A DNA stretch of 64,000 nucleotides from Bryum argenteum (Eukaryota; Streptophyta; Bryopsida; Bryales; Bryaceae): contig CM073327.1 in the NCBI GenBank assembly GCA_037043015.1, positions 3,454,727 to 3,518,726 on the forward strand, read 5' to 3'. This document shows, piece after piece, positions 1 through 64,000 of the stretch. Positions within the stretch are counted from its first letter, which is position 1. Each line of letters begins with the position of its first letter. The notes under the pieces are model-generated. The model did no database searches. It was not told where the DNA came from and worked only from the letters and a program-made list of their open reading frames with translations. The position numbers and the translations under genes were made by a program.

Positions 1-463
1 AGGTTGTGAGCCTTGAAGATGTAAGTAGCGCTCTTTAGACTATAAAGACGATGTTGGAGCAAAGACCTAGTAACACCATGTTATCCATTAGAAAATATCG
101 AAGCATTAGAAAATGGAAGTAGAATCTTGGTGTGTAGCAGAATCTCGCCAAACTACTATTGATTCATTCTTTCAACGAACCCGGATAGATAATGAATCAA
201 TGTCTTGTAATTTAATCCATTTTTTCTATAAATGTTATATTGACTTTTTAAATGTTACAAATCACCTGCATCACCTTCGAGAAATACACACGCAGTAAGT
301 GAATGAGAAATGTTGAGGGCCCTTCAAAAATGTCTCTTGACTCTCTACTATGGCGTGTCAAGAAATGGCCCTCCAAATCTAAGTTTAGTTGACTAAATCT
401 GACATTCTACTTGCTATTGGTGCATTGACTATTTCACATGCACTTTTGGTGCTTGAGGGGCCT
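1..463. other. AT-rich intergenic DNA, nothing recognised
   Basis: No coding pattern, RNA gene or repeat was recognised here. The only open frame (113-298, +) has an irregular composition and no familiar motif. Confidence 0.5.
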
Positions 464-833
464 TTAACCCTTAAACGCCCAAGGTGACCCGAGGGGTCAT
501 CTTCCAACAGAATCTTCTCTATAGCTCTCACTGTACTCAACTTTTCACTTATATTTTGATGTCAAACTGGTCACCTTCTTGGGATGCATTCAAAATGTGA
601 AATTTTACAATTTAAATCACAATTTGTATGAGTGATTTTGTGCTTTGAAAGGATTGTGGTAGCGAGGTTGGGGTTGCACATAACCTTGTAGGAGGTTGCA
701 AGCTCATCATTGATTGGTGCATTCATGATGCCCTTGTTCAAAAAGTGCACTATTCATGATGCCCAAGTCCAAAAGATGCTCTAATCCAATTTTGGGCTGC
801 CCGTTTCACACCCCATGGGCGTTTAAGGGTTAA
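464..833. mobile_element. Non-autonomous TTAA-flanked inverted-repeat element (MITE-like)
   Basis: The left end TTAACCCTTAAACGCCCA (464-481) is the exact reverse complement of the right end (816-833). Both outer edges are TTAA, so the element can be read as a TTAA target duplication around termini starting CCCTTAAACG. That is the arrangement known for piggyBac-type elements, although the TTAA could instead be part of the inverted repeat. The 370-bp interior has no coding potential. A left-end fragment of the same family lies at 48426-48545, upstream of the first carbonic anhydrase gene. Confidence 0.75.
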
Positions 834-1559
834 GGGTTAAGGGTGGGGGAGTGTGATTTCAAGGGCTCTTCAAATATAGATGAGCATTTTTAGCGAGTCA
901 CCTTTAGCGAGTAGGGGTGCAGATGCTCTAAGTATTACTATTCCCTAAGTGTTAACAAAAAGTATGCTCCCAACGGCTGAACACTTATCGAGGTGTGACT
1001 GTATCTGGTATCAAATGATCTTTGAAGCTACTAAATTTAGAAATTTTCAGTTACTGATGACTTCTATGCTGAATAAATTTTTATTATTTCTGGACATGCC
1101 CCATTTTCGGTTGATTATGTACGGTATATGTTGTCGTTTGAGGGAATTTAAATGGAGTTTTCTATGTACCTTTGGGACACACGGCACACATCAATATGTT
1201 AAATTATCTCTGTTAAAGTCCCTTATAAAGTTTCTTTATACATTTGTCTTGAGCTTTTTTACTTGTGACAAAAAAAATAAAAATAAAAAATAAAAAATAA
1301 AGTCCATCCACTCCATCAAATTATTGAAGTAAAGTGATAATGTGTGAATGGTACTAGAATATATACAGTACTTTTAGGTTTAGCAAACATGAAATTAGTA
1401 CGAAAGCAACTCAATTGAACGAAAACTTCAAAGTGGTACTAGATGATAGCGGTTTTAGTTTGTTTTAGCGTAAATTCTATCTTTTGTATTGTACAGTTGA
1501 TCATTAGTTTGAAGTAGTTTACTATCCAACTTAGCAAGTACTGTAGTAGTAGAAGCTTC
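834..1559. other. AT-rich intergenic DNA
   Basis: I see no supported gene. An open frame at 949-1293 (+) ends in an A-rich tract and has no recognisable domain. A short AT-rich run (about 1269-1302) is low complexity. Confidence 0.4.
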
Positions 1560-2240
1560 TTCATGATTGTTTCACTATATCGTTGTTTCTAAAAAATAAT
1601 TTGCATGAATGTCAAAAAAGTGGAATGATTCTCTAAGATTTTGTAAGAGCGCAACCAACTTGATTACTTACATGGAAAATAATGAGGCCAAAATGTTTGA
1701 GGTAACAATCTTCAAGTCTCCCTTTGCACTACAGAGACATTGTCTTCATAGCAATGGCCAAAAAACTTCTGCATGTTACGATCCAACGGCCAGCTGATAG
1801 GTGCTCCACCAAGTGATTTTTGTTGGGAGCTTCCTAAAGTATTTATTTGTTGGTGCTCCCTAAATTGCTTTTTGTTGGGGCTCCATAAAGTGAATTTTGT
1901 TGGGTGCTCCCTAAAGTGATTTTTGTTGGGTGCTCCCTAAAGTGATTTTGTTGGGTGCTTCCTAAAGTGCAAGGTGTATGTGGTAAAATCTGCAAAGTCA
2001 TATGCCTTTTTTGAATCTTCATCAAGAAAATTTTAATTGTCGAGTCAAAAAAGGACAACTTGAAGAAGTAACCTTTTTTATTTAAAAAGAAAAAATATAT
2101 GTTCATTATTAAACCACCGCTCAAATTTCAAAGTGTCATGAGTCAAAAAAATAAAAAATAAAATAAATAACGATTTTACAAGAGCAGCCTTTGAAAATTA
2201 CAAAGTTCATCTTCAAGGTTTTCAGTAATTTTTTTTTTAA
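1560..2240 (+). repeat. Dispersed repeat copy, related to the interior of the 32.8-34.0 kb element
   Basis: Two blocks match the element at 32816-34004. Block 1560-1800 resembles 33560-33845: both read through a weak frame containing LITYM and end in a run around an ACGATC motif. Block 1968-2240 resembles about 33180-33430. The two blocks occur in the opposite order in the two places, and the 26-bp minisatellite sits between them here. This points to rearrangement or to a tandemly organised parent element. Confidence 0.6.
1801..1975 (+). repeat. Minisatellite, about 26-bp unit, 7 copies
   Basis: Units resembling GTGCTCCCTAAAGTGATTTT plus TGTTGG start near 1801, 1827, 1853, 1878, 1904, 1930 and 1955. 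The later units are nearly identical and the first few are more diverged. Confidence 0.85.
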
Positions 2241-2285
2241 AAAAAATTCAAAATTGGGGTTAAGTTCTTATTAGTCATTGCAAAA

Positions 2286-2345
2286 TCACAAACAACATAG
2301 TATTCGGGAAAACCGCCCATGAACAAATGCGGTTTTTGCTTGCTC
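2286..2345 (-). repeat. Copy of dispersed motif with paired GCGGTTTT blocks
   Basis: On the minus strand this reads as an AAAACCGCA block, a short spacer containing CATGGGCGGTTTTC, then an AT-rich tail similar to AATATTGTGTTA. Related copies lie at 8645-8702 (+), 14935-14995 (-) and 21661-21713 (+). Confidence 0.7.
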
Positions 2346-2523
2346 ATTTATTTGGAATGAAACAAAAATGATTACCAATTTTTTTGATTTTGAGGATAAG
2401 TTCATAGAATTGTGTGGCCTTCAAAAAAACTAAAATTTTAACATTTTTTTGGTACTTATTCCAAATTTTTGTATTCTTTAATTAAAATTGATTGTGTTTT
2501 ATAAAGCTTCTACAACAATGCAG

Positions 2524-2688
2524 AGTTTGCATGAAATTGAAGTTGCACTTTATTGATCGTTGTTGATGAGTTTTCTAAAGTTTGCATGAAATTGAAGTTG
2601 CACTTTATTGATCCTTGTCGATGAGTTTTCTAAAGTTTGCATGAAATTGAAGTTGCACTTTATTGATCCTTGTCAATGAGTTCTCTAG
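2524..2688 (+). repeat. Tandem repeat, 55-bp unit, 3 copies
   Basis: Three nearly identical 55-bp units start at 2524, 2579 and 2634. Each begins AGTTTGCATGAAATTGAAG and ends TGAGTTTTCTAA or a close variant. Confidence 0.9.
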
Positions 2689-2920
2689 AGAAACTGACAA
2701 AAGTAAAAGTGATTAACGAAGTTTACTTTTCAAAAATACTACGATATCCTAGAAGCATCCCCAAAGATTGCAAAGAGAGCCTTCAAGAACGTTCTCAAAG
2801 GGTGCTTGCTACTTCTCAAAAACTACAATGAAACTGCTTAAACAGAAAAAAAATACTAACAATCAAATCAAAAGCTAGAAAGGCTTCTAGAAAGGCTACA
2901 AGTATCATATCTCAGGTGCT

Positions 2921-3240
2921 CTAGTCAGCACCTTTCGGTGGGCTGCATCGACCAACAACAAGTAGTCCAACGAGCTTGTGTGCTAACAAAAACTCCACTG
3001 TAAACATGTCGTCTTCCTCATGTGCTGCAGGGTTAGCTCCTTTAGATCCCTTAGCAGTTGGTTCAGCAGCTTGTTTCTTACTAGCTCGTCTTTTGCCCTT
3101 ACCCTCTTTAGTGGTGACAGCCTCAACCTCTCCCACAAGTCGGTTTGTTGATTGATTGCCTTTCTTCCGTCTTCCTCCTTTGACCTAGGCAGGCTATTTT
3201 GTACCAATCTTTGTTCCTGAAACTATTTCCATGCAGTTAA
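2921..3240 (-). pseudogene. Possible degraded coding remnant, lysine-rich
   Basis: Two overlapping minus-strand frames (2921-3136 and 2983-3207) look like one coding region broken by a frameshift. One reads a basic stretch (EGKGKRRASKKQAAEPTAKG) followed by an acidic patch and FTVEFLLAHKLVGLL. The composition resembles DNA-binding proteins encoded by plant transposons, but I do not recognise a family. There is no start with a good context and no intron signals I can defend. Confidence 0.25.
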
Positions 3241-4900
3241 TAATCAAATCGGCGACCTAGAATATATTGTTAAACCGCAAAGTCCATAGCACCACTCATA
3301 TTTATTCTAGTCGAAGCTAGCAAGCCACATTCGACCAACCCCAACTATAGTTACTGTGCATCTTGAATTGGTGGTGTGATTGATTGCTATACCGAAGAAT
3401 AGCACTTCTTCGTCGACTGTTGGTCTATTCTTGCTCTTGAGTGTGCATGCAATTCACCACGTAAGTCTCGATTGGCATCTCCACTCTTTTAGCTACACTA
3501 AATACTACATCTAGTGTTGGATGACAATTGGTGTATTTACCACCATCATGCAGCCAACACTATTAGTCACATTGTGGATAATTAGTGAATTGGGGGGCCA
3601 CCATTTCTTTATGGCAACCTCTCTTCTAGCAGCCAAAATTGCAAGCTGCATAATTAATGAAATTTATTCATACTTCATCACTTATCCTCCTCCCTCAAGG
3701 TTTGCTCTCTTATCTAAACTTCCATGGAGGTTGGTTGTCTCCAAATCTAACTCTAAATGTCAATTATTATTTTTTTTAAATCTTTATATTTTACTATTGT
3801 GCACAATTGGTGTTGCAATTGACAGTTAAGAGTTGCTACAGTTCTACCCTTGTTGACAATTGGTGTTGTTGTTCGTGTTTAGTGTTGCCAACACTAAATA
3901 TAAATTTTAGTGTAATGGGCAGTAGAGTAGTTTGCTCCCATGCTTAGGAGTCAATCAATAATTGGTCGGTGTGTTGCTATTTCTACATCTTCTTCCAGAC
4001 TATTGGTCGATCGTTCAGACTTTTCAAGAAATTCCTCCAAGCCAAAACCAAACAAGAAGTATATCAATGATACCACAAGTATGTGCCTAAGTATCCCAAG
4101 AACAACTTTGGAAGCTTATTTCAAATTTGCAATTGAAATGTACATTTTTAATAAAGCAAAAAGTAGGAGTAGTCAATAATAGGTGGTGTATAAGTAATTG
4201 AAATACATTTAATGATATCACAAAGAGGAATTAGTATTTTATCACAATATTGTAGTACACTCTAATGTCATTCCAACACACTTCACAGTTTTCAAATCCA
4301 ATCATTTTTGAGTTCACACTGAATTGCCAAACTTTTCATAAAAACTCCCTCCAAAGAGGAATTCGTATATGAAGTGTACTTGACTGTACATTTCCTGCAA
4401 GAGAAATCAGATCTAATTAGAAATAATAACCAGAAACCTCTAAAACATTACGATTAACAACTACAAGCAAGACCTAAAAATTGCAAATGCAAGGAAACTG
4501 AGAAAAGTAAAGACCTGGAGATATTGCTTCGGTTGAGCCACACTCAGCTTCTGCAATGTATTATACGTGATGTGGTCGTTCCGCTCAAACAATAGCGTTT
4601 ATCAGTAGCATGAAAACAATAATGACAAGAGCGAAACTGCAAACGGAGCAGGGCATGAGGTAGTGCCTGGGGAGGGAGAAGAAAGGGGATCAAAACAACA
4701 GCTTGGCGATGCAAACTACATAGTTACAACAACTCATTTTTACAGCAACATTAGTATGAATGTAGTGGAATGTGAAAAACAATTTCAACGAGCATGAAAA
4801 CTACAAAGTCATGAATTTAGTTCAGTTCATTGAGAGCCCTTAGCTCAGCAGCGTTCATGCATTTTAGAGTTCATATTAAATATTAAACGGCTTCTTCAAG
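3241..4900. other. Intergenic DNA without recognised features
   Basis: The open frames at 3521-3829 and 3940-4179 (+) lack any motif I recognise. The motif TTGGTGTTG recurs near 3805-3860, suggesting a short decayed repeat. Confidence 0.35.
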
Positions 4901-4929
4901 CCCCACATGCTTCAAGCTGTTGCTCACCT

Positions 4930-5945
4930 TATCTTCTCGTCACCCACCACGTCCACCGTCTTCCGGAAATCTCTGCGCGATCCTCTTGGCAGCGTCGCGC
5001 GATGTTCCCAGCTTCCCGTCGGCAGCGTGGCGCTGAACAGCAGATGTTCGCAGATGTTCCCAACTCGCCGTTAATTTTCGCATAAGGGAGTGGTCTGCGG
5101 CCGCAGACCTCTGCCCAACTTGGTCTTCTGTGTACCTATATAGCAATGAGCACGTTTCAAGGAAGTCTTTTGTGTCGTAGCATGTCTGCCCCAAGAGCAT
5201 CGTCGACAAAATGAAAAGTTAGAAACTTGCCTTGGACTCCTACGCATTGAGAAAGTTTTGCAGTCCAGACATGCGTAGGCGCTCGAGCTCGTTGTAGTCG
5301 TACTTCGCACACGCGCAAACATCATCACGAGCTTTCTTGCGTGCAACAAACGGAAGTGAACGGCCGTCGAATTTCACGATGATCTTCGCAGGGTGAAGAA
5401 AGCGATCAGAAACTTCAACAACCACGATCAAAGGTGAGTAAGCTTCGAACCCTAAAGCTGAAATAGCGGAACTGCATGAAATAACTGTTGCAATGATATA
5501 TTCAAGTTGAGTGATAGGAAGAGGATGGACCCCTCATCCACCTGTGCCTCGCTTCCGGTCTACTTTGGTTCCGAACGTGAATTTCTCGCTGTCCAAGCTC
5601 CTCTCGCGCTCGTTGGCGGCTGCTGCCATCATTCTCCCGCTCAGCATTGCGCTTTGCAAGTCTCGGCTTGGCGGAAGCACTCTCCGCTGGTTGGGGGTGT
5701 TGTCCATCATTCTCCCGCTTAGGTTCGTTCTTTGCCGATATTGCCGATCTGGACTTCGCTCAAGCACGGAGCACTCGTAGGTTTTCAGTTACTGGTTCGG
5801 ACTGCTATATTCACTCCAGACTTATGCTCCGCTGTTGTCGGGTATTCAGGTCCAACAGGTTGAACACTCCAGTCTCTGCAAGATATTCTCGTGCAATTAC
5901 GTTGATTCTTCAACGGCCTCGAGAATTCAATTGGCTCTAAAACCT
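4930..5945. other. GC-richer island of unknown content, possible small gene
   Basis: This kilobase is clearly GC-richer than its surroundings and resembles host exon composition. On the minus strand, 5240-5431 reads an open frame beginning MIVVVEVSDRFLHPAKIIVK, which could be a short first exon. On the plus strand, 5511-5780 is open in more than one frame. No frame gives a convincing protein and I could not assemble exons. It also contains one of three copies of a GGTCTGCGGCCGCAGACC palindrome (about 5093-5110). Confidence 0.25.
5093..5110. repeat. 18-bp perfect palindrome GGTCTGCGGCCGCAGACC
   Basis: The sequence is its own reverse complement. Near copies occur at about 18870-18888 (GGTCTGCGGGCGGAGACC) and about 20208-20225 (GGTCTGCGGCCGGAGACC), so it is probably the conserved core or end of a dispersed element. 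Confidence 0.6.
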
Positions 5946-6544
5946 AAACCGTGAAAAATAAAAAGCCAATTTCGCAATGACGAAAGAATTTGGTCTGTGA
6001 GGAACGAGCATAAAAACTGTAGTATTAACAGGAACACGTCTAGTGATGCTGGAGAATGATCAAAAAAGTTCAGTTGAATCGAAAGGATTGGTGCAATGTG
6101 GGAATGGCAATGCCGTTCTTCAGACATTTCTTTAAGCACAAGAGTAAAAAATGCACCACCATCGCCGTCAGGTACTGAGCGATCGTGAATTTCAAAATAC
6201 GATGAAACACTTTCACAAATTGCAAAACTGTAGGTCACCTCAAGCACTTGATTGGGACTCTTCAAAATTCTCCCCTAACTTCTGAGCCCGCAGCTGATTA
6301 TGCTGGCTTAAGCCCTACCACTGTCGCAACAGAATTCGGTAGGATGAATTATGTGTGGCACTATTTCATCACATTTATTGAGCACTCTACTTTTTCAGAG
6401 TACTTTATTAGACAAGGCACTCCAGACTCGCACGTGCCTATGTTCCCTGTTCTCCATGTTTATACTTGTTGAGAAATTTTCAAACTCACTTGCATGAATA
6501 GATATTACAAAGTTCTAACTTCTAAGATTTGGGGCATCATTATC

Positions 6545-6960
6545 TTAACCTCTAAAGTTTCAAGGCACTATTTGCATGCTTTATCCTAAAAACTGCCCTC
6601 TTTTAGTGCAAAGTGAGATTTTTCAAATCACAACATATTTTGAAGTATATAACCATAGGATCTGGTACACAACTTGTACAAGATCATGTATACCAAATCT
6701 TATACTCAAATTTGTCACCGTTTGTGAGATCATAACGTTTAAAGTTGAAATAAAAGTTTTTTTCTCTTGTAGAATGGGAAAATAGTGTTTTTGGGGCCCA
6801 AAAAACCATTTTTGAATATAAAGTTGACTTGGCACTCTTCGAATTCTTGTTCTTAGGTGAGTTAGGAATATGTCTACACAATTTTACCCCCATAGGACCT
6901 ATAAAACCTATAGAAATTCTTGATTTTCATATGGAGGTATGCTGAAATTAACCTATATGG
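6545..6960 (+). mobile_element. Copy of the TTAA-flanked element family, right end not found
   Basis: It starts TTAACCTCTAAAGTTTC and is similar along about 400 bp to the element at 11685-12523. Shared landmarks include a CATAGGATCTGGTAC block, a GAGATCATAACGTT block, TTCTTGTTCTTAGGTGAGTTA and GGAGGTATGCTGAAATT. The matching right inverted terminus is absent, so this copy is truncated or diverged beyond recognition. Confidence 0.65.
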
Positions 6961-7277
6961 GCTAGTGTGAATATAGTGTCCGTTTGACTTACCCTTGATG
7001 ATATGCCCATAGGACATAACAACAGTGGTATAGGACTACTAACCCCTCTCAGGGTGGGCAATGTATAACGAGAAACCAAAAACCAATAAACTGTAAATTG
7101 GTTGTTTGGGTTGTATTCTGTTATATAAAAGTAGGCGGTTAGTTTTGTTGGTCGTCACATTGTTGACATACCAGTTTCTTTGGAAAAGACATGTTTGTGT
7201 TGTTGTGGTCCGGTTTGATTCCCGTTGATCTCATTTGAGCATCGTTATTCATAGTTGGTTACATACATGTATCATAT

Positions 7278-8702
7278 ATGTGCATTATTACAGGTCTAGG
7301 CGCATTTGTAGGAATTTCCAAACCTCATCACTTTAGGTTTTATTTGAAGAACAATCAAAGATTTATTCAAACCAAGATATATGCTCGCAATCCAAATTGG
7401 GAGCCCGCGGATGGCTATCAATGCCTGAATAAATTGCCGGAACAAGGTTTAAAACCAGAGTTTGTCAAAGTGGAGGAGGCAACTGAACAAGAATTGAGAG
7501 CACTAGAGGAATTTATCAAATGGAAAGAACTATGCGTCTTGAAGTTGATGCAGGTTGAGCGTAATCTACAAGCCATTGACAATACCTCTGTGGATTTCCT
7601 GAGAAGAGCAACTTAGAGGTGTGGGAACAATCGAGCTTTTGGCTCGAAAGTATGGAGCCGCCAAACAATGTTGAGAGGGAGGAGAATATGAATGGATTGG
7701 AAGCACTTCAAGTAGGCAAGGGCGGTCCAAATGCATGTGCAATTTTGAAATATCTTCCAGTTGTAGGAGAGAGAACATATTCTAGGCTGAGACTTGACAA
7801 ACCGCCAAGACGTGACAAACCGCGGAACAAGAGCTCCAAACCTATAAGGAAACAAAGACATGTTTGTACTGTACATGTTGCATCTTTAACGACATCGGGG
7901 TTGGATATTTTGTAGCTATCAAAAGCAGCATTGATGATATAAGGTCGGACATACCTTTTTTTCTAGAAAAGGTGAAGGCTACAAGAAATGTTGCCACACA
8001 ATTAGGATACATGAAGGTAATATGGTATTGGCCCAAACCAACAACTTTACAAGATGATCTGGGCATGTAGACCCATAAATAGAAATTGCCTAAAACGAAG
8101 ATGGATTCCTTCGTAGGAGCAGTTGAATTGGATCGACTTGGATACAACAATCACCTCATGGATACCGTCTCCAAAAATCAAGACTTGTATGGTTGAAAAG
8201 ACAATGATGCAGAAAGAGATATCAATTCCAAAAGCAATGACGTTTCATTTCTTGGAGCACATGGCAAATCAATCTCAGTCAACATTTGATGAACAAGTGG
8301 ACAACAATGCACTTGCAACAAAAGACAATGATTTCGAGTAGGGGCAAATTAGTATACAAGATGTAGCAGAGGACTATGATTTATATATTTATAGTGGTTG
8401 GTTTTCTTCTAGTCTTATTAGGTATTAATATTCCATTGTGTATTCTACATATATATATGTTTGTGTATATATAAAAATATATAATACAAGATATTTTATT
8501 ACAATTCTTTGTTGTAAATGTTTTATATATCACAAGATGTATAAAAGGTTGCAAGTATTATATTTATTCCACGTTACATCAATGAAAAGTGCAGTTTTTA
8601 TTAATAATTTTTTGAAACTTCTATTTTCACAAATATTCATGAGGGAGGGAGCGAGTGCGGTTTTCGAAGGCCATGGGCGGTTTTCCCGAATATTGTGTTA
8701 AA
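7278..8702 (+). mobile_element. Degraded element with a BAH-like coding remnant
   Basis: Broken frames at 7278-7616, 7619-7915, 7864-8070 and 8123-8341 together look like one decayed gene. The third reads FVAIKSSIDDIRSDIPFFLE KVKATR and then MKVIWYWPK, a pattern like the BAH/Tudor-type chromatin-binding fold (a barrel strand, then PFF.GKV, then V.WYW). The block 7864-8702 recurs inverted at 14935-15815 with the same protein-level similarity, so it belongs to a repeat and is not a host gene. It ends in the paired GCGGTTTTC motif. Which transposon superfamily it comes from is unclear; the BAH assignment is by eye. Confidence 0.55.
8645..8702 (+). repeat. Conserved motif with two GCGGTTTTC blocks in direct order
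   Basis: GCGGTTTTC occurs twice, separated by an 11-bp GAAGGCCATGG-type spacer, followed by AATATTGTGTTA. The same block ends the inverted copy of the element at 14935-14995. Confidence 0.75.
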
Positions 8703-9026
8703 CAACCTCTCTTTCTACTTGTGAACCCTCGATATGGTTCACGTTCATGGGAATTCATTCCCATAACATTTAGGCATTATTTTACTCTTTGCATTAACGT
8801 AATTCAAGTCTCTTGATTATTTGGTAGAATTCCCGCTACAAGATTCTTTTGGATTTGCGGTATCATTTCTATGAGTTTTCCCTTATATTCTAATATTTAG
8901 CGAATTGGGGTGTTCTTAAGTTAGAATTATTAGAGTTTAAGTATTTTGTGGACTTTCCAACCGGTCTTATTCTTATTTCCGAACTTATTCAAGATCTAAA
9001 TATTTACTTTAAGGTTCCTAGGGGTT

Positions 9027-9231
9027 TTCTTGGCCAATTATATTAGTCTAGTATTTTGCCTTTTGTTAGTTTCTTGCATTTTTTCTTACTCCCTAGAATT
9101 AGTGAGTTAGTTAGAGTAATTGCTTGGAGGAAACTTCTAGGAGTTAGAATAAGTAAAGGGTATCCCTCTTGTGCTAGTGAGATAGGTAAGAAAGCGCTTG
9201 CAAAATACTAGACTAATATAATTGGCCTAAA
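9027..9231. repeat. Inverted repeat, about 37-bp arms, 140-bp loop
   Basis: The arm around 9028-9063 (core GGCCAATTATATTAGTCTAG) is repeated as its reverse complement around 9199-9231. The right arm is followed abruptly by GC-rich DNA (about 9238-9420), which suggests that a foldback element was broken at that point. Confidence 0.7.
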
Positions 9232-10280
9232 AACCGTGAAGCATGGAGCAGCGGCGTCAGAGCCCTGATCACGAGCCGCTGGAAGATTGGCGGGGCAGAT
9301 GTGGAGGGAGAGTGGCGCGTTGTGAGGTGGGCAAGGAGGTGGCAACAATATGCAGGCTAGACGATGACCAAGCTGGAGTCTTGGCATCGCTCATCATCTC
9401 GATGGATAATTCATAATGTGACGTTAAAGAGAATACACAACATGTTAATATGGAGGGAGACCTCTTTCCTCCTAATTTTCAATGCTTTCCCGTTCTTTTG
9501 TTCAATCTAAGAAGTTAGAGGAACATCTTCATTGATATTGACAATATCATTGCCAAAAAAATATTGCTGTTGATGAATTTTACGTTGTATGTTTTTTTTG
9601 GTAGTTTGTATGTGTGCATGCTTTGTGGTGGTGTGTGCTTCTAGTGTTGCTTGTTTAAGTGTGAAAGTTTGTGTGGTGAATGTCATAGTGCGGAAGCGCT
9701 GGCCTACTTTCTCAAGGAAACCCTAAATTGTTTTAATGGTTGATGTTGCATGGATAGGACATTTAATGATGTAGGGTGATCATTGAGTGATATTGGAGTC
9801 ACCTAAATGGAGTTTTAATGGGATTTGCATGCTATTGGAAGTTTTGAATGTGTGTTGCACTAGTTCAACTAGGGTGATTTTTAGGGGGTTTAAGGTTCAA
9901 AGTAGCCAAAACAACATGATTTTTTAGCACTAAAACTCCAAGTGAGGCTTGGTGTAAAGTAATTGCATGTTGAGCTACCTTAGTGGCGATTTTGGGAAGT
10001 TTGTATGTGCTGAGCTAAATTTCACTCTTTTGCAAGCTTGAAATGTGCATTAGAAGTTCCATAAACATAGAAAAGGTAAACCAACTGCTTAGTTTGTGCC
10101 AACTCATATACCTCTTGCATGATTCTCCAGCTTTACCATGTTCACCTAAAAGATTTACACATAAACACCTAAATATTAAGAAGATCCATTATTTGGAAGG
10201 CCATGATTTTCTGTACACCCTCTTCCGGCCCAACTATGACCCAAGATTCGTGCAAGCGTATTTTGAGCTCACACTATTGA
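9232..10280. other. Intergenic DNA
   Basis: A GC-rich patch (9240-9420) is followed by AT-rich sequence. I see no supported gene. Confidence 0.35.
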
Positions 10281-10292
10281 TGCACACACAAC
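10281..10292 (+). repeat. Left target-site duplication of the SINE
   Basis: TGCACACACAAC, repeated exactly at 10659-10670 on the other side of the SINE. Confidence 0.85.
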
Positions 10293-10658
10293 AAAGGCAC
10301 CACAAGCCTTGGCTTGGTGGTTAGGCCCTAACCATGAGGAGGTCGTGGGTTCTAATCCCCATGCCAGCGTGGTGCTCACCACTATAGTCCACCCAACTAT
10401 TGTGGGGGGTCTTTGGACCTTGTTGTATGGGTACCTCAAAGCCCTTTGAAGGGATACTATGTCAAGTATCTTCAAGGCATTAGTAACTAGGCTAGAAACT
10501 AGCGTAGTTATAGTGTCCACCCTCGAGAGGGGGAAGTAGTATTGTTCCAATTTCCCCTTGTCCAGTGGCCATCGGGATATTAGCATTACGAACGGACACT
10601 TCATTCACGCCGGCCCCTTAGAAAGGGACCGGAGTTTCTATCTATCTTTCTATCTATC
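10293..10658 (+). mobile_element. tRNA-derived SINE with 12-bp target-site duplication
   Basis: The 366-bp body is flanked by TGCACACACAAC at 10281-10292 and again at 10659-10670. The head has RNA polymerase III promoter boxes: an A-box-like TGGCTTGGTGG near 10309 and a B-box-like GGTTCTAATCC near 10347 (consensus GGTTCRANNCC, one mismatch). The 3' end carries GGCCCCTTAGAAAGGGACC, which can fold as a hairpin, then a TCTATCTATCT-type simple tail. This layout matches tRNA-related plant SINEs. The perfect long duplication suggests fairly recent insertion. Confidence 0.9.
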
Positions 10659-10670
10659 TGCACACACAAC
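10659..10670 (+). repeat. Right target-site duplication of the SINE
   Basis: Exact copy of 10281-10292, directly after the TCTATCTATC tail. Confidence 0.85.
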
Positions 10671-11335
10671 CATGATAATCACTCGAATGCTATAAAAAAT
10701 TAGTAATATATTTTATTAGTCAAACGTTTATTTAGTGTTACCTAGATTACACTATATCTATGATTTTCATTTTTTAGTCCTATCATACTCACAAGAAATT
10801 TCCCTGATATCTGATGTATTTTTCAATAAGTCGTTTGTTTTTTTAAAGAAAATTTGAAGATTAGCAAAAAAGGGAAAAAGAAAATAATGATGATTGAGTG
10901 GCTTTAATCAATGGCTCGTACCATCCTACGAGGTATTTCTAGCCGTTCACTTTCTTCATGATTTGCTAGTAACGTAAAGATCACCCTGCCGTCACTTTAT
11001 GCAGGATTTGTACAATTGTCCCTGTCATTAACCCTTTAAGGTACCACGGGAGGCGTAGATTAGTGACCGTAGAGCAGGCAATACGTTTTGCTTTTCAAAA
11101 TTAGCAGGCTATTTTAAGCCATGTTTTGGGAACCCAACCGTATGGATGTGACAAGTAATGTGCACTAGTCTAGAATGTTTTTTGGGGGAGTGATAGATCC
11201 GTGGGTTTTGGTGAGATTGCATGAAAAGTAACCACAAGACAGTGAATATACATTGGCTCCATGCTCTTGACATTTAAAAAAAAAATACCAGAGACATCAT
11301 GACTCAATCCCAATAGTGCTCAAAAGAGTATTTAT

Positions 11336-11457
11336 GATGTGCATGCCTCGAAAAAAATGGGGAACAAATCTGTGAGCCAATTGATTGCAATTCATTGATG
11401 TGCATGCATCGAAAAAAATGCGGAACAAATCTGTGAGCCAATTGATTGCAATTCAAG
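11336..11457 (+). repeat. Tandem duplication, 61-bp unit, 2 copies
   Basis: The unit starting GATGTGCATGCCTCG (11336) is repeated from 11397 with few changes. Both contain GGAACAAATCTGTGAGCCAA. Confidence 0.9.
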
Positions 11458-11684
11458 TATGACTTCTTAGACGTATATCTGTACGCCATATCTAATTCCA
11501 CTCTAAAATCCTTGTAGACCACAAGGTATGTCACAAAATGAGGCGAGCAATGTATGGATAGAAATCTATTTGTTTGAATAAAAACTTCCTTTTAGAGTAA
11601 ACTCCAAGGTACGGACTGGAAGATATAAAAATACATAGAAAACACGATATCTTGGCTGAAGCGGCCAATTTTGACCTCTAAGGG

Positions 11685-12523
11685 TTAACCCCTAAAGTTG
11701 ACTTGCCTCAAAAGTGCCAGAAGGTTTCAAGTCTGCCAAAAATTTACTAACATTTGATGTAAGGTGAAATTTATCAAATTTTAAATTATTTTTAGGTTGG
11801 TATCCATAGGATCTAGTACTCAACTTGTATATGTATGTGTATATCAGATCTCACATTCAAAATCCTTACCAATTGAGAGATTGTAATGTTCAAAGTTGGA
11901 GAGAAAGTTTGTTTCCCTTGATGTAGAAAGAGTATCCAGCTGATTGAGGGCCAAAAAACTTATTTTTGATGAAAAATCTGATATGAGGATCTTCAGATTC
12001 TTATTCCTAGGTGAGCTAAAACATGCCTACGCAATTTTTACCCTCATGTGATCTATAAAACTTAAAGAAGTGCTTGATTATTTACAAGGAGGTATGCTGA
12101 AATTCAACTACAATGACCAATCTTTGACAATAAAAGTAGAATGTTAAGAATCATCGGATTGAAAATCCGAACGCTAAGATCAAGGCTTGAAACCTTCTTT
12201 ACATGTACAAAAAATGAAACTTGGTGAGTTTTTGACATTTCTACAATTTAGTTGATTTTGGGCAAATTTGAGAATAAATGAGCATAAACCGCAGTTTTGG
12301 GGGAGTCGTGGGTAGTTTTCAAATAGTGTTTCAAAACTTTGACCATGAATAAGTCCGAAAGTATGAGGAATTTTGAGGCACAAAAGGACTTTATATATAG
12401 AAGCAATGGATAAACTCTCCAACTTGCAAAAGGTCTCTACTTCATACAAGCTAAATTAAAAAGATAGAGGCTGACCAAAGCCAAAATGGAGAGATTTTGT
12501 CCTCAGTCAACTTTAGGGGTTAA
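11685..12523. mobile_element. Non-autonomous TTAA-flanked element with 19-bp perfect TIRs
   Basis: Left end TTAACCCCTAAAGTTGACT (11685-11703) and right end AGTCAACTTTAGGGGTTAA (12505-12523) are exact reverse complements. The outermost four bases are TTAA on each side. The 839-bp interior has no transposase frame. Related copies are at 6545-6960 and, inverted, at 17005-17667. This is the best-preserved member in the window and should serve as the reference for the family. Confidence 0.85.
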
Positions 12524-13212
12524 ATATTTCTCCATCTTATGGTGCAATGAAGATTCTTTTAACATAAAACCCGCAGTTATAAAGTTGGGGGCAACAAATC
12601 AAGTGTTCATTGCAATCATACAAATCATATTTGTTGATGTTGAAACATTGGTATCTTCTAAGGCCATTGTCAATTGGCCTGCTATCTTGGCCCACCAATA
12701 GCGGTGAGGGGACACGGGGCTCACGCGCCACCTCAATGACTACGGGGTAGCATCCTCCAACTTCTTGCTTCTCCCAAAACAAGGTCTGGTCTGGATATAT
12801 TTTTCTCATTGCTGTAAGACACAGGTTTTGTGTACACCTTTTGGTCAAACGTGATGATGGCATACTTGGGTGCATGGTAGCTTTGGAAAGTGCAGAAGGT
12901 GTAGTCCCGAAGGTGGTAGGGGCTAGAAGCGGGTGTAGAAGATATAGGCCCCAAAGGAAGCATAGGCTGAAAGCGGATGTAGAAGGTGCATTTGCGAAGG
13001 TGGCATGGATTGTTAGCGACAAGTCCATTGGCCCTCTCTCCCGCCAAATACCCCACCAACTCTAAAGCACCCCGCCAAGGCTCATTCCCAATCCTCTTTG
13101 GCGAGGCACTATAGAGGATGCTCTAAAGAGATGAATTTTGAGTCATTATGTTGGCATTTTTGCTAGGTACACTGGTGACTAGAGTTTGGCAGATTTAAAT
13201 GCAATAGATTGA
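12524..13212. other. Intergenic DNA with a moderately GC-rich patch
   Basis: A frame at 12537-13028 (-) is open for 163 codons but reads low-information, cysteine/proline/leucine-rich sequence with no motif. Overlapping frames on both strands are also open, so I do not call it coding. Confidence 0.35.
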
Positions 13213-13305
13213 TTATAGTGTCCGAAGGTCCCAAATTCCTCTTGTCTGGCGGGCATCGAGTCATTGGCATTACGAACGGCCACTTTATTTACGCTAGAAG
13301 TTGTG
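13213..13305 (+). mobile_element. Fragment of the same SINE family
   Basis: It matches the 3' half of the SINE at 10293-10658, including a TTATAGTGTCC block, CTTGTC..GC.GGCATCG, and GCATTACGAACGG..ACTT. The tRNA-related head is missing. Confidence 0.75.
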
Positions 13306-14704
13306 AATTTGTGGGCTCTGCCCTAACTTAGGCCTTGAATCTCATCACTCCCTCCGCTCAAATCATCCCACTATAACAAATGTCATAGTAAGGTGCTCTA
13401 TAATGGCTCAATTTTCAGCACAAAAAATCTATAAGGTTGTTTTCAGTGCAAGCAATTTTTGTGCATAGGAAATGTTGCTCACATGAGTTTATGTGTTTGT
13501 GAAATCCACCTTTAAAATTTTGTATTACACTATTGTTACTATTGTGGACAAGAAGTTTTTAGATCAAAAGATCAATTAAACAAGAGGTTGATTGAATAAA
13601 AGATTGATGGTAGAAGAGTTTGTTCAATAAAAAAATTGATCAAGTAAGAGGTTGCTAAGATTGTGATAGGCCCATTGTATGTATAGTATGTAATAGGCAC
13701 TTAAGGTGTATAGTGTCACTGGCTATATTTTTGAATTAATTAATAAACAAGATGAAGCTTGTGGGGGCTGTTTTGCCACATGGACCCCCTTGAGGGGGTG
13801 CCACATGGACCTGGGGTGCATTTAAAATTAAAATATCATTCCGTCCGGCCCTGCCCCCAACCCTCTTATACTTTTTAAAGAGAGGAAGGGGCTCCAAACA
13901 GTATGGGATAAATCCCTCCAAGACTCTCTCCCCCAAGATCCCGTCCCCAAGACTCTCCTCACCCAAGACCCCTAGAACCCCCCATACCATCACCATGCCT
14001 TACCATCACTATGTCATACCATCACTATGACCCAGGACCCCAGGCCGTGTAGGCCCCTTGTCCCCCCTGGAACTCCCCTAGGACCTGAGAACTCCAGGCC
14101 TTTAATGAATTAATGCCCCTGCATGCAAGTTTCAGTGGATAGTGATATTTGTAGAGGACTCTTATAAACTTATTGTAAGGAATATTAAGGATTGCCCCTA
14201 TTTTTAAAAAAAATTCGGTTTTGGGATTCCAAGAAGTCTTTCTTACCACAATAGTGAGGAGTCCCACCTTCTAATTCAATATTTCTCCTAAGGGGCTCAA
14301 AAATTGAAAATTTCAAAAATCCTGCAAATTCCATTGGCTTCAAAAGAAGGTTGTAGGAATAAATACGTAGCTATTCAAAAACAAATACTATTTGGACAAG
14401 TGTTTGTTACAACAAGATATTCATTTGAGAAGTTGTTAATAGATTAATCACAACGAAATGAAATCTAGACTTCTTCTTCTTCATATAGCTAATGGTAGAA
14501 TTGACAAATATATTCATACATAAGTATTCCAAATTTGTCTAAAATTGGAGAATAATCTTACAACTCCCTTTAGTGTTGAAACTAGGTTCTAATGTTACAA
14601 ACATTTATCACTCCTTACAATCGATAGTGTAATCTAATATTTGTGTTTCGTTTTGTTTTAGTTTGTTTTGTTTCATTTCATCTCATTCCATTTTGTTTTA
14701 GATA
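13306..14704. other. Intergenic DNA
   Basis: No supported gene. A C-rich patch lies at 13850-14090, and a TTTTG/TTTCA-type simple sequence at about 14640-14700. Confidence 0.35.
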
Positions 14705-14890
14705 TGATATTTATTATTCAAGGGAGTTAGTTTGTTTTTTATTGTTTTGCGAGTGACATCATGATCTTGGGTATTAAAGTACTAGTTGATTCGGGGCGCA
14801 TGAGGTTTCGTTGCAAGCAGATTTGTATGTAGGGGGTGTGGGCACCAATCGGATCATAAATTGGATCGACAAATCCCAAGATATTGATTT
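14705..14890 (+). repeat. Copy of the 21.7-23.6 kb repeat unit
   Basis: It begins TATTCAAGGGAGTTAGTTTG, continues through GACATCATGATCTTGGG and GGCGCATGAGGT, and ends near CAAATCCCAAGATATTGA. These are the same landmarks as the repeat array at 21735-23640. It directly precedes the inverted BAH-like element. Confidence 0.7.
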
Positions 14891-14934
14891 TTGTAATACT
14901 TATTGTCCCGAAAATACTCAAAATTATTTGTACA

Positions 14935-15270
14935 GAACACAGTATTGAAGAAAACCGCTCATGGCCTTTGAAAACCGCACTTGCTCCTTTCCTCACGAGT
15001 TTAGGTGATTTAAAGATTCCAAAAAACAAATTGGCAAAACTTGCACTTTTTACCAATGCAACGTGAAATGAATGTCAGAATTCCAACCTTAGGTACATCT
15101 CATAGTATTATACATGTTTAGATTAAGAAGATATAATGTATTATATATTTTCATATATATACACAAACAAGTTTTGGATATATACACTTGGAAGTTTTGC
15201 AAAACTTGTATATATACTTGGAATACACAATGAAATTTCAATATTTAATAAGACTAGGGAAAAAAATTAA

Positions 15271-15319
<49 letters not shown>

Positions 15320-15815
15320 TATATATATTCTAATGCTAAAGCTTCTATACTAATTTGCAACTACTCAAGTCATTTTCTTTTGTTGTATCTGCACTGTTGT
15401 CCACTTGCTCGTCGTTTGTTGTATGAGATTGATTTGCCATGTACTCCAAGAGATGAAAAGTCATTACTTTTGGTCTCCACAATTGTTTTTTCAACCATAC
15501 AAGTCTCGAATTTTGAAAATGGTGCCCATGAGGTAATTGTTGTATCTAAATCCACCCAATTCAACGGCTCATAAGAAAGAATCCATCTTCGTTTTAGGCA
15601 TATTCACAGGCCTGGGTCATCTTGCAAAACTGTTGATTTCGACCAATACCATATTACCTTCATGCTTCTTGATCTTGTAGAAACATTTCTTGTAGCCTTC
15701 ACTTTTCCTAAAAAAAAAGGTACGCCTAACCTCATATTATCAATGTTGCTATTCACAGCAACAAAATGTCCAACATGATCGTTAAATGAATCAAATTCTG
15801 AATAAGGCAACCTGT
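14935..15815 (-). mobile_element. Inverted copy of the BAH-like element
   Basis: Minus-strand frames at 15604-15810 and 15370-15564 match those at 7864-8070 and 8123-8341 in protein sequence: shared FFL.KVKATRNV, MKVIWYW, LQDD and LDTTITSW. The copy ends (in its own orientation) with the GCGGTTTTC pair at 14940-14990. It has been interrupted by a TA microsatellite, and I found no intact gene. Confidence 0.7.
15274..15317. repeat. (TA)n microsatellite
   Basis: An uninterrupted TA dinucleotide run of about 44 bp. Confidence 0.95.
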
Positions 15816-15836
15816 TTTGGTCACAAACGTTTAGTG

Positions 15837-15838
<2 letters not shown>

Positions 15839-15897
<59 letters not shown>
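15839..15897. repeat. (TA)n microsatellite
   Basis: An uninterrupted TA/AT dinucleotide run of about 58 bp, just beyond the upstream end of the BAH-like frame. Confidence 0.95.
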
Positions 15898-15898
<1 letters not shown>

Positions 15899-17004
15899 TT
15901 CTAGTCGAGTTTGTTTGTAAACAACCCAAGAATACTGAGCCAACCCATTCAAGCTCTTTATTCTTTTATTCATATCTATTAGTGGAAATGAGAGGACAAG
16001 GAAGATATAAGACCAAAAGAAACATGTGAATTGCATAACTAGTTTAGGATTTATAGCACATACTATTCTTAACACACATTGATAATTATTACCTTCTATA
16101 TTTTTGAGAGTGTGTTCAAAGTACACGAGGTCATGTACTAGTGAATAATAAAAAGCTAGATATTCTAAAGAAAAAGGTTGGCAAAACCTCACAAAGACAC
16201 ATTAACCACACGTTTTTCCTTTTGTTAATCTCTGAAGTTACTCTTAAGTTGATACTGAGTTAATTAAGGTTAACTTGGGAGATTTCCTGACTTTTGAGCT
16301 TTGTAATTAAACCAAGAATTAAATTGTAACTTAAAGTACGTAAACAAATTATACTAAAGGCATCTTAAATCTTTTACTTTTCATTTTCAAGATAGATGGT
16401 AGAAATTAAGTTTCATAATATTCCATATAGACTAATATGAAAACTAATTAGAAGAACAAATTAATATGGAAAATTGTTAAATTCAAGTGTACTTGGAATA
16501 GATTTTTGTCAAAAGAAAATTACATGTGTAGTCAGAAACACATGTTATATATGCGGTTTTAAGCTTGTGTAGTTTTTCGTTGACTAAACAAATGTGTTGT
16601 ACAACACATGTGCTACCTCTAAGTACTTCTCGTCATGAACTTTGATATTACTCCCTACAAATACAAAATGCATTGAATCAACGAAGAACCTTAAGATATA
16701 TGTACAACCTTTGTAGTGAAGCACATATTTTATAAAACTTAGAAGTATACAAATTAATTATGATTCTCAAAGCTCATGTTGTTTTAAATAATAAAATGTT
16801 GATTTTTATTTTTAGTAAAAAATCATCAAATATGGTCTTAGATGACTTTGAAAATAGCCCATGATCTCTTTAAAATATTTAATGCTAGTTTCGTCAATTA
16901 TCCTTAATAATAATTAATGACGAATACTTACACTTACGAAGCGGAACCTTCAATACATCGGCTATAACATTTTTAATTATGTCCACAAATGGCGCTTGTA
17001 ACAT
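15898..17004. other. AT-rich intergenic DNA
   Basis: No gene or repeat recognised. Confidence 0.4.
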
Positions 17005-17667
17005 TTAACCCCTAAACGTCCCATGGAAAAAGTAGATACAAGGAGGTATAATTAATAATTCATTGAACAAAAAACTCAAAATTGACATTTCAATATTGCT
17101 CTCACTTTACCAATATCACCTATAATTACCTAAAGTTTTGCATATATAACATCAGTCATTGTCCTTACATCATTTTTGGATCTTTATTATACAACATTTA
17201 CAACTATTTTGATGTCTTCATCCATATTGTCAAAGATGAGCCTTTGTATTTAAAATTAAGCGTAACTCCATACGAATAATTAAGCATTTCTTTAAGTTTT
17301 GAGTTTTCAATGAGGGTAAAAACTGCATTAACATGTTCCTAACTCACCTAGGAACAAGAATGTGAGGAGCCTCACTTCATATTTATTTCCAATATTGGTC
17401 TTATTGGCTCTCAAAAACATTGCTTACCCTTTCTACAACAAGTGAAACAAACTTCTTCTCAACTTTGAACATTACGATTCCACAATTGGTGAGGAATTTG
17501 AATCTAATATTTGACACACATATACACGTTTCAGCCAAGTATTAGATCTTGTGCTTACATACTTGAAAATTTATCAAATTTTGAAAATGTTCACCTTGTT
17601 TTGAAAAGAGGTAGGTTGAGACTTTACCGTAGTTTTTAAGGCTAGAGTAGTCCACTTTAGGGGTCAA
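17005..17667. mobile_element. TTAA-family element, inverted relative to the 11.7 kb copy
   Basis: The left end is TTAACCCCTAAACGTCCC (17005) and the right end CTTTAGGGGTCAA (to 17667), where the outer TTAA has mutated to TCAA. The interior from about 17300 to 17600 matches the reverse complement of 11750-12070, for example AACTCACCTAGGAACAAGAA and ACTTTGAACATTACGAT. Confidence 0.7.
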
Positions 17668-18180
17668 GTAAAACAAATTAAGGAACTTACACATTTGACT
17701 TGATGGTACACTTGTGAGCATATTAGACCCCTGATTGTTATCAATCGACTTGCAATTACAGAAGTGATGTGTACAGAAATTTGTTTAATCAGTTGCTAAC
17801 AAGTCTTCATACTTACTTCAATTCAAGAATTTCATCCAAGAAGTGGTAGTTCCGCTAATGGGTAGTCTATTCTTATTCCCTTTCGACCATTCTTCCTGTC
17901 GGTTCTGACCTAATTTGCAAAAAATTCATTGTTGTAATGAATTTCTGGACTTGTTACATGGCAATGCAGATACATTTTGGAGGGTAAGGACCTTGATTTC
18001 TACCGGAAGAAGATTCAGAAGAGGAGCAAGGGTGCTGCTTGGAATCTTGCAAGTTCGGTAATCGGGTTGTAGGACTTTGGTGTGGTTGCAATCACGTGCT
18101 TGGAGGAGTGTTCCGCTTGGTGGAGTGTTCCTGCTTTCGAGATGCTGGAAATGGGTTGAATGCCATCGTGGCGAAAGTGG
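17668..18180. other. Intergenic DNA
   Basis: No supported gene. A minus-strand frame at 18015-18197 runs into the solo LTR and is not convincing. Confidence 0.35.
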
Positions 18181-18313
18181 CCTGTTGTCAGGGACACGGA
18201 AACAGATGATAAGAATATGTGGAAACTAACAAGAACTGACAGGAGCTTGAATTAACAAGAAGAGTACACGAACAACAACAAGAGAGATGAGCTAGAGCTC
18301 CAAGAGATGCGTT

Positions 18314-18343
18314 GTCGAGACTGAGGTTGCCCTCAGCCTCGAC
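18314..18343 (-). other. Stem-loop near predicted LTR transcript start
   Basis: GTCGAGACTGAGG (18314-18326) pairs with CCTCAGCCTCGAC (18331-18343) around a TTGC loop with one mismatch. It sits just downstream of the TATA box on the minus strand, so it would fall at or near the RNA 5' end. Confidence 0.6.
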
Positions 18344-18382
18344 TCCTATATATACTAGCTAAGAAGAAGGTTCTCCAGAACC

Positions 18383-18660
18383 TTCCTCAACCTAGGACCT
18401 TCTAGGACCTTCCAAGAACTTCCAAGACCTTCCAGAAGCTTCCAAGGCCTTCCGGAAACTTCAAGGACCTTCCAAAAACTTCCAGAGACTTCCAGGAACT
18501 TCCAGAAGTTTCCGGAAGCTTCTAGAACCTTCTAGAACCTTCCTAAGTTGTCTACCTAGTACGTGGCCGTGACACAGGGAATCTTCAAGGAATCTTCGAG
18601 GAATCTTTTAGGGAATCTTCATAGAATATTTTAGAAGAACCTTCTAGAAACTTCTTGTGT
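18383..18660 (-). promoter_or_regulatory. Heat-shock-element array
   Basis: Within 18500-18542 the trinucleotides TTC and GAA alternate every five bases without a break (TTC at 18500, GAA 18505, TTC 18510, and so on to TTC 18540), giving nine contiguous pentamers. The canonical heat-shock-factor site needs only three. Around it, imperfect TTCCAAGA and GGAATCTTC units continue on both sides (18383-18500 and 18575-18660). The array lies upstream of the TATA box on the minus strand. Heat inducibility is inferred. Confidence 0.7.
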
Positions 18661-18955
18661 ATGTCCGTGACACCTGTGCCCCTGCGGCCTGCGCCGACTG
18701 GAACGGCAACGAATGCGCAGAAAGTGAACAGTGCCCCCTGCAATGGGAGCGCGGACCCCACGAGAAACGACGACGACGAACGCGAAGAACGGTGAGCGAG
18801 CTCGTTGGAGGGCGGGCAGTGAGGCGCCACCCCTCCACTGTTCCCACCTTTGGTGGCGAGGGAGGCCCAGAGGTCTGCGGGCGGAGACCTTTCGAAAGGG
18901 AAAGCAATCATCCGGAGAGGGATTTACAAGACATGACAGGGAAGAAGACTCAAGC

Positions 18956-19069
18956 TTACATATTCAACACTGCTGGTCTCTCCGTCGCCGAAGTTCTGCT
19001 TGTTGAGCCTGAGCCTTTCTTCTTCTCAGCTTTCTCCATAGCTTTCTTCGCCGCTTCCTCCCTCGCTTT
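18956..19069 (-). CDS. Possible last exon of an unrecognised small protein
   Basis: On the minus strand, after a plausible acceptor (GTGTGCAG at 19070-19077), the frame reads KAREEAAKKAMEKAEKKKG followed by a Ser/Thr-rich tail ending PAVLNM and a TAA stop (18956-18958). The Lys/Glu/Ala-rich helix looks coding and the surrounding 18.68-19.45 kb is GC-richer than the spacers. I could not find an upstream exon with certainty; a candidate MEEGDLLTCPIRH start lies near 19200-19240. The function is unknown. Confidence 0.3.
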   Translation of the reverse strand, partial: KAREEAAKKAMEKAEKKKGSGSTSRTSATERPAVLNM

Positions 19070-19090
19070 CTGCACACTCACAAAGTTTCA

Positions 19091-20930
19091 ATTCGAGCAC
19101 CATTGCGGCATTGAAAGTACCGTGTGAGGAACACTTGCCGCTCACTCAATCGCCTCCGTCGTCAAATAAAATCCTTCATTGTCAGCTGTGACGAATCGGA
19201 CAAGTCAAAAGATCCCCTTCTTCCATTGCCCCAAGCTTACAGCATTAGAGTCCCAATTTTGTCGATTGCAAAACCTCCGACAGACAGAATGAAGCGAGAG
19301 AGGAAGTCATTTGGGGTTTGGTTGAATAAAGTAAAAGTAAGAATTTGGGACGTGAGGGAGGTCCTGAAGGGGAATAGGGGATAGATGCGGCAATGGACTG
19401 TTCCTGGCTATGGCGGAACAGAGTCCCCGTTCCGTGAATTGACGATGCTTCGATTTTGAGGTTCAATATCTGAAGGGGAAGTTGAGCATCATAGCATGAG
19501 CGGTTTTCAGATATCTTGAACTGTCATTTGGTTATAGATTTTTGGCAGCTCTCTGATTCCATGCTGAAGCTCCTAGGTTCTTCAACAGATGGACACAAAT
19601 TGGAGTTCTCCTGACGTAGAACTATTGGATGCAGATCTGATATCCAAGGCAATGGATGGGAGGTGTTACATCAAGTCCTAAAGAAAGAGACACGAAGTTT
19701 GTGGATGTAGGCCCTTGGTTTACTCACTGCGAAGCCAAATACTGGGCAATCAGCTATTGCAACTTTGGCTGAGGCTGGGCATACCCTAGAAGGATCGAGG
19801 CGCGATCTGGTGATCTTGCCTTGCGTCTCGCCTTTGAGACGAAGCGACCCAAGATTGTGATTGATTTGTCTACACGTAAGATTCACCTTTATCAAAACTG
19901 GTGGTTACTTGGCAAACATTCTGATTTCGGTGGAGATCATCATCAAGTGGTTAATTACTTGGTGATTCAAAATGAAGAGCCTTGATTATCTGAGGATGTG
20001 GAGAACGGGACAAAACAATACTTCTGCTGAGACCTATATTACTTGAACGCGCTTGTGGAATGTCAACTTACCATCTTGTTGGCACGATCCATGTAGAAAC
20101 TTGTATGATATGGCCATCTAGTTGGAGAAGCTGGTGTCGATGGAGGAAAGAATGAGCAACTGACAATTGAGATTTTTAACATTCATTTTCTCTCGGTGCG
20201 GCCCACAGGTCTGCGGCCGGAGACCTCTCTTACTCTCCTACTTTCTTACTTTCTACAGTAGAATGGAAAGTTCACATGTTCACGTGCTTCACATGTTCAT
20301 TTTTGGTTAATATTTTCTCTGTCCCATGATAAGTGTTTCTGTGCTTTAGAACTTTGGTTCAACCACATTTCATTCAAATCAATGGTAAATCTCAAATCTC
20401 AGCTCGTAGTGAAGTTTAAGATCGTCTTTTCGTAAAATAAGATTGATTAGGGAATGATTATGGTAATTTAATTTGATCTTGTATGTAGATTATTCAAAAC
20501 TTGCTGCATAGTTCAAAGGCTCTCTCACAGTTATATTACAATTTGTCGACTTCAAAGTAAGCATTTAACTTTATTGTAGTTTCTGGAATGCGTGTTGTTT
20601 CTGGAATCAGTGATCATGTAAGAAGTGTGTACCACACTAACTAGGTAAATTAGTACTAGATTTTGTTAAGATTTAAAAATGCAATAAGTTTTTACTTTTG
20701 AAAATTATATCTACCATGAATATTGATTCCAATACTAGAGAAGGATCCTCATGCTGACCAACATAGAAGATAAAAATATTATTTAACTGTAAAAACTTAC
20801 AATTTGTTTATGTAAATTACTATATCTAATATTAATCTACCTATTTAGTGTACTTGTACGCGTACATGTAAAAACTCTGAGTCGTCGAGATTATGGAAGA
20901 TAAATGAAAACTAAATGAAGATAAATGAGA
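19091..20930. other. Intergenic DNA, partly GC-richer up to about 20.25 kb
   Basis: Contains a near copy of the GGTCTGCGGCC palindrome at about 20208-20225. No supported gene otherwise. Confidence 0.35.
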
Positions 20931-20934
20931 GGTT

Positions 20935-21383
20935 CATATGCATCAACCACAACTTTGGAAGTGGGATAAAATTATCCAAGAATGCGAGCATTGGTTTGAA
21001 GGCAGCTGAGGCAAGTCTTTTCAGGAGGAACGTGTTATTCAAGTATCATCCGTGCTGACAATTTCATCCCTGGAATGGATGTATCCGAGGATTGGTCTTG
21101 GAGCATAAACGTGTCGGAGGACGGGATACTCTACGTGATAACATACAAATCGACTCGTCAAATCATCAACTTGTCAGTCCACTCCAACAACGAGAATTTT
21201 GCAACGTTTGGGTACTTAGACTACCCACATAATGAATACGAGTTCATTCTCGACGTGGACGAAGCCGGGTGCAATGACATGTTATTCATTGGAGCTTGTA
21301 GTGAAAAAATTCATAGTAGACTCTTAGTGGCAGTGATTAATCAGGTTATATATGGTTTTGTACTTTTTTGTAATTTGTTTTAA
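20935..21383 (+). CDS. Unrecognised short coding remnant
   Basis: The frame at 21075-21383 reads MDVSEDWSWSINVSEDGILY and continues with aromatic and acidic residues, a balanced composition that looks like real protein rather than AT-rich noise. The last residues run into poorly coding sequence after a possible donor at VINQ|GTTATA. Upstream sequence (20935-21060) also looks coding, but in another frame and with a stop. I suspect an exon or a pseudogene fragment; I do not recognise the family. Confidence 0.3.
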
Positions 21384-21660
21384 TAAAAAATCCTTTACTG
21401 GGACTAAAGTAATATAATTTTTTTTTAAAAATTTTCATTTTTCTATTTTTATTGTACACTTAAAAAAAAAAAAAAAAAAAATCTTGTTTGAGACTATATA
21501 ATACTTTGTAGAAGAGTATAGGGTACTGTATAGAGTACTTTATAAAATAGCATAAACACAATGTACAGAATTAGATTATTTTTAAGGCTATGCATTCCTT
21601 ACAACTAAATTCATTATACCAATTTTTTTTTACATTATCATTATATTTGAGTTGTTATAA

Positions 21661-21713
21661 CAAGCACAAACCGCACTAGGCCATGAGCGGTTTTCCTCAA
21701 TATTGTGTTACAG
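21661..21713 (+). repeat. Copy of the dispersed GCGGTTTT motif
   Basis: Reads AAACCGCACTAGGCCATGAG then CGGTTTTCCTC and AATATTGTGTTA. The first block is inverted relative to the copies at 8.65 and 14.95 kb. Confidence 0.7.
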
Positions 21714-21734
21714 GTGTGGCAATGCCACAAGGGC

Positions 21735-23640
21735 ATACTAGTCTATTATTCAAGGCAACTAATTTTATTTTTATTTTTGTTTTGATTGCAAGTAACACTA
21801 TGATCAAGGAACCCCCGGTCTATCATTTTCTATCATTTAAGGCAGGTAGATTGTTTTGTTTTGTAACATTATGATCCCGGACCGCTGGTCAAAACGAGCT
21901 GCATGAAGTGTCTTTGGAAGCCAGTTTTTGTAGAGTTGTGGAAAACAATCCGAGGGTTTTTGTAGAGTTGTGGAAAACAATCCGATTGCAACAGGGGTTG
22001 ACAAGTCCCAAGATATTGAATTTTGAAGTATTTTGGCCCCCAAATCACTAGAATGATGATTACAAAGATGACCTAATGATAGATATAGGAGAAAAACCAG
22101 AGAAACCATCCACACAAGAATCACATCATTTGGAGCTACATTATCAATACCAAAACTAAATATCCGTGGCAGCGGTGCGGGCCATACTAGTTTATTATTT
22201 AACATAGGTAGTTTGCTTTGTTTTGTGTGCAAGTAACACTATGATCTTAGGAACCGGGGGTTGAATGGGGCTGCATGAGGTGTCATTAGAAGGAGGATAT
22301 TTTGTAGAGTTTTTAAAAACAATTGGATCTCAAAATGGATTAACGGGTCCCCATGATATTGAATTTTGAAGTATTTATGGCCTTAAAATCACCAAAATTA
22401 CAAAAATGATCTATTTGTAAACATTATCTCTGTGGCAACGCCATGAATCATACTAGTCTATTATTTAAGGGAGTTACTACTTTAAGGGTTTTGTTTTGTG
22501 ACATTATGATTTGGAGGAGGCCGGTCGGAACAGGCCGCATGAGGTGTTTTTGGAAGCGGATTTTTTGTAGAGTTGTGGCAAATGGGCCACATGAGGTGTT
22601 TTTCACTCCGTGGGCCGCAATCAGTGATATGACTCCCCGTATAAAGTGTCTCGTACTCTCGTAGTGTCTCCTACAATTATCAACATTATTTTAGAGTTGT
22701 GGGGCTTCTTTTCTACCTTCGTATATTTTAACTATAAAGGGTGGCATTTATCCTAATCATTTATTGGTTCTATCAAATGTTATAATATCTTTGTATTAGT
22801 TACTCCTATTAATTCATCGTAGAAGTCAATAACCTATCTTGTTGTACATTTGGGCACTACCTTCTCACCTCATCAATCTTCTCTTTTCTTCCATCAATTT
22901 TGAGCCAAAACTTTAGATGTTCTCGTCAAGTGTAAAGTAAAGAGAAAATCCAAGAAAGGTTTCCTTTCGATTTGTGGTGAGTCATTTATGCCCCACCCTT
23001 GTTCAAGGGTGCATGTATGAAAAGTTAAGCAAGCTTGGTCAAAACACTTTCTTGTCACCCAAAGATTTTTATGTTTTAAATTTTTATTTAATTATGTTCA
23101 TGTATGATATTATTCTAATATGAAAATAAAAGAACTCAAGGCAATGACTTGTATGATACACTAAGGAGATGATACATCAAAGAATAGAACCAATGGTGGG
23201 AGGATACTAAAGAACCTAACATGGTTATAGATTTGAGATACCCAAGGGGCACACAAGGATACCTCAAATCTCATTTAATGCTAGATTCTTGATATTCTTG
23301 ATTGATATACTCTAATCACTAGAGAGAATCAACCTGTTAACAAAAAGATAAATATGTAGGTTGAAAACTTAGGCCGAAACAAAGCCATTCTCATCAATTA
23401 TACAAGGCACGTAGTTTGTTTTGTGAGTTTGTGACTTTATGATCTCAGGGACCGGTGGTCGGATCACGCCATATGAGGTGTTGTTGGAAGGAGGGTATTT
23501 ACACAGGGGTGTGGGCAATATTCAGATCCTCGATGAGATTGAAGAATTCCAAGATATTGAATCTCAAAGTATTTATGTCTCTAGAGGTACTAGAAATTAA
23601 TTGTATGAGCATGGGAACGCCGATGGGGCGTACTAGTTTG
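21735..23640 (+). repeat. Array of diverged repeat units, about 265 bp each
   Basis: Unit starts, marked by ACTAGTCTATTATTTAAGG or variants followed by AGTTTGTTTTGTTTTG, occur near 21735, 21828 (nested or truncated), 22184, 22449 and 23395. Each unit continues with an ATTATGATC..GG block, a GCATGAGGTGTTTTTGGAAG block, a CCAAGATATTGAATTTTGAA block, and ends with a GTGGCAACGCCATGAG-like sequence. The spacing between the two best units (22184 and 22449) is 265 bp. Sequence between 22680 and 23390 is unrelated. The units are non-coding. Confidence 0.75.
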
Positions 23641-24340
23641 ACATAAACACAACCATTTACATTTGACACTTTTCCATTCTCATCTACTTTTCCATTCTCA
23701 TATATTTCTATAGGGCGCCAAACACAATGTAATTTTAGGAAAATTGTGATATTCAAATATTGAGATAATTGTAGAAAATATCACCATATTGAATAATGGA
23801 ATAGCGTGATATTTGAATACTAGGTTGCCAAACATGACCTAAATGTAGGCAACTCTATGAAAACTTCCTTGCACTACCCAAGCTGATTTTTTTCTAGTTT
23901 GAATCTTCGGAAGGAGATTTTTTGTTGTGTGAAGTGCAAAAGTAGACCTTGCAATATTTCCCACACCCCGCGAGATCTTTTACATCCATCCACGGTTGAA
24001 CATATGTATGGGTGTAGATACATATAACCACATAGCAAATTGCATAAAGACTTGTGCCCTCTCGATAAGATGAAGTAGAATGAAAAATCAAAACAAGTTT
24101 CATATAATTTAACATCCAAAGAAACAAAAGTTAAATCTTTAAGATTCCCCTATCAGCATATCTCCAACATACTTGTTGAGTGATTCTCAATTGTTCAAAC
24201 CTAAGGACTTCTTTATGTTAGCAGAATTGCAGTTCAACCAAGAAATCACCTTGGGTGGAAGTGCTTGAATCCATAAGAATGACAAATATAGATTGATGAG
24301 TTGTCGACATAACTTACTATCTTAATGTACGATTTCACTA
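23641..24340. other. AT-rich intergenic DNA
   Basis: No supported gene. The overlapping minus-strand frames at 23874-24127 have no recognisable domain. Confidence 0.4.
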
Positions 24341-24570
24341 CACCCACTTGTCATCAAATGGCACGTGAGACATCAAATTGCAAGACTTAATGAAGACATG
24401 CTTTTCACACCCAACTTGACATCAAATGACATGTGATTTTATGAAACATGTAAGTTAGAACTCATTGCACACATATTCATACCCACTTGTCAACAAAAGA
24501 CAAATGAACTATGAAATCGTAAGAGGTCGTCTCCCTGACTTATCAATTATACCCACTTGGCAGCAACAAA
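24341..24570 (+). repeat. Tandem repeat, about 67-72-bp unit, 4 diverged copies
   Basis: Units beginning with variants of CACCCACTTGTCATCAAATG start near 24341, 24408, 24480 and 24549. The array lies about 400 bp upstream of the transporter start codon, in its likely promoter region. Confidence 0.7.
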
Positions 24571-24959
24571 TGGTGGGATGCGAATCCACAACGCCTCGAA
24601 AGTCTCGAACAGAGTTCCTTCAAACAGGGCAAGATTCTCTTTTAGCCGGTAGTGTTGTCCGAAGTATTAAAGTATTATATAATTTTGTGTACATATGTTG
24701 CGCTCCGGCATCTTGAAGGTCAGCGAGCACATCAACGAGCACTTTTCATGTGAAAGTGACCGCCTGGATGTCATCAGCACTCGAAAAATCAGCATAATCG
24801 AGCACCTTCGAGATCGTCGTGGATCCAACTCGAAGGTCGGATGGAGCTTCCAGACTTCGATTGTTCAGCACCTTGACAAACATTCGTGTAAGGAACGAGA
24901 ATAGCTAGCTTGATCAATCACTTGTTTTCTCATGATCTTTTGCATTCATGGTTCACAGG

Positions 24960-27137
24960 ATGGAGCTCGAGCGGGCCGACCATGAGGACTATGTCGGAGA
25001 CGGCACGGTTGATTTTCGACGACGTCAATGCAAAAAATCCTCGTCAGGGCAGTGGAGAGCTGCCTTCTTCGTCATGGGTACCCCTTCTCTACCAAATCTG
25101 GACGAGTCATCGAATGGAAGTTGCACAGATTGTATGATGATTGACTGAGTTTGGGTTTTGGTGTGGCAGGAGTGCAGCTGTTGGAGCGAGTTGCGTACTA
25201 CGGCATCGCGCTGAACTTAGTGACGTACCTGGTGGTCGAGCTTCACCAGGGGACACAAGAGTCCAGCTCCACCATCTTCAACTGGGCGGGCGTGGCATGG
25301 CTGTTGCCGTTGCTTGGCGGCTTCTTGGCCGATGCATACGTCGGCCGATTCTGGATGATCGCCGCGTCTCTTGTTATCTACCTCCTGGTACGGACGTCCG
25401 AGCCGTTTAATCGATTAAAAAAAAGAGAAGGAAACGAAGCACTTGGATATGGTTATTTTACTTGAGAAAGATCAGTGAGAGTGAGTATGGCGATTGACGA
25501 TGAACCGGGAATCTTGTTCAGGGTCTTGTGCTTCTGTCGGTGTCCATGTCGATTGATGGACTACGACCACCACCTTGTGTGATCACAAGCGCGAACTGTG
25601 TACCGGCAACACCAGCACAGAAAGGATTTTTCTTCGGAGCGCTCTACGTGGTGGCCATTGGAGTCGGTGGCGTATCGCCATGTCTGTCACCGTTCGGCGC
25701 CGATCAGTTTAACGAGGACGACCAGAAGGAGAGACGAATGAAGCGCTCGTTTTTCAATTACTGGGGGATCGCCATTTCTGGTGGCAGCGTCGTCGCCCTC
25801 TCTGGTAAGATCGAACAACACCCTCGTCTTGATAATCTTGTGTCGATGTGTGCGAGATGGAATGAGTGGATTGATTGGGGTGTGCCTGCAGCGCTGGTGT
25901 ATGTGCAAGATCGGGTTTCGTGGGGATGGGGTTTCGCGCTGCCGGCGTTCGGGCTGGCCATGGCGATCCTGCTGCTTATCTGCGGCATTCCCAGGTACCG
26001 GCACCAGCTACCCAAGGGCAGCCCCTTGACAGAGGTAGCGCAGGTGTTCACCGCGGCCTTCCGCAATGCAAAACAGGACATTCCTAACGATCCATTCCTG
26101 CTTCACGACGTCACTAAGGAGGGGCAGATAATCGTGCTTCACACGAACACGTTAAGGTGCGCCCGCTTCCATCCGTGGTACCCCGTGCTCCCATGCATCT
26201 TCTAACGTTCGTATGATCAATTCGGCAGGTTTCTGGACAAAGCTGCGGTGATCCGACCAGAGCTCGCGGGTCAGGTAAAAACAACGAGTCCGTGGCGACT
26301 GTGCAGCGTGACGCAAGTGGAGGAAGTGAAGCTGTTGGTACGCGTGATGCCCATCTGGGTCTTCTCCTTGATGTTCATGGTGCACATCACACAGCTCACC
26401 TCCTTCTTCCTTCGTCAAGGGATCAGCATGGACTTGTCCATGGGCCCCAACTTCAAGATCCCGGCCGCATCGCTTACCATCTTCAACTCCTTGACATGCA
26501 TCCTGACCATCCCGCTCTATGACAAGGTAATCACAGTTTGAAAGTGCAGTGCTCACTTCGATTATGGCTTTCTCGATCTTATGAGTGCTCGATTTTGTAG
26601 TTTTTCGTGCCGCTGATGCGCCGGATCACGGGCAACGAGCGTGGAATCTCTATGCTGCAACGAATTGGCGCGGGCCTGGTGATCACCACGATAGCGATGG
26701 TGGTAGCGGCCGTGGTGGAGGGCAAACGATTGCAAGTGGTGAAAGAGCACAACCTGCAGGACCGGCCGGGAGTGCCAGTGCCCATGAGCGCGTTCTGGCT
26801 AATCCCGCAGTACGTGATCTTCGGCATCGCCGAGATCTTGGTCATCCTCGGCCAGATCGAGTTCTTCTACGACCAAGCCCCTGACAACATGCAAAGCATC
26901 GGGACCGCTCTGTACACTAGCAACACCGGCGTCGCGCACTTCCTCTGCACTGCCATTCTTGAACTCACGGTCAGGGCTACCAGACACAGCGATCAGCCTT
27001 GGATTGTCAACAATTTGAACCGCTGCCGCATTGACCTCTATTACTGGATGCTGGCCACTCTTGGCGCTGTCAACTTCGTTTTCTATCTTCTCGCTGCGAA
27101 ATGGTACACTTACAAAACAAGCGTACGCCACTACTGA
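24960..27137 (+). CDS. NRT1/PTR family (NPF) proton-coupled transporter
   Basis: Six exons: 24960-25077, 25170-25387, 25522-25804, 25892-26156, 26229-26526 and 26601-27137. They join in frame to 572 residues, normal for this family. The N-terminus holds the family-typical DGTVDF, then the first helix ERVAYYGIALNLVTYL, then ADAYVGRFW, FGADQFNEDD, FFNYWGI, QGISMDLSMGPNFKIPAASL, TGNERG and IEFFYDQAPDNM. About twelve hydrophobic helices span the plasma or vacuolar membrane. Family members import nitrate, di/tripeptides or hormones with protons; the C-terminal half looks most like the peptide-type NPF5/NPF8 clades, an inference from memory. The ExxER motif reads Q42-L-L-E45-R46, so its first Glu is replaced. 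The start is the first ATG before DGTVDF; an AG at 24957-24958 hints at a 5'-UTR intron. The gene is convergent with the next one. Confidence 0.92.
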
Positions 27138-27973
27138 GACCGCCCATGGACAAGTCCGCATTGTAAGTCGACGCGACCTTGAAGATAGTGTACATATATT
27201 CCAAAGCGCAGGAACATTCCCGGTTCTGTTTTTCAAATCAACATGCAATTGGAGGGTCCACTTATTGTCCATTGAAACTGCCTACTGCAGCTACAGGCTT
27301 CATGTAGCTACCAGGGTATCTACGTTACGTTCCATGTCCGACAAAGATACCACGGCACCTAACACGACCATGTTCGACACCTGTACCTACAGCGTCCGCT
27401 GCACATGGAAGGTGTACCGCTCTCGCATAAAATTAGAATGATGGTAGTCATGGTACACGATGGGTATGTCCTCACATTCTGCAATCTAAGTACTTGCAAT
27501 TGCGCTAAAAAAGGAAAGGGAAAGAAACGAATTTTCCAGCTAACATTCTTTCGCTTAGAAAACGCTTTCCTATCTGCAACTTGCCAATACCATACAGTGT
27601 CCTCAAGATTACTCACACGTTTGATGCGATTTCTGTTATCAGCATTATCCGAAATATGCTTATCTGGACATGAGTGAGAGAAGTTGAAGCGAGACCCAAA
27701 GTTTGATAATAGTTCGCCTTTATATAACAAAAGACTTCTGGCCGCTTACGAAGGTAAGCTTCGCCAGATACAGAAGGCAACACTAAGCTGCAAGCAGCTA
27801 ATACACATTACGTAGATAATCCAAGAACTAGAGACCCTGAACAAGCCTGAACTGCTCAATTATGGTACATGCTATCTTACAATCCGTCTTCTGGACCGCT
27901 TGTACATATACAGATCTCTGCAAAAATCACACTTGGGGTCAATGTCGACCTCACTTCGAATCGAAGTAATCAT
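27138..27973. other. Convergent 3' intergenic region
   Basis: This 836-bp gap must hold the 3' UTRs and polyadenylation signals of the transporter (+) and the coiled-coil gene (-). No other gene seen. Confidence 0.5.
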
Positions 27974-30900
27974 CTACTCCTCGGACTTCGACTCCTTCTC
28001 GGACTTCTTGGAAGAAGATTTCTCCGACTCCTGGGACTTCGATTCCTCCTCAGTTTTGCTCCCCGACTTCTTGGAAGAAGATTTGGTCTCGGAAGACTTG
28101 CTCTCAGACGAAACCTCCTCGGAGACAGTTTCGGAGATCTCAGTCATGTCGGAGATGAGAGAATTGTCCTTCTCCTTCATGGACTTCTCGAAGTCTTTCA
28201 CTTCCTCCTCGAGCTGTTGCGCCTTTTCGATCTTCTTGATGGCATCCCTCTCACGGCCACGGATGACACGCTTGTGCTCCTCGACCTTGACACCCACCTT
28301 GCGAAGCTGCTCTTCCAAGCTGGAGTTCGTGCTCTCCAACTCCTCAATCTCGCTCTCGTACTCTGAGATCTTCTTCTCCAGCGAGTGGAACTTGCTCTCG
28401 AAGCTTTCGGCCTTGCGGGACATGTGTTTCAGTTCCTTTCTCGCCTCGTCACGTTCCTTGCGAAGAGTCTTGAGCTTGCTGCTCAAATCTGCCAGACGGT
28501 CGCTGTGCTTCTGCAGAATGTTATCCTTCTCGGAGATTGTGGAATCCTTCTCCGAGAGTTCCGCGCTCAGACCGTCGACTTTAGCGGCCTTGCTCCTCGT
28601 GGAGTCCAATTCCTTCGTCAGTCGCTCTTCAGATTCGTGAAGCTCCTCGACCTTCTTCATCTCCTCCTCCAGCCTGGAAGATAGAGTGTCTGCTTCATAG
28701 GCTCTGGCCTTCACAGTTTCGAGTTCCTCGCGGAGACGCTTCTGGTCCTCCGACTTGCCCTCGGACTTCTTAATCTCCTCCTCGAGTCTAGCGGACAATT
28801 CACGAGCTTCCGCGGCCTTCGACCTTGTGCCCTCGAGCTCCTCGGCAATCTTCTTGACAGCCTTGGATTTCTCCTTCACTCGCTTCTCCTCCGCGCTCAA
28901 TCGCTCCGACAGGTCGTCAGCTTCGGCAGCCTTCGCCTTGTAGGAGTCCAGCTCCTCGAGCAAGCTCTTCTGCGACTCAGTAAGCTCCTTCACCTTGTTC
29001 ATCTCCTCCTCGAGCCTGGAGGATAGATCATCAGCGTCGGCAGCTTTGCTTCTGGCAGCATCGAGCTCCTCCCTGAGTCTCTTCTGGTCCTCTGATTTAC
29101 CCTCCGACTTCTTAATTTCCTCCTCAAGCCTGGCGGACAAGCTGCGAGCCTCCTCAGCCTTCGACCTCGTCTCGCTCAGCTCCTTTGACAGTCTCTTCTC
29201 AGATTCCGTCTTCTCCTTGACGATCTTAATCTCCTTCTCCAGCCTGGAGGACAGACCCTCGGCTTCGTAGGCCTTGGCTTTAGTTGACTCAAGTTCTTCC
29301 CTGAGCTTGCGCTGCTCCTCCTCCTTGCCATCGGCACGTGCAATCTCCGCCTCGAGCCTGGAAGACAAGTCCTTTGATTCAGACACCTTCTTCCTGTGAA
29401 TCTCGAGCTCTTCGGAAAGTCTCTTCTCAACATCATCTCGCGACTTCAACTTCTCAGATTGTTTCGTCACTCTCGTCTTCAAGGTCTTAGTTTCGCTCTC
29501 GTACTTCTCCTCGAGCTCGTGCATTTCAGTCTCGAGAGTGGTGTAGTGAGTGTCGGCTTCGTAAGCTCTCGCCTTCACTGACTCCAATTCCTCCCTGAGC
29601 CTGCTCTGCTCCTCGGACTTGTCCTTGGAATTCTTAATCTCCTCCTCAAGTCTGATGGACAGAGAGCGAGCTTCCTCGGCTCTGGCCCTGGTATCCTCGA
29701 GCTCGCGGGCAATCTTGGCAATACCTTCAGATTTCGCCTTCACTCGCTCTTTCTCGGCGGACAGCTCGTCGCGGAGGTTGTCGAGCTCGTAATCCTTGGA
29801 GCGAGCCTCGTCGGCCTTCTCCTTGGCCAATGCATCCTTCTCATCGGCCTTGGAGTATGCGCTCGACACCTTCTCCCTGATGCTGGTAATGCTCTCCTCC
29901 AAGCTTCTCTTCTCCTTCGACAAGCTGTCAACTTGCCTCCTTGCGGCTTCCTTCTTCTCCATGGCTGTCTTCTTGTCAGAGTCGATTGCTTGCTTCTCCG
30001 ACTCAAGATGATCTACTTCATCTTCCGCCTCCGAAAGATGTTTCTCAAGGTCCGCGATGCGCTCAGCCAACACACGTGCGTGACCGGAATCAGCATCAGC
30101 CCTCTTACGGAGCTTGTCAAGCTCCGACTCGAGGGAAGCAGATTTATCCTGCTCGTGAGACAGATGATCCTCAAGCTCACTGGCGCGTGCAGATTCGTTC
30201 TCCAAATCCTTCTTGTACTTGCTCAAGATCGACTCAATCCTCTCCTTCGCAACGCCGAGAGACGAAAGCTCAGAGTCCATGTCCTTCACCTTCTTGGACA
30301 TCTCAGCCGCGCGGCGGTCAAGCTCCGCTGCCCTCTCTGCATTTTTAGCGGCCCGATCCTTGTACTCCTCAACCTAAACAAACGAAATACGGTATCACAC
30401 GTTAGACATTGAAGCAAGGCAGAGTCTTTATCCCATCTATCACATCTGTTCGCATGATCCCCAGCAAAAGCCATGGACATACCTTGTCTGCCAAGCTGCT
30501 GATCGTACCCTCCTTTCCTCCGATGACGGAATCCTTCTCACTGATAGTCGACTTGGCTTCAGAGTACTTAGCACGATACGTCCGGAGCTCCTTCTCAAAG
30601 CCGGAAGCCCTCTCCAAAGCCTCCTTGAGCTCGCCCTCAATCTGGTACACGCGAGCATCCAATTCCACCACCTTCGCCTTAGCATCGCGAGCTACCTTGT
30701 TAGCCTTCTCTGTCTGGCTGTTGGCAATGTCGAGAGCACCCTCGCAATCCTTGAGTGTCTTCGCTAACCGGTCGACCTCAGACTCAAGGAAATGAATCCT
30801 CTGTTCACGATGCACAACAAAGCAATGTCACAAAATGCAGCCAACTCAAACCCAAAAAAACATTCCAGCTACATATCCTATCCACTACAGGCTAGCTCTC

Positions 30901-31175
30901 TTAAAAATTCCTCTCGTCATTTCTTAACACTAAAAATCGCCTATGACAATGTACAGAAACACATTGGAAAAAGACGGGTCACATTCTCACTAAACTGCAG
31001 TAAGATTACTGACCTCTTCAGCTTCCTTGCCGAGCTTGGAAGGAATGACGACCTGGGCCGAAACGACGGCAGCATTCTCCATACCTCCAGCCTTATCCTG
31101 CGTCTGCTTGGCTCCAGACTCCAACTTCTGCTGGGCGAAGTCGACAATGTCGTCATGCCTGTCACCGAACTCCAT
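27974..31175 (-). CDS. Long coiled-coil protein with 38-residue repeats, family unknown
   Basis: Three exons on the minus strand: 31014-31175, 30483-30800 and 27974-30373, all joined in phase 0, give 959 residues. The donors are GTCAGT and GTATGT. Residues 1-54 form a short non-repetitive head; from about residue 55 the protein is almost continuous coiled coil. Between roughly residues 320 and 720 a 38-residue unit recurs about nine times, typified by LSSRLEEEMKKVEEL, then a charged stretch, EEL and A.A.EA. The last 60 residues are low-complexity Ser/Lys/Glu, ending ESKSEE. There is no motor head, transmembrane segment or nucleotide-binding motif. The architecture suggests a cytoskeletal, organelle-tethering or scaffold protein, but I do not recognise a family. 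The start codon at 31175 gives the first in-frame Met before clearly coding sequence. Confidence 0.85.
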
Positions 31176-31724
31176 GATGCGCTGCTAAACAAAAAAAATT
31201 ACTCACAAACTACACTGCACACGTCGAGTATTCACAAATGTATACAGAGGAGTTTAAGCTGCTGATTCTTGAGATTGTTGCTGATGCGGAAGCATTTTGT
31301 ACTAGAGAGGGAATTGGGAGTCGTAGTTATAGCTACGGTGGGTATGGTGTGTTGTTGCTCAGACGTGTCTAGACGCATGCTGCGGGGTGCCAAGTAGCTG
31401 CCACTTGGGAAACCCGGCAGGGAAAGCGAGTCCGTTGTGTGGGCACATCGTCACTGGCTGGAACTGAAGCAAAAGAGGCTTCTCGTCACCGCACCTTTGC
31501 TCCATCCGGATTCTGGATCACACGGTCACGGCCACTGCTGCTGGGATGCCGCCACGGTGCCAACCCCCCCCCCCCCGGCTCAATCATCACCCATGCTCTG
31601 CCTCCTGCTCTTTTTTCTTTTCTTTTCCTATTAACGGATGAATATCCTGCTCTTGCTGGAATTTTTATTTGGGTCATAAAGAAAAAGTGATAGCTTTTGG
31701 TGCTTTTTGGGACTTCGGACATGT
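31176..31724. other. Upstream region of the coiled-coil gene
   Basis: Probable promoter and 5' UTR (minus strand). It includes a run of about 16 C at 31564-31579. The open frames here are compositional. Confidence 0.4.
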
Positions 31725-32065
31725 TTAACCCCTGAAGGCCCAAGGGGTTTACAAAGAAATTTAGATGTGTTATAAATTGTGCATTTCCTAGTTTTGTAGA
31801 AGTTATGCTCAAAAAACAATATGAAAATCTTAATGGTAAGATTAGATCTGTATGATTAAATTCCTCGTAGTAGTAGATATTTATTTTGTAATGGATTTCA
31901 AACACTAAACCATTGAAAATCGATAAAAATCACACTTTTTATCATTAGTAAGTGGTAGTTGTTATGATTGGTTGAAAATATCTAATATATGGTAGAATGG
32001 AAAGAATCCACAAACAACCAAGAAGAATACCTGTTAGTTTCTCAAAATAGTAAGTTATACAACAC
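31725..32065. repeat. Isolated TTAA-family terminus
   Basis: TTAACCCCTGAAGGCCCAAG at 31725 resembles the left end of the TTAA elements. No matching right end lies before the next element, so it is probably a fragment. The rest of the stretch is AT-rich with no gene. Confidence 0.45.
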
Positions 32066-32819
32066 TAACTCCTAAGAGCCCAATCAACCATTTTATGGTC
32101 TATCCCAAATTTCAAGAATTTTAAGATTATTTATTTATTTATTTATTTATTTGACTTTTCAAATTTTTGTTGAGTTGGAAACCACATATAATTTACAGAA
32201 CCTCATTTGAAATCATAAATTGATCATAGTATGCCTTCAAACACAAACAAGACAAGGTTTTCTTAGTGTAACAAAACTTACTATTTTGGAAAACTAATGA
32301 GGTTCCTCATAGGATACTTGTAGCTTCTCTCCATTTTATCACATAGTATGTGATTTTAACCAATCATATCCATTTCCAATTGCTTATGATAGAAATTACA
32401 TTTTATATTGATTTTCAATGTTTTTTTCCTTTTAATTCATTATGAAACAAATATTTCCTATTTTAGGAAGTTTAACCGTGTAGGTCTAATTCAAGGTCTT
32501 TGTACTATGTTTGAAGCACTAGATCATAAGAGTCATGAAATTCATATTTTATAATACATCTAAGGTTTTTCAAACCCTCTGACCTCTAGGGGCTAAGAAA
32601 CCTTGCCTTGTTTGTGTTTGAAGGCTTGGTGTGAACAATCTATGATTCCAAGCGAGGTCTTGTAAATTGGATGTGGTTCTCAACTTACCAAACTTCTAAA
32701 ATTGTTTCTGGAAAAATGATTTATTTTATTTTTATTCTTATATTTTTTCTTAAGTCTAATAGAGCTCCTTAGAATTTGGAATCGACCATAAAATGATTGA
32801 TTGGGCTCTTAGAGGTTAA
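32066..32819. mobile_element. Foldback element with about 210-bp inverted arms
   Basis: The left terminus CTAACTCCTAAGAGCCCAAT (32066) pairs with the right terminus ending TTGGGCTCTTAGAGGTTAA (32819), and the pairing continues inward: GACCATAAAATG against CATTTTATGGTC, then GCCTTCAAACACAAACAAG (about 32232) against its reverse complement near 32605. The arms therefore cover about 32066-32275 and 32590-32819. Transcripts would form a long hairpin. The right TTAA (32816-32819) is shared with the left end of the next element. Confidence 0.8.
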
Positions 32820-34004
32820 CCCCTAAAAATCCTTGTTGCAAAATTGCTGAAATTCTCAAAAATGACCTTCTTCTACTTCAGGATCACTAAAAGGTAATTT
32901 AAGCATTATTAGAAGATCCAACTGTAGAATCCCAGAATTAACTTGATTTTCTACTCACATATAAAAGTTCAACCGTTCATTCTTCTCTATTTGTGAGATT
33001 ATAATGGTCAAAGTTGGCTGAATTTTGTTGTTGCGGGAACCCTCAAAACCATTTTGGGTTTTAACCCCTAAAAATACAGTAAAACCGATTCGGTTTTTAA
33101 AGATTTCGGGCAACTCATTTTAAGAAGTTAAATTGATATTTTTGCCTAAGATTTTTAATGGGTGCTCCCCATACTGTAATGTGTATATTGTAAAATTTGC
33201 AAAGCCAAATTTTACGATATTTTATAACCTTCATCTAGAAATTTCAGGTTTGAAGTCCAAAACGGGCAGTTTAAAATATTTTTTTTTTAAGTATTCTTAT
33301 TTGGAAATATGTTCATTGCCAAATTACTATTCAGATTCCAAAGTGTCCAAAGTCAAAAAAGTTACCAATTTTACAAGGGCAGCCTCCAAAACTTTCAAAA
33401 ACAATCTTCACAATTTCTAGTAATTTTACAATTTTTTCTTTCAAAAATTGCCAAAATTTGAGATTTTGGATTTTTTCCAAGATTTTTTTTTTCAAAATTC
33501 ACATTCTCATAAATGCACTTACTCACTGTCCAAATTTTTCTCAAAATGAATATATCATATGTGGTGCTTGTTTTACTATATAGTTGTTTTTTAGACCTTC
33601 TTTCATAAAATAATTTACATTAACTAAGGTCAAAAAGTGAAAATGGTCTCTAAAATTTTGCATGAGCCTACCCAACTTGATTACCTACATGAAAAAAAAT
33701 GACGGGAAAATGGTTGAAGTAACAATCATCAAGTTGCCCTTGGCACCATTTAGACAATGCCTCTCACGCAGCGGCAAAAAAAAGTGTTGGACAAACTTTG
33801 ATTGTTACGATCTCACAAATGACAAACATCCAACGGTTGAAATTTTGACCAATCCTTTGTATACAAGTTAGGTACAAGATCTTACGGTTCAAAATCTAAA
33901 ACCAGAAAAAAATGTTTCTCCACTTCCCCATTTCCCAACGAAGGTGAAAAATGGCACTTTTTGGTTCCGGAGGTTGAGGAAACGCTTGGATTTTTAGGGG
34001 TTAA
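32816..34004. mobile_element. TTAA-flanked element, 1189 bp
   Basis: The left end TTAACCCCTAAAAATCC (32816-32832) is the exact reverse complement of the right end (33988-34004). A further internal TTAACCCCTAAAAATAC copy of the terminus lies near 33062. The interior 33180-33845 matches two blocks at 1560-2240. There is no transposase frame. Confidence 0.8.
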
Positions 34005-35394
34005 GGCTATTTAGAGATTAATTTGTTTGGTGAATAGAGTTGTTTGGTTATGTTCTCTCTAGCTCAATCACTTTATGATTTAATGTAAGTTGATTATGAG
34101 CATTTGTGGTGACGATATGGGAGTTAACTAAATGGTAGTGGACCACCTTGACCCTTCAACGCTTGATTGGACCATACTCTAGTTTCTCATATTGAATTTC
34201 ATCCTTTCAAGAATTTTAAGTAATCATATATTTTTGTTTGAGCTTCATATTTGAATCATAGTCTCTAATTCTTGATTTAATCTTTCTTCAATTCAAGAGA
34301 AATCTATGTATTTAAGCAATTGAACTTTTTGGGAGGACCGGGGGTTCCAACAGCGAATTTTGTGGTAGGTAAATGCCATCGTTTCATCGCTACCTAAAGA
34401 GTTTAGAAAGCAAAGGTGGTATTCTTGATTCTCCTCGGTAGAATGTATTTAACGGTGCAATGTTATTTTGAAATTGATGATGGGTTTATTTGGGACCACA
34501 AGTCCCGTCACAAGGTTCAGTTACAAGATAAAGAGGACCAACTTAACTTTTTATTGTTGATCGATCATAATTTGGTTCAAATATTGAGCACTAAAGAGGT
34601 ACTACTACAATGGATCAAGTGCTAAAATAATTCTCAAAATTCATTCTTTTCAGAAAAGTGTCAATGTACAATTGGTTGAAGTATCCGAGAATAAAGTTTG
34701 AGAACTATACCTTCGGAAACAAGGGTCAATCTAAAATTTGAGTAAAATAACAACGGTAATCGAAGTGATAATAATGAGTTTTAAAGACAACCTTGAGACC
34801 AGTATATATTGACGAGAATGACATTGTGATATTTTTAAGGGACGGTTTATATGAGGAATTGAGCTCGAAGAGCCGAAGAAGGGCAAAAATCCTCTCCTGT
34901 GACTATTCCATTTCTTGAAATATATCAATGAACCAATCCCAATAAAGGAATTTTTTCTTCACTGGTTGGCCCCGTGTGTAATGCGTCCAAAGAGAAAGGA
35001 CTTCAAAGCGAGCAATTTCAAGACTTATTAATTGACATGTTGCAAGGTAATTTTCCCTCCCGTTTGTTTTGCAGATAAAACTACAACCTTACAAAGCTTG
35101 TTGTAATTCGTCAATCCGAGAAGTAAATTGTTGTATAAAAAGAAGAATTTCTTTATTGTCAGTCCAAAGGCATGTCTTGTGCCCTACTTTTGCTCATTTA
35201 CATGGGCTTGATTTTATGTCCAAACATCACATGCTATCAAATGTTGTTACCATAATTGCTATTTTGAAGGGGTAGATTGATAAAATTATTATTTCATAGG
35301 TAGGACCCACCACTTCATCAAGCCAATTTTTTTTTTTCTTTCTCAAAAAGTCTCTAAATCATCTATGATGACCCATATAGCTTGTGGCGTGCCT
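34005..35394. other. AT-rich intergenic DNA
   Basis: A frame at 34416-34625 (+) reads a plausible but unrecognised 69 residues; similar chance frames occur throughout the spacer. No supported gene. Confidence 0.35.
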
Positions 35395-35645
35395 TCATAT
35401 TTTATAAGGGGAATGGAGTTAGCATCTATGATCCCTTGATGAAAACTTGTATGTGCACACATTGGGTTTTATAAGCCTGATGTGCAATGGCTAATTGAAG
35501 CCTTGTGTAAAGTACCTCATATTTTGTGAGGGCAATGGAGTAAGCCATTTGTGAACCCCAAATAAGAGCGAGCTTGTATGTGCAAGCACAAGGCTTTATA
35601 AGTTTAATGTGCATAGGCCAATTGAAACCTTGTGCATAAGAGAAT
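35395..35645 (+). repeat. Tandem duplication, about 125-bp unit, 2 diverged copies
   Basis: Both copies contain TCATATTTT.T.AGGGGAATGG-like starts, a CTTGTATGTGCA block, a TTTATAAG block and an AATTGAA(G/A)CCTTGTG end. Confidence 0.75.
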
Positions 35646-36216
35646 ATAATGTCAAGAGAATATAAACAAACCTCACACAAAGAATCTCAAAGAGACATAA
35701 AAAATGAGCCTTCTTTTATATAAACCATTTGCAACAAATCTCCTAAATGCTTGTTGCAAGGTGATCAATTGAATAGCCTCAAAGGTTTGTTCCAATGATG
35801 AGCTTGGATTTGATATTATGACATTTCTAAACTACTGTACTTAAAGTTATGAATGTGACATCTAAGGCATTGAATCATAAGCATTCCCTTGACAACGAAT
35901 GGTTGGGTACGTCCTCAGATTGCTGAAGGGATTTGTGACACATCCAAGGGCACTTCTATTCAGCTGCGCAACAGTATAGATTCTCTTCAGCCGGTATAGC
36001 TGTCCTGCTGTTATCGTTGTCCCTGCTGTAATTTCCTATACACAAGCTAGCTGTTGAATTGGATCGAAATCCATGCCGAATATTGCGTAGTAAGGGATGT
36101 TCAGGGCGGCTGCAGACCTGAATTTGAGCAACCTCCTTCTCAACGCTAGCATAAGAAATTTCGGTCTTCAGATATGGTAGTCTTCGATGTTGTGAGCGTA
36201 ATGATGTGTACCTTCT
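35646..36216. other. 3' flank of COQ4
   Basis: The COQ4 3' UTR (minus strand) must lie in the right part. No other feature seen. Confidence 0.4.
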
Positions 36217-37515
36217 TTAAGCAACTTTCTTCTTCTTGGGTCGAGGAGCAGGGATGATGCCCCACTTGTGGCGAACATCTTCCAGATCCTCGGACAAATG
36301 CTTCTCATAATAGATGCACATGAGATCCCTGGCGGATTTTCCAGCTCTAATTGCCCACGGTCCATAATGCCCAAACAACACTGCTCGTTGTTCAGGCTTG
36401 AGGCGCCAAGAAGCTCCAGAGACTGAAAGAAATGCCATCGGCAACAGTGTTTGCTGGAACTCGACCATCTTCAGAGCCAGCTCGCCGACCACTGTCGTAG
36501 GGCAATTAAACAAAACGTGCCAAAAGTCATGAACCTGCAATCACACAAGAGTCAATAAAAGGAAACTTCGAACAAGAGTCAATAGAAGGAAACTTCGAAA
36601 GTTGGAGGAGCTGAGTTATGGCCAAAAATACCTCTCTGGCACGTTGAGCAACGTAAGCAACTTCCTCATTCTCTAAGAATCGGACTGGAGGTCTGTCGTC
36701 AGGAGAAAAGTTGCGATCGCCCATGAACTTGGCATACGCTCCACCGAGAGTATTCTCAGGCATGTCCCATGCGTGCTGCACTTGCGATGCTAACACTCGA
36801 GGCCTCTCCTTCAATATTTGCTGCAAAATGGAGAACCACAATCAATCATCAAAACCTCTGTCTCCATAGATGCACTATAGAAAAATAATCCATCATCCTT
36901 TTGCCATACCTGGCCTTCAGGTGAAGCCTTCATGCGCTCCAAAATGAGGTGAAAGGCAGGACCGCCCGTGGTCTCTGAAAGTGCGTGCACAAAATCAGCA
37001 CGGGCGGGGTTGACGAGAGCGCCCACGGCGGAGCCCACGGCCACCGCAACCTGTTCCCACGGCCTCAATACGGTGATCGGCTTGCGGGGAAATTCAGGAA
37101 TTTCATTCGAGTCTGTCCCAAACCCTAAATACACAAATCCTCGTCAAAATCTTCGGTAGTCGAGTCAGTGAACGCTACTTCCGCAATTGGAGAACAAAGA
37201 AGCAAATGGAGATCAAAATTGACCTTAACACACGGAGTTCCAAAACCCTAACTGGCCTCAAGAGCAGTTCTTGAGTCGCTACTTGCACAATTGGATAACA
37301 AAAAACCAGATGAAGAGACCAATTTTCCAAATCCCTAATTGACCTCAATAGCAAGTTCTTGAGTCAATAAACATTCAATAGAGAGTGAGGATCAAACCTG
37401 GCGCGAATTGGGACGAGCTGAAAGGCCTGCAACCCGACCATTCCTCTGCAGCAGTGAGCGATCGGCTCCAAAGCGGTGACGAATTCGCAAACCTTCTCAG
37501 CAACAGAGTCCGCAT
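36217..37515 (-). CDS. COQ4: Ubiquinone biosynthesis protein COQ4, mitochondrial
   Basis: Four exons on the minus strand, 37398-37515, 36910-37124, 36632-36820 and 36217-36534, give 279 residues. Exon 1 encodes an Arg/Ser-rich, acid-poor leader starting [13 protein letters not shown], a likely mitochondrial targeting peptide. The mature part has [61 protein letters not shown] and the metal-binding HDxxHx11E signature (H176, D177, H180, E192), then [11 protein letters not shown] and [15 protein letters not shown]4 works in the coenzyme Q complex on the matrix face of the inner membrane; recent work assigns it to removal of the C1 carboxyl group of the ring precursor. Every signature residue is present, so the gene looks intact. 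The telomere-box-like AAACCCTA near 37120 falls at the intron 1 acceptor. Confidence 0.95.
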
Positions 37516-38170
37516 AGCTCCCGAAAATTCTTCACAATCCGATGCTAAAAATCACGCCTCATCAAATTAAGTTCGCAAATTCATGATTTCATGAATTACA
37601 TGATTCTCTCAGTCGTGAGAGTGATTGCGGCGAGCAAAACAGGAACGGTGAAGCTGGCTTCCTCACTTGATACCCGTAACCCCTCTTGAGCACAGGGTAT
37701 CAATCAGTAAGTGCGCTGTCAACGTGGTAGAGTTTACTGCAGGTGTAGAATCGCTTCAGTTTTCAATCCGATCGAGGTCTAAGTTTGAATTTTGTTTGAA
37801 GGTCAATCTGTCGACTGCGAGGGCGTAGATATTTTTGGGTTAATTCCCCGCTTGTCAATTTTTGGGTGACATTGTTACTGCAATCTAGGAGGTAGTGCAC
37901 GAAGCTCTGGAGCTTTCCGACCAGTTGCTTTTTGATTCCTGTGCGATTGAAGGGTACACTGGTTGACCATGCTGGGCGCACGTAACGATGACGAGTATAT
38001 TAGTAAAGCATGACAAGATTACAGACTGTACAATCGCCTAGCCACAGTGCTTGATCAGCTCGTGAAGTAATAAAAATTACAGAACTTGTGTGCTCGTGAG
38101 CAGCATTAGGTTGAAAATTTAACGATTGAGTACCCTCAGTGTCACCACAAGCCGCGTGTGATAACGCTTT
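37516..38170. other. Upstream region of COQ4
   Basis: Probable promoter and 5' UTR of the minus-strand gene. No other gene recognised. Confidence 0.4.
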
Positions 38171-38272
38171 ATTCAACAATGTGCCGAAAGTCTCTTCCGC
38201 CATTGTTGAGAATCAAAATTTTATACAACCATGTACAGAAAGTCTCTTCCGCCATTGTCGAGAATCAAAATT
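38171..38272 (+). repeat. Tandem duplication, 51-bp unit, 2 copies
   Basis: Both copies contain GAAAGTCTCTTCCGCCATTG followed by GAGAATCAAAATTT, starting at 38171 and 38222. Confidence 0.85.
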
Positions 38273-40730
38273 TGGATACTTCCTCTCGCGTAACAATGTA
38301 GAAGCAACCATTATAGGTGATCGAACCCAAATTTGGTTCGGAAGCTAGGCGCGGCAGGAGTTGTGAAGCTCATTATCATGGTTGTAACAAAATTCGCATA
38401 TCATGGCTGTAAGAATACAGATTACACATTCAAAGTCAGGCAGGCGTGATGCAGCACCTTTCCGCGTTTCATTCCGATTTTCAGGATTTGAAAATCTATC
38501 CACTCCACCGCCAACTTGACAACAATTCAAAGCACGTAGATGGCCTACATACAAACAGAGCTGGCATATGATTCATTGACAAGGGTGTTGCTTTCAGCAC
38601 TTACTGCTCAAATGCTTACTTCATAAGCATATATGCGAAATTGCAAAGCAGTTGCTTCGGAGATTTGCAAGGTGGTGTGTGCAGGCATCATTTCGGAAAC
38701 AGAAAGCGCGGTTGAACTCATATTTGAAACAGAACCCCGGAATTATGGAAATACGTTGGTTGCAACTAAGGATCACTTCTTGCTCGAAACTGAAGCAAAT
38801 CAACAGAGCATTAAATTGCACCGATACGAACCTTTCTGGCCACAGAAATAAAATCCACTTCCAGTACAGATATGAATAACCTCCCAAGAATCTCAACACT
38901 CACACACGAATGAATCCAATGAAACCATCGATTTAGAGTGCAGAATTTCTTCAGTCCCATTCAACTCAAATGAACTTTGTAAGTGAGATTGTGAATTGAA
39001 GATGTGAATGTTGAGATTGCCGTATCTGGTGGCAAGCGTGTCGGTGAATTCCAGTTCCATGTGCAAGGATCACAATTATGAAATCTTTGCATGATTGTAT
39101 GAATTTGGTGATTTGGTAATGTTGCTTATTCTCTCGAGAACATTGCGAGCAAAGTGCGACAAAAAAACATTGCAAACCCCCCAAGTTGCGGTAGTGTATC
39201 TTTTAACCTGACTTGACAATTTGAGCTATATCTACTGAGTTAATGGTACACACTATACACTACTAAACTATACACACTTGAGTAGAATCACAATACATAG
39301 TTTAAAAATTTCAAAAACTAATACATGAGTTTAACTATAAGAATCTACAGTTAGCTTAATGATGGGTATCAACTTATAAAACATCAATTTAAAATTAAAT
39401 TGAATATATTGTACAAAATGTAAGGGTTGATGACGCATGTTTGGATAGTAATCATAAGAGCATGTAAGAGTTTCTTGACCTCCAAGCACATGATGAGTGT
39501 TGAATATTTTGGCAACAACTAATGAGTGATAGAAGTTGATGTAAGGTGTACTGTACATTAGGTGCATTTTTCATATTTGGAATGTTACCTACTGGTAACA
39601 TTGAATCGTCTAAATATAACAAGTTCATAAATATCAAAGACATGGTGTTTATGATAGTTTCTATTTCTATAAAGTATGTAGTGAATTGGCATTATTCTGA
39701 AAAATATTGAGGAGTCAAGAAATTTCACATTAGAAATGGATGTGACATAGTTTTTTTCAAAATAAATTCGAAGGATTCTAATAAAGTTTCATGTGGTTAT
39801 GACTTATGAAGCCTTTTAGCCCATGTTATAATTATAGCATATATAGGCAAGAGTGAAAGATTTACAAAATGATTTCTGAAACCCAGTAACAACAATCTCT
39901 TGCATGAAGTATCATAATTATGAGGAGCATTGAGGTGACCATCCAAAAAGTGAGCATTGTCTAAAATATTTTAGATTCTTTCCTATTCATAATGATTTAT
40001 GATTTCATGTACCTCATGTACTTATGAGTAGAGGATGTGGTTTCAGGTAATATTCTCATCAAAACTTCTAGATTTCATAGTTACTTAAGTACATGCTTGA
40101 ACATATTACAAAAATATGGATTCATGTTGAGTTTTTCTCATTTATAAGTGCATAATCTTCTTATGAAGGTTTCAAGTCTTGAGCTATAGTGGATTTCTCT
40201 ATCCTTGGTTCTCGGATTTCTTGAATATATAACTTCAGACATCATACTTCATCATTGTATGAGAAGTACTTTAATCCAAATGGCTGAAAATTATATATTC
40301 CTTTTTTATAGTTCATAAGGTACCTATAGATGAAAGAATTTAGAAAGGGCATTTTATTGATACTTATGGGTTGATTCTGGACATTTAGATGTAAAATTTT
40401 CTCAATAAGATCCAATAATAGTTAATTAATTAAAATGAGACTCTTTCACAAGAATAATACTATTTCCGTTCATCAATGTATATGTTTGGCCATGAACTTA
40501 AACACAATGTCAAAGTGTCGAATCTATGAATTCAATGAAGAATATCAAAGTCTCAAACTAATAAACTCAACAAGAATATTATACATTTCATGTTGCGATT
40601 GACTTAAAGTGTTGCATATATTAATATTCTAAAAAAATTAAGTGCTTTTTAGGGTCGGAGGGGGCATTCTTGAACCAAGTTGGAATGGGTCTGGCCTACC
40701 CATGCCCCTTTATGGCTTGTAAATGGGTAT
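38273..40730. other. Intergenic DNA, strongly AT-rich after 39.2 kb
   Basis: The short overlapping frames on both strands at 38345-38900 have no domain I recognise. No supported gene. Confidence 0.35.
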
Positions 40731-40845
40731 GGCCTACCCATAATGTTTGGTAAATGAAACCTCAACCCTAGAAATGGTTTTCAATAGTAAATGAAAGTTG
40801 TAAAGACACGCCATAGCCATGGCCCTAATGAGCCCTACGTCAGCC

Positions 40846-41028
40846 CTAGCCGTAACTTTCGCGAGTTTTACAAAACAGTTTAGCAAGACCCAAAGTCCCA
40901 TCGTGAGATTTTTGGGTTTTGGCCATGTCCTCTTCCTCCGGCAATGCTCCACCCGAATTTCTATCGCGCATCGACATGCCTTTGTTTCCAGCATCGACTT
41001 TGTTGCGCAATGACTTGTGAGTAGGCAC
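40846..41028 (-). CDS. Possible small exon, unrecognised
   Basis: The frame begins MPTHKSLRNKVDAGNKG and continues with an acidic PEEEDMAK stretch before HDGTLGLAKLFCKTRESYG. The composition looks like a real hydrophilic protein, but there is no conserved motif, and a plus-strand frame overlaps it. A lone small exon or a repeat-derived remnant are equally possible. Confidence 0.2.
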   Translation of the reverse strand: MPTHKSLRNKVDAGNKGMSMRDRNSGGALPEEEDMAKTQKSHDGTLGLAKLFCKTRESYG

Positions 41029-41303
41029 TTTGTTTTTCTTACTATTGTTTTTCTTGCCGCAATCACATGCTCTTCATAAACTTCTATTTCTTATTCATCC
41101 GCTTCAATGTCGATCCAGCCATTTGTTAATTAAGGATGCAACAATCTCACTTGCTTTAGTGTGGGGAGAATGGCCTCTCTAGTATTAACAGCTGAGTGTT
41201 GATTAATCTTTGAAATCTTGTTAATCTTTGCAATCTCGTTAAAGTATTCAATGTCAATTTCCTTCAAAGCGCTCCGTGTATATTTCTTGTAATGTATGAT
41301 CAG

Positions 41304-41445
41304 GTGAGTTGCGGAAGACGACCCACACTGGCGCAGGTTTTCGAAAGTGCAAGATTGGTGGAGTGCTTGAGATTAAGTCGCTTGGAGACCAGTATGTAGA
41401 TGTGGACATAACGGGCGATGGCGATAGTGATGCAACACTAAGCAG
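41304..41445 (+). CDS. Possible internal exon of an unrecognised gene
   Basis: Between an acceptor (TGATCAG at 41297-41303) and a donor (AGCAG|GTACT at 41446) the frame reads ELRKTTHTGAGFRKCKIGG and then VLEIKSLGDQYVDVDITGDG. The sequence looks coding and is GC-richer than its flanks. I could not connect it to exons on either side, so it may be an orphan fragment. Confidence 0.3.
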
Positions 41446-41867
41446 GTACTAGTCCTTTGCTTCCGCCACTCACGCGGTTCGATTGTTGCATAGACTTGTT
41501 CATGCCATGCCGTGGTTCTAGGCCTGAGTGAACAAATAAATCACGGAGGAAGATTTAGGCTTGAGAGAAGGCAAGGCTCAAGTTCAGAGCAAAGGTTTAT
41601 AGCATTGGATTTGCGGAGCCAATTCCTCTGAACACTATATTAAGTGTAATCATTAAATTGCGACTGCTTCTTTCAAGTCTGAGCGGAGACGCTTGTGGTG
41701 TTGGTACTCCGCGAACGCTAGTGGCTGGAAACACAATTGAACCTCGGGGTGGTGCTCATATTTTAGTATATTGGCGAAGGAAGAAACAGATTGTATCAAT
41801 TGCATGCGGAACTGTACCACAGGTGATTGCAAGAGAAGGTGGTTCGTTTGTGCACAAGGTCTCCTCA

Positions 41868-42167
41868 GAAGAAACTTTGAAACAAACCGACTTTGAGAAG
41901 CAAAAAAAGCAATGGTCTTCGTGTTCGAATGCTTGCAACAATGCAAGTCTATGGTTAACCTTGCCTTCTGTGACTTTAGAAATCACCTTGCCTTCTGTAA
42001 ATTAATAACTTATGGTTGCAATTATTTGAAGCAAACTGACTTTCGGAAGCAGAAAAGCAATCGTCTTCGTGTTTGAATGCCTGCAGCAATGCAGGCCTGT
42101 GGTTAACCTTGCCTTCTCTGAACTTCAGAAATCACCTTGTTTCTGTAAATTAATAACTTATGATTTG
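41868..42167 (+). repeat. Tandem duplication, about 150-bp unit, 2 copies
   Basis: Copy one is 41868-42015 and copy two 42020-42167. Both read GAAGCAAA.CGACTTT-like starts, TCTTCGTGTTCGAATGC, GTGGTTAACCTTGCCTTCT and TCTGTAAATTAATAACTTAT. Confidence 0.85.
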
Positions 42168-44300
42168 ATCTTTTATAGAAACGTTGCTGAAGTTTAGCAA
42201 CATCTTGGTACTTTTTCTAGCAACGTTTTAATCCCAAATAAAAAAAATTCTATTGACAACGTTGCTTATTACAATGGGAAAGTTACTTATAACAATGAGA
42301 ACGTTGCTTAATTTCCTAATAACTTTGTTAGAGCAAGTTTGAACAAGTTCAAGAGTATTGCTTCATAGCACCAATGTTTGGCAAAAGAACCATGCAAATT
42401 CAAATTCTATAAGTAAATTGGGAAAGAGTGAATTTCCTTGAGCAACATTTCATACATTCGCCTCAAAGTGAAGCAATGTTTTTTGTGCCTACTCTAGCAT
42501 TGGATAGCATTCTTTACAATGGCAATTTTATTAAAATTATCTAGAAAGTTACTCATAAAGATGATAAAATTACTTATTTAATTTGTTGATAATGTTGCAA
42601 AGCAACTACCAACACAATACTTTACTTGGAGACTATTTGGCAAAAGAACACTATAAACCCCACTATTTCAAAAAGTAATAATTTTATTGTGCAAGTAAGG
42701 TGAGTCATAACTACCCAACTGAATGTAAACGTCATAATTATCTAACCCCAAGAGTTGAGAGTGTAGAGGATCTTTACTATAAATTCATTGCTATTCAACT
42801 CAAAGATTATAAGGTATGCAAAGAATGTTTACAAGAACTTCATCCTTACACAATTCCATGCCAATTTCTTGATACATTTTATTTTAATTTTGGAAAGTAC
42901 ACTTATCGAACAAATTTTGCACTTCAAGGTGTGATTGAAGGATTTTGGTAGGTAATTGTGAGGTTGCCAAATGTTATAAGGAGAGATAGAAGCTTCTCAT
43001 CTATTTGCAATTTTGGCACTAATTATCATGTATGTGTAGGAAAGATTGTGGAATCAAATTTGGTTTGCCTTATATGGGGATAGAATGTCATTCAACCCCT
43101 AAACATGCCGAAATGTCAGAAAACAACATTTAAACATGCAATTAAGCAATTATGCACTTGGCCAAGTGCGCTAATTGGCACTCAATAACAACAAGATTTT
43201 GAGCGGAAATGTTTTTTGGAAGGAAAGAAAATCCAAAAATCCCTATTTTTTCTTTGCTATATTTTTGTGACAATTTCATGGAATATTGGTTTCTCAATGT
43301 GTACATAATTGAATAATTTTCACTAATTCCATAAGATTGTGCATATTGTGCATGCACTGAATTTGAACTAATGAAAAATACTTTTGATTAATAATAAATC
43401 TTTTGCCAATCATGTTTTATTGCTTTGTGAACATTGCCAAATAATCATGTTCAAACATTGCCAACATTTGTTTTATTACTTGTGCACCACATGTAAACTT
43501 CCATGTTGTACATATATACATATGGCTCTATATATAGTATTTTGGCATTCATGAAACAAATATACTTTATAAGAGATATAAGGCCAACATGTGCTATTCA
43601 ACAAGAAAATATGGAGCATCTCGCTCTATATTATATGCAAATCTATACAAAAAATTCATAACCATACTTGAGTAACTAATAACAGTAAAGACTATAATCA
43701 AACTATTAATGATAATACTATAATCAAACATGTATAATATTATAACCAAACTTTCGATACCTAATTCAAATATATCAATCAAACATAACAATCCTATCAT
43801 TAAACCATCCGTGCTTCTCCCAATCCTTGTCAATTGTAGAATTTGTTTTGGTGGAGCAAGCCATGGCAACCTGAATATCATTGAAACACAATATCATCAT
43901 GGTCAATATTAATATAGTCTAACATAGTAATGGTTACTTGTTCAAATTTAAAAATAACCTCATGTGAAAGATGTTCAATAGTTAAAGAATCTCGAATACA
44001 ATGGTCTATGTCTCGGTAAATTCTATTACTTTTGTGGTATGTTCAGATTTTATTTAAACTTTCTAAAATGACTTCATGTGAATCATGTTAATTGCAAAAT
44101 CTCGAAACTAATATATTTATTATATCTTGCTAAATTCTAGAACAATTTTTAATTTTGAGTTATTTCAAAAAATTAACAATAGTTGCACAATCTTCAAACT
44201 GAATTTATACTTATTATGTCTCGCAAAATAATAGAATTCTTTTTAATTTTTTAATTTTTTACTTTTAAAATTTATTGATTGTTTAATTTTTTAAGCTAGG
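42168..44300. other. AT-rich intergenic DNA
   Basis: Short GTTGCTTA..AACGTTGC-type repeats at 42175-42320. A frame at 42700-42951 (+) is open for 83 codons, with a Cys-containing YKVCKECLQELHPY block, but I do not recognise it. No supported gene. Confidence 0.35.
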
Positions 44301-44639
44301 GGTAGTTGATTTCCTTCAAGGGGTGTGCGTGCACACATTCCTTGTGGAGAAGGAGAAATTTTTAAAAAAATAAATAATAAATATAAAAAAAATTATAAAA
44401 AAGAAAAAAAAAAAAAGATGACTGATTTCCTCTAAGGGGGGTGCGTACGCACACCCCTGGAGCATTCCCTGGAGGCACAAAACAATATAAAAAGTTGAAA
44501 ATTAAAAAATTTTAAAAAAAATAAAAAATAAAAAATTGGATGGCTGATTTCCTCCAAGGGGGGTGCGTACGCAGGGGTCGCACACCCCTGGAGCATTCCC
44601 TGGAGGAGGAGGAGGAAAAAAAAAAAAAAAAAAAAAAAT

Positions 44640-45574
44640 TCCCTCCGCGCTTCCAGCAGAATCTGAAACAACGATGCAAGCTGGCTGAGAATGATGGAGA
44701 ATAACGCGAACAGCAAGAACGGATTGAATTTCAGAATTTTAGGACGGCTACAGGACACGGACGGTCAAGATTCTATTCGGAGCTTCACTCTCTGGTTCGA
44801 TCGAAGACTCAGGTGAATGAGTGCAAAACTGCCATCTTGGAATGCAAGAAGCAAGTTCACGAGCGATTTGAACCCCAATAGTTTTGCGAAAGTAGCGAGG
44901 ATGGGGGGTGAGAGCCGTGGAAGTATTGCATGCTTCGCGACCTACTTGTCGTCCGACCCGCTCGACATCTTCTCGTGCCCAATCCTGCCCTCCTCCAAGA
45001 GCGATGAGATACTCATGAGCGATGGATTCTCGTGCAATTACAATTGCCGGATGATCCCCCCGCGGCGTTGAAGGTGCTTCTGAAGCGTCCCGTATTTGTA
45101 CCTGAGTGGATTACCGATGCTGATGTCGATGCCGGCCTCGTTTCTGCCATGGTCTTTGTAAGCACACACATGAAGAGGAACACCGAAGTTCTGTACAGCC
45201 ACGAGAGGACTGCAGTGATACAGAGAATGACGTGAGGTACATTCACAGCGACTGTGACGTAGTAGTACTACCATGCTCGGTGGCCGATTTCCACTGTAAA
45301 GGTCGGGAGCAGCATCCATGCCAGGATATGAAAATCACTTCTGAGCTTTGTTTGGAATCATGTTCGCACCTCAGGAGACTCTCAAACGATTTTGTCAAGC
45401 AGAAGCGTCCTGCGCAGGCCGTAGGTGTGGAGATGTGGGAGAAGGAGAGGAAGGAGACTGCTGCGAGGATGCTCTCCGACAGCTGCACCACTTTTCCCTT
45501 CTCTCTCCCTCGACCCTCCTCCCCTCCCTCCCATAGCTGCACCTCCGTTGTCGCCGCCGCCGTCCCCACAAACT

Positions 45575-45576
<2 letters not shown>
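44640..45576 (+). pseudogene. Gene-like core inside the palindrome, unrecognised
   Basis: Several plus-strand pieces look coding: 44691-44816 (begins MMENNANSKNGLNFRILGR), 44845-45050 (contains RMGGESRGSIACFATYLSSD), 45032-45174 in another frame (contains RPVFVPEWITDADVDAGLVS) and 45300-45480 (contains HLRRLSNDFVKQKRPAQAV). They are in different frames and separated by stops or very short gaps. Either this is a multi-exon gene whose joins I cannot resolve or a captured, frameshifted fragment. The intron that would join the first two pieces would be about 30 bp, too short for a plant gene, which favours a broken copy. No family recognised. Confidence 0.35.

Positions 45577-45625
<49 letters not shown>
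45577..45625. repeat. Poly-T tract, about 49 bp
   Basis: An uninterrupted T run at the inner edge of the right arm; the matching A run is 44616-44638. Confidence 0.95.
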
Positions 45626-45943
45626 CTTTATTCTCCAGGGAATGCTGCAGGGGTGTGCGTACGCACCCCCTTGGAGGGAATCAGCCATCTTCTTTCTTTC
45701 TATATATATATATATATTTCTTTTTTATTTCTTTTTTATTTATTTTTTCTTTTTTATTTTTATTTTCCGCCTCCAGGGAATGCTTCAGGGGTGTGTATGC
45801 ACGCCCCTTGGAGGAGATTAGCCATCCGTTTAAAAAAAAAAAAAAAATTAACAACTTTTAAAAAAAATTAATTTTTTAAAAACTTTTTTATAATTTTATT
45901 TATTTATTTATTTATCTGTCCATTTATTTTATTTTATTTTTTA

Positions 45944-45974
<31 letters not shown>

Positions 45975-46060
45975 ATTTTTTATTTTTGGTTTGTTTGCTG
46001 CCTCCAAGGAATATTTCAGGGGTGTACATATGCACACCCCTTGAAGGAAATCAACCAACC

Positions 46061-48425
46061 TTGTATTTATAACCTTTTAAATATTTTTTAAAACCTTTTA
46101 AATATTTTTTATTATTAATTTTTTTTTGCTACCTCCAAGGAATCCTCCAAATGTAATAAAAAAATGAATTCAAAATAAAGTGTTAAGTTGAGGAAATGTC
46201 TGATCAAAGGTGTTTGTATTGTTGCATGAAAACAATTTTGTTGTATCTTAAGTTTTTTTTGAAAAATTTCTAATATGAAAACATCTGAATGATTTCAATA
46301 GAAGACTTTTTAATCTAGGGGTTACTGTTGCACTAATATTTGAGTTTTTGTTGTATGTTGTGAACCAGAAAGAGTCATGATAGGCCCTAGTTGGAGGAGA
46401 AATCACAATGTATTTGGAATACAGGTTCCAAGCAACATTCGCATTATCCAATCTGCGAAGGCTCACATATTAGAATATATTGTTATGCAAACCGAAGCTA
46501 TCGATGATGACCGTTGTAAGCAGCATTAAATACTAGTATGTAATCCGAGTGTTTTGTGTATGCTAGGTGTTTCTAGGTGTATATATGTACTAGATAGTAC
46601 AAGATCGCAAAGATGATTTCTAGACAAGTTCTTGCGATGGACATATGGATTGAATTTCATTGTATGATCAGATTGTATGATATGGAATATATTTTTATCA
46701 AATGTCCATTGATGCCTAGTTTTGTAAACAATTTGGTGCTTACGTCATTCTGCTCACCAAAAATGTATAGACTACAATCTACACAAAACTTTTGCAGCAT
46801 ATAATATATATTTCAAATATCCTTGGACAAAGATAATTATATTATTTATAGGAATTTATAACAAAAATAGGTTGGCAATGCCATTAAAAGACTTCTTATA
46901 TTACCACTTTTGACAATACGCAATATTCTCACATAACAACTTTTTTATAAAAAAAATTAAGTTGAAAATTTAAAAAATCATTTTTGCACACAATGACCGT
47001 CGTAGTACCTCAAGTGCACTTTTAAATGGCCAAGTGCATAATTGCTTAATTGCGTGTTAATTTTTGGATGGAAGGTAACAACTGGGAAGAGCCAAAAATT
47101 CTTCATCCATAATCTTGAGTCCATTTTGGATGAATTCACTTGGATTAAGTCTCAAATTTAGTCTAGTCTGTGTGTAAGAAATTGCAGACTCATAGAAGAA
47201 AGTAAGAATTTATAACATGCATTCTGCTGAAGGGAGCTCTTGTTTTGGGTTCTAAAATATGGGGCATATTATACCATTGCAAGCCAGTTGTCTAAAATTT
47301 GATTGATTCTTCATAAATTTATTTTGCATAAGTATGATTTCAAGATGAAATCCAACAACCTTGTAGTTGGAAGATTTTTAAGTTGAATAATATATTTATT
47401 GGATTTGCAATGATGTTTCTATATTGATTTATTTTTGTAATTTTTTTTAAATACAGGGATTCTAAGAAGCACTTTCATCCACCGTCGGATTTCAATTTTG
47501 TTTGTTGGGTTGACCTCTAATCTGACTCTAGTTATAGTGGTAGAAACCTTAAACTCATAGTTACAAGGTGTGAGAAAGACGTGACATGCATCTCAATGCA
47601 AGGGGTCTACTTTTGGACTTTTCTTTCCTTTCTAAATCTCGAGGCAGTTTTAACTAACGCAAGGCTACTTTTTCAGGCAAGAAATATTTTTGATAAATTT
47701 TTTCTAGGCAAAGTTTTTATTGAGATGAGACTAAACATCTTAGTAGTTGGTGATTTATTCATTACAATGAATCTATTGGTAGCAGTTTCACTACAAAGTA
47801 AAAATGTTGAAAATTTGTGATGTTTTTTGAGTACTAATAAGTAATATGTTATAGAATGCAAGATCATAACTTTGTTTCCAATTATGACACATCTTTGTGA
47901 CTGTCACTTTTGCTACAAATGAGTCAAATCATTTAGAGGTTAGAGATTAACTTGAATTTGACTACTTTTGACCCATCTCAAATCTCTTGGAAGCTTGTCT
48001 AATAAGAAATTACTTAATTAATAGATAAATTAAGAAGAAAATTATATTGCAATTTTTATTTTAAACTTGCATAGTTGCATTGCAATTTTAGATCATTCAT
48101 AAACTTGCCTAAACTCCAATTCGTTCCTCACGATGCTACATTTAACTACATTTGGATTGGAAGTAGGCCAACATTAACACATCACGGGCTCCCCCATGAC
48201 AAAGTCAAATTTGCGCTTTCGTATGCTAAAATGTGTCACACATGTCGTACTCCAAAATGGAGCTTAAATTATCATATTCCCACTAGTATCCCAAATCACT
48301 GAAGTTGTTTGAGAAAGTTGCTATGTAATATATTTACACCACACAAATCCATGCATCTAAAAGACTAAAACCATGAAAAACGCGGTCACACAGTGTAGAC
48401 TCAATTTGTTGTTCCAAATTTTTTT
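46061..48425. other. AT-rich intergenic DNA
   Basis: No supported gene. Confidence 0.4.
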
Positions 48426-48545
48426 TAACCCTTAAACGCCCAGTAAACCCAAAGAGCTCTTTTCCAATAGAATCTACTCTGTAGCTCTCACCGTACTCAA
48501 CTTTTCACCGTACTCAACTTTTCACTTATATTTGGACTTCCCATA
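48426..48545 (+). mobile_element. Left-end fragment of the 464-833 element family
   Basis: TTAACCCTTAAACGCCCA at 48426-48443 is identical to the terminus at 464-481, and similarity continues through AGAATCTACTCTGTAGCTCT and ACTCAACTTTTCACTTATAT. A 15-17-bp CACCGTACTCAACTTTT segment is tandemly duplicated here. No right terminus. It lies about 360 bp upstream of the first carbonic anhydrase start, in its likely promoter. Confidence 0.75.
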
Positions 48546-48904
48546 CTGTTAACTGGAGTTCTAGATACACGGAAGCGCATCATGCACACGACGACCAATG
48601 CACGTGGAAAGAATAACAATGACGAAATATGCCAAAATATTGACCGGAAAGGTAACTCGTCTCGTCAACGGGAGATCAGACCGATCAACACCGAGTTATC
48701 GATTCGTCGTAAGAATTGCTCATACGCAAAAGACTGCATCGACTAGAAGCGACTATAAAAACGCCGGAGTATCTACTTGTGCTCTAACTCATTCTGCAGA
48801 CATACCAATCAAATTTTTACAGGCTCAAAACCATTACACTAGCTTGACGTTCCTGAAGGAATCGAAGCGAGTACAGTGTCTGATACTATCTGGAGCGTAC
48901 AGAG

Positions 48905-50147
48905 ATGGCACGGATGTATAGATTTTACTGGACACTTGCAGTTTGCTTGTGTCTTCAAGCCATGAGCTCTGAAGGTGAGACGAATTATCATGATAATTAT
49001 ACAGTCCAGGCATCGTGTTACGTGGATGTGATTCATGATTGATGAGTTCTGCTTGTGCAGTCAAGGCTGTGAGATTCACGTACGGCGATGGGCCAACAGG
49101 ACCAGCTCACTGGGGAGATTTGAATGTCAACTGGACCACCTGCAAAACAGGACACCAACAATCACCGATCAAAATCACGCCCAATATCATGGTGATTGAC
49201 TCTCAATTGGGTGAACTCGACGCTTCGTACTCGGAATCACTCGTTCCTGCCAACATTTCCATCAACGTCGGCTACGGCATCGAGGTAGGTAGTACTCTTA
49301 AAGGAAAAGCTAGCTCTCCTGGTTTCGATTCATCGTTCTAATCAGCAGTTTAATTTGTCGGCAGGTTGATGTGGACGAAAGTGCAGGACTGTTGGTGATC
49401 GACGGCGTGCGATATCGACCTCAGCAGTTCCACTTCCACATGGGTAGTGAGCACAAGGTTCTAGGTCGCAGCTTTCCCATGGAGCTTCACCAGGTTTATG
49501 CGGCTGAGAATGATGCCAATAAGCGTGCCGTGATCGCATGGCTATTTGTGAGGGGAGCGGACGACAAGTTCCTCCACCAGGTTCTGCAACAACACATATA
49601 ATCATATGAAACATATGCAATGGAATCCGCATAATCCAGAATTCTGATTGATAATGCTGTCGGTGCAGTTCGAGGAGCACTTGCCGGAGCAAAGCACCTC
49701 TCCGAAGGAATTCATGCTGAACCCCATCCACCTGCCCAAGTTCCAGAGAAGCTATGCTCGATATCAAGGCTCGCTCACCACGCCTCCTTGCACGGAGGAC
49801 GTCACGTGGACCGTTATGTTGTGGAATGTAAGCTCGATCGACCTTCCAAATACCACTTTTTCGTGAAGTATACACTTCTTTTTTGTTGACTTATAAGCCT
49901 TTGTGCGTATGCACAGTTTCCAACGATCTCTGAGCGCCAGATTCAGATATTCAAGAAAGCCATGCCGGTGAGCCTGATGTCCTCCTCCTACCACCTCGCT
50001 GCTTGAGGAAGTTCTCACCTAAGAACACTCTTCCCATGTACATAGCATAACGAGAAAATGTGGCGCTTTTTGCAGATTGTCAACGTGAGACCCTCGCAGC
50101 CAAGCCATGGACGCAAGTTCACCATGAACGCTTACGGTTCCGACTAG
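48905..50147 (+). CDS. Alpha-carbonic anhydrase 1, secreted
   Basis: Six exons: 48905-48974, 49061-49284, 49365-49580, 49669-49827, 49917-49967 and 50076-50147, giving 263 residues. A hydrophobic signal peptide covers about residues 1-21. The enzyme hydrates CO2 to bicarbonate, probably in the cell wall space or secretory pathway. The zinc ligands are H121 and H123 (QQFHFHMGSEH) and H140 (PMELHQVY). The active-site Thr is T207 in GSLTTPPCTE. C51 (TTCKTG, before QSPI) and C211 (PPCTE) form the disulfide usual in secreted alpha enzymes. The residue equivalent to proton-shuttle His64 of human CA II is Tyr95 (NVGYGIEV). The start gives a complete signal peptide. It is the tandem twin of the next gene, with the same exon boundaries. 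Confidence 0.95.
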
Positions 50148-51870
50148 CTACTCTTCTACATCATGTCTCCGGGCGCCAAGACCCGATAACTACTGATCGA
50201 TGTTCATGAATTTATCCTTAGCATTATTCAATTTTAGAACCCATGGCTTTCTGCAATGATAGTCAACATATACAGGCTGGAGCTATTTCAGTGCAGAGCT
50301 CTCCTAAAAAGAAAGCTTTGTTCGGGCTCTGGCATTTCAGAATTCTGAACATGGGATCCCGCCAACATGTTAAAATTCTTCTTCGCAGGTCTTCACATGA
50401 AAATAAAGTGATTGATACCGACAAGCTGAGCGCTATGCATCTCTGAATTGTACGTGGGAGGAACTGTCACCTTCTGTCTGACTTGAACACTAGTGACAGA
50501 TTCAGATGGATAGTGACTAGGTAGCTCTCCAGAATTCAGTCAAAATTGTACTTAAATTACAAGTAAACGGGAGCTCCATGAAAACTGTCAGTGGGTCTCG
50601 CTTTCTCTGATAGTAAATTTCACCTCTCGTTTGAATGACTGTCTCAAACGCATTTGTGGTGAACGCGTTTCCTATGAGTAGACTTCTGAGAAGAATTCAA
50701 ACGATTTGATGAGTAGACTTTGTTGATCCATCACGGTTTGTTATAGTCTCCACATGATGGCTGTCAAGATGTAAGTAGGCCTCTGTTCTAGTCTTCTAGG
50801 ACTTGGAGGGTTTGTAATGGTTTGTTTTGTCAAACTTTGCTCAAATGAGGTAATGCCCTCTGTAGAGGTATCATTTTCACAATTAAAGTTTTCAATAAAT
50901 TTCATAAACATGTAGTTGAAATATTGTTAATGTGACATACCAAGGCAATGCTTCACTTGAGCAACATTTAGAACAGACAAAATTAAAACATTACAAGTTT
51001 TATGTTCTTAGTAATGATTTAAATTTGAGGTCTAAGAGATGTGTATGATATCTAAGTGATTATCTGCATCGGAACATGCTATCTAGCTTATAATAAGTGA
51101 GTCTAAAAACGGTATGGCTGCAATAGATCACAAACTTTAGAAGCAACTCTCGAATGCCAGTTTCCATTAAGTCATGCCATGTGACATGAGGCTTTTTTGT
51201 TTTTTACTATACTCAAGTCCATTGAATTCACATGAAACAGAAGAAAACACTTAATCTTTAGTTTAATGCTACTTTTCAATCATTCAGGTCATCGTAGTTG
51301 ATGTTACACTGAGTTCAGCAAACTATAACTTTTACACTGACTTTTACTGTATTAACTTTGATTCCTATATTTACTTAGGGACCACCTTCAAAACTTTGCC
51401 TTATTCATAAGTTGGTAAATATATGTTATGCATGCATTATGATGAACACCTTTTGCAAAACAGTGAACTCCAGAACTCATGATTTTAGAACTTTTTCTAC
51501 AATATCTCTTTTTTTATATATTCCCTGTGCCAGAATACGGCACGGGTCGAAGCTACTTCCTCATAACGTTACTCACGAGCTGTAACTGAGCTACGGATCC
51601 ATCTCACGAGCTCAACAAAGACTTCGTGAAGCCTTTTCATATGCCAGTTCGTCAAAGCAGTAGCTAAAGGAATCCTTTTGCAAACTGAAATTAGCAAAAC
51701 AAAACAAAGCTCGACGTGCCACAACCAACTGTACTCAAGATCGCTCCCCCGAGCAACGACTGATCAACTTAACAAAATCATAAGAGAATAAAGAGACTCC
51801 TCTCACCCAAAAAAAAAAAGCCAAGTTCGAGAATTCGAAGAGCGCAATTTGACACTAGCAACAAATAAAG
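50148..51870. other. Intergenic region between the carbonic anhydrase twins
   Basis: Should contain the 3' UTR of the first gene and the promoter of the second. A frame at 50243-50446 (+) has no recognisable domain. No other gene. Confidence 0.45.
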
Positions 51871-53164
51871 ATGGCACGGTGGTGTGGATTCTACTGGACT
51901 CTTGCAGTGACATGCTTGTGTCTCCAAGCCATCGCGTCCGGAGTAGTAGGGGAAGGTAAGCATCTCTCAGTGCAACACTGACTGTCACTCTCGAGCATTT
52001 GGAACTGATCTGGAATGTTTCTTTCGCTGCAGACAAGCCTGTAAGATTCTCGTATGGTCGTGGCCCGACTGGACCAGCTCACTGGGGAGATTTGAATGTC
52101 AACTGGACCACCTGCAAAACAGGACACCAACAATCACCGATCAGAATCACGCCCGATATTATGGTCATCGACTCCCAATTGGGTGAACTCGAGGCTTCGT
52201 ACGCGGAATCAGTCATTCCCGCTAACATTTCCATCAATGTCGGCTACGCCATCGAGGTAGGTACTCTTAAAAAGAAAACCTCAAACTGTCTCGAATCAAC
52301 GTTCTGATTAGCAGTTTGTTGGCAGGTAGATGTGGACGACAGTGCGGGATTGTTGGTGATCGACGGCCTGCGATACCGTCCTCAGCAGTTTCATTTCCAC
52401 ATGGGTAGTGAGCACAAGGTTCTGGGTAACAGCTTTCCCATGGAGCTTCACCAGGTTTACGCGGCTGAGGATGATGCCGCGAAGCGTGCCGTGATCGCAT
52501 GGCTATTTGTGAGGGGAGCGGACGACAGGTTCCTGGCTCAGGTGCTATAACAACTGCGTACATCCTGATGTTTTCTGTTGTTCCTTATCGATTGCTAGGG
52601 ATTCTGATTGATAGTGTTGTCGATGCAGTTCGAGGGGCAATTGCCGGAGCAGAGTTCTTATCCGAAGAAGTTCATGCTGAACCCCATTCACATGCTCAAG
52701 CTCCAGAGAAGCTACGCCAGATATCAAGGCTCGCTCACCACGCCTCCTTGCACGGAGGGCGTCACGTGGATTGTCCAGTTGTGGAATGTAAGCGTCTATC
52801 CCTGCCCAGTTCCGAAAAATACACTGAAGTACCAAACAACGGATCATACGAAACCTTGCAGAGAAATATCTACCTCATTCTCTTTCTTGTCATTGTGTGG
52901 CGTGCGCAGTTTCCTACCATTTCAAAGCGCCAGATTGAAGTTTTCAAGAAGGCCATGCCGGTGAGTGTTACTTTCCAACCGTAAAAGACGTGACTTGGAA
53001 ACAATCTGTGAATCAGTCCAGCATTACTTTGTTGTTGACATGGTCTTCATATGGATGGGGAGAACGTGACAATTGCTGCCTGTGAAATGTAGATTGTCAA
53101 TATGAGACCACCTCAGCCAAGCAACGGCAGAACCTTCGCCATAAACGCTTACGGCTCCTGCTAA
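51871..53164 (+). CDS. Alpha-carbonic anhydrase 2, secreted
   Basis: Six exons: 51871-51955, 52033-52256, 52326-52541, 52629-52787, 52910-52960 and 53093-53164, giving 268 residues. Exons 2-6 have exactly the same lengths as those of the upstream twin (224, 216, 159, 51 and 72 bp); only the signal-peptide exon is longer, by 15 bp. Zinc ligands are H126, H128 and H145; active-site Thr is T212; disulfide cysteines are C56 and C216. The proton-shuttle position is again Tyr (Y100, NVGYAIEV). The protein ends in a Cys where the twin ends in Asp. Exon DNA is nearly identical in places while introns differ, so the duplication is not very recent or exons are under constraint. Secretion is inferred from the hydrophobic N-terminus. 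Confidence 0.95.
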
Positions 53165-54695
53165 TCCTGCACATGAGGAGTCAAGCTGCGAAGGACAGAT
53201 TGATAACACACCAAGACTTACGTGCGTAATTTTCCTAAGACTGTGGCATTAACAGTCACTCGATTGATTAGTTAGCTGACATTTTCCTCCAGGGTACGAA
53301 TTAGAAGAATTTTTTTCAATTGTGTCCAGCCATGAAGGCATGACCTGATACTCCATTCAAATTTTTCTCCCAGCTAGAAATTTGTCATTCATCCGATCAG
53401 ACGCTCTGGTATTGGAAAATTCCGAACAGTCCCATCGACATGTGCATTTCCACTGAAGTCTTCCTTTGAGCACCTTTTATTGAAAGGCTAGAGAATTTGC
53501 ACACAGAGATTTCCTGAAGAAGTTGATGCCAATGCTTTGCATCCCCAATACGAGTCACAAAGTGACTGCACAACTCATGCCATGCTTGGGTTTCCAACTT
53601 CGATTAGGCCGGATACAAGAGCCTTCTGAGCAAGATCACCGACTCCACTGACCTCGTACGATGAACGAATCTTAGAGACTCGTTGGCTTCTTCGACACCT
53701 AAAACGTCGCGTGTGATTGCCGGCTGAGGAGTTCGTCTATCTCTTGCACTTCCCGCTTCCGAGTGTTGTCCTGCTCTGTATCCTTCACAACCGCATTTAC
53801 TCCAGGACTTAATTTGCGCACAACCTTGCTGATGAGACCGAGCCCTGGCCAGGACATGACGCTCACGTCAAGACCGCAGGGGAAGGTTTGTTGAGCTATT
53901 GTCTCCCTTCTTACAATCGTAAGGGTTCATCGGATTGAACTTGGAAAAGTACTTCGGATTAGGACGATTATTTGCAGTACCACTTTGACTGGCCAAGGCA
54001 AATAAAGCCGACATTGCCACCTGCTTATCGCTTCCAGAGTTCTTTCCGCAGTTCTCACCGGGATTCAAATATCAAGAGGGATTGATGTCTTTTTCTTGAT
54101 AGGCAGTTCATTTAAACGCTGTATTACTAAATCAATCAGCATTGAGAATGTAAGGGCAGTGCTTTAACAGCTACAGTAGAAAAGAGAGTCGGATCCCATA
54201 GCATGGGTTCTCACCGGTAATTCGCATTACAGATATCTAACACTTTCGAGAAAGAGCGCACACCTGAACACTCAGAAACTAAACCAAGACCAGAATAGCG
54301 ACGACCTCCCCAACTCACTAACCCTCGTGTATAGTAAAGTTAACGTAGGACACTGGTATGGCAAGTCATCAGATAGTTCAACGTGAAGCCATCATTCCGG
54401 CAATCAAACCAATAGGGAAACATGAATTCATCACTTCACTTTGCCGTGTAACCTAAAAATTGCTCAGATCGTCAGCAAGTTTGAAGCAATAAGTCGCCGT
54501 CATGTCGGCACTCCGCTCCCGTCAGAGAAGAATTGCTCATCATCCCACCAGATTCCTAAAACTCGTATTCAATCGGATCAACCAATAGCAGACAGGGCAG
54601 CAAAACAAAATCCAAGATACAAAAGATTACTGGAGAGCAGACGAGCCACATCGGAGGTAAGAGGATATCTCCTCAGTCTCCCACCTAGGGTTTAT
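53165..54695. other. Intergenic region downstream of the carbonic anhydrases
   Basis: A minus-strand frame (53868-54068) reads a hydrophilic stretch containing SDKQVAMSALFALASQSG, and a plus-strand frame (54441-54710) contains DRAAKQNPRYKRLLESRRAT. Both look more protein-like than the AT-rich noise, but neither is recognised or connected to other exons. Confidence 0.3.
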
Positions 54696-54709
54696 GTAGC
54701 AGGAAATTA

Positions 54710-54738
54710 GAGTTAGGGGTTGGGTTAGGGTTTAGCAA
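54710..54738 (+). repeat. Telomere-like short repeat
   Basis: GTTAGGGGTTGGGTTAGGGT followed by TTAGC contains degenerate TTTAGGG-type heptamers. It is too short for an interstitial telomere array and may be a promoter telo-box cluster. Confidence 0.5.
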
Positions 54739-55779
54739 CCACATCAGGCTCCATGAACAAACTTGGGGCTTGGTCTTTAACCTCTGCATCTTTCCAACAT
54801 ATTTGCTCAAGGAAGACATTAGTCATTTTTAAAAACGGGTAATTAGCATGTCAATGTAAAATAACATACTTTTACTCACCGGTATAATTATTAGAATTCA
54901 ACCAAAAAGAAAAATTTACTCACAAGTATTTTTATAATGATTCTTCAAATATGGCCTTAAATGTTTCTTGTTTCTCTAAAGCCTAGCACTTGTGAATGGT
55001 CTTTTTCATTTTTTAACATAATTCAATCACTCTTGAAGGTTTGAAAAGACCTTTTTCCTCCCGACTATGACCCATCATAATCTCGTTATCGTAAAAGTAA
55101 TGACGGTTCAAATTGAAAACTTCATTGGAATATGAAGGTGACTTTGAAAGCCTATGTCTGAATCTATATAATCATTCTTGAATTAAATATGCACAAAATC
55201 ACTTGTAATTTAACTAACTTCCAAGACAAACCTTAGGGTTAATGAACTCCTATTGTATTAACTTATTTGGTTTTAAATACTAACTTAGTTGCTCATGAAG
55301 AATGTCATGTTGTGACTTTTATTAATTTCTAGTTCAACAATTTAGATTTGTTATTGACTTTTGATAGTTTTCAATCATTGAAGAATCTTAATGACCATCC
55401 TAAACCTCTGCTCCACTTTTGAAGTGTTTAGGAGGCATATGAGCATAACAACATCCGCACCCTGTGGCAACTGCTTAGACACGCTATCCGGGTTTTTGAA
55501 GGCTCCTAGAATTATGCGCGGCACGCTACAGCTGCAATACCCCACCGTTTGCACTAAAGTCAAGGTGGGAAATGAGGTGGCACATTGACTACTGCTGGGA
55601 TGGTGAGACTGCCAAGGAGACGACATGCGTTGTACGGTAACTGCTGCACAGAGAAGTCCTGCTACGATGTTGGGTAGGTGACACTGGGAGGCGTCAAACA
55701 GAGTGCGAGGCTTTCAAAGAGTTGTTTTAACCCATTTGTTGCTTGTTTCTCACATTTTTTTTAAGTTGCATAGTCATTC
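54739..55779. other. AT-rich intergenic DNA
   Basis: A GC-richer patch lies at 55440-55690 but I see no supported gene. The left border of the Harbinger element may lie here. Confidence 0.35.
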
Positions 55780-55784
55780 GATGG

Positions 55785-57075
55785 CAAATGAATGATATCG
55801 CCGCTTCCTTACCTTAATATCACTATATTCAAAAGACAATGAGGAAGATGATTTCATGGTTGATTGGATAGTGGAATTACGGTTGCCTGCTCCAGTTCTT
55901 CATATGCCTCGTGGTGTTGGAGGATTACAACCTAGAAAAGCGCCTAACATTGACAAGCATCGGAACGAGATACACGCATGCATGATGTATGATTATTTTG
56001 TGAACATGTCATTTTATAAACGACACTTGTTTCGATGGAAATAACGTATGTGAAGGTTGTTGTTCTCTCGATTATGTATAGATTTTGAGCTAAAGACAAG
56101 AACTTCGTGCAGAAGAGTGATGCTTGTGGATTCACAAGATTGTCATCTCATCAGAAAATTACAGCGACTCTGAGAATGTTGTGCTACGGTTTATTTGCTG
56201 ATGCAATGCATGAGTATTGTCGTACTAGTGAGACTACCGGTATCATATGTTTGAAGCGGTTTTGCATTGCGATTATCGCAAAGTTTGAGGAGTACCACAT
56301 GCGCCAACCTACCTGGGAAGACTTTGAAAAACAATTGGCGATCGATTCAGAGTGTGGCTTTCCAGGGATGTTTGCACCCTTAGAGTACATGTATTACAAG
56401 TGAAAGAAGTGTTCGGGTGCGTAGCAAGGAGATTTTGGTGATAGAAATGGAAAGAAGTCGATTATTTTAGAGGCGGTGGCGGATGGTTTTTTGCATATTT
56501 GCTACACATTCTTTGAAAAACCTAGCTCCAACAATGATTTGAATGTGTTGGGCCGGTCGCGACTCATTCACAACATGTTGACAAATAAAGCTCGGGACAT
56601 ACAATTTGAGGTGAATGGGTCTATTTATGATCGTTATTACCTCCTTACCGACGGTATTTATCTAGAGTGTTCTTGCTTTATTCTCAATATCCATGAACGC
56701 CAACATCAGTGTCGTAGTTACTTTGCGGGATGAGAGGAGGCGGTGCGCTAAGACGTTGAGAGATGCTTTGGACTCTTGCAAACCCGGTTTGCGATTATTA
56801 ACAATATTTGTCGTCATTGGAGTATAGAGGCCATTTTGAACATTATGTTCACGTGTTGCATTCTTCATAACGTGATTCTTGAGAATGAATAAGACATTGA
56901 GGATTAGACGACATTATTGATGATTTACATGAGGGAAATGTCTTCATGCAATGAAGGTTGGATTTTGAGGAGTTAATGAAAAGGACTAGAGAGATTTTTA
57001 ACTAAGACACACATTTTGGACTTCGTGGTGATCTTATTGAGCATTTTTGGTTGCCGAAAATTGCCAATGTAGCAT
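55785..57075 (+). pseudogene. PIF/Harbinger transposase, broken
   Basis: Pieces in different frames follow the order of a plant Harbinger transposase (DDE_Tnp_4 family). 55856-56043 has RKAPNIDKHRNEIHACMMYDYF, close to the usual GKAPN.DR.RE.GH..LM.DYF. 56107-56403 has HQKITATLRMLCYGLFADAM and LKRFCIAIIAKF, then GFPGMFAPLEYMYY. 56476-56733 has ILEAVADGF and SNNDLNVLGRS. 56735-57075 has DVERCFGLLQTRFAI, ILHNVILENE and THFGLRGDLIEHFW. At least four stops or frameshifts interrupt it. The first catalytic Asp (normally SIDC) reads PLEY; the second (SNND) and third (DVER) acids survive. It cannot be active. No intron is needed to explain the breaks. Terminal inverted repeats were not found. Confidence 0.9.
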
Positions 57076-57122
57076 GATATAATAAGTAATGACTACAATC
57101 ACACTTATTTATAAAAAAATGT

Positions 57123-57963
57123 CACTACTAGAAAATTCAGCGTTCAAATCAACATAGAAACATTGATATTTTCAATTGATTCGAACGTGTTGATCTGGAC
57201 GTTCATAAACACAAAAGTGTTGATATTATCTGTTGATTCGGTCAAAGATAAATTCTTTTTTAAATCAAAACTAAAACTGCTGCCCCAAGAATCTAGGAAG
57301 CAAATTTTGTCATTCCAGAACATGAAAACAAAAACGCAATTTCAACCGCCACTAGTGGGGCTCACCTCAAACCCAATCGTTACACCGGTGAGACCTAATG
57401 GGAACCCCAAATGGCGAGCACGAACTCAATACCTCCTCGCCCCACCCCATGTCCTTAATCCCCAAACCACTTACATCCGTTCATGCACGTAACTGTTTTA
57501 TTTTTGTACTTATAGGAAAACTTAACCATTGGCTATTAATTTGCATTGTAATTTATTTTTTTCAAAATTTATTTTTGCACTATTTGATGCAGGTATTTTT
57601 CTAGATGTAGAAAAATTTTTAGAATTTCTTCTTTCGAGAAGTGATGATGCCTTAAAGCATCTTCGTTTTTCAATTTGCATTTTAATCAATGTCAGAAAAA
57701 GATTCAAAAGATTCCCAAAGATTCCAAATAGTATGAAAGATTCCAAAAAGATTCCAAAATTATTCCCTAAAATTCAAAAAAGATTCCATATTTAATAAAA
57801 TTTTGTTGATTCGGTCATTACAATACTCGAATCAACAAAATATATCTAGCAAAGTGTTGATTTTTACAAAAAGCTCAAAAATCAGTGAATACGGTTAATG
57901 CAGTGCCCAAACAACAAAAATCACTTGATTTTATGTTGATTTGTTCACATTTTTCAACTAGTG
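57123..57963. mobile_element. Non-autonomous CACTA-type element
   Basis: The left end CACTACTAGAAAATTC (57123) and right end ending TTTTTCAACTAGTG (57963) match the CACTA-superfamily terminus and are imperfect inverted repeats. Inside both ends the short words GTTGATT and AATCAACA recur many times, as expected for the subterminal transposase-binding repeats of CACTA elements. The 3-bp flanks are TGT and TCT, so the duplication is imperfect. The 841-bp interior has no transposase. It sits about 50 bp after the Harbinger remnant. Confidence 0.75.
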
Positions 57964-58169
57964 TCTCTCATCATAAATCTCCAAGTTCACTTCCAAATAC
58001 ATACCGAAGTCTTGTTCAAAATTAGAATCTTCGGAATGTAGCGTAGATGTAACAACGTTCCATGTGGTGAACATTTCTCGGCGGCATGTGTTCTAACTCA
58101 TCCCAAGACTCCGACTATCATCAATTAAAGTCCTAGACTCCACAGTATCACTATTGACCTCCAAGTGCA
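57964..58169. other. Intergenic DNA
   Basis: Nothing recognised. Confidence 0.4.
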
Positions 58170-59460
58170 CTCGTCATGTCGTGCACCATTCCTTGAGGAG
58201 TGCCCGCAACACCAAGGGCCCAAGGGGGACACCGGAGTGACGCCGGGCCTTGGGGTGCCAAGGTGAAGGGAACCTAAGTGGGCCTAGTGTGGGAGAGGAC
58301 CCCGGGCGTTGGAGACGCCTCTCACCCACGGAGACTAGGAGCCACGAGGGAATGGACATGAGATTATGGGAGCTCATGTTGCCACGATTCCGGGATGCTA
58401 AGGAGCACCTCATTTGGAGGTGTGAGCTAAAAGTTATGGGAGTTGGAAGATTGTGGGACTAAAGGGAGTGCTGTCCAGGGACAGTGCTGGACTGGGAAGC
58501 TGGCCCGGGACTCCCGAATCTTCAGAGGGGCATAACTCCCTCAATACTTGTCGGAATGAGGCAAGTAAGGTGTCTATCGGCATCTACTTGACGAGTAGAT
58601 GTCGATAGAGTGGTCGCTCGTCGCGTTTGGATGCGGGACGAGGTAGATACGAGCCCTGGAAGGTTCGGGAAGTCTCCCGGGGCCTTCCAGCGGCTAAGGC
58701 ATGGGGAGATTGGGTGGTCTTCCAAAACTAAGAGGTGTGAGGGTCCAGCCCTTCACCTAGGACCAGGGGGCTGCCGAATCCCACAGAGTATACTATGGGG
58801 AGGGCTGGTCTCCTCCCCCACTCCCATGGTGCCTTGGTGGTGACCAAGGTGGGAGTCCCCAGTGGTGTGGCTAGTGTTGGGGCCTCACCATGGGGACTCC
58901 CAAGCCAAGGTGAGTCCCAATGGGTGGAGCTAGTGTTGGGGCTCCACCATGGGGACTCAAAGTGCAAAATGAGGCACGGTGGGTGGAGCTAGTGTTGGGG
59001 CTTCACCACGGTGGCTCATAAGGACAAGGTGAGTCCCGGTGGGGAGCTAGTGTTGGGGCTTCACCACGGGGACTCATATAGGCAAAATGAGGACCATGAG
59101 TGCTACCGATGTGGGGTGGTGTCTCACCGCCGGCGTTGTGATTACTTGGTGGCCTTGGGGTCACCATGGTGGACATGGGCGGTGGTGAGGAGACACCACC
59201 AAGTGCGGTTAGGCCGCGTGGTATGGGAGTGCCACCAAGTTGGGCCTTGGACATAAGTGGAAGTCCGCACCTAACCATTGGCTACCTACGAAGGGGTTGA
59301 GTCCCGGTTGCATGAGTAGGAGGGATTGATAACCAAGCGGTGAGCTTGGTGGTTGGTATGGGGAGCTAACTTTGTGCATGTGGGGGATGTGCAGAGTTAG
59401 CGCTCGTGACACTTGCTACAGTTGGGAAAAAGTTGGTGTAAGCTAAGGTGAGCTAGCAAG
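58170..59460. repeat. GC-rich repeat block, possible retrotransposon remnant
   Basis: A sharply bounded GC-rich segment in AT-rich surroundings. Between about 58850 and 59095 a unit of about 52-70 bp recurs four times, each with GTGAGTCCC (or similar), GGAGCTAGTGTTGGGGCTTC and ACCATGGGGACTC. Overlapping frames on both strands are open but reflect composition only. The block could be the untranslated or LTR region of a retroelement; no reverse transcriptase, integrase or gag motif was seen. Confidence 0.5.
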
Positions 59461-62400
59461 GGTTGCAACACTTCAATTCTCATCAATGCTCACTCGTCAA
59501 GTTTGTACATTATCATAATGATCATGATCACTCAGTTTAGGATTGCGAATGTTGATATTCACATATTTTATAAATGACATCCGACTACCTTAAGAAACAC
59601 GTACACCTAATTTCTCGGTTTGAAATCACATACATGTAACGTACCGCCGCTAAGGAAACCACAGTACGTACACAACAACGGCACCACGGCACAGTACGTA
59701 CACAGAAATGACACCACGGCAAGCTTACCACCGTTTATCTCACAATCACAATATACACGGTAGGTATTATGTCCGTTCCCTTAAGAGTCACATAGCTACA
59801 TTTATATCTTGAGCTGCTATCAAATTAAAGGAACGACGACACAAACGTAGGGAGCTTTCAACATGTCCTGGAGAACTTAGAGAGTTGATAGAATGTTTGT
59901 GGTGTATGATTAAAGGTGATATAACTGGAACTCTAAAAAGTTGATTGCACTGCACAACCTCCATGATCACCAAACAAGCGTCGCAACCTGCATACACAAC
60001 TAAACAAATTCTTTCTTTTCTTCGTTGTCGCGTCTGTAAGAGACATAGATGTCTAAGCACGCGCCACCGTAAGCATGCGACGCTCAGGACTCAATCGCGA
60101 GCTAAACAGCTCTGCTACTTCTTCTATGTCATTCAACACACATAGATCACACTAATCTTGCTCAATCTCAAGCTTTGATTCGTATACATCATGGAGATTG
60201 GTCAATTGCAGAACTCAGCATCTAGATCAACAGTGGAACTAAATATACGGCGGGAACCTCATCTGCAGAACCGGACACTGAAGCGTAAAATACGGTTTGA
60301 ACCATAAGTAGTATGGTTTCTTCTTCATCGAGAAGTCGAGAATCTCAATCTTACACCATGCATGTCAGACCTTGTCAATTGGAAGTGAAACCTGATGCTC
60401 TCACGAAACCTTACTTGAGCGTGAGGCTTGAATCGGGCGATGGAGCCATCCGTCGAAGGGCGGGATGCCTGATTTGAAATTTGAAAACTTCTCGCCATTT
60501 TTGGCGACCGTCAGTCAGCGTCCTGCTTCGGATTCGGTACAGAATTCCACTGTACCGTGTCTCGTCATTATACCCTGTCCCACCAAATAATGTCGCCCCT
60601 CGCACTTAATATTTATGCTTATTATTTATGAGTCAGATTGCCGCTATAGGTTGTATTTAGTTTTTGCTCTTCAACCATTACATTCAATGTACCAATTCTT
60701 TAAGGCATTCTCGTACATGATTGGACAATAAATTTTTCGATAATTCTTACCCAATTGTGAATGTTTTATTCCTAGAAATGCAATACGATGTTTTCTCCAT
60801 TTTTTGTGTAAAACTATAACAATCAATGCATTTGTTTAATAAACAATCTTGTACGCCATGGATATAATATGCAATGATTCACACGATCGCAAATGATTTA
60901 TTCTTAGGAACGGGATGATGTTCTTTCAATCTATATTTTCCTTGATTTCATAACAAGAACATCAAAGATCTCAAAGTATGCAAATGAATGTACTAAATTG
61001 TTTGTCTTGCAAGTGAAAACAAACATTTGAAAGAGGTCAAATTTAGGGCATTGGGTGTGATTTCAATCGCTTTTATTTTAAAACTTGAAAGTATATCCAC
61101 TTGAATATAGAAAGAAAAAATATATTCAAGATCTTCGAGCTTGCAAATAAAAAGTCCATTCATTTCATTTCTTTTCTAAAATTTATACAAGCTTATCATG
61201 TATAGCGTAGATCATTCTATAAGACCCCTTTTGGTGAATGCAACCAACTGTGTGAATGCTAGGTTAGCTTTCACAATTTGTTCAAATATACACGTCCTTA
61301 ATACTCAATATTCTTCAACAACATTGTTATTCCTATTAGCACCAAAAAAACCATTCTAGTATTCAAAGCTATATGTTCAATGAGTGTGTGACCGGGCATA
61401 TCATCAACGATAGGTCAAACGGACACCATATCCAAGCGTACCCATAAGGGTATGGTCTTCTGTCGTTTCCTCAATGATTGTAAAGAGTTTTGTTAAAGAA
61501 AAGGAACTAAAAAATTAATATCAAAATTAATACCAAAATTAATATCTGTTTTGTGAGCACGTAAAGAATGATTGGACAAAATCAAATCATTTACAAAAAC
61601 ACTTTCTAATTCTTCAATCTTAATTATGTACCGTGTATTTTGTTTCTCAATGTATGAACTTATCTTTGTATAATAGCACCATCAACTCTCCTCACTTCAT
61701 GTTTGATATAATCATACTTAAAAACCAAATCTTTGCTCAAAAAGAAAAGTTCACCAACAATCCCAACAAACACTCTAATATCTATCTACACTGTTAGTAG
61801 CCCATTTATACATGGCATCTCTCAATCATAAATTTGGGTTTGCAATTATGAATTAACCATCCTTTTTATGGTAAAGTCACAAAAACCAAATGTGAGAATC
61901 CAATTCAGATGTGAGAATCCAATAAGAAAAGCCCAAACTGTGAGAATCCAATTCAATTCAATTCAAATTTGCGAATCCAATAAGAAAAAGCCTCTGTCAA
62001 TTTGTGTTAGTACCAAAAAAGACATTTAATATTTTATATGGTCACTGACATGATTAATATTCTCAATTGCTCTAAGAACCCAATGCTTAATAGTTTCTCA
62101 TGGAGCCCTAATTCAAGTGAACTACCTCAAAACAAAAGTATTTAAGACTTTTATTCGAAACAAAGTGACTTTTATTCAAAGAAAACCCTGCCAGGCTATG
62201 GAAATATGCAGTCATGTCCAGGCTCTTTAGCTTTATACCCTTTTATTTTGAATAAAAAGCTTCCTTTTTACTCATTGATGTTGTTTGAAAATATATATCC
62301 TGTTTACTGCAGTAACATTAATCTAATTTTGTAGATACTGTGAGAAATAAAATATAACAGGAATGTTGACTGTACAAAATTGGGTTGAAAGAAATTGGGT

Positions 62401-62800
62401 TGTACACAATTGGGTTCAAAAAAATACTTAGATTCCAGCATGATCAAGTCAGAGGCTGATCATGCATAAAGTTGGTGTTTTTTGAGTCTGATGAAGATCC
62501 TCAGCAATCTACTAAAGACATTCTTCATTGATTTTGACCCTAACAAACTAATAATATTATCGAATTATACTTAAATCGAATTTACAATTAAAATTTACAA
62601 TCAAATTGCAAGAACAATCAAATCAAATTAGTGCGCCCTTGTTTGGTACAACTTTGAGACTGCAATTCAAATTATTTTTGGTGCATACATCACATGTAGA
62701 GGAATTTCAAGAGACCAAAACCGTGGCTTTTGGTAGTTTCACCGCAACAGATAAATAATTCCCCTGCTCCCATCAAATAAAATTCTCTTCAAAAGTACGA
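59461..62800. other. AT-rich intergenic DNA
   Basis: ACAGTACGTACACA occurs twice near 59663-59706. GTGAGAATCCAAT recurs at about 61893-61945. A minus-strand frame at 60411-60605 (begins MRGATLFGGTGYNDETRYSG) sits in a GC-richer patch and may be a retroelement remnant. If the last exon of the UDP-GlcNAc pyrophosphorylase exists it should lie here, but I could not find it. Confidence 0.35.
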
Positions 62801-62968
62801 GAAACTCTGATTCAATTTCGTATCAGCGTCAAAAACAGAATAGAAACTCTGATTCAATTTCGTATCAGCGTCAAAAACAGAATAGAAACTCTGATTCAAT
62901 TTCGTATCAGCGTCAAAAACAGAATAGAAACTCTGATTCAATTTCGTATCAGTGTCAAAAACAGAATA
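62801..62968 (-). repeat. Tandem repeat, 42-bp unit, 4 copies
   Basis: Four units start at 62801, 62843, 62885 and 62927; the first three are identical and the fourth has one change (CAGCGTC to CAGTGTC). The unit is a multiple of three, so a minus-strand frame reads a perfect 14-residue repeat (FYSVFDADTKLNQS) four times. That is likely to be incidental. The array lies 120 bp beyond the last visible pyrophosphorylase exon, in its intron or 3' flank. Confidence 0.95.
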
Positions 62969-63088
62969 GATATCCAATCGAGGGTGATAGTCTCAAACAA
63001 CCCCAGTTCTATGTTGATTTGGCACCACAACATGGATAACAAAATCAAAGCAGAACTGGCACCCGCATTGATAACTTTCTCTATTTAC

Positions 63089-63971
63089 CACAAATGTAAG
63101 CTCGAAGAAGAAGCGCCGACCCATTCTCGTTGTCTGCAGATTCCTCCACTTGAGAACACAAGCGATTCTGCAAAGCGAGCACCAAGTCACGAGCTGTCTC
63201 GGCGGTGTCTGGAGTTCCTGGGCCAACGGCGTTCTTTATCGGTGCAAATTCCTCGTCTCTTGCGACCTCCAACACAGCGACCTGTGCAATCACAAGCTTA
63301 GTTATAAATTGCAGAATAGTAGCTGGAGTTCAGGAACTGACTCGAAGGGCCGAACGTAATCTCTTAGAGGTACTGTCGATATAGAAGAAGTGGTGTAGTG
63401 TAGAGTACTATAACATGGTCAGGGTACTCACTTTCTCAGGGTCTGAGTACGCGAAAGCATCGAAGATGAATTGCTCCAGCTTGACTCCATTCGGCCGGTC
63501 AGGCACATGAGTTGCCCAATCACCTGATTCATCGATCTTCATACACGGTATCCTCTTCACTGCGCTGTGAAAACCAAGTTCGAACTTTGGGTACACCAGC
63601 TTCGTCAGGTAGTCCACCGAGAAAAGGTTCACACAAATATGAGCTGCACGGTAAACGAGATCATCGCCGTCTTTCGCAGTGCGTAGAGTGTCTGGCATCT
63701 CGTTGTACTCTAGCACTCCGAAACAATGGCTGGACGACGATGATGTTTCCTCATCATCGACTATGTCATCGCCATCATCATCAGACTCCGAAACATCCTC
63801 ATCGGAGTTCTGTTCGGCGTGTTGTTGTTTTTGCAAGCACAGTACACCTACGGCCTCGTCAGGTGAGGTTCTCTTGACAACCTTGACACCCACGTCTGCT
63901 TCCTTTTCGTGTGCATACCCAAAGAACACTGGATCTCCAACTCGTACTAGCGCGTTGTCTACCGAAAACAC
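63089..63971 (-). CDS. UDP-N-acetylglucosamine pyrophosphorylase, partial (gene runs off the window)
   Basis: Two minus-strand exons are visible: 63432-63971 (after a CTGCAG acceptor) and 63089-63281, joined by a 150-bp intron. The upstream exons lie beyond the right edge. The enzyme makes UDP-GlcNAc from UTP and GlcNAc-1-phosphate in the cytosol, for N-glycans, GPI anchors and related glycans. The match is to the C-terminal half: VDNALVRVGDPVFFGYAHEK, KVVKRTSPDEAVGVL, VLEYNEMP, GVKLEQFIFDAFAYSDPEK and EVARDEEFAPIKNAVGPGTP then DTAETARDLVLAL. A Glu/Asp/Ser-rich insert (about 30 residues, 63735-63835) interrupts the region before VLEYNE. Reading through the last exon meets TAG after CGK; a GTAAAT donor at 63088 suggests another exon instead, but the family's conserved C-terminus (a LCSYAGE-type block) was not found downstream. 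Confidence 0.88.
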
Positions 63972-64000
63972 CTGCAGTGGTAGCCAAGCATGTCCATTAA

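Follow-up and report, generated by a model that had tools for sequence, protein, structure and literature searches.

A solo LTR with a long heat-shock element array from a moss chromovirus family with a predicted self-priming layout

The genome of the moss Bryum argenteum carries, in the 64,000-nucleotide stretch of contig CM073327.1 (assembly GCA_037043015.1) analyzed here and called the window, a lone long terminal repeat (LTR) crowded with heat-shock element (HSE) pentamers. The rbcL sequence of this genome, like the type of the element, fits a moss host: it matches at 95% a cluster named for the moss Fissidens, versus 94% for clusters named for flowering plants. The question raised by this locus is what kind of retrotransposon left it and whether its promoter could act as a heat switch. 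A sequence-only reading had described a solo LTR with TGTCA...TGACA ends and a perfect CCTGT duplication, and these bounds hold at 18186-18672: a single LTR with the ends TGTCAGGG...CGTGACA, and so of the TG..CA type, lies without an internal region between exact target duplications. The observation is real, well bounded, and beyond chance. The features that define it are as follows.

18181..18185, strand not applicable: target site duplication CCTGT, left copy, an exact 5-bp match to the right copy
18186..18672, sense strand minus: solo LTR of 487 bp (U3-R-U5), oriented by full copies with the same LTR that read on that strand
18673..18677, strand not applicable: target site duplication CCTGT, right copy, an exact 5-bp match to the left copy

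A promoter facing the minus strand had also been proposed, and this orientation is supported because the polypurine tract and the coding pieces of full copies agree with it. We consider it probable that 18186-18672 is the single LTR that recombination between two LTRs left behind from a member of a self-priming, recently active family of chromoviruses, and this judgment is a joint one that takes in likely membership of the Tcn1 clade and a heat-switched U3.

Full-length relatives, which the initial reading had suggested looking for, are present in numbers. Across the 258.8 Mb and 25 contigs of the genome there were 177 matches to the U5 end of the LTR with at most 2 mismatches (reversed control, 1) and 105 matches to the junction of LTR and internal region with at most 3 mismatches (control, 0), and full copies measured about 6.2 kb. 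Among the first 100 LTR ends listed, 19 were 5' LTRs, 62 were solo candidates, and a further 19 were found downstream of a listed junction, at distances of 5.6-13.1 kb that fell within 5.64-5.70 kb for 17 of these ends. Inspection of 20 of the 62 candidates recognized four as 3' LTRs, because a polypurine tract precedes them, and left three with unrecognized ends and 13 with free flanks; the 5-bp duplication was exact in 10 of these 13 and agreed at 4 of 5 positions in the other three. Solo LTRs seem to outnumber full copies among the listed exact-match ends, a comparison in which full copies with a changed junction can be missed by the junction search. In five further LTR loci, the duplication was exact in three (including the window copy), agreed at 4 of 5 positions in L002, and was mismatched in L008. 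The two LTRs of an element differed by a K2P distance of only 0.002-0.048 in 10 pairs (L088/L089 was left unscored), and six loci are identical to one another in LTR sequence, the window copy departing from them at two positions. To judge from these copies, the family is young and recently active.

Pieces of two copies supplied, in gypsy order, gag (PF03732/PF19259), protease (PF08284), reverse transcriptase (PF00078), RNase H (PF17919/PF17917), and integrase, the last known from H2C2 zinc (PF17921, two fragments) and SH3 (SH3_Tf2-1, PF24626) domains only; the element is thus known from pieces rather than from one assembled reading frame. By eye, the gag piece has a CCHC knuckle, and the reverse transcriptase piece carries VDYRGLNK. 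A C-terminal chromodomain (PF00385, 61.2 bits) was found in L095 and is split between frames in the copy at L010, and the polypurine tract GAAGGGGAGGTGA follows the chromodomain and precedes the 3' LTR. Pieces from L010, L095, and L096 contain stops or frame changes, and therefore not all copies are intact. By its domain content, the family is a Ty3/gypsy chromovirus read on the minus strand of the window. Membership in Copia was rejected on the gypsy gag and RVT_1 domains in the element; RVT_2 is common elsewhere in the genome.

Aligned with the CDYL chromodomain, the chromodomain of one examined copy places its YEV, HW, and GY opposite YEV, RW, and GY, positions that we take to be those of the aromatic cage (YEV, W, and GY), and the cage is kept in that copy. 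The database neighbors of the reverse transcriptase piece were mostly unnamed relatives. Published elements are compared here through the portions of the cited texts that were available. A survey of plant chromoviruses (PMC6317226) reports that 95% of Tcn1 elements have the aromatic cage, compared with 59% of Chlamyvir and 56% of Galadriel, and its prediction of self-priming covers most plant elements of the Tcn1 clade and no other plant chromovirus group. The family probably belongs to the Tcn1 clade, because its self-priming layout (see below) and its kept aromatic cage match this survey. It shares with the Tcn1 chromoviruses of mosses and club-mosses (PMC6317226, PMC2864245) the Ty3/gypsy type, a chromodomain with a kept aromatic cage, and, as for most of them, predicted self-priming. 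SM-Tcn1 of Selaginella is similar in its 440-bp LTRs, TG...CA ends, 5-bp duplication, and polypurine tract; however, neither a tRNA primer-binding site (PBS) nor self-priming is described as found there, whereas the family studied here has an explicit self-primer. The available passages on the Tcn1 clade mention no HSE array, and the word "heat" is absent from PMC2864245.

The U3 region of the window copy is dominated by HSE pentamers, arranged as listed below.

18394..18543, minus: period-10 array of 15 units, with GAA in all units in one 5-bp register and TTC partly degenerate, from TRF and register scoring
18499..18543, minus: nine contiguous perfect HSE pentamers, an alternating GAA/TTC run
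18578..18621, minus: three GAAGATTCC-type inverted pentamer pairs, 11 and 23 bp apart
18636..18655, minus: four-pentamer HSE near the LTR 5' end; the corresponding place holds the HSE of subfamily B

The sequence-only reading had noted the minus-strand run of nine with imperfect pentamers around it and had called the array unusually long. The run is there, at 18499-18543, and the array that contains it is even longer than had been supposed, with GAA recurring every 10 bp across 150 bp. TRF detected the period-10 array (18394-18543, 15 copies) without reference to GAA; the alternate-slot TTC is intact in some units and degenerate in others. Besides the runs of nine and four, runs of three occur at 18429-18443 and 18449-18463, and the LTR holds 20 inverted GAA/TTC pairs at 5-bp spacing. 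A chance run of motifs was rejected: no run longer than three appeared in 5,000 dinucleotide shuffles of the LTR (three was reached in 78), although a tandem origin with a 10-bp unit would make a regular register easier to reach than such shuffles assume. The longest run in the rest of the 64-kb window is also three. Genomewide, a seven-pentamer pattern gave 179 and 174 matches on the two strands versus 9 and 2 for the reversed control, and the first 100 matches listed, judged by eye, were the LTR family's own sequence, with at most 3 matches per LTR.

The best-known counterpart is ONSEN/COPIA78 of Arabidopsis (PMC3907296, PMC5059998), to which the initial reading had drawn a parallel. The likeness is functional, in that ONSEN likewise has adjacent nGAAn/nTTCn pentamers in its LTR promoter region; it does not extend to kinship, since ONSEN is a Ty1/copia element and the window family, with its Ty3/gypsy domains, is a chromovirus. 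ONSEN has four adjacent pentamers (4P), whereas the window LTR has nine within a 150-bp array, and its runs of nine and four both reach the at least four adjacent pentamers of a 4P-type heat-responsive element. In ONSEN the heat response has been demonstrated, while in the window LTR it is predicted from sequence. ONSEN is without CG and CHG sites, a feature that the window U3 mirrors in part only (6 CG versus 15.2 expected; 8 CHG versus 11.2 expected). In the passages available, binding of the ONSEN LTR by HSFA2 is reported (PMC3907296), and in Brassicaceae LTRs a correlation is given between adjacent pentamers of the 4P class and heat induction reaching a thousand-fold (PMC5059998). Outside plants, TCN3 and TCN12 of Cryptococcus (PMC12810828) are likewise LTR retrotransposons with putative HSEs in the LTR and are mobilized at 37°C; this is a fungus, the putative HSEs number one (TCN12) or two (TCN3), and transposition was measured there. 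Among mosses, RLG2 of Physcomitrium patens (PMC7466625), compared here by its description and not by its LTR sequence, is also a gypsy LTR element and is induced by heat and abscisic acid (ABA). The same source reports that P. patens RLG1 is repressed by heat shock; therefore, heat induction is not general in moss gypsy elements.

We propose that in full elements, host heat-shock factors (HSFs) would bind the U3 array as trimers and bound HSF would switch on transcription from the TATA box, with RNA beginning at A18322. A role for the array as heat switch in full elements is a prediction that forms part of the joint judgment given above and is, with it, held to be probable. Alternatively, HSF may bind the LTR in the service of constitutive or developmental expression, or of expression under other stresses such as ABA or drying, and not act as a heat switch. 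RLG2 responds to ABA besides heat, and drying and rewetting belong to normal moss life (PMC7466625); however, the array exceeds 4P, the strongest heat-responsive class described for plant LTRs in the available text of PMC5059998, and we regard a purely non-heat role as unlikely.

The array might instead be a neutral 10-bp minisatellite of the U3 that holds GAA and TTC by chance and is no target of HSF. LTR U3 regions often carry tandem repeats, this one is tandem with a period of 10, and tandem copying alone keeps a register. Several observations speak against this account and make it distinctly unlikely. Over the 15 units there is no mismatch in GAA versus 1 to 8 per column in the other seven columns, and three adjacent clean columns arose in 10 of 100,000 simulations with mismatches spread evenly, a figure biased by the setting of the unit phase on GAA, although TRF independently gave the same 150 bp. 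The four-pentamer site at 18636-18655 is a separate, second one. Finally, subfamilies B and D, described next, have pentamers spaced by 5 bp in differently worded U3s.

Relatives were compared at nine exact junction loci and 40 of the 49 listed mismatch-bearing ones (all 25 with 2 or 3 mismatches and 15 of the 24 with one). Of these 40, L032 proved to be another sequence and was excluded from the alignment and the pentamer-spacing scoring; L041, which is without the primer region, entered the covariation and spacing scoring and was kept out of the tree. In a tree of 48 rows over 130 R-U5 columns, subfamilies A (19 rows, including the window copy), B (17), and C (6) formed single groups with strong support, and D (6) needs two changes to be one group; all four had been named by eye from sequences and matches, including part of R, before the tree was made. 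Mean R-U5 distances were 0.045 in A, 0.072 in D, 0.129 in B, and 0.132 in C. All four have GAA/TTC pentamers at 5-bp spacing in differently worded U3s, which favors selected HSF binding. In subfamily B the U3 is short (87-147 bp) and contains a single HSE, a run of at least 3 pentamers being present in 11 of its 17 copies and absent from 6; counts of 5-bp pairs were 7-17 in C, 12-16 in D, and 12-20 in the A rows of the tree, which have runs of 4-9. Inverted GAA/TTC pairs at 5 bp outnumbered those at each of the spacings 4, 6, 7, and 8 in 76 of 79 scored copies, of which those within one subfamily are not independent. None of 200 shuffles reached the 5-bp pair count in 70 of the 79, and the nine others belong to subfamily B; where the LTR start was unrecognized, the 320 bp before the TATA box was scored, which may include flank. 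Because runs decay after insertion, the ancestral array of an older copy may have been no weaker even where its present runs are shorter.

How such U3s came about is suggested by one further feature of the window copy.

18559..18574, minus: internal copy of the LTR-start motif (TGTCACGGCCACGTAC), with which subfamily C LTRs begin

Since subfamily C LTRs start with a motif that is internal in A, the 98 bp at 18575-18672 have the look of an added module. The B copies L016, L021, L023, and L035 carry an LTR-start module in tandem at 46 bp, and on these two grounds U3s appear to have grown by the addition of HSE-bearing modules. As a separate observation on distribution, 71 of 83 pattern matches to subfamily B fall on contig C1, which makes up 44.1 of 258.8 Mb (17% of the genome), and subfamily A is scarce there, with 8 among the first 100 LTR ends listed, which run to within C8. 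The concentration of old B copies on C1 could mark a sex or low-recombination chromosome.

Downstream of the array lie the predicted signals for the start of transcription and for priming.

18347..18354, minus: TATA box TATATATA, at a constant distance from the primer in family copies
18314..18343, minus: 13-bp inverted repeat with a 4-nt loop across the predicted start site, with compensatory changes
18312..18322, minus: predicted R 5' end and self-primer AGTCTCGACAA, complement of a PBS 2 nt inside full copies

The TATA box stands where the initial reading had put it. From its first T to the A of CAGTCTCGACAA the distance is exactly 32 nt in 40 of 47 scored 5' LTRs (range, 31-35; two of the 49 loci gave no distance). 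A distance of 32 nt is normal for the start of Pol II transcription from a TATA box. In the window copy this spacing puts the expected start of transcription at A18322, within the 3' arm of the inverted repeat. The arms of that repeat, 18314-18326 and 18331-18343, pair over 13 bp, with one G.U in RNA that is a mismatch in DNA. Six of the 13 pairs change on both sides in the family (shuffled mean, 2.4) and 35 cells do so versus 9.1 in shuffles, a cell count that includes related sequences and so represents fewer independent events; 95.5% of cells pair versus 36-49% for slid versions, and the pair types, 14 versus 13.7 in shuffles, are not in excess. The clearest compensatory changes are T-A to C-G within subfamily A and A-T versus G-C between subfamilies.

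The 13-bp stem-loop proposed at the cap site is therefore present as a repeat with compensatory changes, but it is probably not a structure of the RNA 5' end, because the predicted start falls in the 3' arm, which holds the self-primer. Were it instead a true hairpin of the 5' leader, with transcription starting upstream of 18343, the covariation would be accounted for; however, no more than about 11 nt would then separate the start from the first T of the TATA box, a spacing too short for Pol II, and the 11-nt primer would come to lie within the RNA. Moreover, the element RNA is expected to hold the full repeat at its 3' LTR, where it spans U3 and R, and the covariation could be due to that copy; we give a leader hairpin little credence.

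With the start at A18322, the first 11 nt of the RNA would be AGTCTCGACAA, in the 3' arm of the repeat, and these are the exact complement of TTGTCGAGACT, which sits 2 nt inside the 5' LTR boundary of full copies. Pairing is kept in 94.7% of the 11-pair cells across 47 distinct rows, compared with 27.5-48.4% when slid by 1 to 3 columns. Primer and PBS showed no covariation beyond shuffles, the score being reached by 173 of 500 and the percentage paired by 267 of 500, so that this pairing is a matter of conservation only. In the minimum-energy RNA fold from the predicted start, nt 1-11 are paired with the PBS; the stability of the whole fold was unexceptional, being equaled or exceeded by 36 of 200 shuffles (z, -0.96). 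The layout, with an RNA 5' end (placed by the TATA distance) complementary to sequence next to the 5' LTR, appears to be Tf1-type self-priming as predicted for plant Tcn1 elements. In Tf1/sushi retrotransposons the RNA 5' end is likewise complementary to a PBS beside the LTR, and the Tf1 self-primer is also 11 nt long; in contrast to these, the primer of the window family also belongs to an arm of the covarying inverted repeat that spans the predicted start, a feature announced in none of the titles and abstract openings of the literature searched. Priming by initiator tRNA-Met at ATATCAGAG, a motif that many copies carry about 30 nt into the element and that resembles part of the tRNA-iMet site, is very improbable, since the motif is without TGG and far from the LTR and the 11-nt self-complement, at 2 nt from the LTR, is where a PBS normally lies.

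In full elements, the RNA would fold so that its first 11 nt pair with the complementary site lying 2 nt beyond the 5' LTR, and this paired end, once cut, would prime reverse transcription. These sequence features are the basis on which we infer binding by HSF, induction by heat, the site of transcription start, the priming reaction, and any promoter function retained by the solo LTR. A correctly started RNA would hold only the 3' arm at its 5' end, free for the PBS, and the whole repeat at its 3' end, which suggests that the repeat is a lock on the unwanted 3' copy of the primer. It is possible, and we put it forward tentatively, that the lineage repeatedly rebuilt its U3 around pentamers (one short HSE in B; differently worded arrays in A, C, and D), partly through HSE-bearing LTR-start modules, and that the cap-site repeat serves as such a lock, with the 5' primer free and the identical 3' copy sequestered by the U3 arm.

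What appears to be new is the occurrence of the heat-element type of LTR, best known from Copia, in a candidate self-priming chromovirus. In the portions of the literature available, the heat-responsive LTRs described in detail are those of Brassicaceae Copia elements, and an HSE array in a moss or Tcn1 LTR was announced in none of the titles and abstract openings searched, a scope that leaves out most subscription papers. If the proposal is true, this chromovirus of a non-seed plant, with its longer HSE array, would show that a second superfamily became coupled to the heat response independently. With identical copies, dated pairs, and four subfamilies available in a single genome, one can ask directly whether array strength tracks the response to heat and the success of copies. 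Any solo LTR with an intact array would be a potentially heat-responsive promoter, and such promoters would be scattered.

For the window copy, the nine open frames scanned to the left of the LTR (8 minus, 1 plus; 10.2-18.2 kb), one of which overlaps the LTR end by 40 bases, gave no Pfam match, and therefore no target gene can be named. Among the 20 frames scanned, only two PTR2 exons (25.5-27.1 kb) pass a cutoff; they belong to the nearest recognized gene, a PTR2/POT-type (NRT1-like) transporter on the plus strand (exons at 25.5-26.2 and 26.6-27.1 kb; 25504-27137), which lies on the U3 side of the LTR and is divergent to it. As a clue to targeting, tRNA genes were sought and none was found in the 64-kb window. 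At 27974-30373 on the minus strand is a 799-residue open frame, highly charged and coiled-coil-like, with weak Pfam matches below curated cutoffs. Elsewhere in the genome, two subfamily A LTRs lie in the same orientation 1.9 kb apart at L011 (G000:C4:1584700-1586200), and an open frame between them resembles, by eye, the RNase H-integrase part of another gypsy element; these are probably insertions into another element. At G000:C7:15759895-15765304, four junction matches 1.4-2.0 kb apart on one strand make up a tandem cluster of element ends.
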